Below, piece after piece: positions 1 through 64,000 of a stretch of DNA of 64,000 nucleotides. The DNA is taken from positions 1,950,001 through 2,014,000 of the forward strand of contig NC_022792.1 in the NCBI RefSeq assembly GCF_000504085.1. Direction: 5' to 3'. The notes under the pieces are model-generated. The model did not search any database and was not told where the DNA came from. It was given only the letters and a program-made list of their open reading frames with translations. This DNA comes from Pseudothermotoga elfii DSM 9442 = NBRC 107921 (lineage in GTDB: Bacteria; Thermotogota; Thermotogae; Thermotogales; DSM-5069). A program made the translations under genes and the position numbers. The stretch's first letter is position 1. Every line of letters starts with the position of its first letter.

Positions 1-1008
1 TTCTCTATCAACAGGAGGATAGTTGGACAAATCTATACCTTTTGCTGTCGCGATATGTCCACCCTGTTTTACCTGGAAAGCCTGACCTTCTGGGCCGCAT
101 AGCCATGCAATGAGTTTCTTGGCTTCTTCTGAATGCTGGGTGTACTTGGGTACGAATGCATAATCTGCACCAAATACAACTCCCTTTGCACCGGGCAGCG
201 AAAAAACTCCGAGATCGTTGGGATCATCTACCATACCGGTTATCCAGCTACCCATAAAGTACAGCGCATAATCTCCTGCCCACCACTGTTTCAGTACAAG
301 TGTCCATTCTGTCGGTTCACCAAAGTATTTTTTATCGAGTAAATACGTCAATTTGTTCATTGCATTCATAACTATATTGCTATCCCATCGTATGTTTCCC
401 TCGATCAAATCATATTGAAGCTCAGGACCTCCAAAAGTTACAAGGAAATGCTCTGTTACATCAGACAGTGGCCACCCAACACCGTCACCACTTGCTATCG
501 GAGCCTTTATTCCAGGTATTTTTTTGATCTTTTCGAGCAAGCTGATGAATTCGTCCCATGTTCTCGGCGGTTGCAAGCCATTTTTCTCGAAGAACGATTT
601 TCTATACCAGAATCCTGGTTTGACCTTTCCGGTGTAGGCTGCCCCATAGAGTTCTTTTCCAACTTTCACAGCATCAAGTGAGCCAGGTAAATAATTTGCT
701 TCGTTCAGGACATCTGTCAATGGCATTATATGACCTTTCTGTCCATATTCTCTTATAAAGCTTGCCCACATGAAAATAACATCTCCAGGAGCCCTTTTTG
801 CAGCAAACTGTGCCGGCAACAAATTTGCAAGATCTTCCGCTCGATAGATTTTGTACTCCACATCAATACCGGTTTGTTTCTCAAATTCCTGAAGCACAGA
901 CACAAATGCATCCATCTCGGCGCCTGACCAAGGGCCAATTACGGTAAGCGTTGCAGCGCCCAAGATTACCACATATAGCAAAGCAGAAAAAACTATCCAC
1001 TTTTTCAT
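1..1008 (-). CDS. ABC transporter extracellular solute-binding protein (sugar type), partial
   Basis: The gene starts at ATG 1008 behind the strong site GAGGGAAGG and runs off the left edge, so only 336 N-terminal codons are visible. It encodes a signal peptide (MKKWIVFSALLYVVILGAA) followed by a family 1 solute-binding protein: TLTVIGPWSGAEMDAF, then QFAAKRAPGDVIFMW, KPGFWYRKSFFEKNGLQPP and GDYALYFMGSWITGMV, the usual order for maltose/multiple-sugar binding lipoprotein-type receptors. It would capture an oligosaccharide in the periplasm for a membrane permease pair. The permease genes would be expected beyond position 1. The sugar cannot be read from the sequence. No lipobox Cys is evident after the signal peptide. 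Confidence 0.9.
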   Translation of the reverse strand, partial: MKKWIVFSALLYVVILGAATLTVIGPWSGAEMDAFVSVLQEFEKQTGIDVEYKIYRAEDLANLLPAQFAAKRAPGDVIFMWASFIREYGQKGHIMPLTDVLNEANYLPGSLDAVKVGKELYGAAYTGKVKPGFWYRKSFFEKNGLQPPRTWDEFISLLEKIKKIPGIKAPIASGDGVGWPLSDVTEHFLVTFGGPELQYDLIEGNIRWDSNIVMNAMNKLTYLLDKKYFGEPTEWTLVLKQWWAGDYALYFMGSWITGMVDDPNDLGVFSLPGAKGVVFGADYAFVPKYTQHSEEAKKLIAWLCGPEGQAFQVKQGGHIATAKGIDLSNYPPVDRE

Positions 1009-1073
1009 AAACCTTCCCTCCCCGCCTGGCTGCACGCCAGAATTTTGTCGTAACATGAATTAACCCCATAGAA

Positions 1074-1102
1074 ATAATATCACCTTTATTGTTACATGTC
1101 AA
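1074..1102 (-). promoter_or_regulatory. Sigma-A-type promoter of the solute-binding protein gene
   Basis: On the minus strand TTGACA (1102-1097) is separated by exactly 17 bases from TATTAT (1079-1074). It lies 65 bases upstream of the ATG, leaving a leader of about 60 bases that contains a short CTGGC/GCCAG inverted repeat. The near-consensus match makes this a strong promoter call. Confidence 0.8.
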
Positions 1103-1159
1103 GTCGGCGCAAAACAAATTATCAGATCAGGAAGGTCAAAATAAAGCTTCTGCGCTCAG

Positions 1160-1498
1160 TCATTGTTCGCCATAATTTGGTACGACACATATAAACGATG
1201 ATGGTCTGTCATCTATGTTGACAAACTGATGTTCTTCATCAGGTTCTACAAAAACAAAACTTCCACTTTCTATTACTTCTTCTCCATCCTTGGATCTAAT
1301 CTTCAATTTTCCCTCTAAAACAAAAACTTCATGTTCCCAACTGTGATTATGATAAGGTGTAGACGCACCGGGCTGAAGTGTGAACAATCTCATTGTGAAA
1401 CCGGGCGCACCATCCTTTTCCCCAATCAAAATTCTTTTAACAACTTTCCCCTCAAAAAATTTTTGTGGACTAACATTTTCACGATTACCTATTTTCAA
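1160..1498 (-). CDS. Small single-domain cupin protein
   Basis: This is a 112-residue cupin. Motif 1 (PYHNHSWEHEVFVLEG) carries the two His and the Glu expected to bind a metal, and motif 2 (PDEEHQF) supplies the third His. I start it at TTG 1498 because AGGGAGG lies 8 bases upstream. The longer open frame from 1570 would place its N-terminus upstream of the promoter -10 box. Single-domain cupins of this kind are common in Thermotogales and serve as small isomerases, dioxygenase-like enzymes or sensors; the reaction cannot be assigned here. It appears to be monocistronic, with its own TATAAT and a terminator from the upstream chemoreceptor gene just before it. Confidence 0.85.
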   Translation of the reverse strand: MKIGNRENVSPQKFFEGKVVKRILIGEKDGAPGFTMRLFTLQPGASTPYHNHSWEHEVFVLEGKLKIRSKDGEEVIESGSFVFVEPDEEHQFVNIDDRPSSFICVVPNYGEQ

Positions 1499-1538
1499 GA
1501 AAATCGCCTCCCTGTAAATAATAATAAGCCTAAGGATT

Positions 1539-1544
1539 ATTATA
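1539..1544 (-). promoter_or_regulatory. -10 box of the cupin gene
   Basis: TATAAT reads on the minus strand about 40 bases upstream of the TTG start at 1498. No good -35 is seen at 17 bases. Its position supports the downstream TTG start. Confidence 0.5.
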
Positions 1545-1550
1545 CAGGTA

Positions 1551-1578
1551 AAATAAAGGGCGATCTTCAAGATCGCCC
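1551..1578 (-). terminator. Rho-independent terminator after the chemoreceptor gene
   Basis: A perfect inverted repeat with arms gggcgatctt and aagatcgccc (1558-1578) is followed on the minus strand by TTTATTTTA. It lies about 150 bases past the chemoreceptor stop codon and before the cupin promoter. Confidence 0.8.
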
Positions 1579-1724
1579 TGAGTGAATCTTTATAAAGTTT
1601 CTCTATGTGTCAAAAGGAGGGTGGGGGGTCCTATTCATCTTCCAACACTTTAGACACAGACATTCCTATCAAAGTTCAAAATATTTTTGTGAAATGATTG
1701 TTAACATAATATATGTTACAAAAC

Positions 1725-3656
1725 TTACATTTCAAACCTGCTAACAAGCTCTTTCAATTCATTTGAGACATCGAATAACTTAGAACTCACATTACCAACC
1801 TTTTGATTTATCTCAATTTGTTGTTTCAATATTTTTATCGTCTCTTCCGTGCTTTTTATTATTTCATCAATAGAATCTCTTACCGTTGCGATAGCATTAT
1901 TCATTTCCTCAGATGAAGCACTCTGTTGTTGCGCATTTGCAGCGAGGCCATCAATCATAGCTGCTAATTGTCCTATTCGCTCAAGTATACTTATCAAAAA
2001 TTCTCTTGCCAGAATTGATTGCTGTGCCATCTTATCAACAGCATCCATCGTTTGTTGTGTCACATCTCTGGCTTTAACAGTTTTATGGTGTATATCAGTG
2101 AGCATCTGGCTTATTCTTTCTGTAGCAGCTTTACTTTGTTCTGCAAGTTTCCTTATCTCATCTGCTACAACAGCAAATCCTTTACCAGCCTCACCAGCCC
2201 TTGCAGCCTCTATAGCCGCGTTCAATGCAAGAAGATTTGTTTGCTCGGCAATCAAGTTGATTGCATTTACTATTTCATTTATATCCTTTACACTGTTTGA
2301 TAACTCTTCTACAACAGAAACTGTGAACTCTGCTCTATTCTTAGAGTCTTCTGACAGAGAGACAACTGAATTCAGAGCTTTTTCTCCCTCTTTTGCTGCG
2401 CCACTCATTTGCGAAGATTTTGCCGAAAGTTCCTGAGAGGCACTGGCAATATTCTGTGCGCTTGAGACTATCTCCTGAACACCTGTGATAAACTCCTTTA
2501 ATGATTGCTGAGAACTCTCAACTGCTTGTCGAACAACCTTCATTTGCGTTTGAAAGATTTTCCCAAGGGCATCAAGATCTACTGAAGTTTGCTTCAAAGA
2601 TTGGGCATAATCGCCTATATTTTCCGAAGTTTTGAAAATATCTCCAACAACCCCTCTTAATGCTTCAGACATTTTTTGAAGTTCATGAGCTATTTGGCCT
2701 ATTTCATCTCTACTACTTGAAGCAAAGTTCACCGATAATTTCCCTTGGCCAAATTTATTAACAGCTTCGGCAAGATTTTTGATAGGATTGGAAACCGATG
2801 TCGATGTAAAAAACACAACTACTACTATAACAGCTATCAAAATAAGAAAGAGCAATATTACTATAAAATTGAGTTTTCTCGCATTGCTGAATATCTCCCT
2901 TTCAGAGACATTCACTCCTAAGGACCAGCCTCGTGAAGCCTCTATGGGCGCAAAAAAAATGTATCTTTTTTCTCCATTTTCCACAAATTCTCCATAGCCT
3001 GATTCACCAGAAACCATTTTCTCAGCAATACTAATCAATTTTTCATTGTCAGATTTCAAAAAATTCGCCTTCAGCACTTTGTCTCTCTCTGGATGAATCA
3101 TGACTGTTCCGTTTGAACTCAGAATTATGGAAAAACTTTCCTTGGTTATTTGAATTTCATTTACCATCTTTGCCAGAGTTTCGAGTGGAACAACCGCTCC
3201 GTATAAACCTAAAACTTGACCTTGATAATCCTTAAACGCGGCTGCAACAATAAATGACGGTTTTCCAGAAAATGGAGAAAATACAGGTTCGCTTATCACC
3301 AGATCATTCCCGGAAAATATCTGCTTGAAAAACTCCTCTTTGCTTATATCTACTTCTTTTCCATCTACCGTGCGAGCCACACCTTCAGAATATGAAACAA
3401 ACAGATCTTCCGCACCTTCAATGGCCACATTAGCTATAACTTTTTTCTCCGCAAGAACCTTGATTCTATCAGTGATTCTCATCAGCCATTCAGATACTAC
3501 TTTGCTGCCAAGAATCACGATTTTTTCGGCCGTTGTTCGAGACATAGAGATCGTTGAGCTCGAGACATTTGTATATACAACAAATGCTATGATGCCACAA
3601 AACATAATAATGGGCAATAAAAACCACAGCAACATTTTAGAGCGAATTTTTTTCAT
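1725..3656 (-). CDS. Methyl-accepting chemotaxis protein with Cache-type sensor
   Basis: This is a 643-residue transmembrane chemoreceptor. An N-terminal membrane segment (about residues 9-28) precedes a periplasmic Cache-type ligand domain (about 30-260, with [17 protein letters not shown] and [15 protein letters not shown]). A second membrane segment (about 263-287) leads into a HAMP domain starting at [10 protein letters not shown]. The long coiled-coil signalling domain has the invariant hairpin tip [20 protein letters not shown], which contacts CheA and CheW. The C-terminus (VSRFEM) has no CheR-tethering pentapeptide. The start ATG 3656 has GGAGGTG 8 bases upstream. The ligand is unknown; Cache receptors typically sense amino acids, organic acids or sugars directly. 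Confidence 0.95.
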
Positions 3657-3749
3657 AGAGACACCTCCAAGAGTTATTGTACAAAAAATTTTTTATTAAG
3701 AGGAAGTAAAAAAGAAAATCGATAAAGAACAGTGCAATTTATTGAGGAA

Positions 3750-3784
3750 GGTAAATTAAAAGACAGGAGTGGATCTCCTGTCTT
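3750..3784 (-). terminator. Rho-independent terminator of leuS
   Basis: Arms ctcctgtctt and aagacaggag (3760-3784) enclose a 5-base loop and are followed on the minus strand by TTAATTT. The hairpin begins at the leuS stop codon itself. Confidence 0.75.
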
Positions 3785-6230
3785 AAAAAATTATGTTCAA
3801 CAATCTTTTTGGAACATAAATTATTTTTTTTGGCTCATCGCTGATATACTTTCGAACTTTTTCACTCTTTAACGCGATTTCTTTTATCTGATCTTCTGTA
3901 GCATCTACAGGAATCTTCACTTTATCTCTCAGTTTTCCATTTACCTGGATTGCTATTTCAACTTCTTCGACAACAAGTGCATCCGGATCATATTCAGGCC
4001 ATTTTTCTTTCATTACTGACGAGCTATAGCCCATTCTTTGCCAGAGCTCCTCAGCAAAATGGGGTGCAAAGGGAGATATCATAAGCACAAAATTTTTAGC
4101 AAGTTCTTTCAACAACTTCATATTCCACCGATGTTGCGGTAAGTTGTCTATGTAATCATAAGCATCGTTCACCAGCTCCATCAAGCTACTGACAACTGTG
4201 TTAAATTTGAATCCTCCCTCCATATCCTGGGTAACTTTTCTCAGGGACATATGGAGTTTTCTGCGAAGATGTTTCTCTTCTTCCGCAAACACCTGATTCT
4301 GATTATCTGGTAGAGATATTATCTGATCCATAAGGGACCAAGCTCTCCTTATAAATCTATATACACCTTCTATTCCTGCATCATTCCATTCTGCATCTCT
4401 CTCAGGTGGTCCCATAAAAAGGATATACATTCTGAGAGTATCAGCTCCGTACCTGTCAATCATTTCATCAGGTGAGACAACATTACCTTTACTCTTAGAC
4501 ATCTTGGCGCCGTCTTTATATATCATCCCCTGAGTAAAGAGATTTTCAAACGGTTCATCGAAACTCAGGTATCCAAGATCATGGAGCACTTTCGTTATGA
4601 ATCTTGAATAAAGCAAATGCAAAACAGCATGTTCCACACCACCAACATATTGATCAACAGGCAACCAGTGATCGACATCTTCTTTCACGAAAGGCACATC
4701 ATCCCGATCTGGGTTAACATATCTCAGGAAATACCATGAAGAATCAACAAAAGTATCCATCGTGTCAGCATCTCTGAGAGCGGGACCACCACATTTTGGG
4801 CATGAAGTTTTTCTAAATTCATCGTTCAGCATTAGAGGCGACTGACCCGTTGGAAGAAACTCAACATCGTAAGGTAATTGAACTGGGAGAGATTTCTCTG
4901 GGACAGGTACCATCCCACATTTTTCACAATAGACAATTGGAATAGGAGCCCCCCAGTACCGTTGCCTTGAAATAAGCCAGTCCCTTAATTTGTACTGTAC
5001 AGATCTTTTCGCTATGCCCCTTTCTTCAAGCCATTGGATAACTCTTTCTATACCTTCAGGCACAACAGTACCATTCAGTGGACCACTGTTAACCATAATC
5101 CCCGGGCCATCATAAGCCCTATTTTTTGGAATATCCTCGGATGGCTTTATAACTTCTTTTATAGGCAAATTGTACTTAACAGCAAACTCGTAATCTCTCT
5201 GATCATGAGCAGGAACACCCATCACAGCCCCTGTACCGTATTCCATCAAAACATAATTTGCAACGTATATTGGAATTCTTTCACCGCTAACCGGGTTGAT
5301 CGCGTACCTTCCCGTAAAAAATCCCTCTTTTTCAACATCCGCTGAGCCTCTTTTATGTCTATCCTGTTGCCCGACATAATTCAGAAATTTCTCAAGTTCC
5401 CCTTTTAATTCTGAAAGCGTTATGTGATTAACAAGATCAGATTCGGGTGCAAGTACCATAAAAGTTACACCCCAGAGTGTATCAGGCCTCGTGGTGAAAA
5501 CCTCTATATTCATCTCTGATTCTTCAACTTTGAACGAAATTTTTGCTCCCTTGCTCTCGCCAATCCAGTTTCTCTGCATTGTTTTTACATGTTCTGGCCA
5601 CCCAGTAAGCTTATCCAGATCTTTCAAAAGTCTCTCTGCATAGTCTGTTATCTTGAAAAACCATTGTTCAAGATGCTTTATGGTAACCGGTGTATCACAC
5701 CGTTCACATCTTCCGTCTTTTACCTGCTCATTTGCAAGTGATGTCATGCACTTTGGACACCAGTTCACCGCCGCTTTTTTCTTATAGGCAAGCCCGGCTT
5801 CATATAATTTCAAAAAGATCCATTCGGTCCATTTGTAGTAAGATTCCAAACAGGTTATGACTTCCCTGCTCCAGTCATAACTGATACCAAGTTTCTTTAT
5901 CTGTCTTCTTATGATATTTATATTGTTCAAAGTCCAATCTTTTGGATGGATTTTTCGCTCGATTGCGGCATTCTCTGCGGGTAACCCAAAGGCGTCGTAA
6001 CCAAACGGATGCAACACGTTGTAGGCGCGCATTCTTTTGTAGCGCGCAACTGCATCACCTATAACGTAATTTTTCACATGACCCACATGAAGCGTACCAG
6101 ATGGATATGGGAACATCACGAGCATGTAGTATTTCGGTAGATCAGAATGTTGAGGTGTTTTAAACAAACCTTCTTTTTCCCAAAATTTCTGCCATTTGCT
6201 TTCTATCTCTTGAGGTTCATATCTCGGCAC
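3783..6230 (-). CDS. leuS: Leucyl-tRNA synthetase
   Basis: This 815-residue class Ia aminoacyl-tRNA synthetase charges tRNA-Leu. HIGH appears as HVGH at residues 48-51 (FPYPSGTLHVGHVKNY) and KMSKS as KMSKSKGNVVSP in the C-terminal third. Zinc-ribbon cysteines (CPKCMTSLANEQVKDG, then CERC; later CEKCG and CPKCG) and the inserted CP1 editing domain (TTRPDTLWG) are present. I start at GTG 6230 because GGAGGT lies 6 bases upstream; the open frame reaches 6368 but that extension covers the promoter and has no family resemblance. Length fits bacterial LeuRS. It is transcribed alone and divergently from the GH20-type gene. Confidence 0.97.
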   Translation of the reverse strand: MPRYEPQEIESKWQKFWEKEGLFKTPQHSDLPKYYMLVMFPYPSGTLHVGHVKNYVIGDAVARYKRMRAYNVLHPFGYDAFGLPAENAAIERKIHPKDWTLNNINIIRRQIKKLGISYDWSREVITCLESYYKWTEWIFLKLYEAGLAYKKKAAVNWCPKCMTSLANEQVKDGRCERCDTPVTIKHLEQWFFKITDYAERLLKDLDKLTGWPEHVKTMQRNWIGESKGAKISFKVEESEMNIEVFTTRPDTLWGVTFMVLAPESDLVNHITLSELKGELEKFLNYVGQQDRHKRGSADVEKEGFFTGRYAINPVSGERIPIYVANYVLMEYGTGAVMGVPAHDQRDYEFAVKYNLPIKEVIKPSEDIPKNRAYDGPGIMVNSGPLNGTVVPEGIERVIQWLEERGIAKRSVQYKLRDWLISRQRYWGAPIPIVYCEKCGMVPVPEKSLPVQLPYDVEFLPTGQSPLMLNDEFRKTSCPKCGGPALRDADTMDTFVDSSWYFLRYVNPDRDDVPFVKEDVDHWLPVDQYVGGVEHAVLHLLYSRFITKVLHDLGYLSFDEPFENLFTQGMIYKDGAKMSKSKGNVVSPDEMIDRYGADTLRMYILFMGPPERDAEWNDAGIEGVYRFIRRAWSLMDQIISLPDNQNQVFAEEEKHLRRKLHMSLRKVTQDMEGGFKFNTVVSSLMELVNDAYDYIDNLPQHRWNMKLLKELAKNFVLMISPFAPHFAEELWQRMGYSSSVMKEKWPEYDPDALVVEEVEIAIQVNGKLRDKVKIPVDATEDQIKEIALKSEKVRKYISDEPKKIIYVPKRLLNIIF

Positions 6231-6257
6231 ATAACCACCTCCAATTACTTGAAGAAA

Positions 6258-6263
6258 ATTATA
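6258..6263 (-). promoter_or_regulatory. -10 box of leuS
   Basis: TATAAT on the minus strand 28 bases upstream of the GTG start. No T-box or other leader fits in the roughly 20-base untranslated region. A TTGAAG occurs 20 bases further up, which is too far for a standard -35. Confidence 0.55.
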
Positions 6264-6352
6264 ACACAATAATTCTAAACACTCTTCAACACAATTTCTA
6301 AATTCCTGAATGATAAAATATCTTTCAGATGCGGAAAGGAGGCTTTCAAAAA

Positions 6353-8170
6353 ATGATTCCAGTTCCAAAAAGGTTTTCTCTGATCAAAGAGGCCTTTGAA
6401 TTCCCAGAAAAGGGAAAAATTTTTGCCTCATCACACATATTCAATTTGGCAAATTTGCTGAAGGAAACGCTTTTAAAAGATGGTAAACACTACTCTATAA
6501 CGACCTATAACACAGAAAAAGCAAACATAAAACTTTTAATTGATCCAAATGTTATTGTAAACTCGCAGGGCTACAGGATAAAGATTCTTGGGTCTAAAAT
6601 ATCATTAATAGCCAGCTCTCAACAAGGATTGTTCTATGCTATTCAATCCATGCGTCAGCTTATAAGGCAGTATAACTACAGATTACCATCGATGATTATC
6701 GAAGACGAGCCAGACTTTGCCAATCGTGGGTTCATGCTTGATATAAGCAGAGACAGAATACCAACGATAGACACGTTAAAATGGTTGATCGATATCCTTG
6801 CAGAATTAAAATACAATCAATTTCAGCTTTATACAGAACATACGTTTGCTTATGAAAATCATGAGCAGATATGGAAAGAGTATTCTCCTCTCACTGCAGA
6901 AGAAATATTGGAGCTTGACAAATACTGCAAAGAAAGATTCATCGAACTTGTTCCAAATCAAAACTCTTTTGGCCATCTTAGTAAATGGCTCAAGTACGAT
7001 CGGTACAAACATCTCGCTGAGTGCCCGGATGGGTTCATAACACCTTGGGGAGAAAAGTACGGTCCATTTTCACTCTCACCTGCTGTGCCAGAATCAATAG
7101 AGTTCATGGAAAATCTTTTTGATGAACTTTTGCCAAATTTCACTTCCAAAAAAATAAATATCGGTGGAGACGAAACTTTCGACCTTGGGCTTGGTCGTTC
7201 AAAGCAACTGTGTGAAGAGCTTGGAAAAGGCAAGGTATATTTGAATTTCCTGCTTTCTATATACAATATCGTTAGAAAACATGGTAAAACGATGATGTTT
7301 TGGGGAGATATCATAAAGAATTACCCGGAACTTGTCGATCATCTTCCAGATGACGTTGTTTCTCTTATCTGGGGGTATGAAAAAGACCATCCATTCCAGA
7401 ATGAATGCAGGTTGTTTGCAGAAAAAGGTGTAACATTCTATGTTTGCCCCGGAACTTCAACATGGAACTCATTTACTGGCAGGATCAACAATGCCATAGA
7501 GAATATACAGAACGCCATAGTAAATGGAAAGAAGTATAACGCGGCGGGCTTTTTATTAACAGATTGGGGAGACAACGGCCATCATCAGCATATACCTTTT
7601 TCAATAATTGGCATAAGCTACGCGGCATCACTTGGCTGGAATATATCTGGGAAACCCTCAGTAAATGATCTGTTAAAAGATATAGATCTTCACATTTTGA
7701 AAACCGACAAACCTGTCTCACAATATATTTATTCACTTGGAAACCTATACAAATATTCGAGCATAGAAGTACCAAACGCAAGTCCATACTTTTTATCACT
7801 ATTATTTCCTGAAAGAGTCTCAAAATCGAAGCGGATATTTCTTGTAAAAGAAAACGAGATTGAGAAAGCTATAAATGATGCTCAAGAAATTATCGAACAA
7901 CTCTCAACCATCAAAAGCAACCATCAGGAGAAATTGATAGATCAAATTATTAACGACGCAAAACTGGCTATACTTGGTATGAAAATGCTTCTTTTTATAA
8001 AAAAATACAGCGATATATCAAATATTCCGGATGAAGAATGGAAGCTTTTCACTAAAGAATTCAAAGAAACTGTTAAAGAATTTGAGAAAATCTGGAATAT
8101 AGTCAACAGACAGGGCGGTTTGAAACAAAGCGTGGAAAAACTAACCAGAATAATACGTGCAAGAAAGTAA
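6353..8170 (+). CDS. Glycoside hydrolase family 20-type beta-N-acetylhexosaminidase-like enzyme
   Basis: This is a 605-residue cytoplasmic protein without a signal peptide. An N-terminal GH20b-type alpha/beta domain (about 1-115, ending GLFYAIQSMRQLI) precedes a TIM barrel that opens with FANRGFMLDISRDRIP. The family's catalytic signature is seen as NIGGDETFDLG, where the Asp-Glu pair would position the substrate acetamido group and act as general acid. It likely releases terminal N-acetylhexosamine, or a related sugar, from imported oligosaccharides. AGGAGG lies 10 bases before ATG 6353; the in-frame ATG at 6329 overlaps that site and is not preferred. Its stop codon directly abuts the stop of the convergent gene at 8171. 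Substrate specificity is inference. Confidence 0.8.
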   Translation: MIPVPKRFSLIKEAFEFPEKGKIFASSHIFNLANLLKETLLKDGKHYSITTYNTEKANIKLLIDPNVIVNSQGYRIKILGSKISLIASSQQGLFYAIQSMRQLIRQYNYRLPSMIIEDEPDFANRGFMLDISRDRIPTIDTLKWLIDILAELKYNQFQLYTEHTFAYENHEQIWKEYSPLTAEEILELDKYCKERFIELVPNQNSFGHLSKWLKYDRYKHLAECPDGFITPWGEKYGPFSLSPAVPESIEFMENLFDELLPNFTSKKINIGGDETFDLGLGRSKQLCEELGKGKVYLNFLLSIYNIVRKHGKTMMFWGDIIKNYPELVDHLPDDVVSLIWGYEKDHPFQNECRLFAEKGVTFYVCPGTSTWNSFTGRINNAIENIQNAIVNGKKYNAAGFLLTDWGDNGHHQHIPFSIIGISYAASLGWNISGKPSVNDLLKDIDLHILKTDKPVSQYIYSLGNLYKYSSIEVPNASPYFLSLLFPERVSKSKRIFLVKENEIEKAINDAQEIIEQLSTIKSNHQEKLIDQIINDAKLAILGMKMLLFIKKYSDISNIPDEEWKLFTKEFKETVKEFEKIWNIVNRQGGLKQSVEKLTRIIRARK

Positions 8171-8959
8171 TCAGTCACACAAATTCATAATGCATCTATA
8201 AGCCGATCGGATTTTCTCGCATAGCTCGAGACAATCTTTTTCGACATCTCTTCCTTTTAAAATCTCGTTATATTCAATCACAAACGCTGTTAAAATAGAT
8301 GAAAATCGCTTGAATTTTCCAAGGTTTCCCTGATAAACTGCTCCATATCTTTTCCGATAAATTCGGGATATTTCCGATAAAAGAGGTGCGTACTGTGTAT
8401 CTATATCATCTGGCAAAACCAGTATACATACCCCATAATCCGACAAAAAATATATTCTGGCAAAATCTATTTCTTTAGCGTTAAGTTCGCAAAAGCGATC
8501 AAAAATTCTCTGATCAATTTTTTTTGCAAAAGAGAGATTTTCAGAACCATAAACTTTCTCCTTCAATATTTCTTTCTCCAGTAAATCATCATCACCAACA
8601 ACTGATAGTACCCTGGACTGAAATGGAAGCCTTATGATACCACTTCTCATAAATTGGGGGGCTTTTTCAAAAAGTTCAAAATAAACCTCTTTCAAACAAG
8701 AAGGCTCTAAATCAGAGTTGTATATGAATAAATTCTTTTCAAAAGGATTTGCTATAGAAACGCCAACAACACGTCTTTTTGAACTGTCAACAAACGAGAA
8801 AACATAAAAGCTGTTTTCTGCTCCCACAGTAGACAGCAAAACATGTTTATGATATTGATCAAGCTTTTCTTTATAAAATTCCAACTGCTCAAACGCTGGC
8901 TCTGTCTGAAGATTTTCATAACATCGAACGAGTTTTTCAAAAGGCCCTAAACCTTTCAC
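8171..8959 (-). CDS. Conserved hypothetical protein in the MoxR-VWA operon
   Basis: I do not recognise this 262-residue protein. It is soluble, acidic and mixed alpha/beta, with no signal peptide, membrane segment or metal-binding motif. Notable stretches are VVGVSIANPFEKNLFIYN and IDFARIYFLSDYGVCILVLPDD. Its start overlaps the last 4 bases of the VWA gene, so it is translationally coupled to a MoxR ATPase and VWA-protein pair. Third genes of MoxR/VWA operons are often substrates or adaptors of the ATPase; that role here is inferred from position only. Confidence 0.75.
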   Translation of the reverse strand: MKGLGPFEKLVRCYENLQTEPAFEQLEFYKEKLDQYHKHVLLSTVGAENSFYVFSFVDSSKRRVVGVSIANPFEKNLFIYNSDLEPSCLKEVYFELFEKAPQFMRSGIIRLPFQSRVLSVVGDDDLLEKEILKEKVYGSENLSFAKKIDQRIFDRFCELNAKEIDFARIYFLSDYGVCILVLPDDIDTQYAPLLSEISRIYRKRYGAVYQGNLGKFKRFSSILTAFVIEYNEILKGRDVEKDCLELCEKIRSAYRCIMNLCD

Positions 8960-10140
8960 GGCAGTACCACCACACTTGAATGACCGTACTTTTTTCTTGC
9001 AGATGTTGAAAATTCTTCACTATGATACTTAGAAAGGACAAAGAGCACCCGCCTTTTTACAGATGGTAGATCGGTATAACCATCTGTAAAGATTACTATC
9101 CCTTCTGGACGATATTTATCTTCTATATAATTCACAGCCGGCTGAAGGTCTGTTTCACCACCACCAACTATTTCTATATTCCTGTAGTCTCCTTTTGAAT
9201 ATCTCATTTCCAAATTCACAGCTCTGTCAACCTGAACAAGCACAAAACTTGTATCAACATATCTCGAAAGAGCTTCTATCTCGGAAAAGAAGTTGTCAAG
9301 CTCTTCTTCAATTATGCTTCCGCTTGTGTCAACTATCACTCCGAGTTTAGCTGCATGTGAAGTCCTCCATCCGGGCTGATTTTCATACCTTCTGTTTGGC
9401 TTCAGCACAGTCAAATACCTTTCGCCGTATTCAGAAGCTCCTGCAAAATGCCTTATTGCATCTTTCCAGTTAAGCACAGGTCTTGATACAGATATTTCAA
9501 CAAGCCTTCTTATTCCCGATGGAAGTTCTGAGCCGTACAAATTAAAGGCTTTCTTAAGGATATTTTTATTGATCTCAAGTATCATATCAACATTCTGTAC
9601 ATTATAAAGTCCTTTATGTGAATCGGAGTTGCTTTCTCTGATCTCGCCCATTATCATAATATCAAATCTTCCAAGCTCTTCCATTCTTTTTAAAATCCAT
9701 TTGTGATATTCCTCAGCACTTTTGTCCGGCATCCAGTCAGGTGGAAGAACGAATAACCTTTCGTTATCAACTCCATGCCCTTCTTCAATCAACAAATTCA
9801 AAGGAATTCCAAATGCTGCAAGCTGAGGAATATGCTGGTTTATCGCGGCATCCATTGCTAAGTCCCAGATTACTCTATCTCTGCTGTCCTTTGGTTTAAT
9901 GAGGAAATGAAGGTTTATCAGATGCATTATCTGATGCATTATCATACCTTCTACAAAATCCGAAGAGGTTTTGAAAACCCAGTCGGGGTTATAGTAAAGC
10001 ACAGTTTTGAACCTTGAGAATGAAAGGTCAATAGTTTTCACGTCTTTTGAAGGTATACGTGAAACTCCCAGAAGCAAATAGAGGTAAAACGGAGATTTTT
10101 TTCCAAGATTCAAAATTATTTTCTCTAATTCAGATCTCAT
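8956..10140 (-). CDS. VWA-like / putative metallopeptidase domain protein partnered with MoxR
   Basis: The 394-residue protein has two parts. The N-terminal half resembles the putative metallopeptidase region of DUF2201-type proteins, with the His-rich helix HQIMHLINLHF. The C-terminal third is a von Willebrand A-like fold with the MIDAS motif DTSGS (LGVIVDTSGSIIEEE), a Thr/Asp loop at GGGETDLQPAV and IVIFTDGYTD. Proteins of this type act with MoxR AAA+ ATPases in metal insertion or complex remodelling. Its start overlaps the end of the moxR gene by 11 bases and its end overlaps the next gene by 4, giving a tight three-gene unit. The client is unknown. Confidence 0.85.
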   Translation of the reverse strand: MRSELEKIILNLGKKSPFYLYLLLGVSRIPSKDVKTIDLSFSRFKTVLYYNPDWVFKTSSDFVEGMIMHQIMHLINLHFLIKPKDSRDRVIWDLAMDAAINQHIPQLAAFGIPLNLLIEEGHGVDNERLFVLPPDWMPDKSAEEYHKWILKRMEELGRFDIMIMGEIRESNSDSHKGLYNVQNVDMILEINKNILKKAFNLYGSELPSGIRRLVEISVSRPVLNWKDAIRHFAGASEYGERYLTVLKPNRRYENQPGWRTSHAAKLGVIVDTSGSIIEEELDNFFSEIEALSRYVDTSFVLVQVDRAVNLEMRYSKGDYRNIEIVGGGETDLQPAVNYIEDKYRPEGIVIFTDGYTDLPSVKRRVLFVLSKYHSEEFSTSARKKYGHSSVVVLP

Positions 10141-11191
10141 CGAGTACCGATCTCACCTGTTCAAAATTTGAAAGTTTCTCCACAAGTTCATCAAAAAATT
10201 TTGAATTCTCTTTTCCATTAGCTTTATCTACAATGAACCTGATGATGGCGTAAAAAGAATCTCTTGGCAGAACCGAAGAAAGCTCACTCAGATTTTTTGC
10301 AACCGTCGAAATATGAGCATGTAACAACTGAGTAGTAGCACCATCAAGTTTGGAAAAATAATCTATTATTCTCAATGTTAAAGAGTTTGCCTGATCTATA
10401 TCGTCTTTCAGGGCTTGCTGAATACCTTCAAGCAATACCTTTTGGGGTATAGGTACCAGATCGATATGTCCAAATTCCACAAATGCTTTTGCCGCTTCTG
10501 GGCCAAGTATACCAGCAGCTATAGAGTATCCATATTTTTTCCTTTCCTCATCGTTTAGAAATTTGAGTACATTGCTAAGTTTATACCAGCTTCTTGGGCT
10601 GGGCCTGAGTTCAACTTTAAGAGACAGAGCAGATGGTGTGTAAAGAAATTCTGGATATTTCTCAACAAATTTTCTAACATTTTCATCAATAGAGTTCTCT
10701 TTTGCCCACTTTTGCCATTCTTCCAGAGATGGGGATATATCAAGGATAAAAAAGCGAGAAATAAAAGCAGGATCTGTTATCAAATCAGCTTGGTCATATT
10801 CGTCATCTGGAGGATTCATTGTTGCCATGATCCACGTATCTTCAGGTAAGATGTGGTTGTGAATTCTTTTGTCTATGACCAGCTGCATTATCGCATTTCT
10901 TATCGATCGATGAGCGCGATTTATCTCATCCAGAAGAATGATTGATTTTCCATTTTCAGGCCACCAATCCGGTCTGAGAAAAACTGTTTTATCGTTCTCT
11001 TTTGCTGGTAAACCTATTAGATCACCCGGCTCCATCTGTGAAAGGATAAGAATTATCAAATTTCTACCTGTCTCCAAGGCAATTTGCCTTGCTATATCAG
11101 TTTTCCCAACTCCGAAATGCCCCACTAATAGAGGGACTTCGCCTGCTTGCATTATTTTCTTACTGAGAAACTTTGCTTCATTTACAGTCAA
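10130..11191 (-). CDS. MoxR-family AAA+ ATPase
   Basis: This 353-residue AAA+ ATPase has Walker A GHFGVGKTD, Walker B IILLDEINR, and the MoxR-style sensor region WIMATMNPPDDEYDQ followed by PAFISRFFILDI. It should form a ring that remodels a client together with the adjacent VWA protein. I place the start at TTG 11191: AGGAGGT lies 6 bases upstream, and a TATAAT (11216-11211) would put the transcript start downstream of the longer ATG at 11236. It is the first gene of the operon and divergent from rlmN. Confidence 0.88.
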   Translation of the reverse strand: MTVNEAKFLSKKIMQAGEVPLLVGHFGVGKTDIARQIALETGRNLIILILSQMEPGDLIGLPAKENDKTVFLRPDWWPENGKSIILLDEINRAHRSIRNAIMQLVIDKRIHNHILPEDTWIMATMNPPDDEYDQADLITDPAFISRFFILDISPSLEEWQKWAKENSIDENVRKFVEKYPEFLYTPSALSLKVELRPSPRSWYKLSNVLKFLNDEERKKYGYSIAAGILGPEAAKAFVEFGHIDLVPIPQKVLLEGIQQALKDDIDQANSLTLRIIDYFSKLDGATTQLLHAHISTVAKNLSELSSVLPRDSFYAIIRFIVDKANGKENSKFFDELVEKLSNFEQVRSVLDEI

Positions 11192-11210
11192 ATATTGCAC
11201 CTCCTGTTGA

Positions 11211-11216
11211 ATTATA
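11211..11216 (-). promoter_or_regulatory. -10 box of the moxR operon
   Basis: TATAAT on the minus strand, 20 bases upstream of the TTG start codon. A clear -35 at normal spacing is not seen. Its main value is in excluding the upstream ATG. Confidence 0.45.
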
Positions 11217-11304
11217 CTACAGCCATCCTGAGACAATTTTTTCCACAGATCTCAAATTCTACCAAAAGTTTGATTAATATTAGCTCATCTTAAAGATATG
11301 ATCG

Positions 11305-11310
11305 TATAAT
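11305..11310 (+). promoter_or_regulatory. -10 box of the rlmN operon
   Basis: TATAAT lies 20 bases before the TTG start at 11331, predicting a very short leader. No convincing -35 is visible. Confidence 0.45.
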
Positions 11311-11330
11311 CATCATACGAGGTGGTAACT

Positions 11331-12362
11331 TTGAATATCTTAAGTATGACTTACGAAAAATTTGTGCAGAAAATTCAGGAACTTGGTCTGGAAAAATATA
11401 GAGCCGATCAAATACTTGATTGGATCTACAAAAAACATGTTTTTGTTTTCGAACAAATGACAAATCTCTCAAAACAGCATAGATCTCTTCTGAGAGAAAA
11501 TTTTTGTATTCAGATTCCAAAAATTGTAAGCAAAAGAGTTTCCTCGATAGACAAAACCACGAAATATCTTTATGAGCTGTCAGATGGAAACACAATAGAA
11601 TCTGTTCTGCTGTTTCATGAAGGTTATGCAACAGCCTGTATTTCGACACAAATCGGTTGCCCGGTTAAATGCAGTTTTTGTGCAACAGGTCAGAGTGGTT
11701 TCGTCAGAAATCTCGACGCTGGTGAGATAGTTTCTCAAATCCTCGCAATAGAAAAAGATTCCAGACAAACAATAAGAAATATTGTTTATATGGGAATGGG
11801 AGAACCGTTGTTGAATTACGATAATGTTATCAAAAGCATCAAGATATTGATAGATAAAAAAACAAAAAACATAGGTACCAGACGTGTGACATTGAGCACT
11901 GTTGGGATACCTGAAATGATATTGAAACTTTCTGAAGAAAGGCTCGACCTAAACCTAGCTATTTCTCTACATGCTTCAACAAATGAGAAAAGAGATCAGA
12001 TAATCCCAATAAACAGAAAATATTCTATTCAAGAAATTATCAATGCGGCAAAAAATTACCAGGAAAGATCAGATCGGAGACTTACGATCGAATACATTCT
12101 TATAAAAGAATTCAACGATTTCGATGAAGATGCTCGCAGACTTGCCAAACTCCTGAATGGCCTGAAAGTATTTGTGAATTTAATACCAGTGAATTCAACG
12201 TTCTCAAACTTCGAAAAACCTGCAAAATGGAAAATCAACAGATTCAAAGAAATCCTGATTAACTCAGGTATAGAAGCTGAGATAAGATACGAAAAGGGGG
12301 CAGACATAGAAGCAGCATGCGGGCAACTAAGAATAAGAAATCTCCTTTCAAAGCAATTATAA
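11331..12362 (+). CDS. rlmN: Dual-specificity 23S rRNA/tRNA adenine-C2 methyltransferase, radical SAM
   Basis: This 343-residue radical SAM methyltransferase methylates A2503 of 23S rRNA and position 37 of some tRNAs. The 4Fe-4S motif is GCPVKCSFCATG, preceded by TACISTQI. The conserved GMGEPLLNYDNV and LAISLHASTNEKRD follow, and the C-terminal catalytic Cys lies in AACGQLR. An N-terminal helical RNA-binding domain occupies about residues 1-90. GAGGTGG sits 5 bases before TTG 11331; the GTG at 11322 overlaps that site and is not preferred. Its 3' end overlaps the PASTA gene by 46 bases. The order rlmN-PASTA-rsgA-rpe recalls the prpC-prkC region of Firmicutes. Confidence 0.95.
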   Translation: MNILSMTYEKFVQKIQELGLEKYRADQILDWIYKKHVFVFEQMTNLSKQHRSLLRENFCIQIPKIVSKRVSSIDKTTKYLYELSDGNTIESVLLFHEGYATACISTQIGCPVKCSFCATGQSGFVRNLDAGEIVSQILAIEKDSRQTIRNIVYMGMGEPLLNYDNVIKSIKILIDKKTKNIGTRRVTLSTVGIPEMILKLSEERLDLNLAISLHASTNEKRDQIIPINRKYSIQEIINAAKNYQERSDRRLTIEYILIKEFNDFDEDARRLAKLLNGLKVFVNLIPVNSTFSNFEKPAKWKINRFKEILINSGIEAEIRYEKGADIEAACGQLRIRNLLSKQL

Positions 12363-12838
12363 TCTTCACAATCTATTTCGTCTTAGGATCAATCGCTGGC
12401 GCTGCTATATTTTTTTCATATTTTATGATTCGGCCAAAATTGGTTGAGATTCCTGATCTGAGATCTATGCAATTGAATGAAGCTGTTGAAATACTCAAGA
12501 AAACAGGATTAAAACCCGGCCAGGTTATTGGCACTGGCCCTGTGAGCCATACATACCCGAATGCCGGTCAAAAGGTAAGAAAGAATAGGGAAATAACTAT
12601 ATTTTTGAGTGAACCTCAGAAAATACCTATACCTGACCTGGTCGGCATTCCAGAAGATACTGCACTGACAATACTTTCGGAAATGGGATTCAAGGTAAGT
12701 ATAACGGAAATGCCATACAAAGGAACTGATGGAAGAGTTATAGGAATTTACCCGCCAGTCGGAACTCCAGTAAAACAAGGAGATGAAATAAATATTCTTA
12801 TCGATTCTGGGGAAATAACAGGGAGGGAAGAGAACTGA
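12317..12838 (+). CDS. Membrane-anchored two-PASTA-domain protein without a kinase domain
   Basis: The 173-residue protein has a short basic N-terminus, one membrane segment (about residues 12-37) and two extracytoplasmic PASTA domains: the first begins VEIPDLRSMQLNEAVEIL, the second IPIPDLVGIPEDTALTIL, each with the usual TYPNAGQKV or IYPPVGTPV turn. PASTA domains bind muropeptides or peptidoglycan and normally form the tail of PrkC/Stk kinases or PBPs. Here there is no catalytic domain before the membrane helix. The gene starts inside the 3' end of rlmN and lies where Firmicutes carry prkC, between rlmN and rsgA. It may sense or bind cell wall without phosphorylating anything. Confidence 0.9.
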   Translation: MRATKNKKSPFKAIIIFTIYFVLGSIAGAAIFFSYFMIRPKLVEIPDLRSMQLNEAVEILKKTGLKPGQVIGTGPVSHTYPNAGQKVRKNREITIFLSEPQKIPIPDLVGIPEDTALTILSEMGFKVSITEMPYKGTDGRVIGIYPPVGTPVKQGDEINILIDSGEITGREEN

Positions 12839-13704
12839 GAAGCAGGGGTGTTGTTGTCAAATTCATGTCCAATATGTTGATTGTAGAAGATGCAAAAACT
12901 AAGGAAAAAATCAGGTGCCATTTGAGAGGCAGGTTTAAACTGCAAGGGCTTAAGCCAATTGTTGGTGATATTGTCGAATATGTAAGAGTGCAGGATGCAG
13001 GTGTTGTTGAATCTGTTTTGAAGCGAAAGAACGAGCTTTTAAAACCTCGTGTTGCAAATATAGACCAAGTTGTGTGCGTCTATACTATCAAAAAGCCAGA
13101 AGTCTCCCTTCTCATTCTGGATAAATTACTTGTTCTTATAGAAGAAGCCAGACTGAATGTCCTTCTCATTCTGAACAAAATTGACTTACTCACCGAAGAA
13201 GATAAAGAAAAAAAAGACCACTTTATTAAAACCTACAGCAAAATATACCCCCTTCTGTGTACCAGCACTAAAACTGGTGAAGGTCTGGAAAAATTGAAAG
13301 AGTATTTCAAAGACAGGTTATCAGTTTTTGCAGGCCTTTCTGGCGTTGGAAAAAGCAGCCTTTTAAACAGCATATGTCCGGGTATAAACCTGAGGACGCA
13401 GGAAATCTCTGAAAGAACAAAAAGAGGAAAACATACTACCACAGCTGCCGAGCTAATTCACCTGCCATTTGGAGGTCATGTGGTAGATACACCTGGATTC
13501 TCATTGATAGATATCAGTCACGTAGATCCAGATAATTTGAAGTTCTATTTTCCAGAATTTGTAGAAAATGGAAATTGCTTATTCAAAGATTGCACACATA
13601 TTTCTGAGCCTGGATGCCGAATAAAACAAATGGTAGAAGAGGGTAAAATATCCACGAGCAGATATGAAAGCTATGTAACCATGTACAAGGAAGTGAGTAA
13701 ATAA
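12835..13704 (+). CDS. rsgA: Ribosome small-subunit-dependent GTPase A, probable CTG start
   Basis: This circularly permuted GTPase aids late 30S maturation. G4 (LNKIDLL) precedes G1 (GLSGVGKSS) and G3 (DTPGF), and a C-terminal zinc site NCLFKDCTHISEPGC follows. The first ATG in frame is 12865, but nothing resembling a Shine-Dalgarno precedes it and it would truncate the OB fold. The frame continues upstream as RSRGVVVKFMSN, a typical first OB strand. The only start-like codon there is CTG 12835, with GGGAGGG 7 bases upstream and a CTGA overlap with the PASTA stop. I therefore predict a 289-residue protein from CTG. Family assignment is certain; the start is inference. Confidence 0.93.
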   Translation: MRSRGVVVKFMSNMLIVEDAKTKEKIRCHLRGRFKLQGLKPIVGDIVEYVRVQDAGVVESVLKRKNELLKPRVANIDQVVCVYTIKKPEVSLLILDKLLVLIEEARLNVLLILNKIDLLTEEDKEKKDHFIKTYSKIYPLLCTSTKTGEGLEKLKEYFKDRLSVFAGLSGVGKSSLLNSICPGINLRTQEISERTKRGKHTTTAAELIHLPFGGHVVDTPGFSLIDISHVDPDNLKFYFPEFVENGNCLFKDCTHISEPGCRIKQMVEEGKISTSRYESYVTMYKEVSK

Positions 13705-14354
13705 TGAGGATGATATCTGCATCTATTCTGGCAAGCGATCTTTCGAGATTATCTGAAGAAGTAAAAAGAGTGGAACCATACATCGACATGATCCATCTGG
13801 ATGTCATGGACGGTGTTTTTGTACCTAACATAACTTTTGGGTTTCCTGTACTCGAAGCCGTAAGGAAGTGCACAGATTTGCCCATAGATGCTCACCTAAT
13901 GATTATTAATCCAGAAAAATACGTCGAGAGATTTATCGACTTAGGCGCCTCAATAATAGCCGTTCATTATGAAGCATGCGTTCATTTACACAAAGTTGTC
14001 TACCAGATAAAAGACAAAGGAGCACAAGCCTATGTTGCCTTGAATCCTCACACGCCCATCGAAATGCTCTCTGAGATACTTGAAGATCTGGACGGTGTTC
14101 TCATAATGACGGTTAATCCGGGGTTTTCTGGACAAAAATTTATACAATCCAGCGTTGAAAAAATTAGGAAACTCTCGGAAATGATCCAAAAAAAAGGTCT
14201 GAAAACAAAAATAATGGTTGATGGAGGAATCAACGAAAACACCGTCGAAAAGGTTGTGTGCAGTGGAGCAGAAATACTGGTTATGGGATATGGGATTTTC
14301 AGGTCAGATTTTGCATCATTCAAAAGAAAATTGGAGGCGATCAAATGCTTTTAA
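13704..14354 (+). CDS. rpe: Ribulose-phosphate 3-epimerase
   Basis: This 216-residue TIM-barrel enzyme interconverts ribulose 5-phosphate and xylulose 5-phosphate in the pentose phosphate pathway. Family motifs are SASILASDLSRLSEEV, the metal-binding HLDVMDGVFVPN, DAHLMI and a phosphate-binding MVDGGINENTV near the end. Its ATG overlaps the rsgA stop by one base and its 3' end overlaps rdgB by 10 bases, so it is translationally coupled on both sides. The rsgA-rpe pairing is widely conserved in Gram-positive bacteria. Confidence 0.96.
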   Translation: MRMISASILASDLSRLSEEVKRVEPYIDMIHLDVMDGVFVPNITFGFPVLEAVRKCTDLPIDAHLMIINPEKYVERFIDLGASIIAVHYEACVHLHKVVYQIKDKGAQAYVALNPHTPIEMLSEILEDLDGVLIMTVNPGFSGQKFIQSSVEKIRKLSEMIQKKGLKTKIMVDGGINENTVEKVVCSGAEILVMGYGIFRSDFASFKRKLEAIKCF

Positions 14355-14932
14355 TTGCAACCAGAAATGGTCATAAAATAGAAGAAATCAAGAAATTTGT
14401 CCCAGATGGAGTTGAAGTTTTAACGCTGAAAGATCTAAATATTGCGCTTGAGGCAGTTGAGAATGGAGACACATTTATGGAAAATGCTATTCGAAAGGCA
14501 ACCTTCTATGCGAATCTTACAAAAAAGAAAACGATAGCTGATGATTCAGGACTTGTAATAGATTCGCTTGACGGTTTTCCAGGAGTTCACTCGGCAAGAT
14601 TTATGAAAAATGCTTCTTATAAGGAAAAAATGCAGTTCATTCTGCAAATGCTCGAAACAAAACAAGAAAGAGTAGCAAGATTTGTCTGTGTTGCTGCCTA
14701 TTACGATCCTATCGAAAAAACAATCGTTTGCTGTGAGGAGTCAGTAGAAGGAACCATAAGCAGAGAAATAAGAGGCACATCAGGATTTGGTTACGACCCA
14801 ATCTTCATACCAAATGGATACAGTACAACTTTCGGAGAAATGGGAGAAGAAAAGCACAAATTGAGCCACAGGTACAAAGCATTCAGCAAATTATTCAGCA
14901 AGCTGGACAGATTACTAAACTATCGGATATGA
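14345..14932 (+). CDS. rdgB: XTP/dITP diphosphatase (RdgB/HAM1 family)
   Basis: The 195-residue house-cleaning pyrophosphatase hydrolyses non-canonical purine triphosphates (dITP, XTP). It begins with the family's nucleotide-binding LLIATRNGHKIEEI, then has DDSGLVIDSL with the catalytic acids, GVHSARF, GTSGFGYDPIFIP and the C-terminal SHR. GGAGG lies 7 bases before ATG 14345; a longer frame from 14258 inside rpe is not needed. It is the last gene of the plus-strand operon and overlaps the convergent clamp-like gene by 13 bases. Confidence 0.96.
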   Translation: MLLIATRNGHKIEEIKKFVPDGVEVLTLKDLNIALEAVENGDTFMENAIRKATFYANLTKKKTIADDSGLVIDSLDGFPGVHSARFMKNASYKEKMQFILQMLETKQERVARFVCVAAYYDPIEKTIVCCEESVEGTISREIRGTSGFGYDPIFIPNGYSTTFGEMGEEKHKLSHRYKAFSKLFSKLDRLLNYRI

Positions 14933-15960
14933 GCAAAAGGTATCACCACATATCTACCTTTCTGATCCCCTATCCTTATAAACCGATCAGAAACAATTAA
15001 AAATAATCTTGAACTCATGCGTGCAAGTGCTGATCTGAGTCTGTGGGGCGAAACTTCTACTTCAAAAGGCTTCGAAATGCCCATAGGAAGTTCCGCTTTG
15101 TACTGAACAGAACCGTATGTCCCAAAAAATTTGATTTCTTTATCTGTCCCGCTGATTTTCAAAATGGTATCTTTTGGCAGAAGCCAGGCAGCTTTCGAAA
15201 TGTATTTCGCAAAAGCTGAATAAAGCATCTCTGGATTTCCATTTTCAAAAAATACCTGATCTATCTTGGAATCAAAAGAACTTTTTTCTCCACAAATCTG
15301 CATTCCAAAATCATCCGTGAGCAAAGTTAGTTTTTCATCACCAATAGCCAGAGTTAAAAGACAATCTTTCTGATAAACTTTCATGGCTTTAACAATGTGT
15401 CTGCTACTCATATATGGCACTGAGAAATGAAACTCTTCAAAAGAACTATCATCAAATTCGCAAATGCTTAAAATTGTGCGCGAAGACGCAACCATGACAA
15501 GATGGTTATCAAATGAACCTATGTACGTCATATCTCCCTCTTCAAGTGCAGCTGTCGCAAAATCCAGATAAGTTACAAACTTTTTAAGATGCGTACGGCC
15601 AACTTCTTTAAAAGGTTCCATGCGTTCTCTATCTTTTGGTTGGGAAGTTTTAATTCTCAAAGTTTCTTGATTGGCATGCAGTAACACCTGATCACCTATA
15701 AATGTTAATTCTACTTCCTCAGTTTTTTCACCAATCAAAAAACCTTTTAGCAATCTCAACGGGATCTGAACTTCTCCGTAAAATGGTTCACATTCAGCAA
15801 TCTTCATCCAGGCAGTCAAACAACCGTCAGTAGCACGAATTACCAGGCCGTCCTTGTAAGATAAAAATATATTTCCAAAGCTATACTCAGAAGAACCCAT
15901 TATTTTATCGCAAAATCTCAGCCACCGATTAAAAATAACTGACCTGATCAAAGCCTTCAA
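14920..15960 (-). CDS. Divergent DNA sliding-clamp-like (DnaN fold) protein
   Basis: The 346-residue protein reads like three successive beta-clamp domains. Residues about 28-115 (SYKDGLVIRATDG, then EVQIPLRLLKGFLIG and LLHANQETLRI) have the layout of DnaN domain I. The middle (SVPYMSSRHIVKAMKVY, LLTDDFGMQI) and end (SPHRLRSALARM, VVIPFAHIR) match domains II and III. Bacterial DnaN is about 366 residues and normally ends MPMR(L/I). The usual DnaN hallmarks are weakened, so I call it a paralogue and not the replicative clamp. It starts at TTG 15960, immediately after the ddl stop. The fold assignment is from pattern only; a structure or profile search would decide it. Confidence 0.6.
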   Translation of the reverse strand: MKALIRSVIFNRWLRFCDKIMGSSEYSFGNIFLSYKDGLVIRATDGCLTAWMKIAECEPFYGEVQIPLRLLKGFLIGEKTEEVELTFIGDQVLLHANQETLRIKTSQPKDRERMEPFKEVGRTHLKKFVTYLDFATAALEEGDMTYIGSFDNHLVMVASSRTILSICEFDDSSFEEFHFSVPYMSSRHIVKAMKVYQKDCLLTLAIGDEKLTLLTDDFGMQICGEKSSFDSKIDQVFFENGNPEMLYSAFAKYISKAAWLLPKDTILKISGTDKEIKFFGTYGSVQYKAELPMGISKPFEVEVSPHRLRSALARMSSRLFLIVSDRFIRIGDQKGRYVVIPFAHIR

Positions 15961-16851
15961 TCATCTCACCGCCGTTTGAATTATAGCATCTACTAACTCC
16001 TCAAAACTCATGCCAGCGGCCTTAGCAGAAGCAGGCATATCACTCAAATCAGTTAGGCCCGGTATAGTGTTCAACTCAAGAACATAGAAAACGTTATTTT
16101 TTAGAATACCATCCACTCTGGCAAAGCCCTCACACCCACATAACTCAAAGGCTCTGAGAGACGAATTTGCAACTTTTTCGTATTCCTCCACGCTTAACGG
16201 CGCAGGCAAGATAAATTCGGTCATACCAGAAACATACTTGGCAGTATAGTCATAAAAGCGTCGTTTTGGTTTCAACTCAAGTACCGGTAATATTTGTGGT
16301 TTACCAATCTCAAGAATTGAAACAGTCAATTCTCTGCCTTCTATATATCTCTGAATCATCATCTCGTTATATTTTTTCAATTCTTCAGATAAATCATTAT
16401 ACAATTGATTCGAGTTATCACATATATGAACACCAATACTTGACCCCTCTTTTCTTGGCTTTATAACGCAGGGAAAACCATATGGCGATTCTTTAACAGG
16501 CTTTTTTACAATCGTATACTCGGGAAAATTCACATAACCATCTAAAACACGGTAAGTCATGACTTTATCAAAACATATGGCGCTTGCCAAAACTTTCGAG
16601 CCGGTATAACTAACCCCAACCCAGTCCAAGATTGCCTGAACAGTTCCGTCTTCACCAAAATGCCCATGCAGTGCGTTAAATACAACTTCAAACTCTTTGA
16701 GCTTAGGGGCTATTTCTAAAAAATTCTCATCTACGTCTATCGGAACAACATCATGACCAAGCTTTTTCAGAGCTTTCAAAACATTTTCCCCACTTTTGAG
16801 AGATATTGGACGCTCCCTCGAAATTCCTCCTAAAAGAACTGCAATTTTCAT
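15961..16851 (-). CDS. ddl: D-alanine--D-alanine ligase
   Basis: This 296-residue ATP-grasp ligase makes D-Ala-D-Ala for peptidoglycan. It starts MKIAVLLGGISRERPISLKSG, has the HGHFGEDGTVQ substrate loop, ATP-binding PCVIKPRKEGSSIGV, and the metal-binding FARVDGI and LELNTIPGLT near the C-terminus. The ATG 16851 has AAAGGA upstream. It is followed with no gap by the clamp-like gene, so the two are probably cotranscribed. The 245-base gap above it (16852-17096) holds no gene I can support. Confidence 0.97.
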   Translation of the reverse strand: MKIAVLLGGISRERPISLKSGENVLKALKKLGHDVVPIDVDENFLEIAPKLKEFEVVFNALHGHFGEDGTVQAILDWVGVSYTGSKVLASAICFDKVMTYRVLDGYVNFPEYTIVKKPVKESPYGFPCVIKPRKEGSSIGVHICDNSNQLYNDLSEELKKYNEMMIQRYIEGRELTVSILEIGKPQILPVLELKPKRRFYDYTAKYVSGMTEFILPAPLSVEEYEKVANSSLRAFELCGCEGFARVDGILKNNVFYVLELNTIPGLTDLSDMPASAKAAGMSFEELVDAIIQTAVR

Positions 16852-17096
16852 AACTCACAATCCTTTCTGCCAAGTACTAAAAAACATTATTTTATACGAT
16901 CTGTCTTTCAACCACTTATCATCCTGTTTTTTATTTAAGCCACCATATCCTTCATTTTTTATGAAGCAATATTTTCAGTCAAAACCTACCGCCTTATTAA
17001 ATGATATCTCATAAAGAAAAATAATAAATTTGTGACTTCCTTCCGCCCATAAAGGAGATAAACTTCCTCTTTAAGCAATGTAAAGATGTGGAGTTT

Positions 17097-18239
17097 TTAT
17101 AAAGCACTGTCGTAGGCTTTTTTTATTCTTGATAAGATTTCAATTAGCGTTTCCGTGCTGCACGCAAAATTTAATCTGATCGAGTGCGGGTCACCAAAAT
17201 CTTTTCCACTGTTCATATAAACTCTTGCTTTCTCGAGAAAAAACCTTTGTGGGTCCTGCAAATTTAGCTTATGACAATCCAACCACATTAAAAACGTAGC
17301 CTGGGGTAGATTCACATCTATTAGTGGACAATTTTCCCTCAAAAACTCATAAGCTACATTTCTATTTTTCAAAAGATGTTCCAAAAGCTTGTCGACCCAG
17401 GTACTTCCCTTTGAATAAGCTATCTGAAGACCTATAGTACCAAATATATTGGACGAACCTATTTCATACCTTGAAACAAACTCAAGGTATCTCTTTCTGA
17501 GATTTTCATCAGGTATTATTCCATAGGAATTGTTCAAGCCAGGCATGTTAAAAGTTTTACCAGGAGAGTTAAGAACAATAACATTTGGCAAACCTGCTTT
17601 CAAGATCGTAGTGAATCTATCAGGGCTATAAATAATATCACCATGTATCTCATCACTGATTATTATTAAATTGCGATCTATAGCTATTTTATATAATTCA
17701 GATAATTCATTCAAAGTCCAAGCTCTTCCAACAGGATTATGAGGGTTACATAGTATTATTGCTTTCGTGCGAGAATCAACAACTCTTTTCAAATGCTCAA
17801 TATCCATAACATAACCACTATCAGTTTTAACGAGCCTGTTTTCAACAAGTGTTCTGTTATTTTTTCTGATAATTGAAAAAAACGGTGGATAAACAGGTGG
17901 CTGAATTATGATTTTATCACCCGGATCTGTCAAAGCATTTACCAAAACTGATATCATCGGTATAACCCCTATACCATCGACTATCCAATCCGGTTGAAGT
18001 TCAAAATTATATCTGCTTCTGTACCAATTGACGATTGAACTGTAATATTCTTCAGAACGGAATGTGTAACCAAAAGCACCATGAGAAACCCTTTTGTAAA
18101 ATTCTTCTATTATTTCCGGGGCTGTTGCAACATCCATGTCTGCTATCCAGGCGGGTATCACATCTTTACCATATTTACGGTATATTGAATCATATTTAAT
18201 GCTGTTCCATCCAGATCTGTCAACAAAATTAAGACTCAT
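17097..18239 (-). CDS. PLP-dependent aminotransferase / cystathionine beta-lyase (PatB/MalY type)
   Basis: The 380-residue fold-type I PLP enzyme resembles PatB/MalY C-S beta-lyases. N-terminal WIADMDVATAPEI is typical of that subfamily. Other landmarks are NPHNPVGRAW, IISDEIHGDIIY (PLP-ring Asp) and the Schiff-base lysine in LNSPGKTFNMPG. The Arg that binds the carboxylate is near IRLNFACS. I start at ATG 18239, which has GGAGGGG 6 bases upstream, in place of 18284. It likely cleaves cystathionine or cysteine, or transaminates; the exact substrate is not deducible. It stands alone, just upstream of tRNA-Thr on the other strand. Confidence 0.9.
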   Translation of the reverse strand: MSLNFVDRSGWNSIKYDSIYRKYGKDVIPAWIADMDVATAPEIIEEFYKRVSHGAFGYTFRSEEYYSSIVNWYRSRYNFELQPDWIVDGIGVIPMISVLVNALTDPGDKIIIQPPVYPPFFSIIRKNNRTLVENRLVKTDSGYVMDIEHLKRVVDSRTKAIILCNPHNPVGRAWTLNELSELYKIAIDRNLIIISDEIHGDIIYSPDRFTTILKAGLPNVIVLNSPGKTFNMPGLNNSYGIIPDENLRKRYLEFVSRYEIGSSNIFGTIGLQIAYSKGSTWVDKLLEHLLKNRNVAYEFLRENCPLIDVNLPQATFLMWLDCHKLNLQDPQRFFLEKARVYMNSGKDFGDPHSIRLNFACSTETLIEILSRIKKAYDSAL

Positions 18240-18304
18240 CTTATCCCCTCCAGCGAATTTCATCTTGATCATGATTATACCCAAACTTCCGTAATCTCAG
18301 ATAC

Positions 18305-18333
18305 TTGAAAACAGTATTTTTTTCTGGTATACT
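18305..18333 (+). promoter_or_regulatory. Promoter of tRNA-Thr
   Basis: TTGAAA (18305-18310) and TATACT (18328-18333) are separated by exactly 17 bases and end 10 bases before the tRNA. Confidence 0.85.
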
Positions 18334-18343
18334 GACAACGTAA

Positions 18344-18420
18344 GCAGGCGTAGCTTCAAGCGGTGGAGCGCCGCCTTGGTAAGGCGGAGGGTGTGGGTTC
18401 GAGTCCCACCGCCTGCTCCA
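18344..18420 (+). tRNA. tRNA-Thr (GGT anticodon), CCA encoded
   Basis: A complete cloverleaf is seen: acceptor gcaggcg pairs with cgcctgc, the anticodon stem ccgcc/ggcgg holds loop ttggtaa with anticodon GGT (18378-18380), and the T arm is gtggg-ttcgagt-cccac. CCA is encoded at 18418-18420. A T-rich stretch follows directly, and the convergent TetR gene ends 4 bases later. Confidence 0.95.
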
Positions 18421-18423
18421 GTT

Positions 18424-19032
18424 TTATTTTTCCACAATGCCGTGTTTTATTATGTCTATCATCGCATTGCTTTCATCAAGCAATTTTTTAACATCTTGCT
18501 TTATATTCTCCGGTTTGGATCTGTAGACTTCAAAATATACCTCCGTAAGCCCCCTAAAGAGGCACACGATAAATTTAATAGCAATTTCTGCTGTTATGCC
18601 ATCTCTCAAGTTCAATTTTTGTATTTTCTCAAACAAAATATTAAAAAAACTCGTTTGAAGTTCCTTGAGATCATTGACAACTTTTGTTTTGACTTGGTCA
18701 GGTGCACTCATGAGAGTTGCCAGAAAATCAACCATTTCAGGCTTTTCATAAGACAACTGTACTTTTCTGATGGCCCAGGCTTTCATCATATCGAAAGGAT
18801 CGTCATTTTTATGGCTTTCGACAAATTTATTAAATTCCTCCAGAGTTTGACCCAAGACCATCTTGTAAGTCTCGTAATATAAATTTTCCTTATCTTTGAA
18901 ATAATGGAATATCAATCCCTTGGCAACCTGAGCATTTTTCGCTATCTGATTGGTAGAAGCTGCTTCGTATCCCTTTTTCCCAAATTCTTCCATCGCAAGC
19001 ATGAGTATCTTGTCTTTTTTCTTGTAAGACAT
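18424..19032 (-). CDS. TetR-family transcriptional repressor (TM1030-like)
   Basis: The 202-residue regulator has an N-terminal TetR helix-turn-helix (ILMLAMEEFGKKGYEAASTNQIAKNAQVAKGLIFHYF split over helices 1-4) and an alpha-helical ligand-binding C-terminal domain. By recall it closely resembles the structurally studied Thermotoga maritima TM1030. It is the third gene of an operon with an ABC ATPase and permease, 7 bases after the permease. A 24-base palindrome in that operon's promoter is its likely operator, so the protein should repress its own exporter until a ligand binds. Confidence 0.93.
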   Translation of the reverse strand: MSYKKKDKILMLAMEEFGKKGYEAASTNQIAKNAQVAKGLIFHYFKDKENLYYETYKMVLGQTLEEFNKFVESHKNDDPFDMMKAWAIRKVQLSYEKPEMVDFLATLMSAPDQVKTKVVNDLKELQTSFFNILFEKIQKLNLRDGITAEIAIKFIVCLFRGLTEVYFEVYRSKPENIKQDVKKLLDESNAMIDIIKHGIVEK

Positions 19033-19039
19033 ATATCTA

Positions 19040-19837
19040 TCACACCAGGATATCTTTTTTGGAGTAAACGATCAAAGATAGCAACAGTGATGTAGGAATA
19101 AGCAGTGCATAAAAATATAAAAACGATTGCTCTAAGCCAGATTTAATAACAGCAGAAGCATCTGAATAAGAAAAGGGCGTAAAATACTTCAAAAATTCCG
19201 CCTTCTCTGTCAACTTTGAAATCACATTTAAAATATACAGAACAAACATAATTCCGAGAGAAAGTGAAAACGCGTTTTCAGGCCTTTTCAAAGTTGATCC
19301 AACAAGAAAACTAATACTCATAATGGCTATGTGAAGTATTATCTGAGACAACCAGAAGATCCAGAATTTGCCGGTATCAAAATCACTCTGTTTGAAAATG
19401 TTCAGAACCATTAATGAAGACAGAGAAACGACTACATCAAAAATAATCAATTCTGAGATTGATTCACTGAATTTGCTCAGAACAACACTGATACGATTGA
19501 CTGGCCTTGTAAGCAGAAACTCTACAGTTTTTTCAATTTCTTCTCGAGAAACACTTCTTGCTCCAACAATCACGGCAAAAACACTTCCAACCAGAGTAAT
19601 ATATATACTCGATACCATGGCAAGATAATTCAATATATTTGAAAAATCAATATCTTCAAGATTGAAAAGCTTCACGAACGCTTTTGGCATGATTTTCATC
19701 CATCTGGTAAGGAGTTCTGTTTCAGAGGCAAACGATGGATATATAGAAACATACATAAATTGAATTGCAACAAGCACAATCGTCCAGATTAACACACTTT
19801 TCATATTTCTTTTTAAATCCCAGCGATAAATATTCAT
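19040..19837 (-). CDS. ABC-2 type transporter permease
   Basis: This 265-residue integral membrane protein has about six hydrophobic segments, for example SVLIWTIVLVAIQFMYVSIY, ILNYLAMVSSIYITLVGSVFAVIVGA and ALLIPTSLLLSLIVY. The cytosolic motif RSVSREEIEKTVEFLLTRPV is the coupling helix region typical of ABC-2 exporters. I start at ATG 19837 behind AGGAGGAG; the start overlaps the stop of the ATPase gene (ATGA). It would form a homodimeric exporter with that ATPase. Substrate unknown, probably a hydrophobic compound related to the TetR ligand. Confidence 0.9.
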   Translation of the reverse strand: MNIYRWDLKRNMKSVLIWTIVLVAIQFMYVSIYPSFASETELLTRWMKIMPKAFVKLFNLEDIDFSNILNYLAMVSSIYITLVGSVFAVIVGARSVSREEIEKTVEFLLTRPVNRISVVLSKFSESISELIIFDVVVSLSSLMVLNIFKQSDFDTGKFWIFWLSQIILHIAIMSISFLVGSTLKRPENAFSLSLGIMFVLYILNVISKLTEKAEFLKYFTPFSYSDASAVIKSGLEQSFLYFYALLIPTSLLLSLIVYSKKDILV

Positions 19838-20718
19838 TTTGACTCCTCCTTGTAGTAAGATATAAAAATCTCTTCTAAGGAAGGATCCTCTATCCATAAA
19901 TCATTTACTTTCAACCCGGAAAGTTTTTTGATCAGATCGCCGATTAAACCATAATAAATAAAACTCGTAGTACCATTTTCACTCTTAAAATCTTTTATTT
20001 GCAGTACATTTTTCAAAGTACTGGGATTTTCATCAGTCTTCAATTTCACAATTTTATATTTCTGCTTCATCAGATCATCTATTTTTTCTGTCCTCAGAAT
20101 TTTGCCATCCTTTATCAAAGCGACTCTGTCGCAAAGCTTCTCAACTTCACTCAGAATGTGCGATGAAAAGAAAACAGTCACACCTTTTTTTCTTTCCTCC
20201 TTAAGAATTTCAAACAATAAATTCTGTATGAGCGGATCCAAACCATTCGTTGGTTCATCAAGAATTAGCAATTTTGGCTTATGCATCAATGCTTGAACTA
20301 TGGCAACTTTTTTCTTATTTCCCATAGAAAGCTCTCTAAATCTTTTCTTTACGTCAATCGAAAAATTTCTGCACAGCTTTTCTACATAACTTTTTTCGGC
20401 AGTCTTATAAAACCTGGCGGTGTACTCCAGAAAATCTTTAACTGTTACCTCAGGATAGAAATTCACTTCGCCTGGTATATAACCTATTTCATTGCGAAGT
20501 TCCTCTCCATATTCGCGTAAGTCTTTCTCAAATATTTTTATGGTTCCATGATTCGGAAAGATCAACCTGAGGATTAATCTGATTGTAGTTGTTTTACCAG
20601 CACCGTTTGGACCAATAAACCCAAAGATTTCACCCTCCTGAACTCTGAGGTTTACTTTTTCTATTCCCCTGCTTTTTCCATAATACTTGGTAAGGTCTTT
20701 TACCTCCAGCGCGTTCAC
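19834..20718 (-). CDS. ABC transporter ATP-binding protein
   Basis: The 294-residue ATPase has Walker A GPNGAGKTTT, signature LSMGNKKKVAI (a variant of LSGGQ), Walker B LLILDEPTNGLDP and the H-loop in FFSSHILSE, with a C-terminal extension of about 80 residues as in CcmA/DrrA-type exporters. It starts at GTG 20718 behind GGAGGAG. It powers the permease encoded next, and both are controlled by the TetR regulator at the end of the operon. Confidence 0.95.
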   Translation of the reverse strand: MNALEVKDLTKYYGKSRGIEKVNLRVQEGEIFGFIGPNGAGKTTTIRLILRLIFPNHGTIKIFEKDLREYGEELRNEIGYIPGEVNFYPEVTVKDFLEYTARFYKTAEKSYVEKLCRNFSIDVKKRFRELSMGNKKKVAIVQALMHKPKLLILDEPTNGLDPLIQNLLFEILKEERKKGVTVFFSSHILSEVEKLCDRVALIKDGKILRTEKIDDLMKQKYKIVKLKTDENPSTLKNVLQIKDFKSENGTTSFIYYGLIGDLIKKLSGLKVNDLWIEDPSLEEIFISYYKEESK

Positions 20719-20751
20719 ACTATCTCCTCCTCTAACTGGCTGACATATAGT

Positions 20752-20781
20752 ATTTTATCACTTTATTGACCATGTGGTCAA
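20752..20781 (-). promoter_or_regulatory. Promoter of the ABC exporter-TetR operon
   Basis: On the minus strand TTGACC (20781-20776) is 18 bases from TAAAAT (20757-20752). The -35 hexamer and most of the spacer lie inside the palindromic operator. Confidence 0.7.
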
Positions 20782-20785
20782 TAAA
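20762..20785. promoter_or_regulatory. Palindromic TetR operator
   Basis: A perfect palindrome with 11-base arms, tttattgacca and tggtcaataaa, around a TG centre. It covers the -35 of the exporter operon and lies 12 bases from the -35 of the divergent kdgK promoter, so binding could affect both. Assignment to the local TetR protein is inference from position and symmetry. Confidence 0.75.
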
Positions 20786-20797
20786 TTTTGAACAACA

Positions 20798-20827
20798 TTG
20801 ACATGCTGCAAAAAGATATGATAGAAT
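20798..20827 (+). promoter_or_regulatory. Promoter of the KDG kinase gene
   Basis: TTGACA (20798-20803), 18 bases, TAGAAT (20822-20827). The roughly 50-base leader between this and ATG 20885 is very AT-rich with imperfect dyad symmetry around 20832-20861, a possible site for the IclR regulator encoded downstream. Confidence 0.65.
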
Positions 20828-20884
20828 GAATGTTGATTTATTAATAGTATTATTGATTAACTATAAAGAAATAGAGGTGATAAT

Positions 20885-21907
20885 ATGTCGCAAGTCGTTA
20901 CCTTCGGAGAAATCATGATGAGGCTTTCTGCTCAAAGTCACTTGAGATTGATTCAGGCGTCACAGTTTGATGTTACATATGCGGGCGCCGAAGCAAATGT
21001 CGCTGTTTCGCTTGCTAATTTTGGTATAGATGTTGCTTTTGTAACAAAATTGCCAAAAAATGATCTGGGGCTGGCAGTTTTACGCATTCTCAGGCAATAT
21101 GGTGTTGACACATCATACATATGTTTTGGTGAAGGTAGGCTCGGACTTTATTTCCTCGAAACAGGTTTTTCCCAGAGACCTTCGAAGGTTATATATGACA
21201 GAGCCAACTCTGTTTTTGCCCTCTCGAATCCCGATGATTTTGACTGGGATAAAATTCTGGAAAATGCGAAATGGTTCCACTTTACAGGCATCACACCAGC
21301 TCTTTCAGACAACCTTGTTGAATCATGCAGAAATGCCTTGAAAAAATCGAAAGAAAAAGGAATTATGACATCCTGTGATCTGAATTACCGCGCAAAATTA
21401 TGGAGTGAGGAAAAAGCAAGGCAAGTAATGAGTGAGCTGGTTGAATATGTTGATGTGCTTTTTGCTAACGAGGAAGATGCAGAAAAAGTTTTCGGCATTA
21501 AAGCAGATAATTCAAATATAATCGAAGGAAAACTAAGCTTGAAAGGTTATGAACAGGTATGTACAAGATTACAGGAAAAATTTGGGTTCAAGAAAGTTGC
21601 AATAAGTCTTCGTGAAAGTATCGTAGCTAATGTTAACAAATGGTCTGGAGTTTTGATGGATGGAAAAGATTTTTATTCAAGCAAACAGTATACAGTTCAC
21701 ATTGTTGACAGAGTTGGTGCCGGTGATTCATTTGCTGCAGGCCTAATATTTGGCTTTCTAAACAATATGAAACCTCAGGAATCTCTCGAGTTTGCCGTTG
21801 CCGCTTCATGCTTGAAACACACCATCGCTGGAGATTTCAACCAGGTCAGCATCGATGAGGTCAAAAAGCTTGCAAAAGGCGAAGGCTCTGGGAGAGTCGT
21901 CCGCTAA
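20885..21907 (+). CDS. kdgK: 2-keto-3-deoxygluconate kinase (PfkB family)
   Basis: This 340-residue PfkB-family sugar kinase starts SQVVTFGEIMMRLSAQSHLR and has AGAEANVAVSLANFG, typical of KDG kinases, then the anion-hole/catalytic motif VDRVGAGDSFAAG with the base Asp. It would phosphorylate 2-keto-3-deoxygluconate from hexuronate catabolism to KDPG. AGAGGTGAT precedes the ATG. The next gene, 13 bases on, is an IclR-type regulator, consistent with KDG-responsive control. Other PfkB sugar kinases are possible. Confidence 0.85.
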   Translation: MSQVVTFGEIMMRLSAQSHLRLIQASQFDVTYAGAEANVAVSLANFGIDVAFVTKLPKNDLGLAVLRILRQYGVDTSYICFGEGRLGLYFLETGFSQRPSKVIYDRANSVFALSNPDDFDWDKILENAKWFHFTGITPALSDNLVESCRNALKKSKEKGIMTSCDLNYRAKLWSEEKARQVMSELVEYVDVLFANEEDAEKVFGIKADNSNIIEGKLSLKGYEQVCTRLQEKFGFKKVAISLRESIVANVNKWSGVLMDGKDFYSSKQYTVHIVDRVGAGDSFAAGLIFGFLNNMKPQESLEFAVAASCLKHTIAGDFNQVSIDEVKKLAKGEGSGRVVR

Positions 21908-21920
21908 GGAGATAATGTAT

Positions 21921-22673
21921 ATGGCAATTGGATCAGTTGAAAAGGCACTGAAAATTTTTGAATACGTGATTTCGAAAAAAAATGGAGCAAGAATACAGGA
22001 TATAGCGCAACATATGAATTTGTCTCCTCCGGCTGTTTACAAACACCTTGAGACGCTCGTTAATTGCGGTTATGTCTACAAAGAACCGCAGACTCACAAA
22101 TATATCGCATCGTACAAAATAGTTGAACTGAGCAGCATAGTTTTGCGAAACGTCCAGGTCAGAGAAATCGCTCACCCATTTCTTGTAGACCTGATGGAAA
22201 AGACAGGAATGACCGTCCATTTTGCAATAAAAGACGGTGACGAAGGTGTATACGTGGACAAAATAGAAAGCGCAAGGACCATACCAACCATTTCACGCAT
22301 AGGTATGCGAATGAGACTTTATTCTACCGGCTTTGGCAAAGCTATTCTGGCTTTTATGCCATCGGAAGAGCTCAACAGCTATCTTTCAAGGGTGAAACTG
22401 GTAAAGCACACACATAACACAATAACTGATCCAGACAGATTAATCCATGAGCTTTCACTCATAAGGCAAAAAGGCTACGCTATAGACAATGAAGAAAACG
22501 AGCATGGTGTTAAATGCTTGGGCGCACCGGTGTTTGATTATACAGGGAACGTAATAGGAGGTATAAGTGTTACAGCAGCTGCAACTTCTTTCAGTGAACA
22601 AACGATTGTTGTTGTCGCCATGGAGGTTATGAGGACAGCCCATGAAATCTCTAAGAAACTCGGCGCATCTTGA
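21921..22673 (+). CDS. IclR-family transcriptional regulator (KdgR-like)
   Basis: The 250-residue regulator has an N-terminal winged helix (SVEKALKIFEYVISKKNGARIQ, then LSPPAVYKHLETLVNCGYVY) and an IclR effector-binding domain with YSTGFGKAILAFMP and IDNEENEHGVKCLGAPVFD. I start it at ATG 21921 because AAGGAG is 9 bases upstream, while the ATG at 21915 is only 3 bases from it. It is cotranscribed with the KDG kinase. It resembles the second IclR protein at 37646 throughout, suggesting duplication with a change of effector. Confidence 0.92.
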   Translation: MAIGSVEKALKIFEYVISKKNGARIQDIAQHMNLSPPAVYKHLETLVNCGYVYKEPQTHKYIASYKIVELSSIVLRNVQVREIAHPFLVDLMEKTGMTVHFAIKDGDEGVYVDKIESARTIPTISRIGMRMRLYSTGFGKAILAFMPSEELNSYLSRVKLVKHTHNTITDPDRLIHELSLIRQKGYAIDNEENEHGVKCLGAPVFDYTGNVIGGISVTAAATSFSEQTIVVVAMEVMRTAHEISKKLGAS

Positions 22674-22674
22674 A

Positions 22675-23451
22675 TCAAATATTCAAAACGTCACTGAGTT
22701 TTTCATACGATTCTCGAGCGATTCTCTTTGGGTCCATCTCCCAGTACTTCCCATTAAATAATTCCACCGAAACAACCCCATCATAACCTATCTTTCGCAA
22801 TACAGCAAAAAATTCTTTAATTGGTAACTTTCCATCGCCGGGCATCAATCTGTCATGGTCAGCCGCAACTTCTACTTCATCCAGATTACTCACATGTACC
22901 AGAAATATGTTTTCCGGTTTCATGTCTTCAAGTTCACGCAACTTTGAACCACCCTTGAAAAAATGGTATGTGTCTATCACAAGTCCAACGTTGCTCTCGT
23001 TCAATTCCTGAATAATATCACGCGCAAGACTAAACCTGCTGATCGAGCAATCTTTTTCTCCGAGAAATTCAAAACCAATTTTCACATAATACTGTTTTGC
23101 TAACTTTGAAAACTCTCTTAGGGCGCGCAATGTTTCTTTTTTAATCTCTTTTTCTGAAAACTCCTCTTTCACAAAGCCTGGTATGACAACAATTACTTTA
23201 ACGCGCAATTGTTCAGCAATAACACAGAGCATTTCAAATTTCTCAAACTTATCTGCAAAATTATCACTGAAAGTAGCCTGCTCGAGCGAGTTTATCGAGT
23301 ACGGATCCAGAGCATTTTTAATCAGTTCGACACTTATATCATGCAAAGATTTTTCAGCAATGGCTTTAAAAAGCTTTTCTTTCCAAATTTCAATTACGTC
23401 AAATCCTGCATCAGAAGCAGAATTGATATCACTAAAAAGATCATGTTTCAT
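22675..23451 (-). CDS. Sugar phosphate isomerase/epimerase-like TIM-barrel protein
   Basis: The 258-residue protein belongs to the xylose isomerase-like TIM-barrel superfamily (AP endonuclease 2 family). It shows metal-ligand acids and His in IGFEFLGEKD, LVIDTYHFFKGG, LVHVSNLDE and VSVELFNGKYW. It likely isomerises a sugar or keto-sugar. The ATG at 23451 has GGAG 8 bases upstream, but the in-frame codons before it read KGFNGVTS, which looks like the missing first beta strand; no normal start codon exists there. A TATAAT lies at 23507-23502, inside the end of the upstream gene. It is convergent with the IclR gene, with only one base between them. Confidence 0.82.
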   Translation of the reverse strand: MKHDLFSDINSASDAGFDVIEIWKEKLFKAIAEKSLHDISVELIKNALDPYSINSLEQATFSDNFADKFEKFEMLCVIAEQLRVKVIVVIPGFVKEEFSEKEIKKETLRALREFSKLAKQYYVKIGFEFLGEKDCSISRFSLARDIIQELNESNVGLVIDTYHFFKGGSKLRELEDMKPENIFLVHVSNLDEVEVAADHDRLMPGDGKLPIKEFFAVLRKIGYDGVVSVELFNGKYWEMDPKRIARESYEKLSDVLNI

Positions 23452-23501
23452 AGACGTGACTCCGTTGAACCCTTTAACCCCCTTTTTATGATTAATCGTA
23501 G

Positions 23502-23507
23502 ATTATA
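23502..23507 (-). promoter_or_regulatory. -10 box of the TIM-barrel gene
   Basis: TATAAT on the minus strand. It predicts a transcript start near 23495 and a leader of about 45 bases before ATG 23451. The -35 is weak. Confidence 0.4.
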
Positions 23508-23516
23508 CTACAGCTT

Positions 23517-23936
23517 TCACTCGCCTATAATTTTGACCAAAACGCGTTTGTCCCTCATACCATCAAATTCCCCATAAAACACCTGCTCCCACGGGCCAAG
23601 ATCAAGCTTTCCATTTGTGATTGCCACAACAACCTCTCTTCCCATAATTGTTCTTTTCAAATGGGCATCTGCGTTATTCTCAAAACTATCATTATGTTTA
23701 TACTGTGAATAAGGTTTTTCTGGAGCAAGTTTTTCAAGCCAATTCTCGAAATCCTGATGAAGTCCACGTTCATCGTCGTTTATAAAAACACTTGCGGTTA
23801 TATGCATCGCATTACATAAAAGCAATCCATCTTTGATTCCACTTTCTTCAACGCATTTTTCCAGAAGATGAGTAATGTTCACAAATTCTCTTCGCCTCTT
23901 TGTATGAAACCACAACTCTTTTCTGAAAGTTTTCAT
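23517..23936 (-). CDS. YjbQ/UPF0047 family protein
   Basis: This 139-residue protein matches the YjbQ (UPF0047) family over its length: [21 protein letters not shown], the [12 protein letters not shown] motif with conserved His, and [19 protein letters not shown] near the end. Members form compact trimers, and some replace thiamin phosphate synthase in vivo; the true activity is debated. AAGGAGG lies upstream of ATG 23936. It follows the RlmN-like radical SAM gene by 45 bases and is probably the last gene of that operon. Confidence 0.9.
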
Positions 23937-23981
23937 TTTATCCCTCCTTAAAAAATCACTTCACTCGAATGGAATATAAAA

Positions 23982-24953
23982 TTAAGATTGATCAAAATGA
24001 TTGTAGAATAACACATTTTCACTCTTCTGAACATATGTATAAGCCTGAGACAGCTTCTGAGTGTTAGAAATATGTTTCCTTATATATTGACCGCAATTAC
24101 TACCTATTTTATTTTCCTCAGGTTCTCCGATGCTTAAGATGATTTCAAAACCGGATTTTTTCAACTCTTCCATGAAAACCCTGTGTCTAACTGGAAAACC
24201 TGTGGACAGGTCTATATCAGATTCGATTTGATTATTCACCGCGTTATACGTCGGATTCACGGGAGTTATCTTTATCAGGAATTTATCAGGCGAAAATGTG
24301 TTTGCTATCTTCTCTGCGCTCACCGTTACTTTATTTGAAAGTGCGAAATTTAATGCTATCTTTCTATCATTGTTTTTTACAAATTTTTCTCCATAAAGAG
24401 CTATATCTTTAAACGACCATTTTCGCACAGGTATGATTTCATCGCGTTGATTCTCATCTGTAGAATGAATCGAAAATTGAAGCTGGAATCTTCCTTGGTA
24501 ATGTCTTTGTTTTATACTCAGCAGCCGATCGAAAAATTCCTCACACCCATACGGGGCTACCGTAGATATAGATGGGATCAAATTCTCGTGATCTGAAACC
24601 TTTTCGAGCACAGTCAGAACATTTTTGTTGAGTGCCGGTTCTCCCATTCTCGCAAATTGAATTTTAAATTTTTTCACTTTGACAAGACCATCTGGAAAAT
24701 ACTCTTTTATTAAAAAATCAATCTGTTCAAGCATCTCTTCGGCTGTCAATTTTCCTTCGTAATAACCACCAGCATCGCACATCAGACACCCCACAGGGCA
24801 ACCTTTCAATGTTGAAATTATCAAAACCCATTTTTCATTCCTTGAAAAAGGTGGTTGAACCGATTGAACAAATTCAACCATGCTTCCTCTCGAAGTTATG
24901 CCAATATAAACGGTGGCTATATTTTCTTTACCATACTTTGCAATAATTTTCAT
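23982..24953 (-). CDS. RlmN/Cfr-like radical SAM protein of unknown substrate
   Basis: The 323-residue protein parallels RlmN without its N-terminal RNA-binding domain: 4Fe-4S motif KGCPVGCLMCDAG, RMGEPALNKNVLTVLE (compare GMGEPLLNYDNV in rlmN), LQFSIHSTDENQRDEIIPV and a C-terminal Cys in SNCGQYI that corresponds to the catalytic Cys of RlmN. A 33-residue tail follows. These features suggest a dual-cysteine methyl-transfer mechanism, but the target is unknown and may not be rRNA. Start ATG 24953 has GGGAGG upstream. It sits 3 bases after an FAD oxidoreductase gene, which could supply electrons for the cluster (inference). Confidence 0.85.
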   Translation of the reverse strand: MKIIAKYGKENIATVYIGITSRGSMVEFVQSVQPPFSRNEKWVLIISTLKGCPVGCLMCDAGGYYEGKLTAEEMLEQIDFLIKEYFPDGLVKVKKFKIQFARMGEPALNKNVLTVLEKVSDHENLIPSISTVAPYGCEEFFDRLLSIKQRHYQGRFQLQFSIHSTDENQRDEIIPVRKWSFKDIALYGEKFVKNNDRKIALNFALSNKVTVSAEKIANTFSPDKFLIKITPVNPTYNAVNNQIESDIDLSTGFPVRHRVFMEELKKSGFEIILSIGEPEENKIGSNCGQYIRKHISNTQKLSQAYTYVQKSENVLFYNHFDQS

Positions 24954-24956
24954 TTT

Positions 24957-25742
24957 TCAACCTCCCAGTATATTCATAGCTGTTTCTATCGCCTGACCAA
25001 TGGCGATACTCATCTGCCTATGACTGCCATGCGCATCGCCAACGATATATATATCACTGGTGCGCTCTTTGACAAACAACACATTTGGAACCCTTCCAAT
25101 ACAAATCAACAGGGCATCAAATTCATATACTGCCTTATGCGTGGTTAAAATAAGCTTTTCACCCTGGATTACATCCAAAATTGGTTCTGAAAAATGAAAA
25201 ACAATCGGAGAATTCATAGCCAGATCCCTAAGTCTTTTTATGGCTTTTATTCTCCCACTCCTGCTGAATATATGAACTGACCGGACTCCATTTTCAAAAG
25301 CTTTTAGCGCCCCGTCGAGAGCAGCATCTCCTGCACCAAAAACAGCAAGTGATTCTATATCTGCTGGTAAATGTCTGTATTCGTAAACAACATTACTGCT
25401 CACTTCAAATTTTAAAATCCTTCTTGGCAATGTACCACTTGCCACAATAATTTTGTCGAAGAGATATTCTTTGGATCTGGTTAAAACTCTACGATTGAAA
25501 ATTTCCACAACTTCTTCATAAAGAACATTTATAGAAAATTCATTTAAACTCACTTTCAGAGATCTTGCAATCTCTTCACCACTACACGGAGAAATTATTG
25601 GTACGTTCTCAACACGCCATGCATTGGCGATGAGACCACCCACAGATTCTTTTTCAAAAACAGATATCTCTATGCCGCAGCGTTTGAGAAAAACTGCGGC
25701 GGAAACACCTGCCGGACCAGCGCCTACGATCCCAACATGCAT
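24957..25742 (-). CDS. Thioredoxin reductase-like FAD/NAD(P) oxidoreductase without CxxC
   Basis: The 261-residue flavoprotein has FAD-binding GIVGAGPAGVSAA, NAD(P)-binding VFGAGDAALDGA and a C-terminal FAD motif IYIVGDAHGSHRQMSIAIGQA. It is shorter than thioredoxin reductase (about 310) and lacks the redox-active CxxC between the two nucleotide domains, so it should transfer electrons from NAD(P)H to a protein or small molecule directly. It overlaps the isochorismatase-like gene by 19 bases and precedes the radical SAM gene by 3 bases. A role as reductant of the radical SAM cluster is possible but unproven. Confidence 0.88.
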   Translation of the reverse strand: MHVGIVGAGPAGVSAAVFLKRCGIEISVFEKESVGGLIANAWRVENVPIISPCSGEEIARSLKVSLNEFSINVLYEEVVEIFNRRVLTRSKEYLFDKIIVASGTLPRRILKFEVSSNVVYEYRHLPADIESLAVFGAGDAALDGALKAFENGVRSVHIFSRSGRIKAIKRLRDLAMNSPIVFHFSEPILDVIQGEKLILTTHKAVYEFDALLICIGRVPNVLFVKERTSDIYIVGDAHGSHRQMSIAIGQAIETAMNILGG

Positions 25743-26293
25743 ATTATCTCATCTGCTAAACTCACAACTGCAAAACCATGAGCCAAGCTTTTTAAAGATG
25801 AAAAATGATACCAGTCATTTTTATCCCAGCACGCATCCTGGGCAACTACGACCTCGTATCCTCTTACAAATGCACTTCGCACAGTTGTCTCAACGCATAA
25901 ATGTGTCATGACACCGCAAACAACCAGCTGTTTCACCTGTTCTTTTCGAAGACAGTTTTCAAGTTTCGTTTTATGAAATGCATCATATGAATCTTTGTAT
26001 ATAATTTGTGCCTTTTTCTGAATCACCGACAATTCAGTTTGTTGTCCTTCAACGGAGTTTCCCCACCATTGCTTCATCATTTTATTGTTTCCTCTGTGGA
26101 CAGTACAAAAAACAGGTAAAGCCTTATCTTCAAAGGCTTTTATTAGATCGTTGATTTTTTTCAAAGCGTTCTCTACACCCGGCAGATAAGCTCCTCCGTG
26201 CAAATCACAGAAATATCTCTGTACATCAATTACCAGCAAAGCTACATGATTTATCCTGCAAGGATGTCTTCTTCTTTCTTCCAGAAAAAACAA
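25724..26293 (-). CDS. Isochorismatase-family cysteine hydrolase
   Basis: The 189-residue protein shows the complete catalytic triad of the family: Asp in ALLVIDVQRYF, Lys in IYKDSYDAF and Cys in CGVMTHLCVETTVRSA. Such enzymes are nicotinamidases, N-carbamoylsarcosine amidases or related amidohydrolases. It starts at TTG 26293 behind AGAGGTG. It is first in a minus-strand operon with the flavoprotein, the radical SAM protein and YjbQ. Nicotinamidase activity is possible but the Asp-x-His metal site is not convincing, so I leave it at family level. Confidence 0.88.
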   Translation of the reverse strand: MFFLEERRRHPCRINHVALLVIDVQRYFCDLHGGAYLPGVENALKKINDLIKAFEDKALPVFCTVHRGNNKMMKQWWGNSVEGQQTELSVIQKKAQIIYKDSYDAFHKTKLENCLRKEQVKQLVVCGVMTHLCVETTVRSAFVRGYEVVVAQDACWDKNDWYHFSSLKSLAHGFAVVSLADEIICMLGS

Positions 26294-26425
26294 GAAATCA
26301 CCTCTCAGAATATTTTATCGCAAATATTTTTATTTTCAGGCAATAATAACGAAATCATAGTCAATGCCAATTTAATAAAAAATGCTAAAATCAGTTTGGT
26401 AGAGAACAATCATGAGGTGATGTCA

Positions 26426-27334
26426 TTGAAAAATCAATATCAACGCCGTGGGATAATACGTGTTTTACTTATTTTATTTTCAACTGTTGCGATCTTAGAT
26501 CTTACCTGCCTTAAGGTTGAAGAAGTTAACATTTCTTTTCTTTTACCAGCCATCGTAGACCTCGCAGCACGTTTTATGATAATGTGCCTTGTCTTTGGAT
26601 ACTCTTATGTAATCTTGAAAATAGGTATTTTTTTATTTATGTATGCAAAATACATTTCTGTGCTCGGTGTGTTTTTCATAATCCCTCAGGTTTCTCAAAT
26701 ACAAAATCTACTCGAAGCAGTAGGTGTTACCGCAGTTGCTATCGATTTGTTCTGGTTTTTTCGGGAAACACTCGGCGATCAACTTTGGAAACTGGCTTTT
26801 TCAGATTCCTTGACGGGTTTGATGAACAGAGGGGCTTTCTTAAGCGAGGCACGCAAAATTTTAAAACTTTACTCGCAAAAAGGTAAATCAGCAGCTGTTG
26901 TTTATCTGGACTTAGACAGATTCAAGTCAGTCAACGACAAACATGGCCATCATATGGGCGATCAGATACTTGAAGCTGTTGGCAAAAGACTCAAATCAGT
27001 CGTAAGAAAGAACGATATAGTTGGGCGAATAGGAGGAGATGAATTTGTTATCTTGCTGACAGACATAGATGAAAGAAATATTGAAGAAATAATTCAGAGG
27101 CTTGTAAAGACCATTTCATGTCCTGTCACTGTTAATGGTAATCCGTTTTGCGTTGGTGTAAGTGCAGGCATTGCCGTTTTTCCAGAAGATGGTAAAACAA
27201 TAGAAGAACTGACCAGAAATGCCGATAAAGCCATGTATGAAGCTAAAAATCGATCGATTGGATATATGTTCTGTTCGCAGATTAACCCTGAAGAAGACGA
27301 GGTGAAAACATGTACGAGCAGCAAAAAAGATTAA
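26426..27334 (+). CDS. Membrane-bound diguanylate cyclase (GGDEF)
   Basis: The 302-residue protein has about four N-terminal membrane segments (GIIRVLLILFSTVAILDL through AVGVTAVAIDLFWFF) and a C-terminal GGDEF domain starting DSLTGLMNRGAF. The active loop is GRIGGDEF, and an RxxD inhibitory site (RKND) lies at the right spacing before it, so it should be an active, product-inhibited c-di-GMP synthase. I start it at TTG 26426, 6 bases after GAGGTGA; the long open frame from 26198 would run through the divergent gene and promoter region. Its end overlaps the aldolase gene by 25 bases. Confidence 0.9.
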   Translation: MKNQYQRRGIIRVLLILFSTVAILDLTCLKVEEVNISFLLPAIVDLAARFMIMCLVFGYSYVILKIGIFLFMYAKYISVLGVFFIIPQVSQIQNLLEAVGVTAVAIDLFWFFRETLGDQLWKLAFSDSLTGLMNRGAFLSEARKILKLYSQKGKSAAVVYLDLDRFKSVNDKHGHHMGDQILEAVGKRLKSVVRKNDIVGRIGGDEFVILLTDIDERNIEEIIQRLVKTISCPVTVNGNPFCVGVSAGIAVFPEDGKTIEELTRNADKAMYEAKNRSIGYMFCSQINPEEDEVKTCTSSKKD

Positions 27335-27969
27335 TAGTTGAATTTGGATTAAAAATGCTTAGATCAAACCATGTGAGTGGAAGTTCGGGAAACATAAGCG
27401 TGAAAATAGATGAAAATCTCATAGCAATTACTCCGAGTGGCATCGCCTACGATAAACTCAATTTTGATCAGGTGCCTGTTATAGATATGAATGGAAAAAT
27501 AATTGAAGGGAATCTCAAACCATCTATTGAGTATCAGCTTCACACACAGATATACAGAAATTTTTCTGATGTGAACGCTGTTATTCATACACATTCAATT
27601 TACGCAACAGTACTTTCTGTGCTTCGAATTCCATTACCAGCAATAACAGAAACTGTTTTGATGTTTTCAAAGCAGATTCCCGTGAGTGAATATGCAAATG
27701 CTGGAACAAATGAGCTTGCCAGAAATGTAGTTCGTTGCATGAAAGACAGCAGGGCGGTGTTAATAGCAAATCATGGCCTTGTGTGTGCCGCAAAATCATT
27801 AGACGAAGCTTTCAATATGTGCGAAGCTGTTGAAAGAAGTGCCCAGGTATACGTATCTGCCATGTCAACAAACATGCCGATTTACGTCATCGACGAAAAA
27901 TATGCAGAAGAAGCTATGACGTTTTTGAAGAAAAATTATGGACAGGCAACTGATTTTATCTCTTTTTAG
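27310..27969 (+). CDS. Class II aldolase/adducin family protein (fuculose-phosphate aldolase-like)
   Basis: The 219-residue protein has the zinc-dependent class II aldolase layout: GSSGNISVKID, the catalytic Glu in KPSIEYQLHTQ, zinc ligands in IHTHSIYA and the third His in LIANHGLVC. Related enzymes cleave L-fuculose or L-rhamnulose phosphate, or act as ribulose-5-phosphate 4-epimerase. GAGGTG lies 5 bases before ATG 27310, inside the end of the GGDEF gene. It is convergent with the membrane protein gene below, overlapping it by 14 bases. Its substrate is not determinable. Confidence 0.9.
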   Translation: MYEQQKRLIVEFGLKMLRSNHVSGSSGNISVKIDENLIAITPSGIAYDKLNFDQVPVIDMNGKIIEGNLKPSIEYQLHTQIYRNFSDVNAVIHTHSIYATVLSVLRIPLPAITETVLMFSKQIPVSEYANAGTNELARNVVRCMKDSRAVLIANHGLVCAAKSLDEAFNMCEAVERSAQVYVSAMSTNMPIYVIDEKYAEEAMTFLKKNYGQATDFISF

Positions 27970-28414
27970 GAATGAGCAACGCTATACCTGAAACTATAAT
28001 TAAAACACCAAAGACGATCCTCAAGAAAACTGTCTGATAAAAACTCACGCCGAAAAAAAACGCAGTCATCGCGAAAAGAACCATTGCCGAAACGAGCAAT
28101 CCTTTTTTTCTGCTGGCAAAATAAGCCTGAATCAAACCAGTAGCTGGTGCCATAACAAAAACAGGCCAGAGAAATTTCAGATAAGAAAAACCAATAACTG
28201 AACAAAAAAGAAAAAGAACGCCAATGGTTGTTAAAATACCTCCGGGAACGAATCTACCGTAAGATTTTCCAAAAACCCCAAATTCAAAGCCGAGACCAAG
28301 CGCAAGCAAAATAACTGACCACACGAGATTTGCGTTAAGATCGAATATCAAAACTATTCCAAGAATTATGAAAAAGATACCAGCAAGTGCTGCACTCAGA
28401 GTTACTTTACTCAT
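27956..28414 (-). CDS. Small multi-pass membrane protein (LiaF/DUF5668-like)
   Basis: The 152-residue protein is almost entirely hydrophobic, with five or six predicted membrane helices. The N-terminal LAGIFFIILGIVLIFDLN and internal VPGGILTTIGVLFLFCSVIG resemble the LiaI-LiaF-like transmembrane region. No soluble domain is present. GAGGAAGAGG precedes the ATG. It lies 12 bases downstream of proC and is probably cotranscribed with it. Function unknown; related proteins sit in envelope stress systems. Confidence 0.75.
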   Translation of the reverse strand: MSKVTLSAALAGIFFIILGIVLIFDLNANLVWSVILLALGLGFEFGVFGKSYGRFVPGGILTTIGVLFLFCSVIGFSYLKFLWPVFVMAPATGLIQAYFASRKKGLLVSAMVLFAMTAFFFGVSFYQTVFLRIVFGVLIIVSGIALLIPKKR

Positions 28415-28426
28415 CCTCTTCCCTCC

Positions 28427-29221
28427 TCAATTGCCAAAATCTTTTTCGATTTGAAGCGCTCTCAAGTAGGTCTCCTGAATAGTCTTCATAAGAGCACCTC
28501 TCACGCCTTCTCTTTCCATTCTGTAGATACCCTCAATTGTTGTACCTGACGGAGATGTTACTACATGCCTGAACTCTCCTGGATGATTTCCAAGATTTGA
28601 AAGAAGTTCCGCTGAACCTATCATGGTTTCCAGAATCATAGATCTTGAGATCTCATAAGAAAGCCCCATTCTGATACCCGCATCAATCAGCGCTTCTATA
28701 ATAACAAAAATGAACGCAGGAGCACTTCCACTCAGAGCAGTAACGGCTGCAAGCTGATATTCTTCAACCTCTACTACCTTGCCAAGGCAGGAAAGAATGA
28801 GCTGGCATTCATTCCACATTTGATCATCAATTGCTTGAGATTTAGATGCTGCTACAACTCCTTTCCCAATTTTTGCGGGTATATTTGGCATAATCCTTAC
28901 CACATTGTTGCAACGAGTCTCTTTGAAGATCTTATCTATCGATATGGCTGTCATAGTACTGATAATTAATCTCCCATTAAATTCTCTAAGCTCAGAAAAC
29001 ACTTTCTGGCTATCTTGCGGTTTGACACAAAGAAATATTAAATCACACAACTTTGAGATTTTCTCATTGGTTCCAACCAAACAACCCATCGATAAAAAAG
29101 GTTTCAGTTTTTCTGACGATCTATTACTCAAAATAATTTCACCCGGACAAAAAATCCCAGATTCAACCAACCTATTAACTATGATCGAACCTATGTTGCC
29201 AACCCCAACAACACCCACCAT
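28427..29221 (-). CDS. proC: Pyrroline-5-carboxylate reductase
   Basis: This 264-residue NAD(P)H-dependent enzyme performs the last step of proline synthesis. It has the N-terminal Rossmann motif VGVVGVGNIGSIIVNRL, VRIMPNIPAKIGKGV, and the family signature region ALSGSAPAFIFVIIEALIDAGIRMGL followed by TSPSGTTIEGI (read in parts). AAGGAGGAAGAG precedes the ATG. Length matches the family. It is upstream of the small membrane protein gene. Confidence 0.95.
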   Translation of the reverse strand: MVGVVGVGNIGSIIVNRLVESGIFCPGEIILSNRSSEKLKPFLSMGCLVGTNEKISKLCDLIFLCVKPQDSQKVFSELREFNGRLIISTMTAISIDKIFKETRCNNVVRIMPNIPAKIGKGVVAASKSQAIDDQMWNECQLILSCLGKVVEVEEYQLAAVTALSGSAPAFIFVIIEALIDAGIRMGLSYEISRSMILETMIGSAELLSNLGNHPGEFRHVVTSPSGTTIEGIYRMEREGVRGALMKTIQETYLRALQIEKDFGN

Positions 29222-29357
29222 TTACTCTTCCTCCTTGATGATTTTCTGGTTTAATAAAATACAATAAGCCGATTTTCTTAGAAAATCCCTGAAACGACTG
29301 TTTATCTGCCCTTTTTCATTGATAATACCATATTTATGGGAAATAAAAGATTTTGAT

Positions 29358-29386
29358 TTGCACTTTACATGGTGGTAAATTACAAT
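29358..29386 (+). promoter_or_regulatory. Promoter of the tctCBA catabolic operon with internal dyad
   Basis: TTGCAC (29358-29363), 17 bases, TACAAT (29381-29386). The spacer contains the inverted repeat TTTAC-N6-GTAAA (29364-29379), placed where a repressor would block polymerase. The IclR regulator at the end of this operon is the obvious candidate (inference). Confidence 0.7.
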
Positions 29387-29396
29387 ATGAAAGTCA

Positions 29397-29413
29397 TTTT
29401 CATTTTATGAAAA
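29397..29413. promoter_or_regulatory. Inverted repeat downstream of the tct promoter
   Basis: TTTTCAT-TTT-ATGAAAA lies just after the predicted transcript start, 35 bases before the tctC ATG. It could be a second operator half or simply AT-rich symmetry. Confidence 0.35.
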
Positions 29414-29447
29414 AACACATTAGCATCAAAACCAAAAAGGAGGGATC

Positions 29448-30443
29448 ATGATGCGAAAAATCGCAGTGGTGCTTCTCAGCGTGATTCTTTTAACAGTGAT
29501 CTTTGCTGAATGGAAACCAGCCAAATCAATTACGGTAATTGTTCCCTGGTCAGCTGGCGGCTCAACAGATCAGGTAACAAGAATGATAACAAGCCAGATG
29601 GAGCCTTATCTGGGAAGAAAATTCATCATCGTTAACACCCCGGGTGGGGCAGGTTCAATCGGTACAGTCAATACCTGGAATGCGTCACACGATGGCTATA
29701 CATGGACAGCAAATGCTGTGCTTGACCTGACGAAATACGCTTTGCTGGAAGAAAGCATCACTTTCACACACAGAGATTGGAAATATTTTCTGCCGATTTA
29801 CGCACCAAATGTTGTTGTTGTCAATCCCAGCTCTCCATATCAAACAATAAACGATCTTATTGAGGCTATGAAAAATAACCCGGAAATACCAATAGCCTCG
29901 GCTGGTACTGGAAGTGGCGGTCATGTTGCTGCTGAAATATTCGCCGAATATTTCAACGTTAAATATAGGCACGTTCCATACGCGGGCGGTAATCCCGCAA
30001 CAGTTGCTGTAGTCTCAGGAGAGGTTGTTGGGAACATGCAATTTTCTATGGAAGTCGCCGATATGCTAAGGGCAAAAAGATTGAGGGCACTTTGTACATT
30101 AAGTGCCGAGCCTCTAACAATTTCCGGATACGGTACCATCCCGTCTATTCGAGAATGGTATCCAGATTTTCCTGACGTCGGTGCTTACTTTGGTTTGATA
30201 ATTCCCAAAGATGTCCCCATGGAGATTTTAGAAACAGTTGGGCAAATATTTGAGAAAGCAGCAAATTCAAAGGCAATGAAAGATTGGGCAGATAAGCAGG
30301 GGCTTGTTTCTGTATGCGTGTATGGAGAAAAAGCAGATCAAATAGTTGAAGAAACTGCAAGGCGTGTAACCTGGTTGCTTTACGACAGAGGAGTTTTGAA
30401 AATATCCCCGGAAAAATACAACATACCCAGAATTGGGAAATAG
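29448..30443 (+). CDS. tctC: TctC/Bug-type tripartite tricarboxylate transporter substrate-binding protein
   Basis: The 331-residue periplasmic receptor has a signal peptide (MRKIAVVLLSVILLTVIFA) and the Bug-family opening KSITVIVPWSAGGSTDQVTRM, which binds carboxylates through two water molecules. Later landmarks are SAGTGSGGHVAAEIF and RHVPYAGGNPATVAVVSGEV. Two adjacent ATGs (29448, 29451) follow AAGGAGGG; either could be used. It delivers a carboxylated substrate to TctA/TctB encoded next. A UUCG-capped hairpin separates it from tctB, likely raising its share of the transcript. The ligand is unknown. Confidence 0.95.
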   Translation: MMRKIAVVLLSVILLTVIFAEWKPAKSITVIVPWSAGGSTDQVTRMITSQMEPYLGRKFIIVNTPGGAGSIGTVNTWNASHDGYTWTANAVLDLTKYALLEESITFTHRDWKYFLPIYAPNVVVVNPSSPYQTINDLIEAMKNNPEIPIASAGTGSGGHVAAEIFAEYFNVKYRHVPYAGGNPATVAVVSGEVVGNMQFSMEVADMLRAKRLRALCTLSAEPLTISGYGTIPSIREWYPDFPDVGAYFGLIIPKDVPMEILETVGQIFEKAANSKAMKDWADKQGLVSVCVYGEKADQIVEETARRVTWLLYDRGVLKISPEKYNIPRIGK

Positions 30444-30455
30444 TTGATTATTAAC

Positions 30456-30476
30456 AGCGCCCTTCGGGGCGCTTTT
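30456..30476 (+). terminator. Intra-operon UUCG hairpin (partial terminator)
   Basis: agcgccc-ttcg-gggcgct followed by ttt lies between tctC and tctB. The stable tetraloop with a short T tract suggests partial termination or mRNA end protection, so tctC would be expressed above tctBA. Confidence 0.65.
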
Positions 30477-30491
30477 CAGGAGGTTTCATAA

Positions 30492-30938
30492 ATGAAAGAT
30501 AAAATCACAGCTCTTGTCTTTATAACACTGGCTTTATTTTTTCTCATCGGTGCATTGAGAATGCCCACAACTACGGAATATGGAAAATACGGTTCGCCAG
30601 GGATTGTTCCAGTGGTTTTCTCAGTATTAGTGATTATCCTTAATCTGATCATGCTTTTGAGAAAGCAAAAAACAACAGAGACTATATCAAATGATCCAGA
30701 GGAAAAAGAACGTAATAAAAAAGAAATGAAAAGACTTTTGGTTTCCGTTGCAACTTGTTTAGTCTATGTCTTACTACTTGGTCACATTAATTTTATCGTG
30801 CTCACAAGCATCTTTACTTCTGCTTTATCGCTTATGTTCTTTAGAAAGAAACCCGCCTTGGTCATAGGTGCATCAGTTCTTGTAACCATTGGAATTTATT
30901 ATCTGTTTGAAAAACTATTTCTCTTACCGCTACCGTAA
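30492..30938 (+). CDS. tctB: TctB-type small membrane subunit of tripartite tricarboxylate transporter
   Basis: The 148-residue protein has four predicted membrane helices, beginning ITALVFITLALFFLIGALRM, with the typical periplasmic loop containing GSPGIVPVVFSVLVIILN. AGGAGG precedes the ATG by 8 bases. It pairs with TctA, encoded 14 bases downstream. The family is poorly conserved, and assignment rests on topology and gene order. Confidence 0.9.
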   Translation: MKDKITALVFITLALFFLIGALRMPTTTEYGKYGSPGIVPVVFSVLVIILNLIMLLRKQKTTETISNDPEEKERNKKEMKRLLVSVATCLVYVLLLGHINFIVLTSIFTSALSLMFFRKKPALVIGASVLVTIGIYYLFEKLFLLPLP

Positions 30939-30952
30939 AGGGGAGTATGTTA

Positions 30953-32452
30953 ATGCATGTCCTTATTGATTATTTCAAATACCTTGTTGAAATCATAACT
31001 GATCCGATTATCCTTTTCAATATGGCATGGGCAACATTGCTTGGAATGCTTGTTGGTACATTACCGGGACTGACAGCTACACTTGGTGTAGCAATTCTCA
31101 CAACCCTCACTTTTGGTTTTCCCACGAAAACAGCCATAGGAATGCTTGTAGGTGTTTATATAGGAGCAATATATGGAGGAAGCAGAACTGCGATCGTGTT
31201 GAATATACCTGGAACCCCTGCCAATGCAGCAACCACGGTCGATGGATTTCCACTCGCCCGATCTGGGCAAGCAGGTTTTGCATTGAATGTGGCCACAATT
31301 ATGTCTGGCATTGGTTCTGTTATCGGGGCAATTTTTATAGTTACGCTTGCACCCCTTTTGGGAAAACTTGCACTCGAGTTTGGTTCCTGGGAATTTGCTG
31401 TTCTTGCAGTTTTTGGAACAGTTATAGCCGGAAGTTTGACGGCACCAAAAGATCCACTAAAAGGGTGGATTGCAGGATTCCTGGGATTGATGATTTCGCA
31501 GATAGGTCTGGACGAAATCACATCTTTTCCAAGATACACTTTTGGAAACATTCAACTTTATGGTGGCATAGCCCTGTTACCTGTTCTGGTTGGTGTATAC
31601 GGAATACCAGAAATATTGATGAATTTGAAAAGAACAACAAAAATGGAAGTAGCGCTGAATTTCTCAAAAAATAAATCTTCGGTATCTTACGGGAAAACAA
31701 TTTTGAAAAATTGGATAAACATAATCAGATCAGGAATAGTAGGAGTTTTCATAGGAGTCATTCCCGGAGTTGGTGAGGATGTTTCTTCGTGGGTTTCATA
31801 CGACCTGGCAAAAAGGTCTAGCAAAGAACCTGAGAAATTTGGTCAGGGTTCCCTTGAAGGACTAACAGCAGCAGAAACAGCAAATAATGCCTGTGTTGCA
31901 GGTGCGATAATCCCTGTTTTAACGCTCGCAGTACCCGGAAGCGCTCCAGCAGCAGTCCTCCTGGCTGCTTTATGGATCCACGGTGTCAGAGCTGGCCCAC
32001 TATTACCAATAGAACATCCTGAGATGATAGGAAATGTGGCAGCAATGTTCACTATAGCGACAATATTGATGGTTATCTTTGGCCTTCTGGTAACAAGACT
32101 GTTCCTGAAAATATTACTTGTTCCCACGGAAATACTTATGCCCATAATATTTGTGCTCTGTGTGGTTGGGACATATGTACTCAACGGTCGTATGTTTGAT
32201 GTATGGATCATGCTTCTTTTCGGTCTGCTTGGTTACTTCATGAGACTGAACGATTTCCCCGCAGCACCTTTCGTACTGGGTTTTATCCTTGGGCCAATGG
32301 CTGACACAAACCTCAGGCGTGCTTTAATGCTATCCAAAGGCAGTCTATTGCCATTTTTCACACGACCCATATCATTGATTCTCCTAATAGCAATGTTTTT
32401 GGTAATGTTTTCCAAATATTTCTCAAGAAAAAGGGGGGCAAAAAATGAGTAA
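30953..32452 (+). CDS. tctA: TctA-type large membrane subunit of tripartite tricarboxylate transporter
   Basis: The 499-residue, roughly 12-helix secondary transporter has the duplicated TctA signature: MLVGTLPGLTATLGVAIL near the start and GVFIGVIPGVGEDVSSWVSY in the second half, with GTPANAATTVDGFPLA and AVPGSAPAAVLLAAL between. I start at ATG 30953 because GGAG is 7 bases upstream; the ATG at 30947 is only 1 base from it. Transport should be driven by an ion gradient. It overlaps the Gfo/Idh gene by 8 bases. Confidence 0.95.
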   Translation: MHVLIDYFKYLVEIITDPIILFNMAWATLLGMLVGTLPGLTATLGVAILTTLTFGFPTKTAIGMLVGVYIGAIYGGSRTAIVLNIPGTPANAATTVDGFPLARSGQAGFALNVATIMSGIGSVIGAIFIVTLAPLLGKLALEFGSWEFAVLAVFGTVIAGSLTAPKDPLKGWIAGFLGLMISQIGLDEITSFPRYTFGNIQLYGGIALLPVLVGVYGIPEILMNLKRTTKMEVALNFSKNKSSVSYGKTILKNWINIIRSGIVGVFIGVIPGVGEDVSSWVSYDLAKRSSKEPEKFGQGSLEGLTAAETANNACVAGAIIPVLTLAVPGSAPAAVLLAALWIHGVRAGPLLPIEHPEMIGNVAAMFTIATILMVIFGLLVTRLFLKILLVPTEILMPIIFVLCVVGTYVLNGRMFDVWIMLLFGLLGYFMRLNDFPAAPFVLGFILGPMADTNLRRALMLSKGSLLPFFTRPISLILLIAMFLVMFSKYFSRKRGAKNE

Positions 32453-33623
32453 AATCAGGGTAGGCATAGCCGGAGCAGGATTTGTCTCCCATATTCATAT
32501 GGCTGCCTATGAGGAGAACAAAAATCTATTTGAAGTAGTCGGAGTCTGTGCTTTGCATCCTGAAAATGCAGAAAAATTTGTGAAACGATATGGTTTGAAA
32601 AAAATATATAAAGATTACTACGAGCTCTGTAAAGATAACGAGGTGGATGTAATAGATATCTGCGTACCAACAAACGTACATGAACAAATTATATCGGCAT
32701 GCGCCGAGCAGGGAAAACACATCATATGCGAAAAGCCACTCACAGGTTATTTTGGCGAAGACATGCCTGATGTTGAAAAAGTCGGTGAAATAGATAAGGA
32801 ACACATGTACAGGCAGGTAATCAAAAAAATAGCCGGCATAGAAAACGCTTTAAAATCATCTAATATAAAATTTATGTATGCTGAAAATTTCGTATATGCG
32901 CCTGCTATAACCAAAGCAAAAAAATTGCTATCAGCTTCAAAGGCTCCTGTTTTAGAACTCAGAGCGGAGGAAAGTCATTCGGGATCACACGCATCATATT
33001 CGCGGAGATGGAAAACAGCAGGCGGTGGAAGTCTTTTAAGAATGGGATCTCATCCAATTGGGGCCATCCTGCACCTGAAACATTTCGAGGGTAAGTTAAG
33101 ATATGGAAAACCTGTAAAAGCGAAAACAGTTTTCGCAGAAACCGGAAATTTGACAAAAATAGAGAGTGTCAAAAATTTCGACAAACCCTTCATGGTTACA
33201 GATTGGTATGATGTGGAAGATTGGTCATGCAGTATTGTTGATTTTGAAGATGGCTCGAAAGCTATTGTAATATCGAACGACATAAGCCTTGGTGGTGTAA
33301 AAAACTTTGTACAGATAAACACAGCAAACGGAATGATTTACTGCAATATAACTCCCAACAACATGATGATTGCCTACACACCTTCAGAAGATGCCTGGAA
33401 AAACGAATACATAGCAGAAAAAATAGAAACAAAGTCTGGTTGGACCTTTCCGTCACCGGATGAGGATTGGGTAAGAGGCTATCCTCAAGAGATGAGAGAT
33501 TTTGCACTGGCAATCCTTGGAGAAAAAGAACCTGAGTCGGATTTTGAGCTCGCAAAAGAGACAGTCAAAGTCATTTATGCAGCTTATTTATCGGCTGAGA
33601 AAGGTAAAAGAATAGAGCTTTGA
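32445..33623 (+). CDS. Gfo/Idh/MocA-family NAD(P)-dependent oxidoreductase
   Basis: The 392-residue enzyme has a Rossmann N-terminus (RVGIAGAGFVSHIHMAAYEE), the family's catalytic EKP motif in IICEKPLTG, and a C-terminal alpha/beta domain with conserved GGGSLLRMGSHPIG. Relative to typical members (330-360) there is an insertion of about 35 residues after EKPLTG (EDMPDVEKVGEIDKEH). It likely oxidises a hydroxyl of a sugar acid or cyclitol. It overlaps tctA by 8 bases and is the first catabolic enzyme of the operon. Confidence 0.9.
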   Translation: MSKIRVGIAGAGFVSHIHMAAYEENKNLFEVVGVCALHPENAEKFVKRYGLKKIYKDYYELCKDNEVDVIDICVPTNVHEQIISACAEQGKHIICEKPLTGYFGEDMPDVEKVGEIDKEHMYRQVIKKIAGIENALKSSNIKFMYAENFVYAPAITKAKKLLSASKAPVLELRAEESHSGSHASYSRRWKTAGGGSLLRMGSHPIGAILHLKHFEGKLRYGKPVKAKTVFAETGNLTKIESVKNFDKPFMVTDWYDVEDWSCSIVDFEDGSKAIVISNDISLGGVKNFVQINTANGMIYCNITPNNMMIAYTPSEDAWKNEYIAEKIETKSGWTFPSPDEDWVRGYPQEMRDFALAILGEKEPESDFELAKETVKVIYAAYLSAEKGKRIEL

Positions 33624-33638
33624 GATGGGGGTTTTAAA

Positions 33639-34799
33639 ATGGATCTTTCGTGTGAATATGTGGGAATCAAGTTAAAAAATCCAATCATAGTTGCTTCATC
33701 AGGTCTTGCGGAAAACTTAAAAAACATGAAAAAAGCCGAGGAACATGGAGCAGCCTGTGTGGTTGCAAAATCCTTGTTCGAGGAAAAAATTTGCAGGATT
33801 TCTCCCACTCCAAGATTTGAAATTATCGAAAGAAAAATGGGAAAATTAAGATCGCAAACCTTCTATTCTTTCGAGCAAGCAAGCCCGTTCGATGCTCACG
33901 AATACTTTGAGGAAATTCGAAAAGCTGTCAACACTCTCTCAATACCTGTTATCCCAAGTATAAACTGTGTCACAGACGAAGGATGGAGTCAATATGCGAG
34001 AATGGCAGAAGGTGCAGGAGCACCAGCCTTAGAATTAAATGTTTCATGTCCTCACGGATCGATATCTTTTAGGGGGGGAGATGTAGAAGAAAAAATTCTC
34101 TCAGTTGCGAAAATCGTGCGAGATTCAGTAAAGATTCCCCTGATTGTAAAACTGCCAATGCAACTTTCTTCACCGCTTTCTATGGCAAAAATGCTTGAAA
34201 GATCCGGTATAGACGGTGTGGTTATGTTCAACAGGCTTACGGGACTTGATATAAATCTTGAAAAAGAAAGACCTGTCCTTCATGAAGGTTATGCTGGTCA
34301 TGGAGGTCCCTGGGCTTTCAATTATGTTCTAAGATGGATCGCAGCAAGCAGTCCTCATCTGAATATCTCAGTAGCTGCTTCGGGCGGCGTAGGAAGTGGG
34401 GAAGATATTATCAAATACATCTACGCCGGTGCGAATGCAGTGGAAGTATGCAGCTTGATATATCTTTCAGGTTACGAAGCAATAGATATGCTGCTCGAAC
34501 AGATCAAAGCATTTATGGAAAGAAAGTCTTACCCGGATTTTTCTCAGATTAAAGGAAAATTAAGTGGAAAAGCAATTCTCAGCAATGAGCAAATAGATCG
34601 CAGACACCTTTTTAAAGCACAAATAAATCAAGCATTGTGCACATCCTGTGGAACCTGCCAAAAAGTATGCATATATGATGCGCCGTATCAATCCGAAAAA
34701 TCTTATGTTATAAGCGAACTGTGCGATGGATGTGGCCTCTGTGTAAAACTCTGTCCAGTAAAAGCAATAGAAATGGTGAAATGGAGTGAAAAAGCATGA
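33639..34799 (+). CDS. Dihydroorotate dehydrogenase-like FMN protein with C-terminal ferredoxin domain
   Basis: The 386-residue protein joins a DHOD-type TIM barrel (about 1-300: VGIKLKNPIIVASSGLAEN, LELNVSCPHGS, SVAASGGVGSGEDIIKYIYAGANAVEV) to a two-cluster ferredoxin domain (CTSCGTCQKVC and CDGCGLCVKLCPVKA). The same joining occurs in dihydropyrimidine dehydrogenase PreA-like proteins. It probably transfers electrons between ferredoxin clusters and FMN to reduce or oxidise a C=C bond. Pyrimidine metabolism is not suggested by the neighbours. It overlaps the flavoprotein gene by 4 bases, so the two may form a complex. Confidence 0.88.
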   Translation: MDLSCEYVGIKLKNPIIVASSGLAENLKNMKKAEEHGAACVVAKSLFEEKICRISPTPRFEIIERKMGKLRSQTFYSFEQASPFDAHEYFEEIRKAVNTLSIPVIPSINCVTDEGWSQYARMAEGAGAPALELNVSCPHGSISFRGGDVEEKILSVAKIVRDSVKIPLIVKLPMQLSSPLSMAKMLERSGIDGVVMFNRLTGLDINLEKERPVLHEGYAGHGGPWAFNYVLRWIAASSPHLNISVAASGGVGSGEDIIKYIYAGANAVEVCSLIYLSGYEAIDMLLEQIKAFMERKSYPDFSQIKGKLSGKAILSNEQIDRRHLFKAQINQALCTSCGTCQKVCIYDAPYQSEKSYVISELCDGCGLCVKLCPVKAIEMVKWSEKA

Positions 34800-36577
34800 A
34801 GAACTTTTTTGCAGACGTCGTTGTAATCGGAGCTGGCGGTGCTGGTATGAGGGCTGCTTTAGCAGCAAAAGAAACAGCACCTGAGCTCGCTGTAATTTTA
34901 CTGAGCAAAAAACCTCTGGGAAAAGGCGGAACGACAGCCCTTGCCTGCTCGGATAGAATGGCATTTCATGCCACACTTCCCTATACAGCACCAGTTCAAA
35001 ATAATTGGAAAGAACATGCGATGGATATTTATAGGATAGGCGGGGAAGTTTCTGATTACGATCTCGCTGAAGTTTTATCAAAAGAAAGCGCCGGAGCATT
35101 GGAATATCTTATAAATATAGGTGTTCCATTTGTAAAAACAGCTGATGGCAGAGTAGATCAATTCTTGACTGATGGATCAATTTATCCAAGAGCGTGCTAC
35201 GTTGGTCCTGAAACGGCTGTGGAAATTGCAAAAGCACTTCAAAGAAAACTGGAGGAATCATCAGTTCAAATCGTTGAAAACGTTATGGTTTACGATTTCA
35301 TAGTGAAAAACAACAGAGTAATTGCTGCAAAAGCAATTGATATCATCTCAGATGAAATATATCTCATCCAGGCCAAAACTTTCGTACTCGCTACAGGTGG
35401 GGCGGGTGCTCTTTATTCGAAAAATGTTTTTCCCAGCGAGATGACAGGGGATGGATATGCTGCTGCTCTGCGAGCAGGTGCAAAACTCGTAAATATGGAA
35501 TTTATGCAAATCGGCATATGCCACCCTCATATGCTCTTTGCAAGTTCTGGCAGCATGTTTAGAAGCTTGCCAAAAATTGTAGATGAAACTGGAAGAGAGT
35601 TTCTTAATGACTATCTTTCAGAAAAAGATAAAAATCAACTATCTGTTCTTCAATTTAAAAAAGGGGCTCACTGGCCCATTTCCTATGAATCACCAACGAA
35701 GGTTATAGATCTTGCTGTTTACGTTCATAGTTTATGTGGTCACAAAGTGTATCTGGATTTCACAGAAAATCCAGGTTATTTATCAATAAAAGACATTCCC
35801 GAAGAGATACTTTCTTGGAGTGAAAAAGCCGATAGAAAATTATTTTATAAAACCACACCATATGAAAGATTAATGAAAATCAACCCAAAAGTGGTGGAAT
35901 GGCTTCAACAAAGACATATTGATCTTTCGAAAGAACGGTTCGAAGTTCAGAATGCATTGCAGCATTTTCAAGGTGGTGTGAAAATAGACAGAAATGCAAA
36001 AACAAATGTCAACGGTCTTTTTGCAGCTGGTGAATGTGCAGGGGGGCAGCACGGGGCAAACAGACCAGGGGGAAATTCACTTCTTGATACACAGGTCTTT
36101 GGCAAAATTGCAGGCCAGAATGCAGCACTTGAGGCAAGGAAAATAAACTTCGAGAAGATTAAAATTACCAATAATAAAGTAAAAGGTTCCATACCATCAT
36201 ATCAAGCGAGAAATCAGATAAAGGAAATACTTTCAAATTCAGCTTTTCTTGTCAGGCAGCACAGTGAAATTGTAAAGGCTATCAACGAAATTCAATCGAT
36301 AGAAGAAAAAGGTATTTGTCTGGATGAAAATGGAGTAGCTTATATGATTGAAACAGAAAATATGCTGCTGCTCTCGAGAGTCATTCTAACTGCTATTCTT
36401 CTCAGAGATGAAAGTCGCGGACCACATCTTAGATTTTCTCATTTCGACCCACCAGTGATGAATTTCCTGCCGAGAAAAGACGAATGGAAGAAATATATAA
36501 TATTCTGGCTCGATGAAAAAAGAAGATTACATTATGAGATAAAAGAACCTATAAGGCCCGAGGAGGATTCAAAATGA
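34796..36577 (+). CDS. Fumarate reductase/aspartate oxidase-like FAD protein
   Basis: The 593-residue flavoprotein has the N-terminal dinucleotide fold ADVVVIGAGGAGMRAALAA, the covalent/FAD loop KKPLGKGGTTALAC, FVLATGGAGALY and the C-terminal GGVKIDRNAKTNVNGLFAAG followed by GANRPGGNSLLDTQVFG, which places the substrate-binding Arg. It resembles fumarate reductase, aspartate oxidase and APS reductase alpha chains. It lacks an obvious quinone-linked partner; the preceding DHOD-ferredoxin protein could be the electron partner. It overlaps genes on both sides by 4 bases (ATGA). Confidence 0.88.
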   Translation: MKNFFADVVVIGAGGAGMRAALAAKETAPELAVILLSKKPLGKGGTTALACSDRMAFHATLPYTAPVQNNWKEHAMDIYRIGGEVSDYDLAEVLSKESAGALEYLINIGVPFVKTADGRVDQFLTDGSIYPRACYVGPETAVEIAKALQRKLEESSVQIVENVMVYDFIVKNNRVIAAKAIDIISDEIYLIQAKTFVLATGGAGALYSKNVFPSEMTGDGYAAALRAGAKLVNMEFMQIGICHPHMLFASSGSMFRSLPKIVDETGREFLNDYLSEKDKNQLSVLQFKKGAHWPISYESPTKVIDLAVYVHSLCGHKVYLDFTENPGYLSIKDIPEEILSWSEKADRKLFYKTTPYERLMKINPKVVEWLQQRHIDLSKERFEVQNALQHFQGGVKIDRNAKTNVNGLFAAGECAGGQHGANRPGGNSLLDTQVFGKIAGQNAALEARKINFEKIKITNNKVKGSIPSYQARNQIKEILSNSAFLVRQHSEIVKAINEIQSIEEKGICLDENGVAYMIETENMLLLSRVILTAILLRDESRGPHLRFSHFDPPVMNFLPRKDEWKKYIIFWLDEKRRLHYEIKEPIRPEEDSK

Positions 36578-37662
36578 AGAGTAGAGCGATGGTTCTCGAA
36601 AAATTCAATCATCCTCTTGTTCTCAGAAATTTTGATATTCCCAATTTACCCGAAGGAGCAATCCTCGTAAAATTGCTCGCAAGTGGTGTTTGTGGCAGTG
36701 ATCTTCACATGGCAAAGGGTGAAGATCCAAGAACACCACTGCCAATAATACTTGGTCACGAGGGAGTTGGGCAAGTCGTACAGATAAACGGAGAAAAATG
36801 TGATCTGAATGGAAAAAAAATAAAAACCGGCGACTGGATAATATGGAACAGAGGCATAGTCTGCAATAATTGCTTCTGGTGCAAAGTTTCCAGACAACCC
36901 TATTTGTGCCCAAACAGAAAAGTTTATGGAATAAACCTCTCATGCAAAGATTATCCATATCTGCTTGGTGCATACAGCGAATACATGGTTCTTTTCAGAG
37001 AAACTGAGATATTAAAAATACCGCAAATCGACCCGGTATGCCTCGTTACAGCGGCATGCTCTGGCGCGACTGCAATGCATGCGTTTGATCTGATATCAGA
37101 ACCTTTACTCTCAAAAACCGTTGTCATTCAGGGAGCAGGACCACTTGGCGTCTTCTGTGTGGTTGCCGCAAGAACATTGGGCGCATCTCAGGTTATAATG
37201 ATAAGTGGATCTCAACAGAGACTGGAACTCGCAAAAAAAGCTGGAGCAGATATTGTGCTCAATCGGCATGATATAAATGAAGAAGAAAGAACCAAAAAAA
37301 TTTTGAGCATCACAGGTAACCGGGGTGCAGATATCGTAATTGAAGCAAGCGGCAATAGCAAAGCTCTGCTGGAAGGTTTCAGGCTGGTGAGACGTGGTGG
37401 AATGTATATGATAACAGGTGTTGCTGTACCACAAGAATCAATACCATTAGATGTGTATCATGACCTTGTTTTCAAAAACATACACATTCAGGGAGTCTGG
37501 GTGAGTGATGCTAAACATTTGGTACAGGCAGTCGACCTTATTGCAAAACATCCAGAAATATTTGAAAGAATTGTAACACACAGATTGCCGCTGTCTCAGG
37601 CAAATGAAGCTCTGAAATTGATAGAAGAAAGGACGGCACTGAAAGTTGCGATCACGTTCTGA
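36574..37662 (+). CDS. Zinc-dependent alcohol dehydrogenase (MDR family)
   Basis: The 362-residue medium-chain dehydrogenase has catalytic zinc ligands in ASGVCGSDLHMAKG and LGHEGVGQVVQ, structural zinc cysteines CNNCFWCKVSRQPYLC, and the NAD motif VVIQGAGPLGVFCVVAA. It likely oxidises a polyol or hydroxyacid to a ketone with NAD(P). It is the last enzyme of the operon. Its start overlaps the flavoprotein stop and its end overlaps the IclR gene by 17 bases. Confidence 0.92.
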   Translation: MKSRAMVLEKFNHPLVLRNFDIPNLPEGAILVKLLASGVCGSDLHMAKGEDPRTPLPIILGHEGVGQVVQINGEKCDLNGKKIKTGDWIIWNRGIVCNNCFWCKVSRQPYLCPNRKVYGINLSCKDYPYLLGAYSEYMVLFRETEILKIPQIDPVCLVTAACSGATAMHAFDLISEPLLSKTVVIQGAGPLGVFCVVAARTLGASQVIMISGSQQRLELAKKAGADIVLNRHDINEEERTKKILSITGNRGADIVIEASGNSKALLEGFRLVRRGGMYMITGVAVPQESIPLDVYHDLVFKNIHIQGVWVSDAKHLVQAVDLIAKHPEIFERIVTHRLPLSQANEALKLIEERTALKVAITF

Positions 37663-38431
37663 AGAAAAAAACGATAAAACATTTCTTGAAAGCCCGAGAA
37701 AGGTTCTTTGCATAATTGATTGTATTGTTAAAAGCTCAGAAGGTGTGAGTGTCAGTGAAGTAGCGGAAAAATTTCATATGAGCATTTCAAATGCCTTTAA
37801 ATACTTGAAACTACTCGAAGAGCTGGGTTTTGTAATCAAAGATGAAAACAAAAAATACTTGCCGGGTTTCAAACTTGTTGATTATGGAAGTGTCATATTG
37901 AGAAGAATAAATTTGAGGGACGTGGCAAGGCCGCATCTTTTTGAGCTTGCTTCGATAACTAAGCAAACAGTGAATTTAGTCATAAAAGACCACGATCAAG
38001 CCGTTTATGTAGAAAAAATTGAAAGTGCTGAAAGCATGCCTCTGATGTCGCGCGTTGGTATGTCAGTACCACTTTATTGCACAAGTTTTGGCAAAGCTAT
38101 ACTTTCGCATCTATCAGAAAAGGAACTCAACCAGTACCTGTCCCGCGTGACCCTTGTAAAAAAAACCAGTAAAACCATAACAGATCCTCAAAAGTTGATT
38201 TCGCATCTAAAACTTGTAAAGGCAAGAGGTTATGCGATAGACGATGAAGAAAATGAGTACGGCGTGAGATGCGTTGGGAGTGCCGTGTTGAATTATGAAG
38301 GAAAGCCGATAGGAGCCGTAAGCATAGCTGGTTCCAAAAATAAAATGACAAGTACATGGATAAGAAAATACGCAATTCACGTCGTTAACTGTACGAGGGA
38401 GATATCAAAAAAATTAGGATATCAAGATTAA
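37646..38431 (+). CDS. IclR-family regulator of the tct operon
   Basis: The 261-residue protein has a winged-helix domain (SPRKVLCIIDCIVKSSEG, FHMSISNAFKYLKLLEELGF) and an IclR effector domain (YCTSFGKAILSHLS, IDDEENEYGVRCVGSAV). The only available upstream start is TTG 37646 inside the dehydrogenase gene, with a weak AAGGA site. Being last in the operon, it probably controls the tctC promoter in response to the imported compound or an intermediate. It is clearly paralogous to the regulator at 21921. Convergent overlap with the beta-barrel gene is 4 bases. Confidence 0.9.
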   Translation: MRSRSEEKNDKTFLESPRKVLCIIDCIVKSSEGVSVSEVAEKFHMSISNAFKYLKLLEELGFVIKDENKKYLPGFKLVDYGSVILRRINLRDVARPHLFELASITKQTVNLVIKDHDQAVYVEKIESAESMPLMSRVGMSVPLYCTSFGKAILSHLSEKELNQYLSRVTLVKKTSKTITDPQKLISHLKLVKARGYAIDDEENEYGVRCVGSAVLNYEGKPIGAVSIAGSKNKMTSTWIRKYAIHVVNCTREISKKLGYQD

Positions 38432-39585
38432 AACTTTACAGAAATTCCCGCTCTTAAATATATCCTGTTATCCAGAGAATATTGTATGCCCACTAATAAG
38501 AATAACGCCCGATAAACCCTTACCCTTCCTTCAAGCCATAGATTGATTTGCCCACTTTTGTAAGCACCAAGAACTATACAGTAATCTTCAAAATCTATTC
38601 GAGCTCCTACTTTCCATGAAATCGATTCAAATTTCCACTGAGAAAGTGAGATCTTGAAAGGATAAAATTCCGCAAAAAGTGTAAAGTTCTCTGAAATTTT
38701 AGAATAGTCTGAAACTCCAAGCAGCAGATAATAATCAGAATCATAGAGAAATTTTGCACCCGCTCTTAATCCATCTTCACTTACAAGATGTTCTACTCCG
38801 AAAACAAAACTGAGTGGAATTATCACAAGTCCAGATTGTACTACCAGTGAATCGTTCGCCCAGATTGATGCCTCAACAGCTCCACTTATCCGGGAAAAGT
38901 CAGTATAAACATATCCATTCACCTCACTTATCCTATCTGCTGAAGATGTCACAAACATATCTGCAAGTTCATCAACACTCCCAACCATGTAAATATTGTT
39001 TTCGGGGAGTTTTGATACAAGTGATGCTTTTGCATATATTGCAAAATACATAGTCTCTTTTTCTGTTTTCATGGTCGTTATGCATATAGGAGAAAAACAT
39101 TCATTACTGAGCCACATTTCGTTGTCAAACACAGTGGGACCATATGGGTCAGAAAAAGCTATTTTCGTCAGAATCTTATTTTCGTGGACATTCACAGGAG
39201 TGAGTTGAATTCTCATACCAACGCCTGTTCTTAACCCTGTTGTAAAAGAGAGTTCCTCCGTCGCTGCAAATAAAACAGCCGGTTTTCCAACAATAGTTGA
39301 CACCCATGGCCTTGTAGAAATCAATGTTTTTTCATTCTTTGTCCCAAGCTCAAGATTTGCAGTAATAAACGGTGCTTTCATCAAAATTTCCATAGTTTTG
39401 GCGTCATAGATCACTTGAAAACCAAGATTGTTGGAATCCAGTTTTTCAACCTGAATATCTTTTAAGTTTATTTTTGTGGCTATCTCTTCATTCAAACGAA
39501 TTACTTCCAGTTGATAAATAACTACTGTTTCATTTGCAAATACAGCAAAACAGAAAATAAGAAAAGACAGAATCAACATTCTCAT
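38428..39585 (-). CDS. Predicted outer-membrane beta-barrel protein
   Basis: The 385-residue protein has a signal peptide (MRMLILSFLIFCFAVFA) and no recognisable family. The C-terminal half alternates hydrophobic and polar residues in strand-length blocks (GLRAGAKFLYDSDYYLLLGV, FTLFAEFYPFKISL, WKVGARIDFEDYCIVLGAY) and ends IYLRAGISVKF, a terminal Phe typical of proteins inserted by BamA. The N-terminal half is a soluble beta-rich region. I prefer ATG 39585, which gives the cleanest signal peptide, over the longer frame from 39615 that overlaps the secretin gene. It is last in a five-gene envelope operon. Confidence 0.7.
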   Translation of the reverse strand: MRMLILSFLIFCFAVFANETVVIYQLEVIRLNEEIATKINLKDIQVEKLDSNNLGFQVIYDAKTMEILMKAPFITANLELGTKNEKTLISTRPWVSTIVGKPAVLFAATEELSFTTGLRTGVGMRIQLTPVNVHENKILTKIAFSDPYGPTVFDNEMWLSNECFSPICITTMKTEKETMYFAIYAKASLVSKLPENNIYMVGSVDELADMFVTSSADRISEVNGYVYTDFSRISGAVEASIWANDSLVVQSGLVIIPLSFVFGVEHLVSEDGLRAGAKFLYDSDYYLLLGVSDYSKISENFTLFAEFYPFKISLSQWKFESISWKVGARIDFEDYCIVLGAYKSGQINLWLEGRVRVYRALFLLVGIQYSLDNRIYLRAGISVKF

Positions 39586-39598
39586 GACAAACACATCC

Positions 39599-40756
39599 TC
39601 AAAGAATCTCCGCACTCAGAAAAATAATCACTTCTCTTTGACTTTGAGAATCCGATTTAACTCCAAATAAATACCTCAGTAAGGGTATATTCCCAAGTAA
39701 TGGGATGCCAGTGTAACCGTCAGAAGAGTTTTCAACAGTCAAGCCACTTATGACAACTGTCTGGCCGCTCTGTATACGTAGAGTAGTAGATAGCTCGCTT
39801 CTCTTAGTTGATAACGAGCTCGTTGTTTGAGCAGTTGTAAAATGACTTATGTTTGGTGCAACATTTATCTCAAGCTCATTTTTACCAACAACCCGTGCTG
39901 TGATATCAATTCCTACACCAACATCAACTGTTTCGGTTGTTGTAGTCCCTTCCTCGGGTTGCAGAATAATGATCTCTCTCTGGCCCACAAAAAGCCTTGC
40001 CGGCTTGTTTTCCTGAACTATAATCCAGGGATCAGCTTTTATCTTCGCTTTCTGATCCTGTTCCAAAGCTCTGAGTCTTGCAACAATGGTACCAAAAACG
40101 TCTGTCTGAACAGACAATACACCTGAAATCAGCCCAAGAACAGCTGTCCAGTCTTCGTTATACTGTTGATTGGCTCCAAACGTGTAACCGATCTGATCCA
40201 GACCTATTTCTCCCAAATTATCCTTAGAGACCTCTGAGACAACTACACTTATCTTTACCTGCCTTGGTGGTATGTCGATATTTTTTAAATCCTCTTCAAA
40301 CTTCGCTATTATTTGTTCCGGTGCAGTTATTGTTATCAAATTGTTCTCGGTGTCTATTTTTATAAAAGGTTCATAGAAAGAGGGAAGCAAATTTCGAATT
40401 GAATCGACTTTCAAATAAGATGGTTTTATTACTTTCGTTTGAACAAGATAACGGAAAGCAGGGTTTTTTGGATCAGGTGCACCGACAAAATAGAACCCGT
40501 CAACTTTTATAAAAGTATATCCACCCGGCATAAGAATCATTTTCAAAGCTTTTTCGAGTGGTACTTCATTCAGCTCTATAGTGACAAAACCACTGACGGT
40601 AGTATCTGCAATAATTGGCACACCACTTTGAGCAGAGATATCTGCAAGAGCATCAAGTATATAGGTATCCTGAAAAATATTTGTCACAAGAGGCTCTTCC
40701 TCAGCAAGTGATGTTAAAGCTATTAAAAAAACTATCAATATGGAGAACCTTTTCAT
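39599..40756 (-). CDS. Short secretin (type II/III secretion GspD/PilQ-like)
   Basis: The 385-residue protein has a signal peptide, an STN-type domain (about 27-95, IFQDTYILDALADISAQSG), one N1-type domain (about 105-180, VIKPSYLKVDSIRNLLPSF) and a secretin core with AKIKADPWIIVQENKPA, VVISGLTVENS and IPLLGNIPLLRYLFG. Full GspD or PilQ proteins are about 600-700 residues with several N domains, so this is a minimal form. It could form a multimeric outer-membrane pore. No GspE, GspF or prepilin gene is nearby, which argues for a stand-alone or different export route. Its start overlaps the chaperone-like gene by 4 bases. Confidence 0.88.
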   Translation of the reverse strand: MKRFSILIVFLIALTSLAEEEPLVTNIFQDTYILDALADISAQSGVPIIADTTVSGFVTIELNEVPLEKALKMILMPGGYTFIKVDGFYFVGAPDPKNPAFRYLVQTKVIKPSYLKVDSIRNLLPSFYEPFIKIDTENNLITITAPEQIIAKFEEDLKNIDIPPRQVKISVVVSEVSKDNLGEIGLDQIGYTFGANQQYNEDWTAVLGLISGVLSVQTDVFGTIVARLRALEQDQKAKIKADPWIIVQENKPARLFVGQREIIILQPEEGTTTTETVDVGVGIDITARVVGKNELEINVAPNISHFTTAQTTSSLSTKRSELSTTLRIQSGQTVVISGLTVENSSDGYTGIPLLGNIPLLRYLFGVKSDSQSQREVIIFLSAEIL

Positions 40757-42390
40757 TTCTCCTCGCCCCCCTCTAATCTGATCCTCTTTCTCAATATAAT
40801 TGGCTGGCTATCTCCAAAATCTATTCTTGCAACAACTTCATATTCGCCCGGTTGCATTTGAATTGGGAGCATCACCCCATAAATTCTCTCGGCACCTGGA
40901 AGAATAGGCACTTCTCCAGAATAAGAAGCACTGACGAGCCTTTCTGTACTTTCTGGAAGTATTATGCCACTTTCTTCTTCCTGCTGCGGGATAACCTTTT
41001 CAAGACCAACTATTATTGAAGGAATGATGTGATAATTTCCGTCATTTTTGATTAGCACATCGACATTCAAACCATCCGTGGTTGGCTGAATTAAGTGAAA
41101 ATCCGCTGAAAGTTTTTTAACTATGGTTTCATCTGAGCCTACATAAACCAGAAGATTAGCTCCAAATTCAGTTTTTACATTCTCATTTGAAGAAGAAAAC
41201 ACCAGATCGAAGTAATATCCACCAAGAGCATCTTCTGGAGGTTTGGCAATAATTCTCAATTTTCGGGTTTGATTTGGTTTCAGTTCAAATGAATCTGGTG
41301 ATACTTCTACCCAATCAACTGTTTCCTGTCTATCTTCAATCGGAACAAGTTCACCATTAATATCGTATTCAAGCGGGTAAATCGAAGCATTTATCCGCGC
41401 AACCTCGTCTCCTCGGTTCGTAACACTGATTAATGTGCTTCTAAAAGTTCTTGGCATTGCCCTTAATTCTATATTTCCAGGTTCAATATAAAACATCGGG
41501 ACATCGCTTACCTTCGTTTGCTCAACTTGAGCCGCGTCTCCTTTAACAGAAAACTGAGTTTCGACAATAGCAGGTCTATGGCCTCCATAATTAACAACAG
41601 CTTTTGCTATGTAATCTCCTGGAGGAAACTTTCTGGTAGTGATACTCCTAACTTTCACAGTAGTTTCTGGCAATATAACTCCTCTGCCAGAACCAAGAGG
41701 CATCTTTACCAACGTTCTACCTTCTGATGTCTTAATAGTTAACTCTCCTGTTGTCTGCACATGAAGATTGCTCTTGTTTAAAACTGAAACACTGAACACC
41801 GTGGCATCCTTTCCAATCATATTTGCTATTTCAACCAAACTGGGAATTTCGTTTATTTTCTGAACTTCAAAATCAACAGCATACGCTTCTATTCTTCTTC
41901 GCCCTGTTTCCACAGTTAACTCTAAAAAACTCGCAAGTTGAAATTGAAACTGAACTGCAAAACCCACAGCCTCTTCCATAATTTGTGGCGTCTGTTCAGG
42001 AGGAACAATCTTAAACACAACAGCCGCATACCTTCCACCTGCGACCCCACGTGGAACACTCACATTCACAGTAACCTGTCTGCCAGAACCTGGTGAAATG
42101 GTGAAAATTTCTGGATCAACCCTAATCCACTTTGCGGCAGAATATTTTGTTGAGCCAGCCGGAGCAATGTTGTACATTCCGTTGATATCCTCAACTACAT
42201 CTTCCACCTTCGCTTCTATAGTTACCGAATTGAACGGATCAGAATTTTCCAGATAAACCTCGTAGCTGAATTGACTTCCCTGAGCGACTGATTTTGTTAC
42301 AACCAGTGGATCAAGCCTGATATTGAAAGTTCCCTGAGAAAAGATGTTTGTGCAGGCAAGTATCAAAAAAACATATAAAAATTTTTTCAA
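40753..42390 (-). CDS. Secreted two-module Ig-like protein (DUF916/pilus chaperone-like)
   Basis: The 545-residue protein has a signal peptide (MKKFLYVFLILACTNIFS) and two copies of a beta-sandwich pair. Copy one begins FNIRLDPLVVTKSVAQGSQF and contains WIRVDPEIFTISPGSGRQV with PRGVAGGRYAAVVFKI. Copy two begins FYIEPGNIELRAMPRTF and contains WVEVSPDSFELKPNQTRKL with PEDALGGYYFDLVFSS. The pattern (W-V-P-x-x-F-L-x-P-G/N, then G-x-Y-x-V-F) is that of DUF916-type and periplasmic pilus-chaperone-like domains. It may stabilise or anchor the secreted proteins encoded upstream. The assignment is by pattern, not by a search. Confidence 0.75.
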   Translation of the reverse strand: MKKFLYVFLILACTNIFSQGTFNIRLDPLVVTKSVAQGSQFSYEVYLENSDPFNSVTIEAKVEDVVEDINGMYNIAPAGSTKYSAAKWIRVDPEIFTISPGSGRQVTVNVSVPRGVAGGRYAAVVFKIVPPEQTPQIMEEAVGFAVQFQFQLASFLELTVETGRRRIEAYAVDFEVQKINEIPSLVEIANMIGKDATVFSVSVLNKSNLHVQTTGELTIKTSEGRTLVKMPLGSGRGVILPETTVKVRSITTRKFPPGDYIAKAVVNYGGHRPAIVETQFSVKGDAAQVEQTKVSDVPMFYIEPGNIELRAMPRTFRSTLISVTNRGDEVARINASIYPLEYDINGELVPIEDRQETVDWVEVSPDSFELKPNQTRKLRIIAKPPEDALGGYYFDLVFSSSNENVKTEFGANLLVYVGSDETIVKKLSADFHLIQPTTDGLNVDVLIKNDGNYHIIPSIIVGLEKVIPQQEEESGIILPESTERLVSASYSGEVPILPGAERIYGVMLPIQMQPGEYEVVARIDFGDSQPIILRKRIRLEGGEEK

Positions 42391-42412
42391 GCAAATTCAC
42401 CCCAATCCTTCT

Positions 42413-42448
42413 TGCTTAAAAACAGTAGGGGGAAAATTCCCCCTACTG
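42413..42448 (-). terminator. Intra-operon rho-independent terminator
   Basis: A perfect hairpin with 12-base arms (cagtagggggaa and ttccccctactg, 42423-42448) is followed on the minus strand by TTTTT. It lies between the second secreted-protein gene and the chaperone-like gene. Such a strong structure should release most transcripts after the two subunit genes and lower expression of the downstream three. Confidence 0.85.
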
Positions 42449-42468
42449 CCTTTCCTGCTCAATGATTT

Positions 42469-43146
42469 TCAGAAATTATAATTTCCAGTCTCTCCATCAA
42501 TCCATGGCATCTGCCTCTGTAACGTTATTGTTATAACACCGCTGTCTCTATAAACTCCAGCAGAATTGCATTCCACAACCTGGATCATGTTCCAGAGTTT
42601 TCTGCTTATTCCTTCGTGAAGCTCCGCACTGTCTGGTATAAACACAGTTGTTTCATTCATTTCTGCAGCAGCTGCCATCTCCTCAATGCCGCTTGGAAGG
42701 TTACCTATACCGTAAGCGTACCATGCATTGATGTATTCATTGACCGCAGTATCAAACGGATCTGCACCTGGAACAAACGTTGGACTCGCAAAATCACTGA
42801 AGCTGATAACTATTTCACCATTGCTCTGGATAAGGAAGCTGATACAATCTGTTATGTACGTTCCAGGTTTTCTAACATACCATGTCCATTTTGTTCCATC
42901 AATCTGCCAATTAACCCACTGGGCAACCTGAACTTCTGTTTCGAAATTAATTGTCCAGTTGAATTTGTCGCACGAACCGTTGGCAGCTCCACTCTTGAAA
43001 GCTTTCGCTGTTGTTGATGTGCTGTTCATATCCAGTGCAACCCACTCATTCTCCAATAATTGCCAGACTGTCAATTCCTCTGTTGCAAATACTGCAAGTG
43101 CCGTTACTGCAAGAATCGCAATGATAAAAATAAGACCTTTCCTCAT
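42469..43146 (-). CDS. Secreted surface-type protein, smaller paralogue
   Basis: The 225-residue protein has a signal peptide (MRKGLIFIIAILAVTALAVFA) and is beta-rich with many Trp, Asn and Thr residues. Two blocks recur in the 355-residue protein encoded just upstream: WTWYVRKPGTYITDCISF (there AWYIKKPGKYMTNAFEV) and a C-terminal SAGVYRDSGVITITLQ (there SAGIYRNTGTITFTVQ). The latter resembles the last strands of fimbrial or spore-coat-U type subunits. I therefore see it as a structural surface protein. GGAGGGAATTTTT precedes the ATG. No named family is recognised. Confidence 0.75.
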   Translation of the reverse strand: MRKGLIFIIAILAVTALAVFATEELTVWQLLENEWVALDMNSTSTTAKAFKSGAANGSCDKFNWTINFETEVQVAQWVNWQIDGTKWTWYVRKPGTYITDCISFLIQSNGEIVISFSDFASPTFVPGADPFDTAVNEYINAWYAYGIGNLPSGIEEMAAAAEMNETTVFIPDSAELHEGISRKLWNMIQVVECNSAGVYRDSGVITITLQRQMPWIDGETGNYNF

Positions 43147-43182
43147 AAAAATTCCCTCCTTTTCACCCTCCTGGGTGAGATT

Positions 43183-44250
43183 TTAGAATTGCTCAATATA
43201 AGCTTTTGTGTTTTGAACAGTAAATGTTATTGTGCCAGTGTTTCTGTAAATTCCCGCCGACTGAGTTTTCAAATCCACAAGTTGATAAAAATTCAGATTT
43301 GAAACTCCAGCTTTAACTGTCACTATCCAGTTGTTGAGGTTTTCTGCTGGTATCCAGTTGAATTCACCGGCAAGATCATCACTAATAGCATAAAAAACAC
43401 TTATATCTTTAACCCCTATCCCCCCCTGTGGCTTGACATTGTCGAAATTTTTAAAACTTATTGTCACTGAATCTGTACTGTTTATGGTCACCTCAAATGC
43501 GTTTGTCATATACTTTCCCGGTTTTTTGATATACCAGGCAATTTTCGAACTGGACACTCTCACACTCATTCTGCTTGGTGGATTTCCTCCTGCCCAGGCT
43601 GTTTCAAACTGGCTATTTCTATTCACACTCAGGTGAAGGAGAATATAAATTTTTTTGAAATCCTGGCACTTGTTGCGTATATTAACAACGTACTCAAATT
43701 CGCTCACATATGGATCATGATTCACCTTATATGGATATTGCCCTGGAGATTGATTACCAGATGGCTCCGTCTCAGTTATGTTTAAATGCGATTCACTGGC
43801 TAACCATCCATCAAGTAGCTCAAATTTAACATGAAGTTCCCCACTTTCAATCCAGACAGTTGTTGTGCCTATGTTCATGTTTTGCGCTGCTATTAACCCA
43901 AAGAATTTCTTCTCTGAAAATCTTCCTACTTCATACTCTATGTAATAAAACCACTGCCTGTTACCCTTTGATGTCGATGATTCTGCAAGAAATGGATCAA
44001 TTGTTATTGGATCAATGACTATTGATCCATCTAAGGGAACAGATACAGATGTGCTGGAAAAATTCAACTGTCCAGCTTCTGGCAGTATTATCTGTGATTC
44101 AACGGGATCAACTTTTTTCCAAAGACCAGTGATTGGGTCGTATTTAAAAACTCTTGGTGAATAAGAAAGTGCAACTGTGGTTATGAGAGTTATCAAAATA
44201 GCAATTATTAAGTTTCTAAGAAATGGGTTACTGTCCATCTGATCTATCAC
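43183..44250 (-). CDS. Secreted surface-type protein, larger paralogue
   Basis: The 355-residue protein has an N-terminal hydrophobic anchor or uncleaved signal (NLIIAILITLITTVALSY) and a beta-rich extracytoplasmic part. It shares KKPGKYMTNAFEVTINSTDS-type and SAGIYRNTGTITFTVQ blocks with the next gene's product, and it has extra N-terminal sequence with Ser/Thr-rich strands. AGGAGG is 2 bases from ATG 44256 but 8 from GTG 44250, so I choose GTG. It is the first gene of the envelope operon and may be the tip or base subunit of a fibre. Function is inference. Confidence 0.72.
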   Translation of the reverse strand: MIDQMDSNPFLRNLIIAILITLITTVALSYSPRVFKYDPITGLWKKVDPVESQIILPEAGQLNFSSTSVSVPLDGSIVIDPITIDPFLAESSTSKGNRQWFYYIEYEVGRFSEKKFFGLIAAQNMNIGTTTVWIESGELHVKFELLDGWLASESHLNITETEPSGNQSPGQYPYKVNHDPYVSEFEYVVNIRNKCQDFKKIYILLHLSVNRNSQFETAWAGGNPPSRMSVRVSSSKIAWYIKKPGKYMTNAFEVTINSTDSVTISFKNFDNVKPQGGIGVKDISVFYAISDDLAGEFNWIPAENLNNWIVTVKAGVSNLNFYQLVDLKTQSAGIYRNTGTITFTVQNTKAYIEQF

Positions 44251-44339
44251 CCTCATAACCTCCTGGTAATCAATCTATACTGGGTGATAAAAAAATGATG
44301 AAAAAATATCTGATAAAACGTTGAAAATTCACTCAAAAT

Positions 44340-44374
44340 GTGCTGAAAATAATTGAAGGCGAGCAAAGCTCGCC
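44340..44374 (-). terminator. Probable terminator of trpB2
   Basis: ggcgagc-aaa-gctcgcc (44358-44374) is followed on the minus strand by TTCAATTATTTTC. The U tract is imperfect but the hairpin is strong, and it lies 17 bases past the trpB2 stop. Confidence 0.6.
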
Positions 44375-44390
44375 GGGGAAAAGGAGGGAA

Positions 44391-45659
44391 TTATATATAA
44401 GCAGTCAGGTCAAATAACCCATGTCCACTGAGATTAAAAACAACAACTCTCGGAATATTGTGCTCTTTTGCTTTTTTTGCTTCTCTTATAGCACCAGCTA
44501 TCGCATACGAACTTTCCGGAGCAGGGACTATTCCTTCAAGTTTAGCAAAAAGCTTCGCCGCCGAAAAAATTTCATCCTGGTCGAACGCAACAGCTTCAAT
44601 AAGACCTTCTTTCACAAGTCTTGAAATAATTGGGGCTGCACCGTGATAACGCAAACCACCTGCATGAATCTTTGGAGGTATGAAATCTTTTCCAAGTGTG
44701 TACATTTTCAAAAGTGGTGTCATGCTTGCTGTATCACCATAATCGTAATCATATCTACCCCTGGTAAGAGAGGGACATGCCGTTGGTTCGCACGCAACAA
44801 ATTTGATTTCTTTTCCTGAAAGTTTGTCTGGAATAAACGGCAAAACAGTTCCACCAAAATTTGAACCGCCTCCATGGCATCCAAGTATCACGTCTGGCTT
44901 CTCACCAAGTACCTCAAGTTGCTTTTTCAACTCAAGACCTATCACCGTCTGGTGAAGCAAAACATGGTTTAAAACACTGCCAAGTGAATATTTGGTTCTG
45001 GAATCCGATAGAGTTATCTCAATAGCTTCACTTATTGCAATCCCAAGGCTTCCAGGGTTCTCGCTGTTGCTTGCAAGAATTGATTTACCAAAACTGGTTT
45101 TCTCGCTTGGACTTGGAACAACATCACCATCAAAAAGTCTCATCAAATACTTTCTCATGGGTTTTTGTTCATAACTGATCTTTACCATGAAAACATTCAC
45201 TTTCAGTCCAAACTTTGCACCTGAGTAACAAAGCGCGCTCCCCCATTGTCCTGCACCTGTCTCAGTAACAAGCCTTTCTGTGCCTGAGATTTTGTTGTAA
45301 TAAGCCTGGGCAAGGGCTGTGTTTGTTTTATGGCTTCCAGTTGGACTTGCACCTTCATACTTGTAGTAAATTCTTGCTGGCGTCTGTAAAAACTCCTCGA
45401 GGTAGGTTGCCCTAAACAAAGGCGTTGGTCTAAAAACAGCATATTCTTCAAGAACTGGTTCTGGTATTGGAATTTCACGTTTGTCAGTGACTTCTTGCTC
45501 AATCAACGGCATTGGAAAAATAGCAGAAAGCATATCCGGTGATATGGGCTGTTTTGTTTTTGGATCCAGTGGGGGATCGAGTTTAAAAGGCAAATCAGAC
45601 AGCACATTGTACCAGTACCTTGGAATCTCATCAACTTTCAAATCCACCCTGATTCTCAT
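44391..45659 (-). CDS. Tryptophan synthase beta chain, TrpB2 type
   Basis: The 422-residue PLP enzyme is of the longer TrpB2 form, with the N-terminal [12 protein letters not shown] extension typical of that group. The PLP lysine is in [18 protein letters not shown], the phosphate-binding Gly loop is [10 protein letters not shown], and [12 protein letters not shown] is the catalytic-Glu region. TrpB2 makes tryptophan from indole and serine without a matching TrpA, and some members prefer phosphoserine. I start at ATG 45659 behind GGAGGTGG. It stands alone, and its leader carries a tryptophan attenuator, so it is expressed when Trp-tRNA is scarce. Confidence 0.95.
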
Positions 45660-45680
45660 AAAATCCACCTCCAGATAGCC

Positions 45681-45718
45681 TTAAAATAAAAAAAGGGCTC
45701 TCTTTGTTAAGAGAGCCC
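45681..45718 (-). terminator. Attenuator terminator upstream of trpB2
   Basis: A perfect 10-base stem, gggctctctt and aagagagccc with a 4-base loop (45695-45718), is followed on the minus strand by TTTTTTTATTTT. It ends 22 bases before the trpB2 ATG, so read-through is required for expression. Confidence 0.93.
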
Positions 45719-45766
45719 CAATTCGGTGTAATAAAACAATAGCGATACTACCCCACCGAATCGGGG
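45716..45766 (-). promoter_or_regulatory. Antiterminator pairing segments of the trp attenuator
   Basis: The minus-strand segment ccccgattcggtg (45766-45754) can pair over 13 bases (one G-U) with caccgaattgggg (45728-45716), and the second segment includes the first three bases of the terminator stem. A competing hairpin, ggtactgcccc with ggggtagtatc, overlaps the Trp-Trp-Tyr codons. Ribosome position on the leader peptide would choose between them. Confidence 0.75.
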
Positions 45767-45825
45767 CAGTACCACCACCACATGATATTTGATCTTACAT
45801 CTCTACTCAGAATAAAGCACTTCAT
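45748..45825 (-). CDS. trpL: Trp leader peptide (attenuator)
   Basis: A 25-codon open frame starts at ATG 45825 with GAGGTG 5 bases upstream and ends at TAG 45748. Codons 16-18 are three consecutive TGG (Trp), followed by Tyr and Cys; the end reads IMWWWYCPDSVG. Trp is encoded by a single rare codon, so three in a row in so short a peptide, immediately before alternative hairpins and a terminator, is diagnostic of transcription attenuation. Scarce Trp-tRNA would stall the ribosome here and favour read-through into trpB2. The peptide itself probably has no other function. Confidence 0.93.
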   Translation of the reverse strand: MKCFILSRDVRSNIMWWWYCPDSVG

Positions 45826-45846
45826 AACAGCACCTCTTTTTTGGAA

Positions 45847-45875
45847 AGTTTACACCCAAAAAAGCAAAAAGTCAA
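45847..45875 (-). promoter_or_regulatory. Promoter of the trpL-trpB2 transcript
   Basis: On the minus strand TTGACT (45875-45870), exactly 17 bases, TAAACT (45852-45847). Start of transcription near 45840 gives a leader RNA of about 180 bases. A weaker plus-strand promoter for the small membrane protein (TTGATA at 45879, TAAAAT at 45904, 19-base spacer) overlaps it. Confidence 0.85.
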
Positions 45876-45944
45876 ATTTTGATACTACGCACTGAGTAAA
45901 TGGTAAAATCAAAAAGTCTATGCTAATAATAAGGAGGGGTTACA

Positions 45945-46160
45945 ATGCTATATTTTTTTGCGGTCTTAGGGGTCATTTTCCTGATCTATCTTTTCTTCAA
46001 GCTATTTCCGCTTTTTGCTGGATTTGCGGGTATATTATTGGCAGCAGTTATAGTAGCACTGCTCTTTTTTGGGCTTCTTGTAATTGCCCTGCCTCTACTT
46101 CTTATAATCCTTGTCATACTGGGAATAGTCTGGATCGTAAGACTTCTGAAAAAAGCCTGA
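45945..46160 (+). CDS. Small hydrophobic membrane protein
   Basis: The 71-residue protein is nearly all Leu, Ile, Val, Phe and Ala in two long hydrophobic stretches, ending in the basic tail VRLLKKA. There is no recognisable family. The site AAGGAGGGG 6 bases before the ATG is excellent, and an AT-rich promoter region shared with trpL lies upstream, so I consider it a real gene. It is convergent with the GT2 gene, two bases away. Confidence 0.7.
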   Translation: MLYFFAVLGVIFLIYLFFKLFPLFAGFAGILLAAVIVALLFFGLLVIALPLLLIILVILGIVWIVRLLKKA

Positions 46161-46162
46161 GT

Positions 46163-47170
46163 TCATCGACGTTTTAATTTTTCTGAGAGCAATTTGATGG
46201 CACCACACACAGACCCTGCACCGTAAGATAAATGCAGCACCCAGAATGAAAAAAGTGTGTGGAAGAACGCTTCTGCAAACTTCAATCTGAAAGCTGCTTT
46301 AACAGATAGATAGCAGCCGATTGCAATATAAAGACCTACTATAGACAAATAAAAAGTAAAGAAAATACTGAATATACTTAACATTGCGCCAAAAACCAAA
46401 AAAATCAGAAAAGCCATAGGTACTGTATGTCTTAAAGAAAAAGGTCTTTTCGAATAAAGATTCGACATCATAACCCAATAACCATTCGCAAAATTGTTAT
46501 TCCACAGATCTCTGTAATTGTCGCGCGCATAATAGTCTATTACGATATCTGGAAAAAGTTTTATTTTATAGCCGTTTCTTATCATTCTAAGGTTAAACTC
46601 TATATCCATATTTCTGTGCAGATTTTCATTGAAACCTTCTAATTTATCAAAAACCTCTTTTCTGTAACACCCGAATGGAACTGTATCGACATATTCAGGT
46701 TTTTCAATCTTAAGCCTGTACTTCGCACCTCCAGTGCCAAATGGGTGGCTCAGCACATAAGCTATCGCTTTAGCCTTGACAGTATCACTTCTTGGCTTTA
46801 CATTTATCATCCCGCCAACACAGTGAGCGTCACTGTTCAACAAATTCTGCACATTCTTTAAAATATAATCTTTTGGGTAGGTGCTATGAGCATCTGCTAT
46901 TAATATGACATCTCCGGCTGCATGTTTTATGCCTATATTGAGCCCTGGAGATTTCCTTTTCTTAAGATTCTCTATTAGTTTCACGCACTTGTTTTTTTCC
47001 ATCATTTTTTCTATCACCGAACGAGTGCCATCTTCACTCACGCCGTCTACTACCAATATCTCAATTTTCTCTTCAGGATAAGAGGTATTCATCAGTGATC
47101 TTATGCATTCTTCTATGAATTTTTCTTCATTTCGAGCTGGAATTATCACACTTACCTTGGGAAACTCCAT
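46163..47170 (-). CDS. Family 2 glycosyltransferase, membrane-associated
   Basis: The 335-residue protein has an N-terminal GT-A domain (VSVIIPARNEEKFIEECIRSL, ILVVDGVSEDGT, the nucleotide-binding acid in ILIADAHSTYP, and FGCYRKEVFDKLEGFNENL) and C-terminal membrane helices (about 265-325). This layout suits transfer of a sugar to a lipid-linked or cell-envelope acceptor. I start at ATG 47170 behind GGGGGG, one base after the stop of the preceding glycosyltransferase. It is the last gene of a polysaccharide-type operon. Confidence 0.92.
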   Translation of the reverse strand: MEFPKVSVIIPARNEEKFIEECIRSLMNTSYPEEKIEILVVDGVSEDGTRSVIEKMMEKNKCVKLIENLKKRKSPGLNIGIKHAAGDVILIADAHSTYPKDYILKNVQNLLNSDAHCVGGMINVKPRSDTVKAKAIAYVLSHPFGTGGAKYRLKIEKPEYVDTVPFGCYRKEVFDKLEGFNENLHRNMDIEFNLRMIRNGYKIKLFPDIVIDYYARDNYRDLWNNNFANGYWVMMSNLYSKRPFSLRHTVPMAFLIFLVFGAMLSIFSIFFTFYLSIVGLYIAIGCYLSVKAAFRLKFAEAFFHTLFSFWVLHLSYGAGSVCGAIKLLSEKLKRR

Positions 47171-47171
47171 A

Positions 47172-48266
47172 TCAGCCCCCCATAATCTTTGATACATATT
47201 CGAGATATTGTTTATCCTTTTCTTCGCTCCAAACAAAATTCTTTTTGCACACTCGAAGATTGCTCAAAATCCTGTCATAATCATCATACGCTTTCAGAAT
47301 TTTTTCAACCGATGATTCAACATCCCTGGGTTCTATAACAACACCCACTCCAAACCTCTCTACTATTTTAACCATGGAGACAAAAGATCTTCTAACAATA
47401 ACAGGTGTTCCAGCAGCTATAGAATCAAATAATTTGTTTGGCATGGAGAATTCATAATTCTTATAATCCCTGCTTTTTTCATTGCCATAGGAAATCAATG
47501 AAAATGAAGCTCTGGATAACTGTTCCATCATTTCATCGTAAGGCAAGAACGGTACGTATTCATACGGGATATCCTTAAAGAGATCTGACTTTAAACCTAT
47601 TACTTTAAATCTGAAGCCACTATCTATCAATTTTCTGAGTATTTCTTTTTCGTAGAACAGTTCCCTGCTGTCTTTGCCTACAAGGACGATTTCTTTGCTT
47701 TTTGCATTTGACTCAATTTCCATAAGAGCCATGTTGGGTAGAATAAAAAACTCTTTCTGAATACCACATCGGTCAAAGACATACATGGCTATATCTTCAG
47801 AAATACAGATAACACCATCTGATAATCTTATAGAAGTTGAAAACTCCTTCCAAATTAAAGACTTAACAGGACTAAAAATTGCATATTTTCCCATGAATTG
47901 CTCTGGAATAATTTCATGGATTTCGAAAAATATTTTCTTACCCAACTGCTTCAGTCTTTTTATCATTCCAGATCCTGTAAAAGGCAAATAATGAAAATAC
48001 ACCACATCCGGATTGACCTCCAGAATCCTATTAAACAGCCTTTCATCAAAATTCTTCCACTTTTTGAACCATTTCAGAATATTCCTCGATGGAGGTAGCT
48101 TTTCAAACTCAATGAGTTCTATATCTGTATCATTCAATTTTTTCATATCGCAGCTTCCATAATATTGGTAATAAACTTTCCCCAACTTGCTCAAATTCAA
48201 TGCGCTTTTCAAAGTTCTTTTATCACCGCACGGATGTTCATAACCAACTATGAATATTTTCATCAT
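47172..48266 (-). CDS. GT-B (GT4-like) glycosyltransferase
   Basis: The 364-residue protein has a GT-B fold pattern: N-terminal IFIVGYEHPCGDKRTLKSALNL, the linker DGVICISEDIAMYVFDRCGI, and C-terminal FSMPNKLFDSIAAGTPVIVR, which is the acceptor/donor-binding region of GT4 enzymes. Donor sugar unknown. Its ATG overlaps the stop of the IscB-like remnant (ATGA), and its own Shine-Dalgarno is poorly placed (about 16 bases away), so translation may depend on reading of the remnant frame. It is directly followed by the GT2 gene. Confidence 0.88.
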   Translation of the reverse strand: MMKIFIVGYEHPCGDKRTLKSALNLSKLGKVYYQYYGSCDMKKLNDTDIELIEFEKLPPSRNILKWFKKWKNFDERLFNRILEVNPDVVYFHYLPFTGSGMIKRLKQLGKKIFFEIHEIIPEQFMGKYAIFSPVKSLIWKEFSTSIRLSDGVICISEDIAMYVFDRCGIQKEFFILPNMALMEIESNAKSKEIVLVGKDSRELFYEKEILRKLIDSGFRFKVIGLKSDLFKDIPYEYVPFLPYDEMMEQLSRASFSLISYGNEKSRDYKNYEFSMPNKLFDSIAAGTPVIVRRSFVSMVKIVERFGVGVVIEPRDVESSVEKILKAYDDYDRILSNLRVCKKNFVWSEEKDKQYLEYVSKIMGG

Positions 48267-48549
48267 AAACCAGCGCAGGAAACTCCACCTTCTTTAAGAT
48301 GAAGAAAAGTGCGCTGATTCCTCCTTTCCAATATTAACGTCTTTGCTCTTTCAATAACCTTTAAGTCTTGATATTTTGCTGATGAGTGTATTTTTTCCCC
48401 ACTCAATGTACGTATATCAAAATACCCAGAACTCAAACCATAAATTGTGCCAATTTGATTTTTGTACCTCACTTTATCAAACCTTCTATGAATACCTTTC
48501 TTGCCAGATAATTCAGATTTATACCCTGCTCTCCATAAACAATATTCTC
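48263..48549 (-). pseudogene. Decayed C-terminal remnant of an IscB-like (RRXRR/HNH) protein
   Basis: Between two glycosyltransferase genes an open frame encodes RRFDKVRYKNQIGTIYGLSS, then GYFDIRTLSGEKIHSSAKY and a C-terminal LKVIERAKTLILERRNQ. By recall this matches the extreme C-terminal region of IscB/RRXRR-HNH proteins (FDKV-Y-G-x-FGRRSSGYFD-R-LDGTKI-ASA-YK-LKLLE-KTLLIERR). The RuvC, HNH and bridge regions are absent. A possible start is GTG 48472 (69 residues), and the frame is open up to the upstream gene's stop. Whether the remnant is translated is unknown. No intact mobile-element end or guide RNA is recognisable. Confidence 0.55.
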
Positions 48550-49731
48550 TTACATCGAAAAACCCTTTTTGAGCTCCTTCCTGATATTGTTTGCCGTTTG
48601 CCCTATCGTTTCCAAATATAATTTGTAATACAACCTGGCAGTATTTTCTAAGGTGAAGTTCACATAGTCTTCCTGATTAAAAGAAATCACCTGTTCGAGA
48701 TAATACTCATAATGATCCATTATTTCTTTTATTGCCATTTTTATGGATTCTATGCTTTTTGGATCACATCCAATACCAACTTCTTTTTCGAAAAGGCCAT
48801 CAACCCCCACTCCCTTCGAATATATTACTGGCCGATACTGCGACAGAGCCTCTATGTAAACCAGGCCGAAGGTTTCTCTGACACTGCACATTATAAGAGA
48901 GTGAGATTCCTTTATTTTCTGATAAACTTGATCATTATCAAGTTTACCCAGAAATTTCACATGATTTTGTAAACCAAGATCATAAACTATATCTATCAGC
49001 TGCTTTTCCATAGGACCATCACCTATTATTTTAAATTCCAGCTCGTTCCCTTCGCAAATTAACTCTTTTACAGCAATAATTGTCCTTTTGAGATTTTTCA
49101 GCTTTACAAGCCTGCCGACAAAAATCAACTGGAACTTTCTTGCATCAGGTTTTTTAAATGATGAATTTTCAAACCTTTCTTTCTCTATCCCGCTCGGTAT
49201 TACTCTCGTCTTGGCATCGTCTTTTATTCTGAGAAGTTTTAGAAATCTCGATCTAAGAGCTTCACTCATAGAAATCACAGAACTCGCCTGATCGTATATT
49301 TTTCTTGCCAGGATTCTTAGATGTGGATAAAATAATAATTGCTCACATACATCTGTAGCAGTTATGCTCACAATTAAAGGTTTGCCAAGGGATTTCGATA
49401 ATCTATAAGCTATGTATCCGTCAGATATGAAAGAATGTGCGTGAATCAAATCGCAATCCGGAGGAGCATATTTGAAAATCTTTTTGGCAGAAAGACACAA
49501 TTTAAGGTCTATAAGCAAACCATAAGGCAATCCCCAAACAGGAACTACGTGCTCTTGTATGTGATTTCTTTTAAAAATGTATTCTCCTTTTCCTGAAAAT
49601 AAACGTTTCACAGGTATGATAACTGTTTGTTCTATACCGTACATACTCAGCTCCGATATGATCTTTCTGATCACAGGATTATCTTTGAGTATTTCATTGT
49701 TATAAGTATTGGTAATGTGAAGAACTTTCAT
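48550..49731 (-). CDS. Family 4 glycosyltransferase
   Basis: The 393-residue GT-B enzyme has N-terminal VLHITNTYNNEILKDNPV, LIHAHSFISDGYIAYRL, the linker SVISMSEALRSRF, FVGRLVKLKNLKRTI and the EX7E motif in RETFGLVYIEALSQYRPVIYS. It retains nucleotide-sugar transfer to an acceptor in envelope polysaccharide synthesis. I start at ATG 49731 behind AAGGTGGG. It is the first of the three glycosyltransferases in this operon and is divergent from tRNA-Ser. Confidence 0.92.
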   Translation of the reverse strand: MKVLHITNTYNNEILKDNPVIRKIISELSMYGIEQTVIIPVKRLFSGKGEYIFKRNHIQEHVVPVWGLPYGLLIDLKLCLSAKKIFKYAPPDCDLIHAHSFISDGYIAYRLSKSLGKPLIVSITATDVCEQLLFYPHLRILARKIYDQASSVISMSEALRSRFLKLLRIKDDAKTRVIPSGIEKERFENSSFKKPDARKFQLIFVGRLVKLKNLKRTIIAVKELICEGNELEFKIIGDGPMEKQLIDIVYDLGLQNHVKFLGKLDNDQVYQKIKESHSLIMCSVRETFGLVYIEALSQYRPVIYSKGVGVDGLFEKEVGIGCDPKSIESIKMAIKEIMDHYEYYLEQVISFNQEDYVNFTLENTARLYYKLYLETIGQTANNIRKELKKGFSM

Positions 49732-49742
49732 ATAAGCCCACC

Positions 49743-49771
49743 TTGAAAAAATACTCTTATTCAAGTATAAT
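49743..49771 (+). promoter_or_regulatory. Promoter of tRNA-Ser and probably fba
   Basis: TTGAAA (49743-49748), exactly 17 bases, TATAAT (49766-49771), ending 8 bases before the tRNA. No other promoter is visible before fba. Confidence 0.88.
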
Positions 49772-49779
49772 AAAATTTC

Positions 49780-49869
49780 GGAGGCGTGTCCGAATTGGCT
49801 AAGGAGCCGGTCTTGAAAATCGGTGGGGGTGAAGCCCCCGTGTGGGTTCGAGTCCCACCGCCTCCGCCA
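49780..49869 (+). tRNA. tRNA-Ser (TGA anticodon), CCA encoded
   Basis: Acceptor ggaggcg pairs with cgcctcc; the anticodon loop cttgaaa gives TGA. The long variable arm (ggggg-tgaa-gccccc) is typical of class II tRNA-Ser. The T arm is gtggg-ttcgagt-cccac and CCA is encoded at 49867-49869. Confidence 0.95.
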
Positions 49870-49900
49870 CCTTTTCTATCCTACCATGGGAGGTCTTAAG

Positions 49901-50830
49901 ATGCCACTTGTAAGCTCTAAGGAAATGTTCAAGAAAGCCTACGGAAAATATGCCATAGGAGCTTTCAACGTAAATAACATGGAGATACTTCAAGGAGTCA
50001 TTGAAGCTGCAAAAGAGGAAAAAGCGCCTCTGATTTTACAAATTTCAGCAGGTGCAAGAAAATATGCGAAACAAGTTTATTTGATGAAACTTATCGAAGC
50101 CGCTGTTGAAGATGCCCCGGACGTTCCTGTGTGTGTTCATCTGGACCATGGAGATTCCTTTGAACTATGTAAAACTGTTATTGATGCTGGCTTCACATCT
50201 GTTATGATCGATGGATCACATCTACCATTTGAGGAAAATGTAAAATTAACGAAGCAAGTGGTTGACTACGCACATCCACGCGGCGTGGTTGTGGAGGGCG
50301 AATTAGGAAGACTTGTGGGTGTCGAAGAACATGTGGTCGTGAGTGAGAAAGAAGCAAGTTATACAGATCCAGACAAGGCCGTTGAGTTCGTTGAAAGAAC
50401 TGGAGTGGACTCACTTGCGATTGCAATAGGTACAAGCCACGGAGCATATAAATTCAAGGGTGAACCCAAACTTGATTTTGAAAGACTACACGAAATAGCA
50501 AAAAGACTACCTAATTTCCCGTTAGTACTTCATGGAGCTTCAAGCGTTCTACAGGAGTTCGTGCAAAAAGCAAATCAGTATGGTGGAAAACTCTCAGGTG
50601 CTCAGGGTGTGCCAGAAGATATGATTCGTAAAGCAACAACAATGGGGGTGTGCAAAGTCAACATCGATACAGACTTGCGACTCGCAGTAACAGCCACAAT
50701 ACGTGAAATATTTGCACTTCATCCGGAGGAATTCGATCCACGAAAATACCTTGGTCCTGCAAGAGAAGCCGTTAAAAAACTGGTAAAGCATAAAATGAGA
50801 AATGTACTTGGTTGCAGTGGCCAGGCTTAA
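49901..50830 (+). CDS. fba: Fructose-bisphosphate aldolase, class II
   Basis: The 309-residue zinc aldolase of glycolysis has VCVHLDHGDSFELCK with zinc-binding His, VEGELGRLVG, GTSHGAYKFKGEPKLDF and VLHGASSV, and VNIDTDLRLA near the phosphate site. I start at ATG 49901 behind GGGAGG; the longer frame begins inside tRNA-Ser and is spurious. It lies 31 bases after the tRNA with no terminator between, so both likely share one transcript. It ends with a 4-base convergent overlap with rsfS, inside an inverted repeat (50821-50840). Confidence 0.96.
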   Translation: MPLVSSKEMFKKAYGKYAIGAFNVNNMEILQGVIEAAKEEKAPLILQISAGARKYAKQVYLMKLIEAAVEDAPDVPVCVHLDHGDSFELCKTVIDAGFTSVMIDGSHLPFEENVKLTKQVVDYAHPRGVVVEGELGRLVGVEEHVVVSEKEASYTDPDKAVEFVERTGVDSLAIAIGTSHGAYKFKGEPKLDFERLHEIAKRLPNFPLVLHGASSVLQEFVQKANQYGGKLSGAQGVPEDMIRKATTMGVCKVNIDTDLRLAVTATIREIFALHPEEFDPRKYLGPAREAVKKLVKHKMRNVLGCSGQA

Positions 50831-51153
50831 TCAAGCCTGGCTGCATCACTCCAAAGACCCTCCAGATCGTAGAAATCACGGCCACGTGCGGTAAAAATGT
50901 GTACCACTATATTACCAGCATCTATCAATAGCCAGTCATACCCTCCACCCTTGTCAAAGTAAATCAACGGATATTTATTGTTTACAAAAAACTCCACCAC
51001 TGCATCTCTCAAAGTACCCATGTGCGTTTGAGAGTTGGCAGTTACTATGACAAAATATTCTGTCGGCAAGGGGGTATTTGACATATCAAGCACTACTGGC
51101 TCTATAGCTTCTTTTTCGTTCATTAGCTGAAGCAACTTTTTCAAAATCTCCAC
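50827..51153 (-). CDS. rsfS: Ribosomal silencing factor RsfS
   Basis: The 108-residue protein matches RsfS (Iojap), which binds uL14 and blocks subunit joining under nutrient stress: VVLDMSNTPLPTEYFVIVTA, then GGYDWLLIDAGNIVVHIF and ARGRDFYDLEGLWSDA. It lies 4 bases after glmS and is probably the last gene of the rpmF-plsX-glmS transcript. Confidence 0.95.
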   Translation of the reverse strand: MEILKKLLQLMNEKEAIEPVVLDMSNTPLPTEYFVIVTANSQTHMGTLRDAVVEFFVNNKYPLIYFDKGGGYDWLLIDAGNIVVHIFTARGRDFYDLEGLWSDAARLD

Positions 51154-51157
51154 ATAA

Positions 51158-52975
51158 TCACTCCACAGTCACGCTTTTTGCAAGATTTCTCGGTTTATCA
51201 GGATCCAGTCCAAGTTCGTCTGCCACAAAGTAAGCAAAAAGTTGAATTGCTGGTGTCATCAGAACTGGATAAAGCTGCTCATCACTTGTATTGACATAGA
51301 TAAGATCATCCGCAAGTTCCTTTAATTCATAGTTCTCGTCGTTTGTCACCGCTAATATTTTCGCATTTCTTGATTTGCACTCTATTACATTACTCTTCAT
51401 TTTCTGAAACAGAGAATCATACGGAATGATCGAAAACACAGGAAAATCTGGCCCGAGCATAGCTATTGGTCCATGTTTGAGCTCACCAGCAGGATATGCC
51501 GTAGCGTGAATATAACTTATTTCCTTCAATTTTAAAGCTCCTTCAAGGGCTGTTGGATATCCATATCCTCTTCCAATATACATAAAATGTTTGAAATCTT
51601 TGTATTTCTTCGCTATAGCGTGTATAGATTCGGCTCCTTTTAAAGAGTTCTCAAAAACCTCTGGCAATCTCAAAAGTTTGTCAACAAAATCCCGTTTTCC
51701 TGTGGATTCCTTTGACTGAATTATCTTAATTGCAAGCAAATAAAGCATTACAAGTTGCGCAACATATGATTTAGTAGCGGCGACACTTATCTCTGGACCC
51801 GCATTTAAATATAAAACAATGTCAGATTCGCGCGTTAAAGTTGAACCCAGAACATTTGTCACAGATATGATCTTTGCACCATACTTTTTTGCAAGTCGAA
51901 CAGATTCGAGAGTGTCCGCCGTTTCACCTGATTGCGATATTGCAACCATAATAGAACCTGGTTTTATATGCGGCTTTTTGTACCTGAATTCTGAAGACAC
52001 ATCTACATCAACGGTAACATCGCTCATGTTTTCCAGAAAATATTTAAAAACAAGTGCCGCATGAGAGCTTGTACCACAAGCAACAACTTTCAACGTCTGC
52101 AATTCTTTTAAAGATACTTCAAATGGCTCAAGTTCCTGAAGAACAACTCTGCCATCTTTTATTCGACCGGTCAATACCGAAACAATACATGAAGGTTCTT
52201 CAAAAATCTCTTTTAGCATGAAATGTTTATAACCAGATTTCTGCGCATCTTCATAAGACCATGTTATCTCAACAGGCTTGCAATTATGTTCAATACCATC
52301 AGTGCCGAAAATTCTCAATTCATTTTTTCTGAGCAGGGCTATCTCTCCATCTTCAAGAAAGATAACATCTTTCATGAATTTCAACAGAGGCGTAACATCA
52401 GATGCAAGACCAACAACCGAATCGCCTTTTCCCACGACCAGAGGGCTTCCCTTACGGGCACCAATTATAACATCTGGGTGATCTGAGTGAATTACTGCTA
52501 TTGCATAACTTCCTTCAAGCTTCAGAACAGTTTTTCTGACTGCTTCAAGTAGATCACCATTGTAATATTCTTCTATTAGATGAGGAATAATCTCAGTATC
52601 TGTTTCGGAGACAAAGTTGTGTCCTAACTCCTGGAGACGAACTTTTAATGACCGAAAATTCTCAATTATTCCATTGTGAACCACTGATATTTTACCTGTG
52701 CAATCAATATGAGGATGTGCGTTGATGTCGTTCGGTTCCCCGTGCGTTGCCCATCTGGTATGAGCAATACCATTCTCTGTGTGTTCTTTTAAAACTGATT
52801 GGAGATGGTCCTTCAATACTTTGACTTTTCCCTTCGCCTTTGCTAATTGAATTACACCATCTTTTAAAAACGCGATCCCAGCAGAATCATATCCGCGGTA
52901 TTCAAGTTTTTCAAGAGCTTCTATGAGGTCAATTACTTTTATATTTTCACCGATCAGCCCCACTATCCCGCACAC
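51158..52975 (-). CDS. glmS: Glutamine--fructose-6-phosphate aminotransferase
   Basis: The 605-residue enzyme makes glucosamine 6-phosphate for cell-wall precursors. The GTG start places the nucleophile Cys at position 2 (CGIVGLIGE). The glutaminase domain has RGYDSAGIA and TRWATHGEPN. The two SIS domains show SQSGETADTLE, AATKSYVAQL and GELKHGPIAML, and it ends NLAKSVTVE. AGGAGAG precedes the GTG at 52975. Its start lies 29 bases inside plsX, so the two are coupled. No glmS ribozyme can fit, since the upstream bases are plsX coding sequence. Confidence 0.97.
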   Translation of the reverse strand: MCGIVGLIGENIKVIDLIEALEKLEYRGYDSAGIAFLKDGVIQLAKAKGKVKVLKDHLQSVLKEHTENGIAHTRWATHGEPNDINAHPHIDCTGKISVVHNGIIENFRSLKVRLQELGHNFVSETDTEIIPHLIEEYYNGDLLEAVRKTVLKLEGSYAIAVIHSDHPDVIIGARKGSPLVVGKGDSVVGLASDVTPLLKFMKDVIFLEDGEIALLRKNELRIFGTDGIEHNCKPVEITWSYEDAQKSGYKHFMLKEIFEEPSCIVSVLTGRIKDGRVVLQELEPFEVSLKELQTLKVVACGTSSHAALVFKYFLENMSDVTVDVDVSSEFRYKKPHIKPGSIMVAISQSGETADTLESVRLAKKYGAKIISVTNVLGSTLTRESDIVLYLNAGPEISVAATKSYVAQLVMLYLLAIKIIQSKESTGKRDFVDKLLRLPEVFENSLKGAESIHAIAKKYKDFKHFMYIGRGYGYPTALEGALKLKEISYIHATAYPAGELKHGPIAMLGPDFPVFSIIPYDSLFQKMKSNVIECKSRNAKILAVTNDENYELKELADDLIYVNTSDEQLYPVLMTPAIQLFAYFVADELGLDPDKPRNLAKSVTVE

Positions 52976-53933
52976 GCTTTATCTCTCCTTCTATGGATTC
53001 AACAATTTTCATCTCTGCGCCAACACGGGCAACTTCGAGAGCGTTTTGAATTGCTAATCTATCAGAGGAGCCATGTGCCTTGACAACAAGTCCATTTACA
53101 CCCAGAATAAAAGCACCACCATAACTACGCGGATCAAGCGCTTTTTTAAGGCTTGAGAAAACCTTTTTCATCAATAGAGCGCCTATTTTTTGAACGAAAC
53201 CAGCTTTTTTAACTTCTGATTTCAGTGTGTCCAGTATCATTTTTGCTGTTCCTTCCATGGTTTTCATCGCGACATTTCCCGAAAACCCTTCCGTAACAAC
53301 CACATCCGCTTTTCCTGTATTCAAATCATGACCTTCTACATTCCCAATGAAAAAATCTGGAAAATACCTCTTTAAAAGCTCGTAAGTCTCTCTTGTGGTT
53401 TCGTCGCCTTTCGTTTCCTCTTCTCCAACATTCAAAAGACCTATAGAGGGTTTTTCTCTTCCAAGCACCTTCGCGTATGATAGTCCCATCACAGCAAAGT
53501 CCACCAGATGTTCAGGTCTTGAACGAACATTTGCTCCAGCATCAATCAACACAGTAAAACCATTTAAAGATGGTACAGGAACAGCCAAAGCAGGTCTTTC
53601 TACTCCGTGAATTCTTCCAAGAATAAACGTCGCTCCTGCCAGAAGAGCTCCTGTATTTCCAGCACTGATAAACACATCTACTGCGCCCTCTTTGAGTAAC
53701 TTTAACCCGATATACATTGAGGAGGTTTTTCTTCTGAGGATTTCCGTAGGTTTCACATCCATAGGCAAGAAATCACTAACCTCAACCTTTTCAAAACCGG
53801 TTGCGTTTGCTAAGGCTTCTTTTGTTCCAACAAGAAACAGCTTGCAGTCTTTTCTGGAAAACAACCTGGCACCCTCAAGAATTTCCCCGGGTGCCCTGTC
53901 GCCTCCCATCAAATCAATTGCAACACGAATCAT
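52947..53933 (-). CDS. plsX: Phosphate acyltransferase PlsX
   Basis: The 328-residue enzyme converts acyl-ACP to acyl-phosphate for phospholipid synthesis. It begins RVAIDLMGGDRAPGEILEG and has FISAGNTGALLAGATFILG, LIDAGANVRSRPEHLVDFA and the C-terminal DPRSYGGAFILGVNGLVVKAHG family region (shown in parts). It starts 4 bases after rpmF, the standard bacterial order rpmF-plsX, and overlaps glmS at its end. Confidence 0.96.
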   Translation of the reverse strand: MIRVAIDLMGGDRAPGEILEGARLFSRKDCKLFLVGTKEALANATGFEKVEVSDFLPMDVKPTEILRRKTSSMYIGLKLLKEGAVDVFISAGNTGALLAGATFILGRIHGVERPALAVPVPSLNGFTVLIDAGANVRSRPEHLVDFAVMGLSYAKVLGREKPSIGLLNVGEEETKGDETTRETYELLKRYFPDFFIGNVEGHDLNTGKADVVVTEGFSGNVAMKTMEGTAKMILDTLKSEVKKAGFVQKIGALLMKKVFSSLKKALDPRSYGGAFILGVNGLVVKAHGSSDRLAIQNALEVARVGAEMKIVESIEGEIKRVRDSGADR

Positions 53934-53937
53934 TGCC

Positions 53938-54120
53938 TCACTCTGCTATTTCCAAAATTTGCTTTCCGTTATAATAACCGCAGTGAAGGCAAACTCTATG
54001 TGGCAATTTAGGTTGGCCACAATTTGGACATTTGCTGATGGGAACACTAACTGTTCTGTAAATTTTTGCTCTTTTTGTGTGCGTTCTTGATCTTGAGCGC
54101 TTTTGTTTTGGTACAGCCAT
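53938..54120 (-). CDS. rpmF: 50S ribosomal protein L32
   Basis: The 60-residue protein has the basic N-terminus VPKQKRSRSRTHTKRA and a zinc ribbon of CPNCGQPK and CLHCGYYNG. It lies 4 bases after the YceD-family gene and 4 bases before plsX, the usual context. GGAGGGTTAACGA precedes the ATG. Confidence 0.97.
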   Translation of the reverse strand: MAVPKQKRSRSRTHTKRAKIYRTVSVPISKCPNCGQPKLPHRVCLHCGYYNGKQILEIAE

Positions 54121-54124
54121 TTCG

Positions 54125-54667
54125 TTAACCCTCCTTATGTATACTTTTCTTTAATATCAACAACTTGCCCAATCTTGGATCTATAGACTGTTCCTCGCAT
54201 GAATGATCAGTATTTTCATTCAAATCAGCTCCACAACGCGGACATAACCCCTTGCAATTTTCATTGCACAGGACTCTCATAGGCACATCCATTACTATTG
54301 CTTCCAGTATGCGGTCAGTTAAATCTATTCTACCAGAAGAATAGTATATCACGTTTCTCAAAGATTGTAATTCTTCTTCTCGCTCCTCTGGTGCTTCATC
54401 GATTGGTTTATAAAGCGCCTCTATCGTTCCATTTATAGCAAGATGAACAGGTTTTAAGCATCTGTCACACGGATGTTCTATGGTCGTTTTCACATATCCA
54501 CCAACCGCTATTCCTTCCTTAGCAACCACCGCAACAATCTTTACCTTTACTGGTTCAAGCACTTTGCACCTGTAACTGTGCAAATCAACATAATCTGCTT
54601 CATAAAATCCTTCAATAAAAATCCTTCGCTCCTGGCTCAAAATTTCAGTGTCAATCACCCAGTTCAA
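54125..54667 (-). CDS. yceD: YceD/DUF177 family protein
   Basis: The 180-residue protein matches the DUF177 family found upstream of rpmF in most bacteria: HPCDRCLKPVHLAINGTIEAL, then IDLTDRILEAIVMDVPMRVLC and CKGLCPRCGADLNEN, four cysteines likely to bind zinc. It starts at TTG 54667 behind GAGGTG. The role is linked to 23S rRNA or ribosome assembly but not settled. It is the first gene of the rpmF-plsX-glmS-rsfS run and divergent from the transglycosylase gene. Confidence 0.92.
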   Translation of the reverse strand: MNWVIDTEILSQERRIFIEGFYEADYVDLHSYRCKVLEPVKVKIVAVVAKEGIAVGGYVKTTIEHPCDRCLKPVHLAINGTIEALYKPIDEAPEEREEELQSLRNVIYYSSGRIDLTDRILEAIVMDVPMRVLCNENCKGLCPRCGADLNENTDHSCEEQSIDPRLGKLLILKKSIHKEG

Positions 54668-54691
54668 GAGATCACCTCAATCCTGTATAAT
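54663..54691 (+). promoter_or_regulatory. Promoter of the transglycosylase gene
   Basis: TTCAAG (54663-54668), 17 bases, TATAAT (54686-54691), 18 bases before ATG 54709. The -35 overlaps the start of the divergent yceD. Confidence 0.5.
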
Positions 54692-54708
54692 GTAAAAAGG
54701 GCGATTTG

Positions 54709-55602
54709 ATGAGAAAAATCCTGTTGATTATAAATATAGCAATCAACTGCCTGCTTTTTGCAGACCCTTTGTTTTTGCTGACAGATCCAAAAACACACTT
54801 TTCCATAGAATTGTACACCAATAAGCTGCAATTGTCCATTTTTCAACCATTTTTTTACAGTTCTGTACCTATCGATCTTCTGATAGATCAAGGAGATGAT
54901 TCAAGCATCCTGAAAGGACTGATATCAGTTGAATCAGCTTTTTTTATACATGCTGTGTCAGAGAAAGGTGCCATGGGTTTAACTCAGATGATGCCATCTA
55001 CAGCTTATGAGCTGGGAGTTTTGAATGCATTCAATCCGTTTCAGGCGCTGGATGGAGCAAAACTTTATCTTAACAAACTTCAAGAAAGATTTGGAAAAAT
55101 AGATTACGCGCTTTCAGCGTATTATGAAGGCCCAAGCAAGGTTTCACTCTATGGACCATCTGAAGAAGGCAGAAAATATTCTCAAAAGGTTATAGAGGAA
55201 TCGAAAAAATTTAAAGATAACCAGGTTTTTATCAGAGATGTTTTTTATCTTCAGCCACACATAAGTGTTGGCAAGGAACTCAATGATCTGTCAGCAGGAT
55301 TGAACTTTGTCAACTCATTTCTTGGCATCGTTGATTTTCAGGGTGGATTCGATATATCAGCAGGCGAATTTTCGCATTACTTTTTTGCTTATCCAAGAAT
55401 ATCTCACTCGCTCTCCCTCATATTTGGGGAAAAAAACCTCGAACTTGTTGCCGGCATTTCATACACAAAGTTACCAAATTTTGGTGTAGAATTACTATTA
55501 AACTCAAATTACTTCGATATCTCAATCAAATTTAAATTATGGCAGGTAATTTTTTCGGCTGGTTGGTCCTCTGAAGGATTACACTTAGGGGTGATAAAAT
55601 AA
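54709..55602 (+). CDS. Lytic transglycosylase (SLT) with beta-rich C-terminal domain
   Basis: The 297-residue protein has a signal peptide (RKILLIINIAINCLLFA) and an SLT lysozyme-like domain (about 65-165): catalytic Glu in LISVESAFFIH, then GAMGLTQMMPSTAYELG and ALSAYYEGPSKV. It would cleave glycan strands of peptidoglycan. Residues about 185-297 form alternating strand-like blocks (FSHYFFAYPRISHSLSLIFG, LELVAGISYTKL, GVELLLNSNYFDISIKF), unusual for small SLT proteins and resembling a partial outer-membrane beta sheet. ATG 54709 is preferred over TTG 54706. It lies 24 bases upstream of fliF, so a role in flagellar assembly through the wall is plausible. Confidence 0.85.
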   Translation: MRKILLIINIAINCLLFADPLFLLTDPKTHFSIELYTNKLQLSIFQPFFYSSVPIDLLIDQGDDSSILKGLISVESAFFIHAVSEKGAMGLTQMMPSTAYELGVLNAFNPFQALDGAKLYLNKLQERFGKIDYALSAYYEGPSKVSLYGPSEEGRKYSQKVIEESKKFKDNQVFIRDVFYLQPHISVGKELNDLSAGLNFVNSFLGIVDFQGGFDISAGEFSHYFFAYPRISHSLSLIFGEKNLELVAGISYTKLPNFGVELLLNSNYFDISIKFKLWQVIFSAGWSSEGLHLGVIK

Positions 55603-55626
55603 TTAAATAGATTAGGAGTGATACTG

Positions 55627-57234
55627 TTGGAATTTTTGAAAAAAATTCAAGAGTATCTAAAAGGATTCTATGAAAAATGGAAAGGTCTACCGAGAGGTAA
55701 CAAAATACTTTTCTCAGGTATAGCTGTATCAATAATAATCGTAGGCATTCTGACAATAATTTTTGTTGCTGCTCCAAGATACACGCTCCTGGTAAGTGGT
55801 CTGACTGATGAGCAATCCGGCTATCTGATACAGCAACTTGAAACAATGGGAGTGGAGTATAAAGTAGAACCTGGAAGAGTGCTTGTTTCAGATAAGTACA
55901 ATGTTTATGAATTAAGAATGAGGCTTGCCTCCATGGGGGTTCTGGGAGCTACAACGAAAGGTTTTGAAATACTTGATCAACAAAGCTTTGGAGCAACAAG
56001 TTTTGATAAGCAGGTTCGTTACCAGGTTGCCCTTCAGGGAGAACTTGAGCGCAGTATCATGACTATAAGTGGTGTCAGATCTGCCCGGGTACACCTGACT
56101 CTACCAAAATATACATATTATGTCCGGGGTGAGATGGCTGAACCAAAGGCATCTGTGCTGGTTGTTCTGCAACCAGGCCAAGACCTCTCACAAAATCAAA
56201 TTAAAGGAATAATGGAACTTGTGGCTGGTGCTGTGGAGGGCATGAAACTTGAAAATGTTAAGGTGATAGATCAAATGTCCCGTGTATTGAGTGATAAAGT
56301 TACAGCTTCTCAAGATATGTTGCTTGCTTCTAACCGAGCAGAGTTGAAAATGAGTCTTGAATCATATTATCAGAAAAAGATAAAGCAAACTCTCGAATCA
56401 GTCTTTGGCCCGAGCAGAGTCGAGGTAATACCGGATATTAAACTCAACTGGGAAAGAGTCGAAAGGCAGTTGACAAAATATGAGCCTGCAACAAGGCAGG
56501 GAGGAATTGTTAGAAGTCAGGAACAGGAATCTGAAAAAAGTGCAAATTTGCCTGCAACAGGTGGAGCAGTTGGTACTGATTCTAATATACCACCTACATA
56601 TCCTACTACAACTTCTCAAGGCACATCAACATATGAACGGAGTCACACAATAACAAATTACGAACTGAACACTGTTGTCGAAAATGTTGTCCAAAACAAA
56701 GAAGGTGAAATAGATACCCTGAGTCTCTCTGTAATAATAGATGCTTCGTCATCTGTGTTCCAAAATTTCGATGAGGCAGAAAGAGAAAGATGGGCAAACA
56801 TTGTGTCAGACCTTGTTGAAAAAGGTATCGGTGCTAATTCAAGTGACCCAAATTTGGCGGTCTCTGTTGCGTTCCTGCCATTCGATAGAACTTTCGAAGA
56901 GGAATATCAAAAAAGTCTATCAGAAATAGAGAGAAAACGCAGGTTTACCATGATGGTCACGGGCGTTAGTCTCTTATTTGCACTTGGATTCATGCTATTT
57001 TATCTCATGATAATTCAGTTCAGGAGGATAAGAAGCAGACGATTAATAGAAGAAAGAAAACTGAAGATGGAAGAAGAGCTGAAAAAAGTGTTCGAAGAAG
57101 AAGAAGAGGTTCCTCTCACGCCAGAGCAGCAAGCATTGCTTGAATTGAAAGAAAATCTTGAAAAGATATACCGAGAATCCCCAGAAGAAGTAGCAAACAT
57201 AATAAAGCTCTGGCTTGTAGAAAGAGGGATGTAA
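55627..57234 (+). CDS. fliF: Flagellar MS-ring protein FliF
   Basis: The 535-residue MS-ring protein has a first membrane helix (about 28-48), ring-building motifs YTLLVSGLTDEQSGYLIQQL and ATTKGFEILDQQSFGATSFD, ARVHLTLPKYTYYV, a low-complexity Pro/Thr/Ser loop (about 305-340), a second membrane helix near residue 440 and a C-terminal acidic helix that binds FliG. I start at TTG 55627 because AGGAG is 8 bases upstream; the GTG at 55618 overlaps that site. It is followed by fliG one base after its stop. Confidence 0.96.
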   Translation: MEFLKKIQEYLKGFYEKWKGLPRGNKILFSGIAVSIIIVGILTIIFVAAPRYTLLVSGLTDEQSGYLIQQLETMGVEYKVEPGRVLVSDKYNVYELRMRLASMGVLGATTKGFEILDQQSFGATSFDKQVRYQVALQGELERSIMTISGVRSARVHLTLPKYTYYVRGEMAEPKASVLVVLQPGQDLSQNQIKGIMELVAGAVEGMKLENVKVIDQMSRVLSDKVTASQDMLLASNRAELKMSLESYYQKKIKQTLESVFGPSRVEVIPDIKLNWERVERQLTKYEPATRQGGIVRSQEQESEKSANLPATGGAVGTDSNIPPTYPTTTSQGTSTYERSHTITNYELNTVVENVVQNKEGEIDTLSLSVIIDASSSVFQNFDEAERERWANIVSDLVEKGIGANSSDPNLAVSVAFLPFDRTFEEEYQKSLSEIERKRRFTMMVTGVSLLFALGFMLFYLMIIQFRRIRSRRLIEERKLKMEEELKKVFEEEEEVPLTPEQQALLELKENLEKIYRESPEEVANIIKLWLVERGM

Positions 57235-57235
57235 C

Positions 57236-58246
57236 ATGGCAGAGAAAGAACAAATAACAGGAAGAAGGAAAGCGGCGATACTCCTGGTTATGCTCGGACC
57301 TGAGAAAGCTGCTTCTGTACTGAAACACCTCGACGAAAATGACGTTGAGCAGCTTACAGTGGAAATCGCAAATGTTGGTAAAGTAAGTGAAGAAGAGAAA
57401 AAAACTGTCTTGTCAGAGTTTCAGGATATTGCCCGCGCCCGAGAAATGATTTCTCAGGGTGGTATAGAATATGCAAAAGAAGTGCTGCAAAAAGCTTTTG
57501 GACCAGAGAAAGCTATGAAAATCATAGAGAGACTTATTTCAAACCTTCAGGTGAAACCATTTGACTTTCTCAGACAAACAGATCCAATTCAGCTTGTGAA
57601 TTTTCTACAAAATGAGCATCCACAAACGGTAGCGCTAATTCTAAGCTATTTGGAACCACAGCTATCCGGCAAGATTCTTTCCTCACTTTCTGAAGACCTT
57701 CAAGTTGAAGTTGTTAAAAGAATAGCCCTCTTGGAGCGATCTTCTCCAGAAGTTATCAGAGAGATAGAGAAGAATCTGGAGAGAAAGCTTTCCGGGTTCG
57801 TAAGTCAGAGTTTCAGCCAGGTTGGAGGAGTCGATACAGCCGCAGAAATCATGAACAGCCTTGATCGTTCATCCGAGAAAAAAATCATGGAAAAACTCGG
57901 ATACGATTCACCAGAACTTGCTGAAGAGATACGTAGAAGAATGTTCGTATTTGAAGATTTGGCAAAGTTAGATGACAGATCTGTACAGTTGATATTGCGC
58001 GAAGTGGAAACAAGGGATCTGGCACTTGCTCTGAAAGGAGCATCAGAAGAAGTAAAAGAGAAAATATTCAGAAATATCTCCAAAAGAGCTGCACAACTGT
58101 TGCAAGATGAGCTTGAATACATGGGGCCAGTCAGAATAAAAGACGTTGAGGAGGCTCAGCAGAAGATAATAAATGTTGTACGAAGGCTGGAAGAAGCTGG
58201 CGAGATAATTATTGCCAAGGGCGGAGGTGAAGAATTAATAGTGTGA
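57236..58246 (+). CDS. fliG: Flagellar motor switch protein FliG
   Basis: The 336-residue switch protein has RRKAAILLVMLGPEKAASVL, the EHPQ motif in FLQNEHPQTVALILSYL, and the charged C-terminal torque helix region FVFEDLAKLDDRSVQLILRE. It couples stator ion flow to rotor rotation. Length matches the family, and it overlaps fliH by 4 bases. Confidence 0.97.
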   Translation: MAEKEQITGRRKAAILLVMLGPEKAASVLKHLDENDVEQLTVEIANVGKVSEEEKKTVLSEFQDIARAREMISQGGIEYAKEVLQKAFGPEKAMKIIERLISNLQVKPFDFLRQTDPIQLVNFLQNEHPQTVALILSYLEPQLSGKILSSLSEDLQVEVVKRIALLERSSPEVIREIEKNLERKLSGFVSQSFSQVGGVDTAAEIMNSLDRSSEKKIMEKLGYDSPELAEEIRRRMFVFEDLAKLDDRSVQLILREVETRDLALALKGASEEVKEKIFRNISKRAAQLLQDELEYMGPVRIKDVEEAQQKIINVVRRLEEAGEIIIAKGGGEELIV

Positions 58247-58905
58247 TAATAAAAAAGCGCGAACTTTTCGTTGATGTACCATGTGTTATCAGTAAACCGG
58301 AACGAGAAAAAATAGACGACATATCAAAAATATCTGAGAAGGCTCAAGAAAGACTTCGCAAAGTGGAGCTGGAAGCTAAGGAGTTGCTTCAAAAGACTCA
58401 ATTAGAAGCTGAAAAAATCCTGAATGAAGCGCAAATGAAAGCAGCTCAGATAGTTGAAGACGCAAAGAAACAGGCTGAGAATTTGCAAAAAACAGCTGAA
58501 AATAAGGTCAGCAGCGTTGAAAAGATCATGCACGATTTTCATGATCAGTTGATGGCGAAAACGCAGGATATTCTTCAAAAACTTTTAGAAGTTGTACGTG
58601 TTCTGATAGAGAAAATAGCTTACAAAGAAATAGACAAAATAGATTATCAAAGAAAACTCGAGTATATTCTTTCGAAAATTGCCAGCATGAACAATGTGAA
58701 GGTGACCATGAATTTCTCGGATTTTGAAAATTATCCAGAAATTGTGGAAAAATTCAAATCTGCTGGTATAGAGATCAGCAAGTCCGATGCTTTAACAGAA
58801 GGGGAAATTATTGTAGAAACAGAGCTTGGCCTCATAAACGGTACCAAGAGTTACGCTATAGAGATAGTGGAGGAATTAATTGAGGAGGTCTTCGGGCATG
58901 AATGA
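58243..58905 (+). CDS. fliH: Flagellar export regulator FliH
   Basis: The 220-residue protein has a long Glu/Lys/Gln-rich coiled coil (about 25-95, QERLRKVELEAKELLQKTQ) and a C-terminal globular FliH/YscL-like domain. FliH binds and restrains the FliI ATPase in flagellar type III export. It starts at GTG 58243, overlapping the fliG stop (GTGA), with GGAGGTG upstream, and overlaps fliI by 8 bases. Sequence conservation in the family is low, so context is part of the call. Confidence 0.88.
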   Translation: MIIKKRELFVDVPCVISKPEREKIDDISKISEKAQERLRKVELEAKELLQKTQLEAEKILNEAQMKAAQIVEDAKKQAENLQKTAENKVSSVEKIMHDFHDQLMAKTQDILQKLLEVVRVLIEKIAYKEIDKIDYQRKLEYILSKIASMNNVKVTMNFSDFENYPEIVEKFKSAGIEISKSDALTEGEIIVETELGLINGTKSYAIEIVEELIEEVFGHE

Positions 58906-60208
58906 TATCCTGCAGATTCTGGAACTTTTGAAAAGCAGGATCGAGAGAGAAGATTTCCTCAAGATGAATGGGAGAGTTAACCGAATAATTGGCCTCACTG
59001 TCGAATCAACCGGACCAGACGCTTTTCTGGGAGAACTTTGCAAATTGAATCTGGACGGCAAAAAACCTCTCTGCGAGGTCGTTGGTTTCAGAGATGGGAA
59101 GGTTCTCTTGATGCCGCTCGAAGATCTATCGGGCGCCAAGCATGGCACGTTTGTCTACAAAACTAACAGGCGCTTAGATGTAGGAGTATCAGAGGATATG
59201 AAAGGCAGAATTGTCGATGGATTGGGAAGGCCAATAGATGGAAAGCCGCTTATAGCTAAGCACAGATACCCTCTAATAAATAGTGCGCCTCATCCATTGA
59301 AAAGATCGAGGATCACTGCTCCTTTACCAGTTGGAGTTCGAGCTATAGATGGATTTATAACAATAGGAAAAGGTCAGAGAATTGGCATTTTTGCCGGCAG
59401 CGGTGTTGGTAAAAGCACGTTACTTGGCATGATTGCCAGAAACACTGTAGCAGATGTTAACGTAATAGCCCTTATTGGCGAAAGAGGCAGAGAGGTAAGA
59501 GAATTTATCGAAAAAGACCTCGCTAAGGGAATTGAAAAATCAATAGTTGTCGTTTCAACATCCGATCAACCTGCTCTGATGCGTTCAAAAGCACTCTATA
59601 CTGCTACAAGTATCGCCGAATACTTCCGGGATCTTGGGTACGATGTTCTGCTAATGGTTGACTCTCTAACCCGCTGGGCAATGGCCCAGCGAGAGATAGG
59701 TCTTGCAATAGGGGAACCTCCAACAGCCAGAGGTTATCCACCAAGTGTGTTTGCTGGAATTCCTGGCATTCTGGAAAGAGCGGGAAATTCGGACAAAGGT
59801 AGCATCACTGCTATATACACAGTGCTTGTCGAGGCGGATGACTTTAATGAACCAATCTCGGACACTGTCAGAAGCGTTGTAGATGGTCATATTATGCTCT
59901 CAAGAAGACTATCTGAATTGAATCACTATCCAGCCATAGATGTACTTGCAAGTGTAAGCAGATTGATGGTGGATATCGTTGGTCATGATCACCTTGAGGC
60001 AAGCAGAAATCTTCGCAATTTAATGGCAACTTATTATGAAGCAAAAGATCTCATCGATGTAGGGGCTTATAAACCAGGATCGAATCCACAGATAGACAGA
60101 GCAATAAAAATGATAGATCCCATAAACAGCTTTCTCAAACAAAGAATAGATGAAAAACCTGATTATAAAGACACCGTGGCCGAACTTTTAAAGCTTGCTA
60201 ACAGATAG
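58898..60208 (+). CDS. fliI: Flagellum-specific ATP synthase FliI
   Basis: The 436-residue ATPase has Walker A in GIFAGSGVGKSTLLGM, VNVIALIGERGREVREFIE, Walker B in VLLMVDSLTRWAMAQ and the family EPPTARGYPPSVF. It energises flagellar type III secretion. GAGGAGG lies 9 bases before ATG 58898. It is the last visible gene of the fliFGHI run; fliJ is not found next, since the following gene is on the other strand. Confidence 0.97.
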   Translation: MNDILQILELLKSRIEREDFLKMNGRVNRIIGLTVESTGPDAFLGELCKLNLDGKKPLCEVVGFRDGKVLLMPLEDLSGAKHGTFVYKTNRRLDVGVSEDMKGRIVDGLGRPIDGKPLIAKHRYPLINSAPHPLKRSRITAPLPVGVRAIDGFITIGKGQRIGIFAGSGVGKSTLLGMIARNTVADVNVIALIGERGREVREFIEKDLAKGIEKSIVVVSTSDQPALMRSKALYTATSIAEYFRDLGYDVLLMVDSLTRWAMAQREIGLAIGEPPTARGYPPSVFAGIPGILERAGNSDKGSITAIYTVLVEADDFNEPISDTVRSVVDGHIMLSRRLSELNHYPAIDVLASVSRLMVDIVGHDHLEASRNLRNLMATYYEAKDLIDVGAYKPGSNPQIDRAIKMIDPINSFLKQRIDEKPDYKDTVAELLKLANR

Positions 60209-60212
60209 AAAA

Positions 60213-60776
60213 TTATTTCATGTCGGAAATTTTGGAAAATTCCAGGTGAAAAACCTGGTTGAATGTTTGTTCCTTTACAAGTTTAAACCCACTTTCTCTT
60301 GCTATTTTTTTGATCATACCAGAACTTTGCTCGAATTTCCATTTGGTTACATTCACCACTTTAACCATTTCCAGTCCATCATCTATTAGAAGCGGAACAG
60401 CAAAAAAACTCTTATGGCTGACTTTCTTAGGTATCGTAACATCCCACACAAGTAACTTACCCCACCTTTTCAAAACCCGATTTACATTTTCAAAAATCGC
60501 TTTATACTTTGGAAAATAAAAGAACGTAAAGAAACACACAACTGTATCAAAACTCTCAGGTGCAAATGTCAATTTAGTTGGATTCATAAGAAGTCTTAAA
60601 GATCTTTGATCGGCACTTTTCAACAAATCTTCTTCGTGAGTAATAAATACCGCCCTTTCTTTCAGCAATTTTGTGAATACATCTTCACCACCACTGCAAA
60701 TTATGAGAACTCTTTCATCTTCAGATTCAAATTTGATCTCCACATGCTGATCTTTAAGACTATAATATCCGCTCAT
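60213..60776 (-). CDS. Class I SAM-dependent methyltransferase-like protein
   Basis: The 187-residue protein has a degenerate Rossmann-type methyltransferase layout: motif I region RVLIICSGGEDVFTKLL, an acidic post-I loop near THEED, PESFDTVVCFFTFFYFP (motif IV) and NRVLKRWGKLLVWDVTIP (post-IV). I start at ATG 60776 behind GGGAGG. The substrate is unknown. It is convergent with fliI, 4 bases away, and probably not flagellar. Confidence 0.8.
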   Translation of the reverse strand: MSGYYSLKDQHVEIKFESEDERVLIICSGGEDVFTKLLKERAVFITHEEDLLKSADQRSLRLLMNPTKLTFAPESFDTVVCFFTFFYFPKYKAIFENVNRVLKRWGKLLVWDVTIPKKVSHKSFFAVPLLIDDGLEMVKVVNVTKWKFEQSSGMIKKIARESGFKLVKEQTFNQVFHLEFSKISDMK

Positions 60777-60896
60777 TTTTATCCTCCCAATAATTACAAG
60801 TATACACAATGAAGATTTAAACAGGCGCAAAAAGTTACCTTAGCAAACTAATTTTTGAAAAGAGAAAATGCTATTTATTGATCTGGAGGAAATAAT

Positions 60897-62312
60897 TTGA
60901 AGTACTCTTTGATCAGGCAGTATTTAGATTCACTTGAAACAGGAAAAATCAGAAGAGAACTGTTATCCTTAGGGTTACCATCTATGGCAGAAAATGCCAT
61001 GCAAATGTTATTTGGAATGGTTGATACAGCATTTCTCGGTCATCTTTCCTGGCAGGCAATGACCGGAGCCGGGTTGGCAAACCAGCTGTTTTTCGTTTTA
61101 CAGGTGATTCTCATTGCTGCTTCCACAGGTGTTACTGTACTCATATCTAACAGTACGGGTGCCAGAAGCTGGCTATCAATTGGCAGAACCCTCTGGAACG
61201 GCATATATCTTGCTGCGATATGGGGATTTGTACTCATGGGACTTGGATTCTTCAGTACAAATCTTTTCAAAATATTTCCAAATGTTGACCCTGCAGTATT
61301 TGAAGCTGGTACACAATATCTCAGAACCATACTATTTGGTATCATGGGCATGTCACTTATGAGTACACTGGCAGCAGCTTTGAGGGGATCCGGTGATACG
61401 AAAACCCCAATGATAATTTCAGCTATATCAAATGGACTAAATGTTGTTCTCGATTATGGAATGATTTATGGAAGGCTTGGCTTTCCAAAGCTTGGAACAA
61501 CTGGTGCAGCACTTGCTACAGTGATATCACGCTTTATTGGAGCAGCTCTGCTTTTTATGGTTGTGCTAAAGAGTGGAAGATTGTATGCCGGGGAAAAACA
61601 GGGAAAGAAACTTCACTTTGTAACTGTCAAAAATATCCTCTCCGTAGGTTTGCCAACGGCAGGCGAAAATCTTCTGTTTTCTACTGGATTACTGTTATTT
61701 GCCAATATATTGTTTATGGCAGGCCCGATGGCTTATGCGGGCCATAGGATTGGTATAAATATCGAATCTATCTCCTTCATGCCAGGAATGGGAATGTCTG
61801 TTGCTATTACCGCGCTTGTTGGTAAGTACAACGGGCAGGGTGATCTTAAAAAGCTTGCGGGAGTCGTCAGGCAAGGCTGGATTCTCACAACAATCTTTCA
61901 GGTCAGTGTTGGTATTTTCATATTTTTCTTTCCTCAATTGCTGATAGAACTTTTCACAAACGAAGCGGAAATCATCAAAATAGCCGAATTGCCTGTAAAA
62001 CTCATAGGTATGTTCCAAGTTTTTCTCGCCCTGGATTACGTTATGAATGGCGCGCTTCGTGGAACGGGAAATACAGCTTTACCAATGATTATAACCTCCA
62101 TATCCATGTGGCTCGTTAGATTGCCTCTCGGCTATCTACTGGTTTCCCGTTTCAACCTTGGATTGCTCGGTGCCTGGACAGGTATGCTGGCTGATATGGG
62201 ATTCAGAAGTCTTTTGAAAATGGCATTCTATTTATCAGGACGATGGGAAAAAACTGCGAGAAAAACCATGATAAAAGCGAGCACAAAGATATTCGACCCC
62301 CCACAGAACTAA
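60897..62312 (+). CDS. MATE-family multidrug/organic cation exporter
   Basis: The 471-residue protein has twelve membrane helices in two homologous halves, beginning LLSLGLPSMAENAMQMLFGMVDTAFLGHLS and continuing GVTVLISNSTGA and AALRGSGDTKTPMIISAISN; the second half repeats LSVGLPTAGENLLF and GALRGTGNTALPMIITSIS. MATE transporters expel drugs by Na+ or H+ antiport. It starts at TTG 60897, 7 bases after GGAGG. It appears monocistronic. Confidence 0.95.
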   Translation: MKYSLIRQYLDSLETGKIRRELLSLGLPSMAENAMQMLFGMVDTAFLGHLSWQAMTGAGLANQLFFVLQVILIAASTGVTVLISNSTGARSWLSIGRTLWNGIYLAAIWGFVLMGLGFFSTNLFKIFPNVDPAVFEAGTQYLRTILFGIMGMSLMSTLAAALRGSGDTKTPMIISAISNGLNVVLDYGMIYGRLGFPKLGTTGAALATVISRFIGAALLFMVVLKSGRLYAGEKQGKKLHFVTVKNILSVGLPTAGENLLFSTGLLLFANILFMAGPMAYAGHRIGINIESISFMPGMGMSVAITALVGKYNGQGDLKKLAGVVRQGWILTTIFQVSVGIFIFFFPQLLIELFTNEAEIIKIAELPVKLIGMFQVFLALDYVMNGALRGTGNTALPMIITSISMWLVRLPLGYLLVSRFNLGLLGAWTGMLADMGFRSLLKMAFYLSGRWEKTARKTMIKASTKIFDPPQN

Positions 62313-62314
62313 CT

Positions 62315-63517
62315 TCAATCATTTTCCTCCTTTTTAAACATTCTGCTCAGATCTTTTATACACTGGTATTCTTTCAGTGCCTGCTCAACATCGCCAAGCT
62401 GTTCATAGAGCATTGCAAGTGAAAAACGGATTTTCAAATTGGAGGGGTCTTTGAGCAAAATCTTTTTGCAAATTTTCATAGCAGCTTTCTTCGCTCCGAG
62501 TATTATAAAGATCCTCAATCTGAGACGATCAAAAGCCATCAGAATTACAATTATCGTCACAAAGCCAGCAATAAGAATTTTCATACCAGAGTGGTTTTCT
62601 GAGTGAGATTTCTTCAAGAGCGCTGCTATTTGACTATCCCGCGACGATATTTCGCTGAATTTCTTGCCAGTCTGTTGAGCAGATTGAATTAAGAAAGAAA
62701 GCCTTTTTCTCAGATCATTCTTTTCTATCGTGAGATTATCAAAATCGGAAATCATCTGGAAAAGCTGGTCTGCCGTCAGACTCAAACCGTCAGATCTTTC
62801 TATTCTCGTAAGCAAACTTATATAAAGATCTATCTGGTTCTGCAAATAAGAAGGTTGTACATTACCTATCTGAGAAGTTATTCCAAAAAGCCTGTGCAAG
62901 AATGGATAAAGGTCCTCTTGATACTTATAAATATTGCAAACATCGGCAATTTCCAGAGCTACTTTATCAGCGTTGGTAAGATTTTTTAAAAAGCCCAGCA
63001 GATTCCAGTCAAAAAAATAGGGGTCTTTCAGAAAATTCTCTACCAGCCATTTCCCAAAACCATCTGGTGCTGTCAGTTTTATTCCTATTTTCCATAAACT
63101 CTTTATTTTATACAGGGTCTCAAAATTACCACTTTCAAACTCCATGGAATATTTTTCAAATTGAGGAAAAATAAGAAATACCTCTTTAATCGCGTCAATT
63201 TGAAGATCTACGGAATCAGACAGGCTTTTTATAAACCCGTCGATATCCTCATTTATAACCGCCAGTTTTAAGTCATCAAACTCTGCAAGCCGCCTTTTTG
63301 CGGATATTTTTGGCCCTTCATATAAAACCACCGTAGAATCAGGGCTTCTTTTGATCTGCTCTATCAGCTCCTGCCAACTTTGATCGGGGTCCTTTCCAGG
63401 CAGATCAATAGCCGCATACAGATTGATAGATAAAATTACCACAGAAAAGAGGATAAATCTGGATATTCGATTATAAAATCTCATCTGTCTTTGTAAAATT
63501 ATTCCCCCCTCTTGCAT
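62315..63517 (-). CDS. Membrane protein with C-terminal TPR motif
   Basis: The 400-residue protein has an N-terminal signal or anchor (FILFSVVILSINLYAA), a long helical extracytoplasmic region, a second membrane helix (about 315-333, MKILIAGFVTIIVILMAF) and a cytoplasmic tail with a TPR-like pair (LKIRFSLAMLYEQLGDVEQALKEY, shown in part). No family is recognised. The start is uncertain: ATG 63517 has no ribosome-binding site, AGAGGGGGG lies between it and ATG 63484, and the 5' end overlaps the kinase gene by up to 47 bases. Confidence 0.7.
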   Translation of the reverse strand: MQEGGIILQRQMRFYNRISRFILFSVVILSINLYAAIDLPGKDPDQSWQELIEQIKRSPDSTVVLYEGPKISAKRRLAEFDDLKLAVINEDIDGFIKSLSDSVDLQIDAIKEVFLIFPQFEKYSMEFESGNFETLYKIKSLWKIGIKLTAPDGFGKWLVENFLKDPYFFDWNLLGFLKNLTNADKVALEIADVCNIYKYQEDLYPFLHRLFGITSQIGNVQPSYLQNQIDLYISLLTRIERSDGLSLTADQLFQMISDFDNLTIEKNDLRKRLSFLIQSAQQTGKKFSEISSRDSQIAALLKKSHSENHSGMKILIAGFVTIIVILMAFDRLRLRIFIILGAKKAAMKICKKILLKDPSNLKIRFSLAMLYEQLGDVEQALKEYQCIKDLSRMFKKEEND

Positions 63518-64000
63518 TGAGAAATCCAGCTACCTCCTCGTAAAATGGAATAGAACTCTGTGCACCTTTGCGTGTAACGCTTATCGCTGCCGAAGCAGAC
63601 GCAAAAACCAGAGCTCTGTAGATATCCCCAAATCGGCAAAATCCTACTGCAAAAGCAGCATTAAAAATATCACCAGCAGCAGTTGTGTCAACAGCATTGA
63701 CTTTAAAAGATTCAACGTAGAATTCACCGTATTCACCCTTGAAAATACATCCCTTTTCCCCCATCTTTAAAAGCACATTTTTACAGCCGCTTTTGAGAAG
63801 TCTGTCAATTGCTTCTTTCACACTGGATATCTGTGTTAAAGCGATCAGTTCGGATTCGTTTGGAGTAATAATATCAACAAATTTGAAAATTGAACTATCT
63901 ATACCATGAGCCGGTGCTGGATCAAAAATCACCATCTTGCCATTTGCTTTAAAAAGTTTTGCTGCTTCGAAACTCGTCTGGAAAGGAATCTCATTTTGCA
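63471..64000 (-). CDS. Ribokinase/PfkB-family sugar kinase, partial (C-terminal part)
   Basis: The gene runs in from the right edge; about 175 residues are visible, ending at 63471. They include LQNEIPFQTSFEAAKLF just inside the edge, IFDPAPAH, DIITPNESELIALT and the catalytic motif VDTTAAGDIFNAAFAVG with the base Asp. This is the ribokinase layout. It overlaps the TPR protein gene start. The substrate, probably ribose or another free sugar, cannot be fixed from this part. Confidence 0.88.
   Translation of the reverse strand, partial: QNEIPFQTSFEAAKLFKANGKMVIFDPAPAHGIDSSIFKFVDIITPNESELIALTQISSVKEAIDRLLKSGCKNVLLKMGEKGCIFKGEYGEFYVESFKVNAVDTTAAGDIFNAAFAVGFCRFGDIYRALVFASASAAISVTRKGAQSSIPFYEEVAGFLNARGGNNFTKTDEIL

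Follow-up and report, generated by a model that had tools for sequence, protein, structure and literature searches.

A predicted ribosome-mediated tryptophan attenuator in front of a lone trpB2 gene in Thermotogota

Introduction

Ribosome-mediated attenuation by tryptophan has long been known from the trp operon of E. coli. A survey based on Rfam models, in which 11 Thermotogales genomes were included, concluded that amino-acid attenuators may originate in gamma-proteobacteria and have seen very few transfers (PMC3766115). A search of the open-access literature turned up no earlier description of Trp leaders from Thermotogota, though a prior mention elsewhere is possible. Both the phylum-wide occurrence of such leaders and their lone trpB2 target appear to be unreported in open papers.

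The role of TrpB2 has long been open. The enzyme was reportedly described in Thermotoga maritima by Hettwer and Sterner in 2002. Passages of PMC11917138 credit TrpB2 enzymes with a high affinity for indole (citing Hettwer and Sterner 2002) and with a preference for O-phosphoserine (citing Busch et al. 2014). Here we describe the region upstream of trpB2 in a DNA stretch of 64,000 nucleotides (the window; the whole of the stretch that was analysed), from a complete genome that by sequence closeness lies in or near Pseudothermotoga, with the relative G010 in the same genus. Our analysis indicates that the leader of this gene is very probably a classical ribosome-mediated Trp attenuator, which would enable indole-to-Trp salvage under Trp starvation.

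Results and Discussion

The leader, the gene behind it and the probable end of the transcript comprise the following features.

45870..45875, minus strand: -35 box TTGACT; a TTGAC(A/T) - ~17 - TA.AAT layout is common to L002-L009
45847..45852, minus strand: -10 box TAAACT; relatives have TATAAT or TAATAT in the same place
45831..45836, minus strand: Shine-Dalgarno sequence of the leader ORF, GAGGTG; most relatives have (A)GAGGTG ahead of the leader start
45748..45825, minus strand: trpL-like leader peptide ORF, MKCFILSRDVRSNIMWWWYCPDSVG, 25 aa, stop TAG; counterparts in relatives with WWW leaders
45772..45780, minus strand: sensor, the consecutive Trp codons TGG TGG TGG
~45736..45781, minus strand: 1:2 pause hairpin (-27.4 kcal/mol at 37 C), which contains the Trp codons as well as the stop codon of the leader
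45754..45766, minus strand: antiterminator segment 2, CCCCGATTCGGTG
45716..45728, minus strand: antiterminator segment 3, CACCGAATTGGGG, 13 bp with segment 2
45688..45719, minus strand: intrinsic terminator 3:4, GGGGCTCTCTT-AACA-AAGAGAGCCCT, plus U tract (stem 45719-45694, U tract to 45688)
44391..45659, minus strand: trpB2, TrpB-like PLP enzyme of 422 aa from ATG 45659 (TIGR01415)
44358..44374, minus strand: hairpin GGCGAGC-TTT-GCTCGCC past the trpB2 stop; a similar G+C-rich hairpin in the nearest relatives

The original prediction had named a promoter TTGACT-17-TAAACT, a 25-codon ORF with a Shine-Dalgarno sequence and three TGG codons, and a 13-bp antiterminator overlapping a strong terminator. 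All of this was borne out: the promoter occupies 45875-45847 with a spacer of 17, and 45766-45754 pairs with 45728-45716, the GGGG being common to terminator 3:4 and antiterminator 2:3. Three stems (1:2, 2:3 and 3:4) are thus in competition. The leader RNA (45840-45681) folds at -57.2 kcal/mol, while shuffled sequences average -36.0 (z -6.1; as low in 0/200 shuffles), and at 66 C the predicted stabilities are -14.1 (1:2), -10.8 (2:3) and -10.0 kcal/mol (3:4). The -35/-10 layout is preserved throughout family f1. A divergent small hydrophobic ORF of 71 aa (window 45945-46160, plus strand) begins some 70 bases upstream from the trpB2 promoter.

The site is unique in its genome. Among 28 TGGTGGTGG sites genome-wide, only the trpB2 leader combines a short ORF clear of long ones with a terminator and a gene start downstream; none of the 28 belongs to another WWW leader, so nothing in the window genome points to a broader Trp regulon of this type.

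From these elements we infer ribosome stalling, read-through in vivo that responds to tryptophan, and indole as the substrate, in the following way. Transcription would start near 45840 and yield a leader of ~150 nt. With plentiful charged tRNA-Trp, the ribosome would pass the WWW codons, reach the UAG and cover segments 1 and 2; the 3:4 terminator would then form and transcription would stop before trpB2. With scarce charged tRNA-Trp, the ribosome would stall on WWW and block segment 1, segment 2 would pair with segment 3 (13 bp), the 5' arm of the terminator would be taken, and RNA polymerase would continue into trpB2. TrpB2 would then couple indole, most likely external and obtained by salvage, with serine (or O-phosphoserine) to give tryptophan. 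The hallmarks of such attenuators are present: a short ORF with a ribosome-binding site and tandem cognate codons, an intrinsic terminator between this ORF and the structural gene, an antiterminator that overlaps the 5' arm of the terminator and competes with the upstream stem holding the sensor codons, and alternative stems that co-vary in relatives.

The gene product is a TrpB2, since it scores 680 bits with TIGR01415 (cut-off 519) and only 149 with the TrpB1 model TIGR00263 (cut-off 392). It belongs to the same family as the TrpB2 (TIGR01415) enzymes of Thermotoga (~80% identical), and its best PDB matches include the solved TrpB2 structures 4qys and 6hte. Translation probably starts at ATG 45659, because the upstream GTG 45668 falls within the Shine-Dalgarno sequence GGAGGTG. 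As the hairpin past the stop codon recurs in relatives, trpB2 is probably transcribed alone, in a unit that ends at 44358..44374. Beyond trpB2, the same strand carries three genes (window 40753-44256, minus strand) whose products are probably exported and have no assigned role; in close relatives an ORF of similar size (~357 aa) stands after trpB2.

Conservation of Trp codons and stems in relatives had been set beforehand as the test that could refute the prediction, and both are kept in the great majority. Our sample comprised 103 Thermotogota genomes, 75 of them with TrpB2; two loci were cut by a contig edge, leaving 73 testable. A leader ORF with a run of Trp codons precedes trpB2 in 65/73 of these, and each of the 65 has a terminator downstream of the Trp codons. 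In an order-level subset (45 genomes), trpB2 genes other than those of one clade have a short ORF with WWW or WWWW upstream. The eight leaderless genes (8/73) all fall into one clade that has a full trp operon, genera g12 and g13 of a single family, and all eight genomes have TrpA. Genus g13 is apparently Thermotoga itself; here trpB2 stands without a leader peptide, alongside a full trp operon including trpB1.

Some loci deviate in gene order. At L191 (G013:C1:1930000-1933500) an insertion-sequence-like gene sits between leader and trpB2, parting the switch from its gene. In family f2, a LivK-type ABC-transporter substrate-binding protein gene is found between leader and trpB2 at L190 (genome G011) and after trpB2 at L030 and L031. 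The LivK-like protein beside the leader and trpB2 in these f2 genomes may serve to import tryptophan or indole and may be governed by the switch as well.

The pairing logic is conserved along with the codons. The 2:3 antiterminator is stronger than 95% of segment-2 composition shuffles in 63/65 leaders (median z -5.1), the control being a mononucleotide shuffle and the related genomes not being independent of each other; in the leader L184, which reads WYWW, no convincing antiterminator is seen. In 65/65 leaders the antiterminator and the 5' arm of the terminator share at least 3 nt, and in 65/65 a competing upstream fold also engages segment 2; the Trp codons are paired within this fold in 58/65. 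The antiterminator arms themselves differ by family: CCCCGATTCGGTG/CACCGAATTGGGG in f1, GGCAATTGTCC/GGACAATTGCC in one f2 group and CCCCCGATCTG/CAGATCGGGGG in f3. Divergent as the arms are between families, the pairing nevertheless holds inside each leader. When arms were swapped across families, the mean fell from -28.4 kcal/mol (own pairing) to -15.7 kcal/mol, and in 43/65 leaders the own arms were better than every swapped partner. Within family f1, 98% of the cells of the 2:3 helix are paired and three pairs have changed on both sides, a covariation score that only 8/500 shuffles reached; slid versions of the helix are 23-54% paired. In family f8 both the 2:3 and the 3:4 helices behave like the f1 2:3 helix. 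Co-variation of the alternative stems is hence modest within families and strong across them.

These pairings also bear on a nascent-peptide sensor of the TnaC type, in which the WWW peptide would bind free tryptophan inside the ribosome and stall it, the RNA stems being secondary. Such a sensor could account for the residues after WWW that are common within several families (WWWTTGGCPP, WWWxxGNCPPPLSW, WWWSCPFGGG). Between families, however, these residues are wholly different, yet pairing of the encoded segment 2 with segment 3 is seen in every case; moreover, the polarity, with a Trp-making enzyme behind a Trp run, suits stalling upon starvation. TnaC is not known to need a WWW run. We regard the peptide-sensor scenario as very improbable.

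Even less credible is control of trpB2 by a different Trp sensor, of which the terminator would merely be a part. T-box, TRAP and TrpR-type repressors are the other known bacterial Trp controls, yet none of them explains an in-frame WWW. Rfam scans matched no T-box at either gathering or lax thresholds, no TRAP gene was found in the window genome, and no TrpR exceeded the cut-off in the 103 Thermotogota genomes. At the gathering threshold Rfam placed no family at the leader (only tRNAs elsewhere), and at the lax threshold the leader gave only weak chance matches; the Trp_leader model RF00513 did not match the window leader even at E values up to 1.

In the complete window genome no TrpA, TrpC or TrpF was found by searches that were positive in control genomes including Thermotoga maritima, nor was a second TrpB (TrpB1). 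The single PF00591 match lies in a 439-aa frame, the length of which fits a pyrimidine nucleoside phosphorylase better than TrpD, so it was not counted as a TrpD. With TrpA, TrpC, TrpF and TrpB1 absent, TrpB2 is, judging from these searches, the only tryptophan-synthesis enzyme found in the window genome. Since no other tested gene for the last steps of the pathway was found, salvage of external indole is most likely. Across the phylum, 56/65 leader-bearing TrpB2 genes occur in genomes without TrpA (Fisher p 2e-6, relatedness ignored). Together with the missing genes of the window genome, this distribution strengthens the suggestion that TrpB2 acts as a regulated tryptophan-synthesis or indole-salvage step. 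The link between leader and pathway loss is not strict, because the leader is missing before eight TrpB2 genes and TrpA also occurs in 9 leader-bearing genomes.

The attenuator could also be real and TrpB2 still have another role in Trp metabolism, for instance with an internal source of indole or another amino-acid donor in place of external-indole salvage. The O-phosphoserine preference reported for TrpB2 enzymes (Busch et al. 2014, cited in PMC11917138) would agree with such a role, as would the fact that a dedicated indole transporter was not identified and the position of the LivK-type gene, after trpB2 in two f2 loci and between leader and trpB2 in the third (G011). The reported high indole affinity (Hettwer and Sterner 2002, cited in PMC11917138) speaks against it, and so does the window genome, in which no indole-making gene was found: TrpA and TrpC are absent, and there is no match to an E. 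coli-type tryptophanase (a strict model with an uneven control). We consider this other role unlikely, though clearly less so than a different sensor, and prefer external-indole salvage.

WWW leaders are not confined to trpB2. Complete trp operons with a WWW leader before the first trp gene were found at L039, which we take to be P. thermarum-like, at L192 and L193, presumably Petrotoga-like, and at L194, L196, L198 and L199; the trp-operon leader of L195 has WW. Leader ORF and terminator were located as follows.

L039:1463-1643, operon strand: trp-operon WWW leader ORF and terminator
L192:1992-2079, operon strand: trp-operon WWW leader ORF and terminator
L193:1849-1933, operon strand: trp-operon WWW leader ORF and terminator
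L194:5087-5177, operon strand: trp-operon WWW leader ORF and terminator
L198:3641-3689, operon strand: trp-operon WWW leader ORF and terminator
L199:4688-4781, operon strand: trp-operon WWW leader ORF and terminator

As complete trp operons carry it too, the WWW signal seems to mark tryptophan synthesis generally in the phylum, and predicted Trp attenuation in Thermotogota covers de novo synthesis as well. No WWW leader was seen in Thermotoga-like trpE upstream regions. The trpB2 leader L178 and the trp-operon leader L194, both from one genus (family f8), have nearly the same terminator arm, ATCGGGGATCTT, and this near-identity suggests that one operon obtained its switch as a copy of the other's.

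Beyond Thermotogota, the majority of the fetched TrpB2 loci have no such leader. A Melioribacter MAG (L087) shows a WWW leader ORF and terminators 231 bases before TrpB2. In Roizmanbacteria-type (CPR) loci (L084, L090, L117, L095 and, weakly, L113) a short WW leader ORF (e.g. NNWWTSNLW) is followed by a terminator and then by TrpB2; the leader lies ~100-230 bases before trpB2, and a TrpR-like gene lies upstream of the leader ORF. By its gene content, the Roizmanbacteria-type arrangement would put a lone trpB2 under both a repressor and an attenuator.

Conclusions

A predicted tryptophan-starvation switch that a phylum has kept before a lone TrpB2, while the rest of the pathway was lost, is strong circumstantial evidence for tryptophan production by this enzyme, with scavenged indole as the most likely source, and makes its long-open role testable. 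With this switch, classical ribosome-mediated attenuation would extend to a deep-branching phylum of thermophiles, in contrast to the gamma-proteobacterial origin proposed by the Rfam survey (PMC3766115). It would also be an RNA switch that relies on coupled translation yet has to operate in the heat. We are inclined to go one step further, with distinctly less certainty than for the attenuator itself: the Trp attenuator may well be ancestral in Thermotogota and independent of the proteobacterial one, and would define the job of TrpB2 as a starvation-induced indole salvage enzyme, retained where the rest of the trp pathway was lost.

Among known systems, the proteobacterial trp operon attenuator, E. 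coli trpL (RF00513), shares with the window leader the short ORF with tandem Trp codons, the 1:2 pause, 2:3 antiterminator and 3:4 terminator structures, the leader stop near segment 2 and a Trp-synthesis gene downstream. Unlike E. coli trpL, the trpB2 leaders have three (or four) consecutive Trp codons and no TrpR partner, the window leader has no detectable covariance-model match, and the target is a lone trpB2 in a deep-branching thermophilic phylum. The classical Trp attenuators of actinobacteria (PMC1262725), compared here by description, likewise have a Trp-containing leader peptide and competing hairpins; they differ in that they belong to another phylum, while the Thermotogota target is trpB2 alone. 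Within the phylum itself, the trpEGDCFBA leaders (Petrotoga-like, P. thermarum-like and other Thermotogota) have the same order of WWW leader ORF and terminator, in family f8 with almost the terminator arm of the trpB2 leader; unlike the trpB2 leader, they precede a whole trp operon.

What the first reader, a model, noticed from the sequence alone, without database searches (positions are those of the whole stretch)
48263..48549. IscB-like (RRXRR/HNH) remnant wedged between glycosyltransferase genes
The frame reads FDKVRYKNQ...SSGYFDIRTLSGEKIHSSAKY...LERAKTLILERR, matching from memory the C-terminal end of IscB-type proteins, ancestors of Cas9 in IS200/IS605-related elements. Everything upstream (RuvC, HNH, guide-RNA region) is gone, marking past insertion of an OMEGA element in a polysaccharide locus.
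Basis: partly seen in the sequence, partly recalled or inferred. Interest (0 to 1): 0.65.

Follow-up and report, generated by a model that had tools for sequence, protein, structure and literature searches.

The report
IscB remnant before glycosyltransferase start codon
The sequence is a broken piece of a mobile element that once encoded the Cas9-like enzyme IscB, and its surviving end sits exactly at the start of the next gene, where it probably now serves as that gene's ribosome landing site.

Summary
The IscB remnant is real. Its frame runs from about 48610 down to 48263 on the minus strand, overlaps the last ~20 codons of the upstream glycosyltransferase, and is 75% identical to an IscB of a related genome. 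It keeps the start of HNH and the C-terminal domain; the rest, and the guide RNA, are gone. Another copy in this genome has the same internal-deletion junction. The genome holds seven HEARO (omega) RNA loci; its only full-length iscB is frame-broken.

The surviving right end abuts the next glycosyltransferase's start codon. This is general: of 91 right ends mapped by eye, 54 abut an ATG opening an ORF of at least 80 aa. The host Shine-Dalgarno lies left of the element in 36 of 44 such sites and 0 of 8 others. The right end itself carries a Shine-Dalgarno, then a hairpin, then the ATG: 55 of 66 distinct right ends reach -7 kcal/mol, against 64 of 318 control stretches. An ATAAA-flanked family lacks it.

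Best reading: these elements insert between Shine-Dalgarno and ATG and bring a hairpin-bridged replacement, which the window remnant probably still provides. Translation is untested.

The parts
48264..48610 (-). iscB element remnant, 5'-truncated; left edge approximate
   Evidence: NF040563 match from about 48610; homology to L017/L018/L019; alignment to full IscBs
48498..48610 (-). retained piece of iscB around the start of HNH; out of frame it supplies the last ~20 codons of the upstream glycosyltransferase ORF
   Evidence: junction with the C-terminal piece lies at about 48492-48498
48264..48497 (-). retained IscB C-terminal domain and tail (FDKVRYKNQ...ERRNQRTFLHLKEGGVSCAGL); the stop TGA (48263-48265) overlaps the start codons
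48320..48329 (-). GGAAAGGAGG, candidate Shine-Dalgarno in the ERR codons
   Evidence: sequence; anti-SD duplex -11.6 kcal/mol in the window copy; unpaired in the predicted fold except its last base
48271..48316 (-). subterminal hairpin, arms CAGCGCA / TGCGCTG, bridging Shine-Dalgarno and ATG
   Evidence: fold of 48350-48240, -29.7 kcal/mol, z -2.85; same geometry in relatives
48259..48263 (-). ATGAA flank at the right end: native start codon of the downstream gene and presumed target-adjacent motif (a further in-frame ATG at 48264-48266 comes from the element)
   Evidence: own-genome copies all end in ATGATGAA; empty cinA and cobT sites
47172..48266 (-). downstream GT4-type glycosyltransferase that starts at the element's right end
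   Evidence: Pfam PF13439 E 4.5e-10
48550..49764 (-). upstream GT4-type glycosyltransferase whose 3' end runs into the remnant
   Evidence: PF00534 E 5e-27

Best explanation
An IscB/HEARO (OMEGA) element with an internal iscB deletion inserted directly upstream of the start codon (ATGAA) of a glycosyltransferase gene. A later deletion removed its guide-RNA end and the N-terminal half of iscB. The right end stayed. Elements of this group insert between a gene's Shine-Dalgarno and its ATG. Their right end carries a substitute: a Shine-Dalgarno (typically GAAAGGAGG, within or just after the iscB tail), then a hairpin of roughly 40-65 nt, then a few bases, then the host ATG. Folding of the hairpin brings the Shine-Dalgarno to a normal distance, so the host gene is still translated. 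In the window this right end is probably the ribosome-binding site of the glycosyltransferase at 47172-48266. Shown here: the iscB origin, the shared deletion, the position at the start codon, and the recurrence of host Shine-Dalgarno | element with its own Shine-Dalgarno and hairpin | ATG. Inferred: that ribosomes use it, that the window insertion followed the same course (its left flank is lost), and that this explains retention.
For: Origin. Start-codon position: 5 of 7 own-genome right ends abut a gene; 54 of 91 mapped right ends abut an ATG opening an ORF of at least 80 aa, against 1228 of 5813 ATG[AG] flank sites, or 239 of 5813 at start-like positions; 9 of 9 scanned downstream proteins align to family models from residues 1-8. 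Split of Shine-Dalgarno from ATG: empty cinA and cobT sites; left flank at -5 kcal/mol or better in 36 of 44 gene-start sites, 0 of 8 others, 17% of 1949 controls. Replacement site: 64 of 88 at -7 or better at the hairpin foot against 4.2% of 4455 control windows; 55 of 66 distinct right ends against 64 of 318 control stretches. Arg codons AGG-AGG where AGA predominates in most of the same frames. The sequence is kept also where the iscB stop comes before or at it. The ATAAA-flanked G060 family has a similar hairpin without it. Window fold leaves most of the Shine-Dalgarno and both ATGs unpaired at the hairpin foot.
Against: No expression data. Right ends were placed by eye at an ATG, so the ATGA flank is partly by construction, and related elements are not independent. 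11 of 66 distinct right ends lack a strong Shine-Dalgarno. 37 of 91 right ends do not abut a long ORF. The essential-gene argument failed: gltX in G072 and purH in G095 have second copies. The window's own empty site was not found. With all pairs of the 11-bp window stem closed there is almost no spacer, so the outer A-U and G-U pairs must open.
Confidence: 0.6

Rival explanations
1. Plain dead remnant: an IscB element inserted, decayed by deletions, and its tail remains by chance; the downstream gene is translated weakly or from a site not recognised here.
For: The remnant lacks catalytic parts and guide RNA; insertions elsewhere in the same genome (L018, L019) abut no gene.
Against: The right end (Shine-Dalgarno, hairpin, ATG) is intact while the rest is lost, and the same arrangement recurs at many gene starts.
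Confidence: 0.2
2. Translational coupling: ribosomes translate the iscB frame, or what is left of it, stop at the TGA that overlaps the ATG, and re-initiate on the host gene. The element keeps an open frame to its right end for that purpose.
For: TTATGATGAA overlap of iscB stop and host start in six of the seven own-genome right ends, with a one-base variant in L017; short elements L021-L023 and L075 keep a 28-33 codon frame from the iscB start to that stop; all seven internal-deletion classes I examined are in frame at the junction; a GTG with AGAAGG upstream could start the window frame at 48472 (sequence).
Against: In other lineages the iscB stop lies tens of bases before the ATG, at or before the Shine-Dalgarno; L071, L079 and L168 have broken frames and L149/L162 have lost the iscB start codon, yet all abut genes.
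Confidence: 0.15
3. The GGAGG and hairpin are kept only as DNA signals for transposition, and their resemblance to a ribosome-binding site is incidental.
For: IS200/IS605 ends carry hairpins needed for transposition (recalled). The conserved stretch is also part of the iscB coding frame in most elements.
Against: The ATAAA-flanked G060 family and the L081-L083 family have right ends without that sequence; on the presumed transposed strand the sequence lies on the far side of the hairpin from the target (recalled model, inference).
Confidence: 0.2

Closest known systems
IscB, RNA-guided OMEGA endonuclease (NCBIfam NF040563)
   Same: The retained pieces align to IscB, 75% identical to the G070 protein.
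   Different: N-terminal part, RuvC parts and most of HNH are missing; no guide RNA in the window.
HEARO element (HEARO RNA RF02033 with its HNH ORF)
   Same: Right end, hairpin and ATGA flank as in HEARO elements of the same genome.
   Different: The HEARO RNA itself is deleted in the window copy. That HEARO elements lie before ATGA or GTGA may already be stated in Weinberg et al. 2009 (recalled; not held).
Miniature non-autonomous IS200/IS605-type elements
   Same: Internal deletions leave only the ends; three ~340-bp copies in this genome.
   Different: Here the retained left end is a guide RNA, and the right end carries a Shine-Dalgarno.
Hairpin-bridged ribosome-binding sites such as phage T4 gene 38 (recalled)
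   Same: Shine-Dalgarno and AUG brought together across a stem-loop.
   Different: Here the module belongs to a transposable element and recurs at many genes; function is predicted, not shown.

Membership tests
IscB | sequence match to the family | tested here: met
   NF040563 E 1e-6, below the whole-protein cut-off as expected for a fragment; 75% identity to an IscB
IscB | N-terminal PLMP part and RuvC catalytic parts | tested here: not met
   alignment rows empty for the window outside the two retained pieces
IscB | complete HNH domain | tested here: not met
   only its start is retained; the HHI region is deleted
IscB | C-terminal TAM-interacting domain | tested here: met
   retained from FDKV to the tail; the name of the domain is from PMC9581776 on IsrB (passages)
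OMEGA (IscB/HEARO) element | adjacent HEARO / omega RNA | tested here: not met
   none in the window at the gathering score; present in seven other loci of the genome
OMEGA (IscB/HEARO) element | family-specific right end | tested here: met
   85-95% identity to right ends of the other own-genome copies
Start-codon-inserting IscB element (as described here) | right end abuts an ATGA gene start, host Shine-Dalgarno on the left | tested here: inconclusive
   right side met in the window; left side deleted there. Met in relatives: 36 of 44
Hairpin-bridged ribosome-binding site | Shine-Dalgarno, hairpin, start codon in this order | tested here: met
Hairpin-bridged ribosome-binding site | initiation depends on the hairpin | not testable with these tools
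   needs a reporter or ribosome profiling

The most novel reading that the evidence does not exclude
IscB/OMEGA transposons of many phyla are start-codon insertors whose target motif is the start codon itself (ATGA). They split the host Shine-Dalgarno from its ATG, take the host 5' leader as the omega RNA guide, and repair host translation with a mobile hairpin-bridged Shine-Dalgarno at their right end. Short omega-RNA-only copies, and even truncated remnants like this one, then live on as ribosome-binding sites of host genes.
Probability: 0.5. Interest if true: 0.78.

Novelty: new variant of a known kind. Interest (0 to 1): 0.6.

Why it matters
If right, it explains how RNA-guided OMEGA elements can sit in front of working genes without silencing them, gives the IscB target motif a biological meaning (a start codon), and offers a directly testable case of a transposon that carries a replacement translation start. 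It also warns that apparent iscB remnants in front of genes may be working leaders. The ATGA/GTGA target of HEARO elements may already be in Weinberg et al. 2009 (recalled; not held), so the novelty rests mainly on the Shine-Dalgarno plus hairpin.

Tried and rejected
Pfam and PDB sequence searches of the remnant gave nothing useful. A DNA search of 40 relatives (41 genomes with the own one) found no orthologous glycosyltransferase site, so the window's own empty site could not be shown. The mini-ORF and coupling idea was my first reading; it was demoted because the iscB stop precedes the Shine-Dalgarno in several lineages and some short elements lost the iscB start codon. The argument from essential genes was tested and dropped: gltX in G072 and purH in G095 both have second copies. 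Ten paper searches (listings seen) found no statement that IscB elements sit between Shine-Dalgarno and start codon. That is limited to the held library: Weinberg 2009, Altae-Tran 2021 and Kapitonov 2016 are not held. Papers seen as passages only: PMC9755519, PMC9581776, PMC13180657.

Rows dropped: of 73 HEARO loci of Thermotogota read I set right ends in 33; the rest belong to other families, are cut by contig ends, or were unclear. Of 80 loci I set right ends in 57. With the window that makes 91. One search found no stem in 3 of 91 and scored 88; its stem finder also missed the evident GAAAGGAGG in some rows (for example L169, L172, L183). For left flanks 52 elements were scored. The 20 distant loci sent to Rfam were chosen from those that seemed to abut a gene; 19 were used, L235 being cut at its 5' end.

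Full report
WHAT IS THERE. The quoted peptide lies on the minus strand in the frame 48676-48263; translating 48549-48263 from its first base gives another frame. NCBIfam's IscB model matches residues 23-77 of that frame at E 1e-6, well below its curated cut-off (28 against 175 bits). The match starts near 48610, inside the 3' end of the upstream glycosyltransferase ORF (48550-49764), so the last ~20 codons of that ORF are out-of-frame iscB sequence. Aligned with full IscBs from related genomes, the window frame is 75% identical to the IscB of G070 and consists of two pieces: about 40 residues at the start of the HNH region, and the C-terminal domain with its tail. No guide RNA is found in the window.

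RELATIVES IN THE SAME GENOME. The window is C1:1950001-2014000 of a 2.17-Mb single-contig genome; it looks like a Pseudothermotoga (my impression; no call names it). The genome holds seven HEARO RNA loci over the Rfam cut-off. One carries a full-length element (L018) whose iscB is broken near the C-terminus by a stop and a one-base insertion. Two carry internally deleted iscB (L017, L019). Three are elements of about 340 bp with HEARO RNA and right end but only a few iscB codons (L021, L022, L023). One (L068) has a HEARO RNA but no right end that I recognised. One Y1 transposase over the cut-off lies beside a diverged iscB fragment. The window copy shares L017's deletion junction. Either an already deleted element was copied, or the two share it by conversion.

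THE RIGHT END AND THE START CODON. In the seven own-genome copies with a right end, the window included, homology stops at ...GATGAA. In five of these seven (window, L017, L021, L022, L023) the ATG opens a gene of 218 codons or more; in L018 and L019 it does not. Empty sites show what was interrupted. In three other genomes cinA has a Shine-Dalgarno a few bases before ATGAAA, and the own-genome copy has the element between the two. The cobT site behind a cobalamin riboswitch shows the same against relatives.

HOW GENERAL. I mapped right ends by eye in 91 elements: 33 of 73 Thermotogota HEARO loci read, 57 of 80 loci of one scan of genome contigs (Firmicutes, Methanobrevibacter, Spirochaetes and others), and the window. 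In 54 of 91 the abutting ATG opens an ORF of at least 80 aa. The same test gives 1228 of 5813 ATG[AG] sites in flanking DNA, or 239 of 5813 if a start-like position is required. Nine downstream proteins scanned (LacI-type, CobT, CinA, GltX, PurH, NadD, GatB, RapZ, RimO) all align to family models from residues 1-8, so the ATG is at or very near the native start. A Shine-Dalgarno of -5 kcal/mol or better sits in the last 18 bases left of the element in 36 of 44 gene-start sites and 0 of 8 others, against 17% of 1949 control windows.

THE REPLACEMENT SITE. Just before the right-end hairpin lies GAAAGGAGG or a variant. Of 66 distinct right ends, 55 have a site of -7 kcal/mol or better in the zone 36-100 bases before the ATG, against 64 of 318 equal stretches further up the elements; perfect AGGAGG occurs in 35 of 66 against 5 of 318. 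In one search, 64 of 88 had -7 or better at the hairpin foot, against 4.2% of 4455 control windows. The codons are mostly Glu-AGG-AGG, although AGA predominates among the other Arg codons of most of these frames. In several lineages the iscB stop comes before or directly at this sequence (L141, L145, L173, L178, L183, L184, L220, L221), so it is not simply conserved protein. G060 elements flanked by (G/A)ATAAA have a similar hairpin but no such sequence: 14 scored, 12 of them at 0.9 kcal/mol and two at -5.4 and -4.2, where the stem finder chose another stem. The L081-L083 family also lacks a strong one (-3.4 to -6.0). NTAAA is a reported IscB target motif (PMC13180657, passages) and NTGA an IsrB one (PMC9581776, passages). 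In the window the predicted RNA fold leaves GGAAAGGAG and AUGAUG unpaired at the two sides of one hairpin foot (z -2.85).

MECHANISM. The most economical reading: these elements insert between Shine-Dalgarno and ATG because the ATG is part of their target motif, and bring a hairpin-bridged Shine-Dalgarno that keeps the gene translated. The window remnant has lost nearly all else but this end, which may be why it remains. Position, sequences and statistics are shown; ribosome use is inferred. Translational coupling from the iscB frame is a serious alternative or addition: stop and start overlap in the window, and all seven deletion classes examined keep frame at the junction. Against it stand elements whose iscB stop lies well upstream, or whose frame or start codon is lost while the gene is still abutted.

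LIMITS. Right ends were placed by eye at an ATG, and many elements are related, so the binomial p-values overstate independence. Two candidate essential genes have second copies. The key older papers were not available, so start-codon placement may already be known.

Noticed in passing
L023 (G000:C1:639317 and leftwards): The cinA promoter-like TATAAT and Shine-Dalgarno lie just left of the HEARO RNA, so the omega RNA guide would be the cinA 5' leader and the host promoter would drive the omega RNA.
   Followed up: partly
L022:1877-2313 (G000:C1:1317608): A HEARO RNA sits behind a cobalamin riboswitch and before cobT, so an omega RNA may be under riboswitch control.
   Followed up: partly
L017/window, L019, L021-L023, L075, L149/L162, L156, L168: All seven classes of internal iscB deletion examined are in frame at the junction, although some later lost the start codon or frame. 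Unexplained.
   Followed up: partly
G000:C1:1481024-1481994 (L020): A Y1 transposase stands divergently beside a diverged iscB fragment; no HEARO RNA was found there at E 0.1.
   Followed up: no
G060 (L084-L099): Sixteen HEARO loci of one genome were read; most carry the same ~211-aa N-terminally deleted iscB, as if a non-autonomous copy had multiplied.
   Followed up: no
L075 (G058); L149 and L162 (G075): HEARO-only short elements of about 340 bp arose in other Thermotogota genomes too, again directly before genes.
   Followed up: partly
G041 L081-L083: A second IscB subfamily in the same genome is followed by GGAGGTGA-like sequence, as if it targeted the Shine-Dalgarno itself.
   Followed up: no
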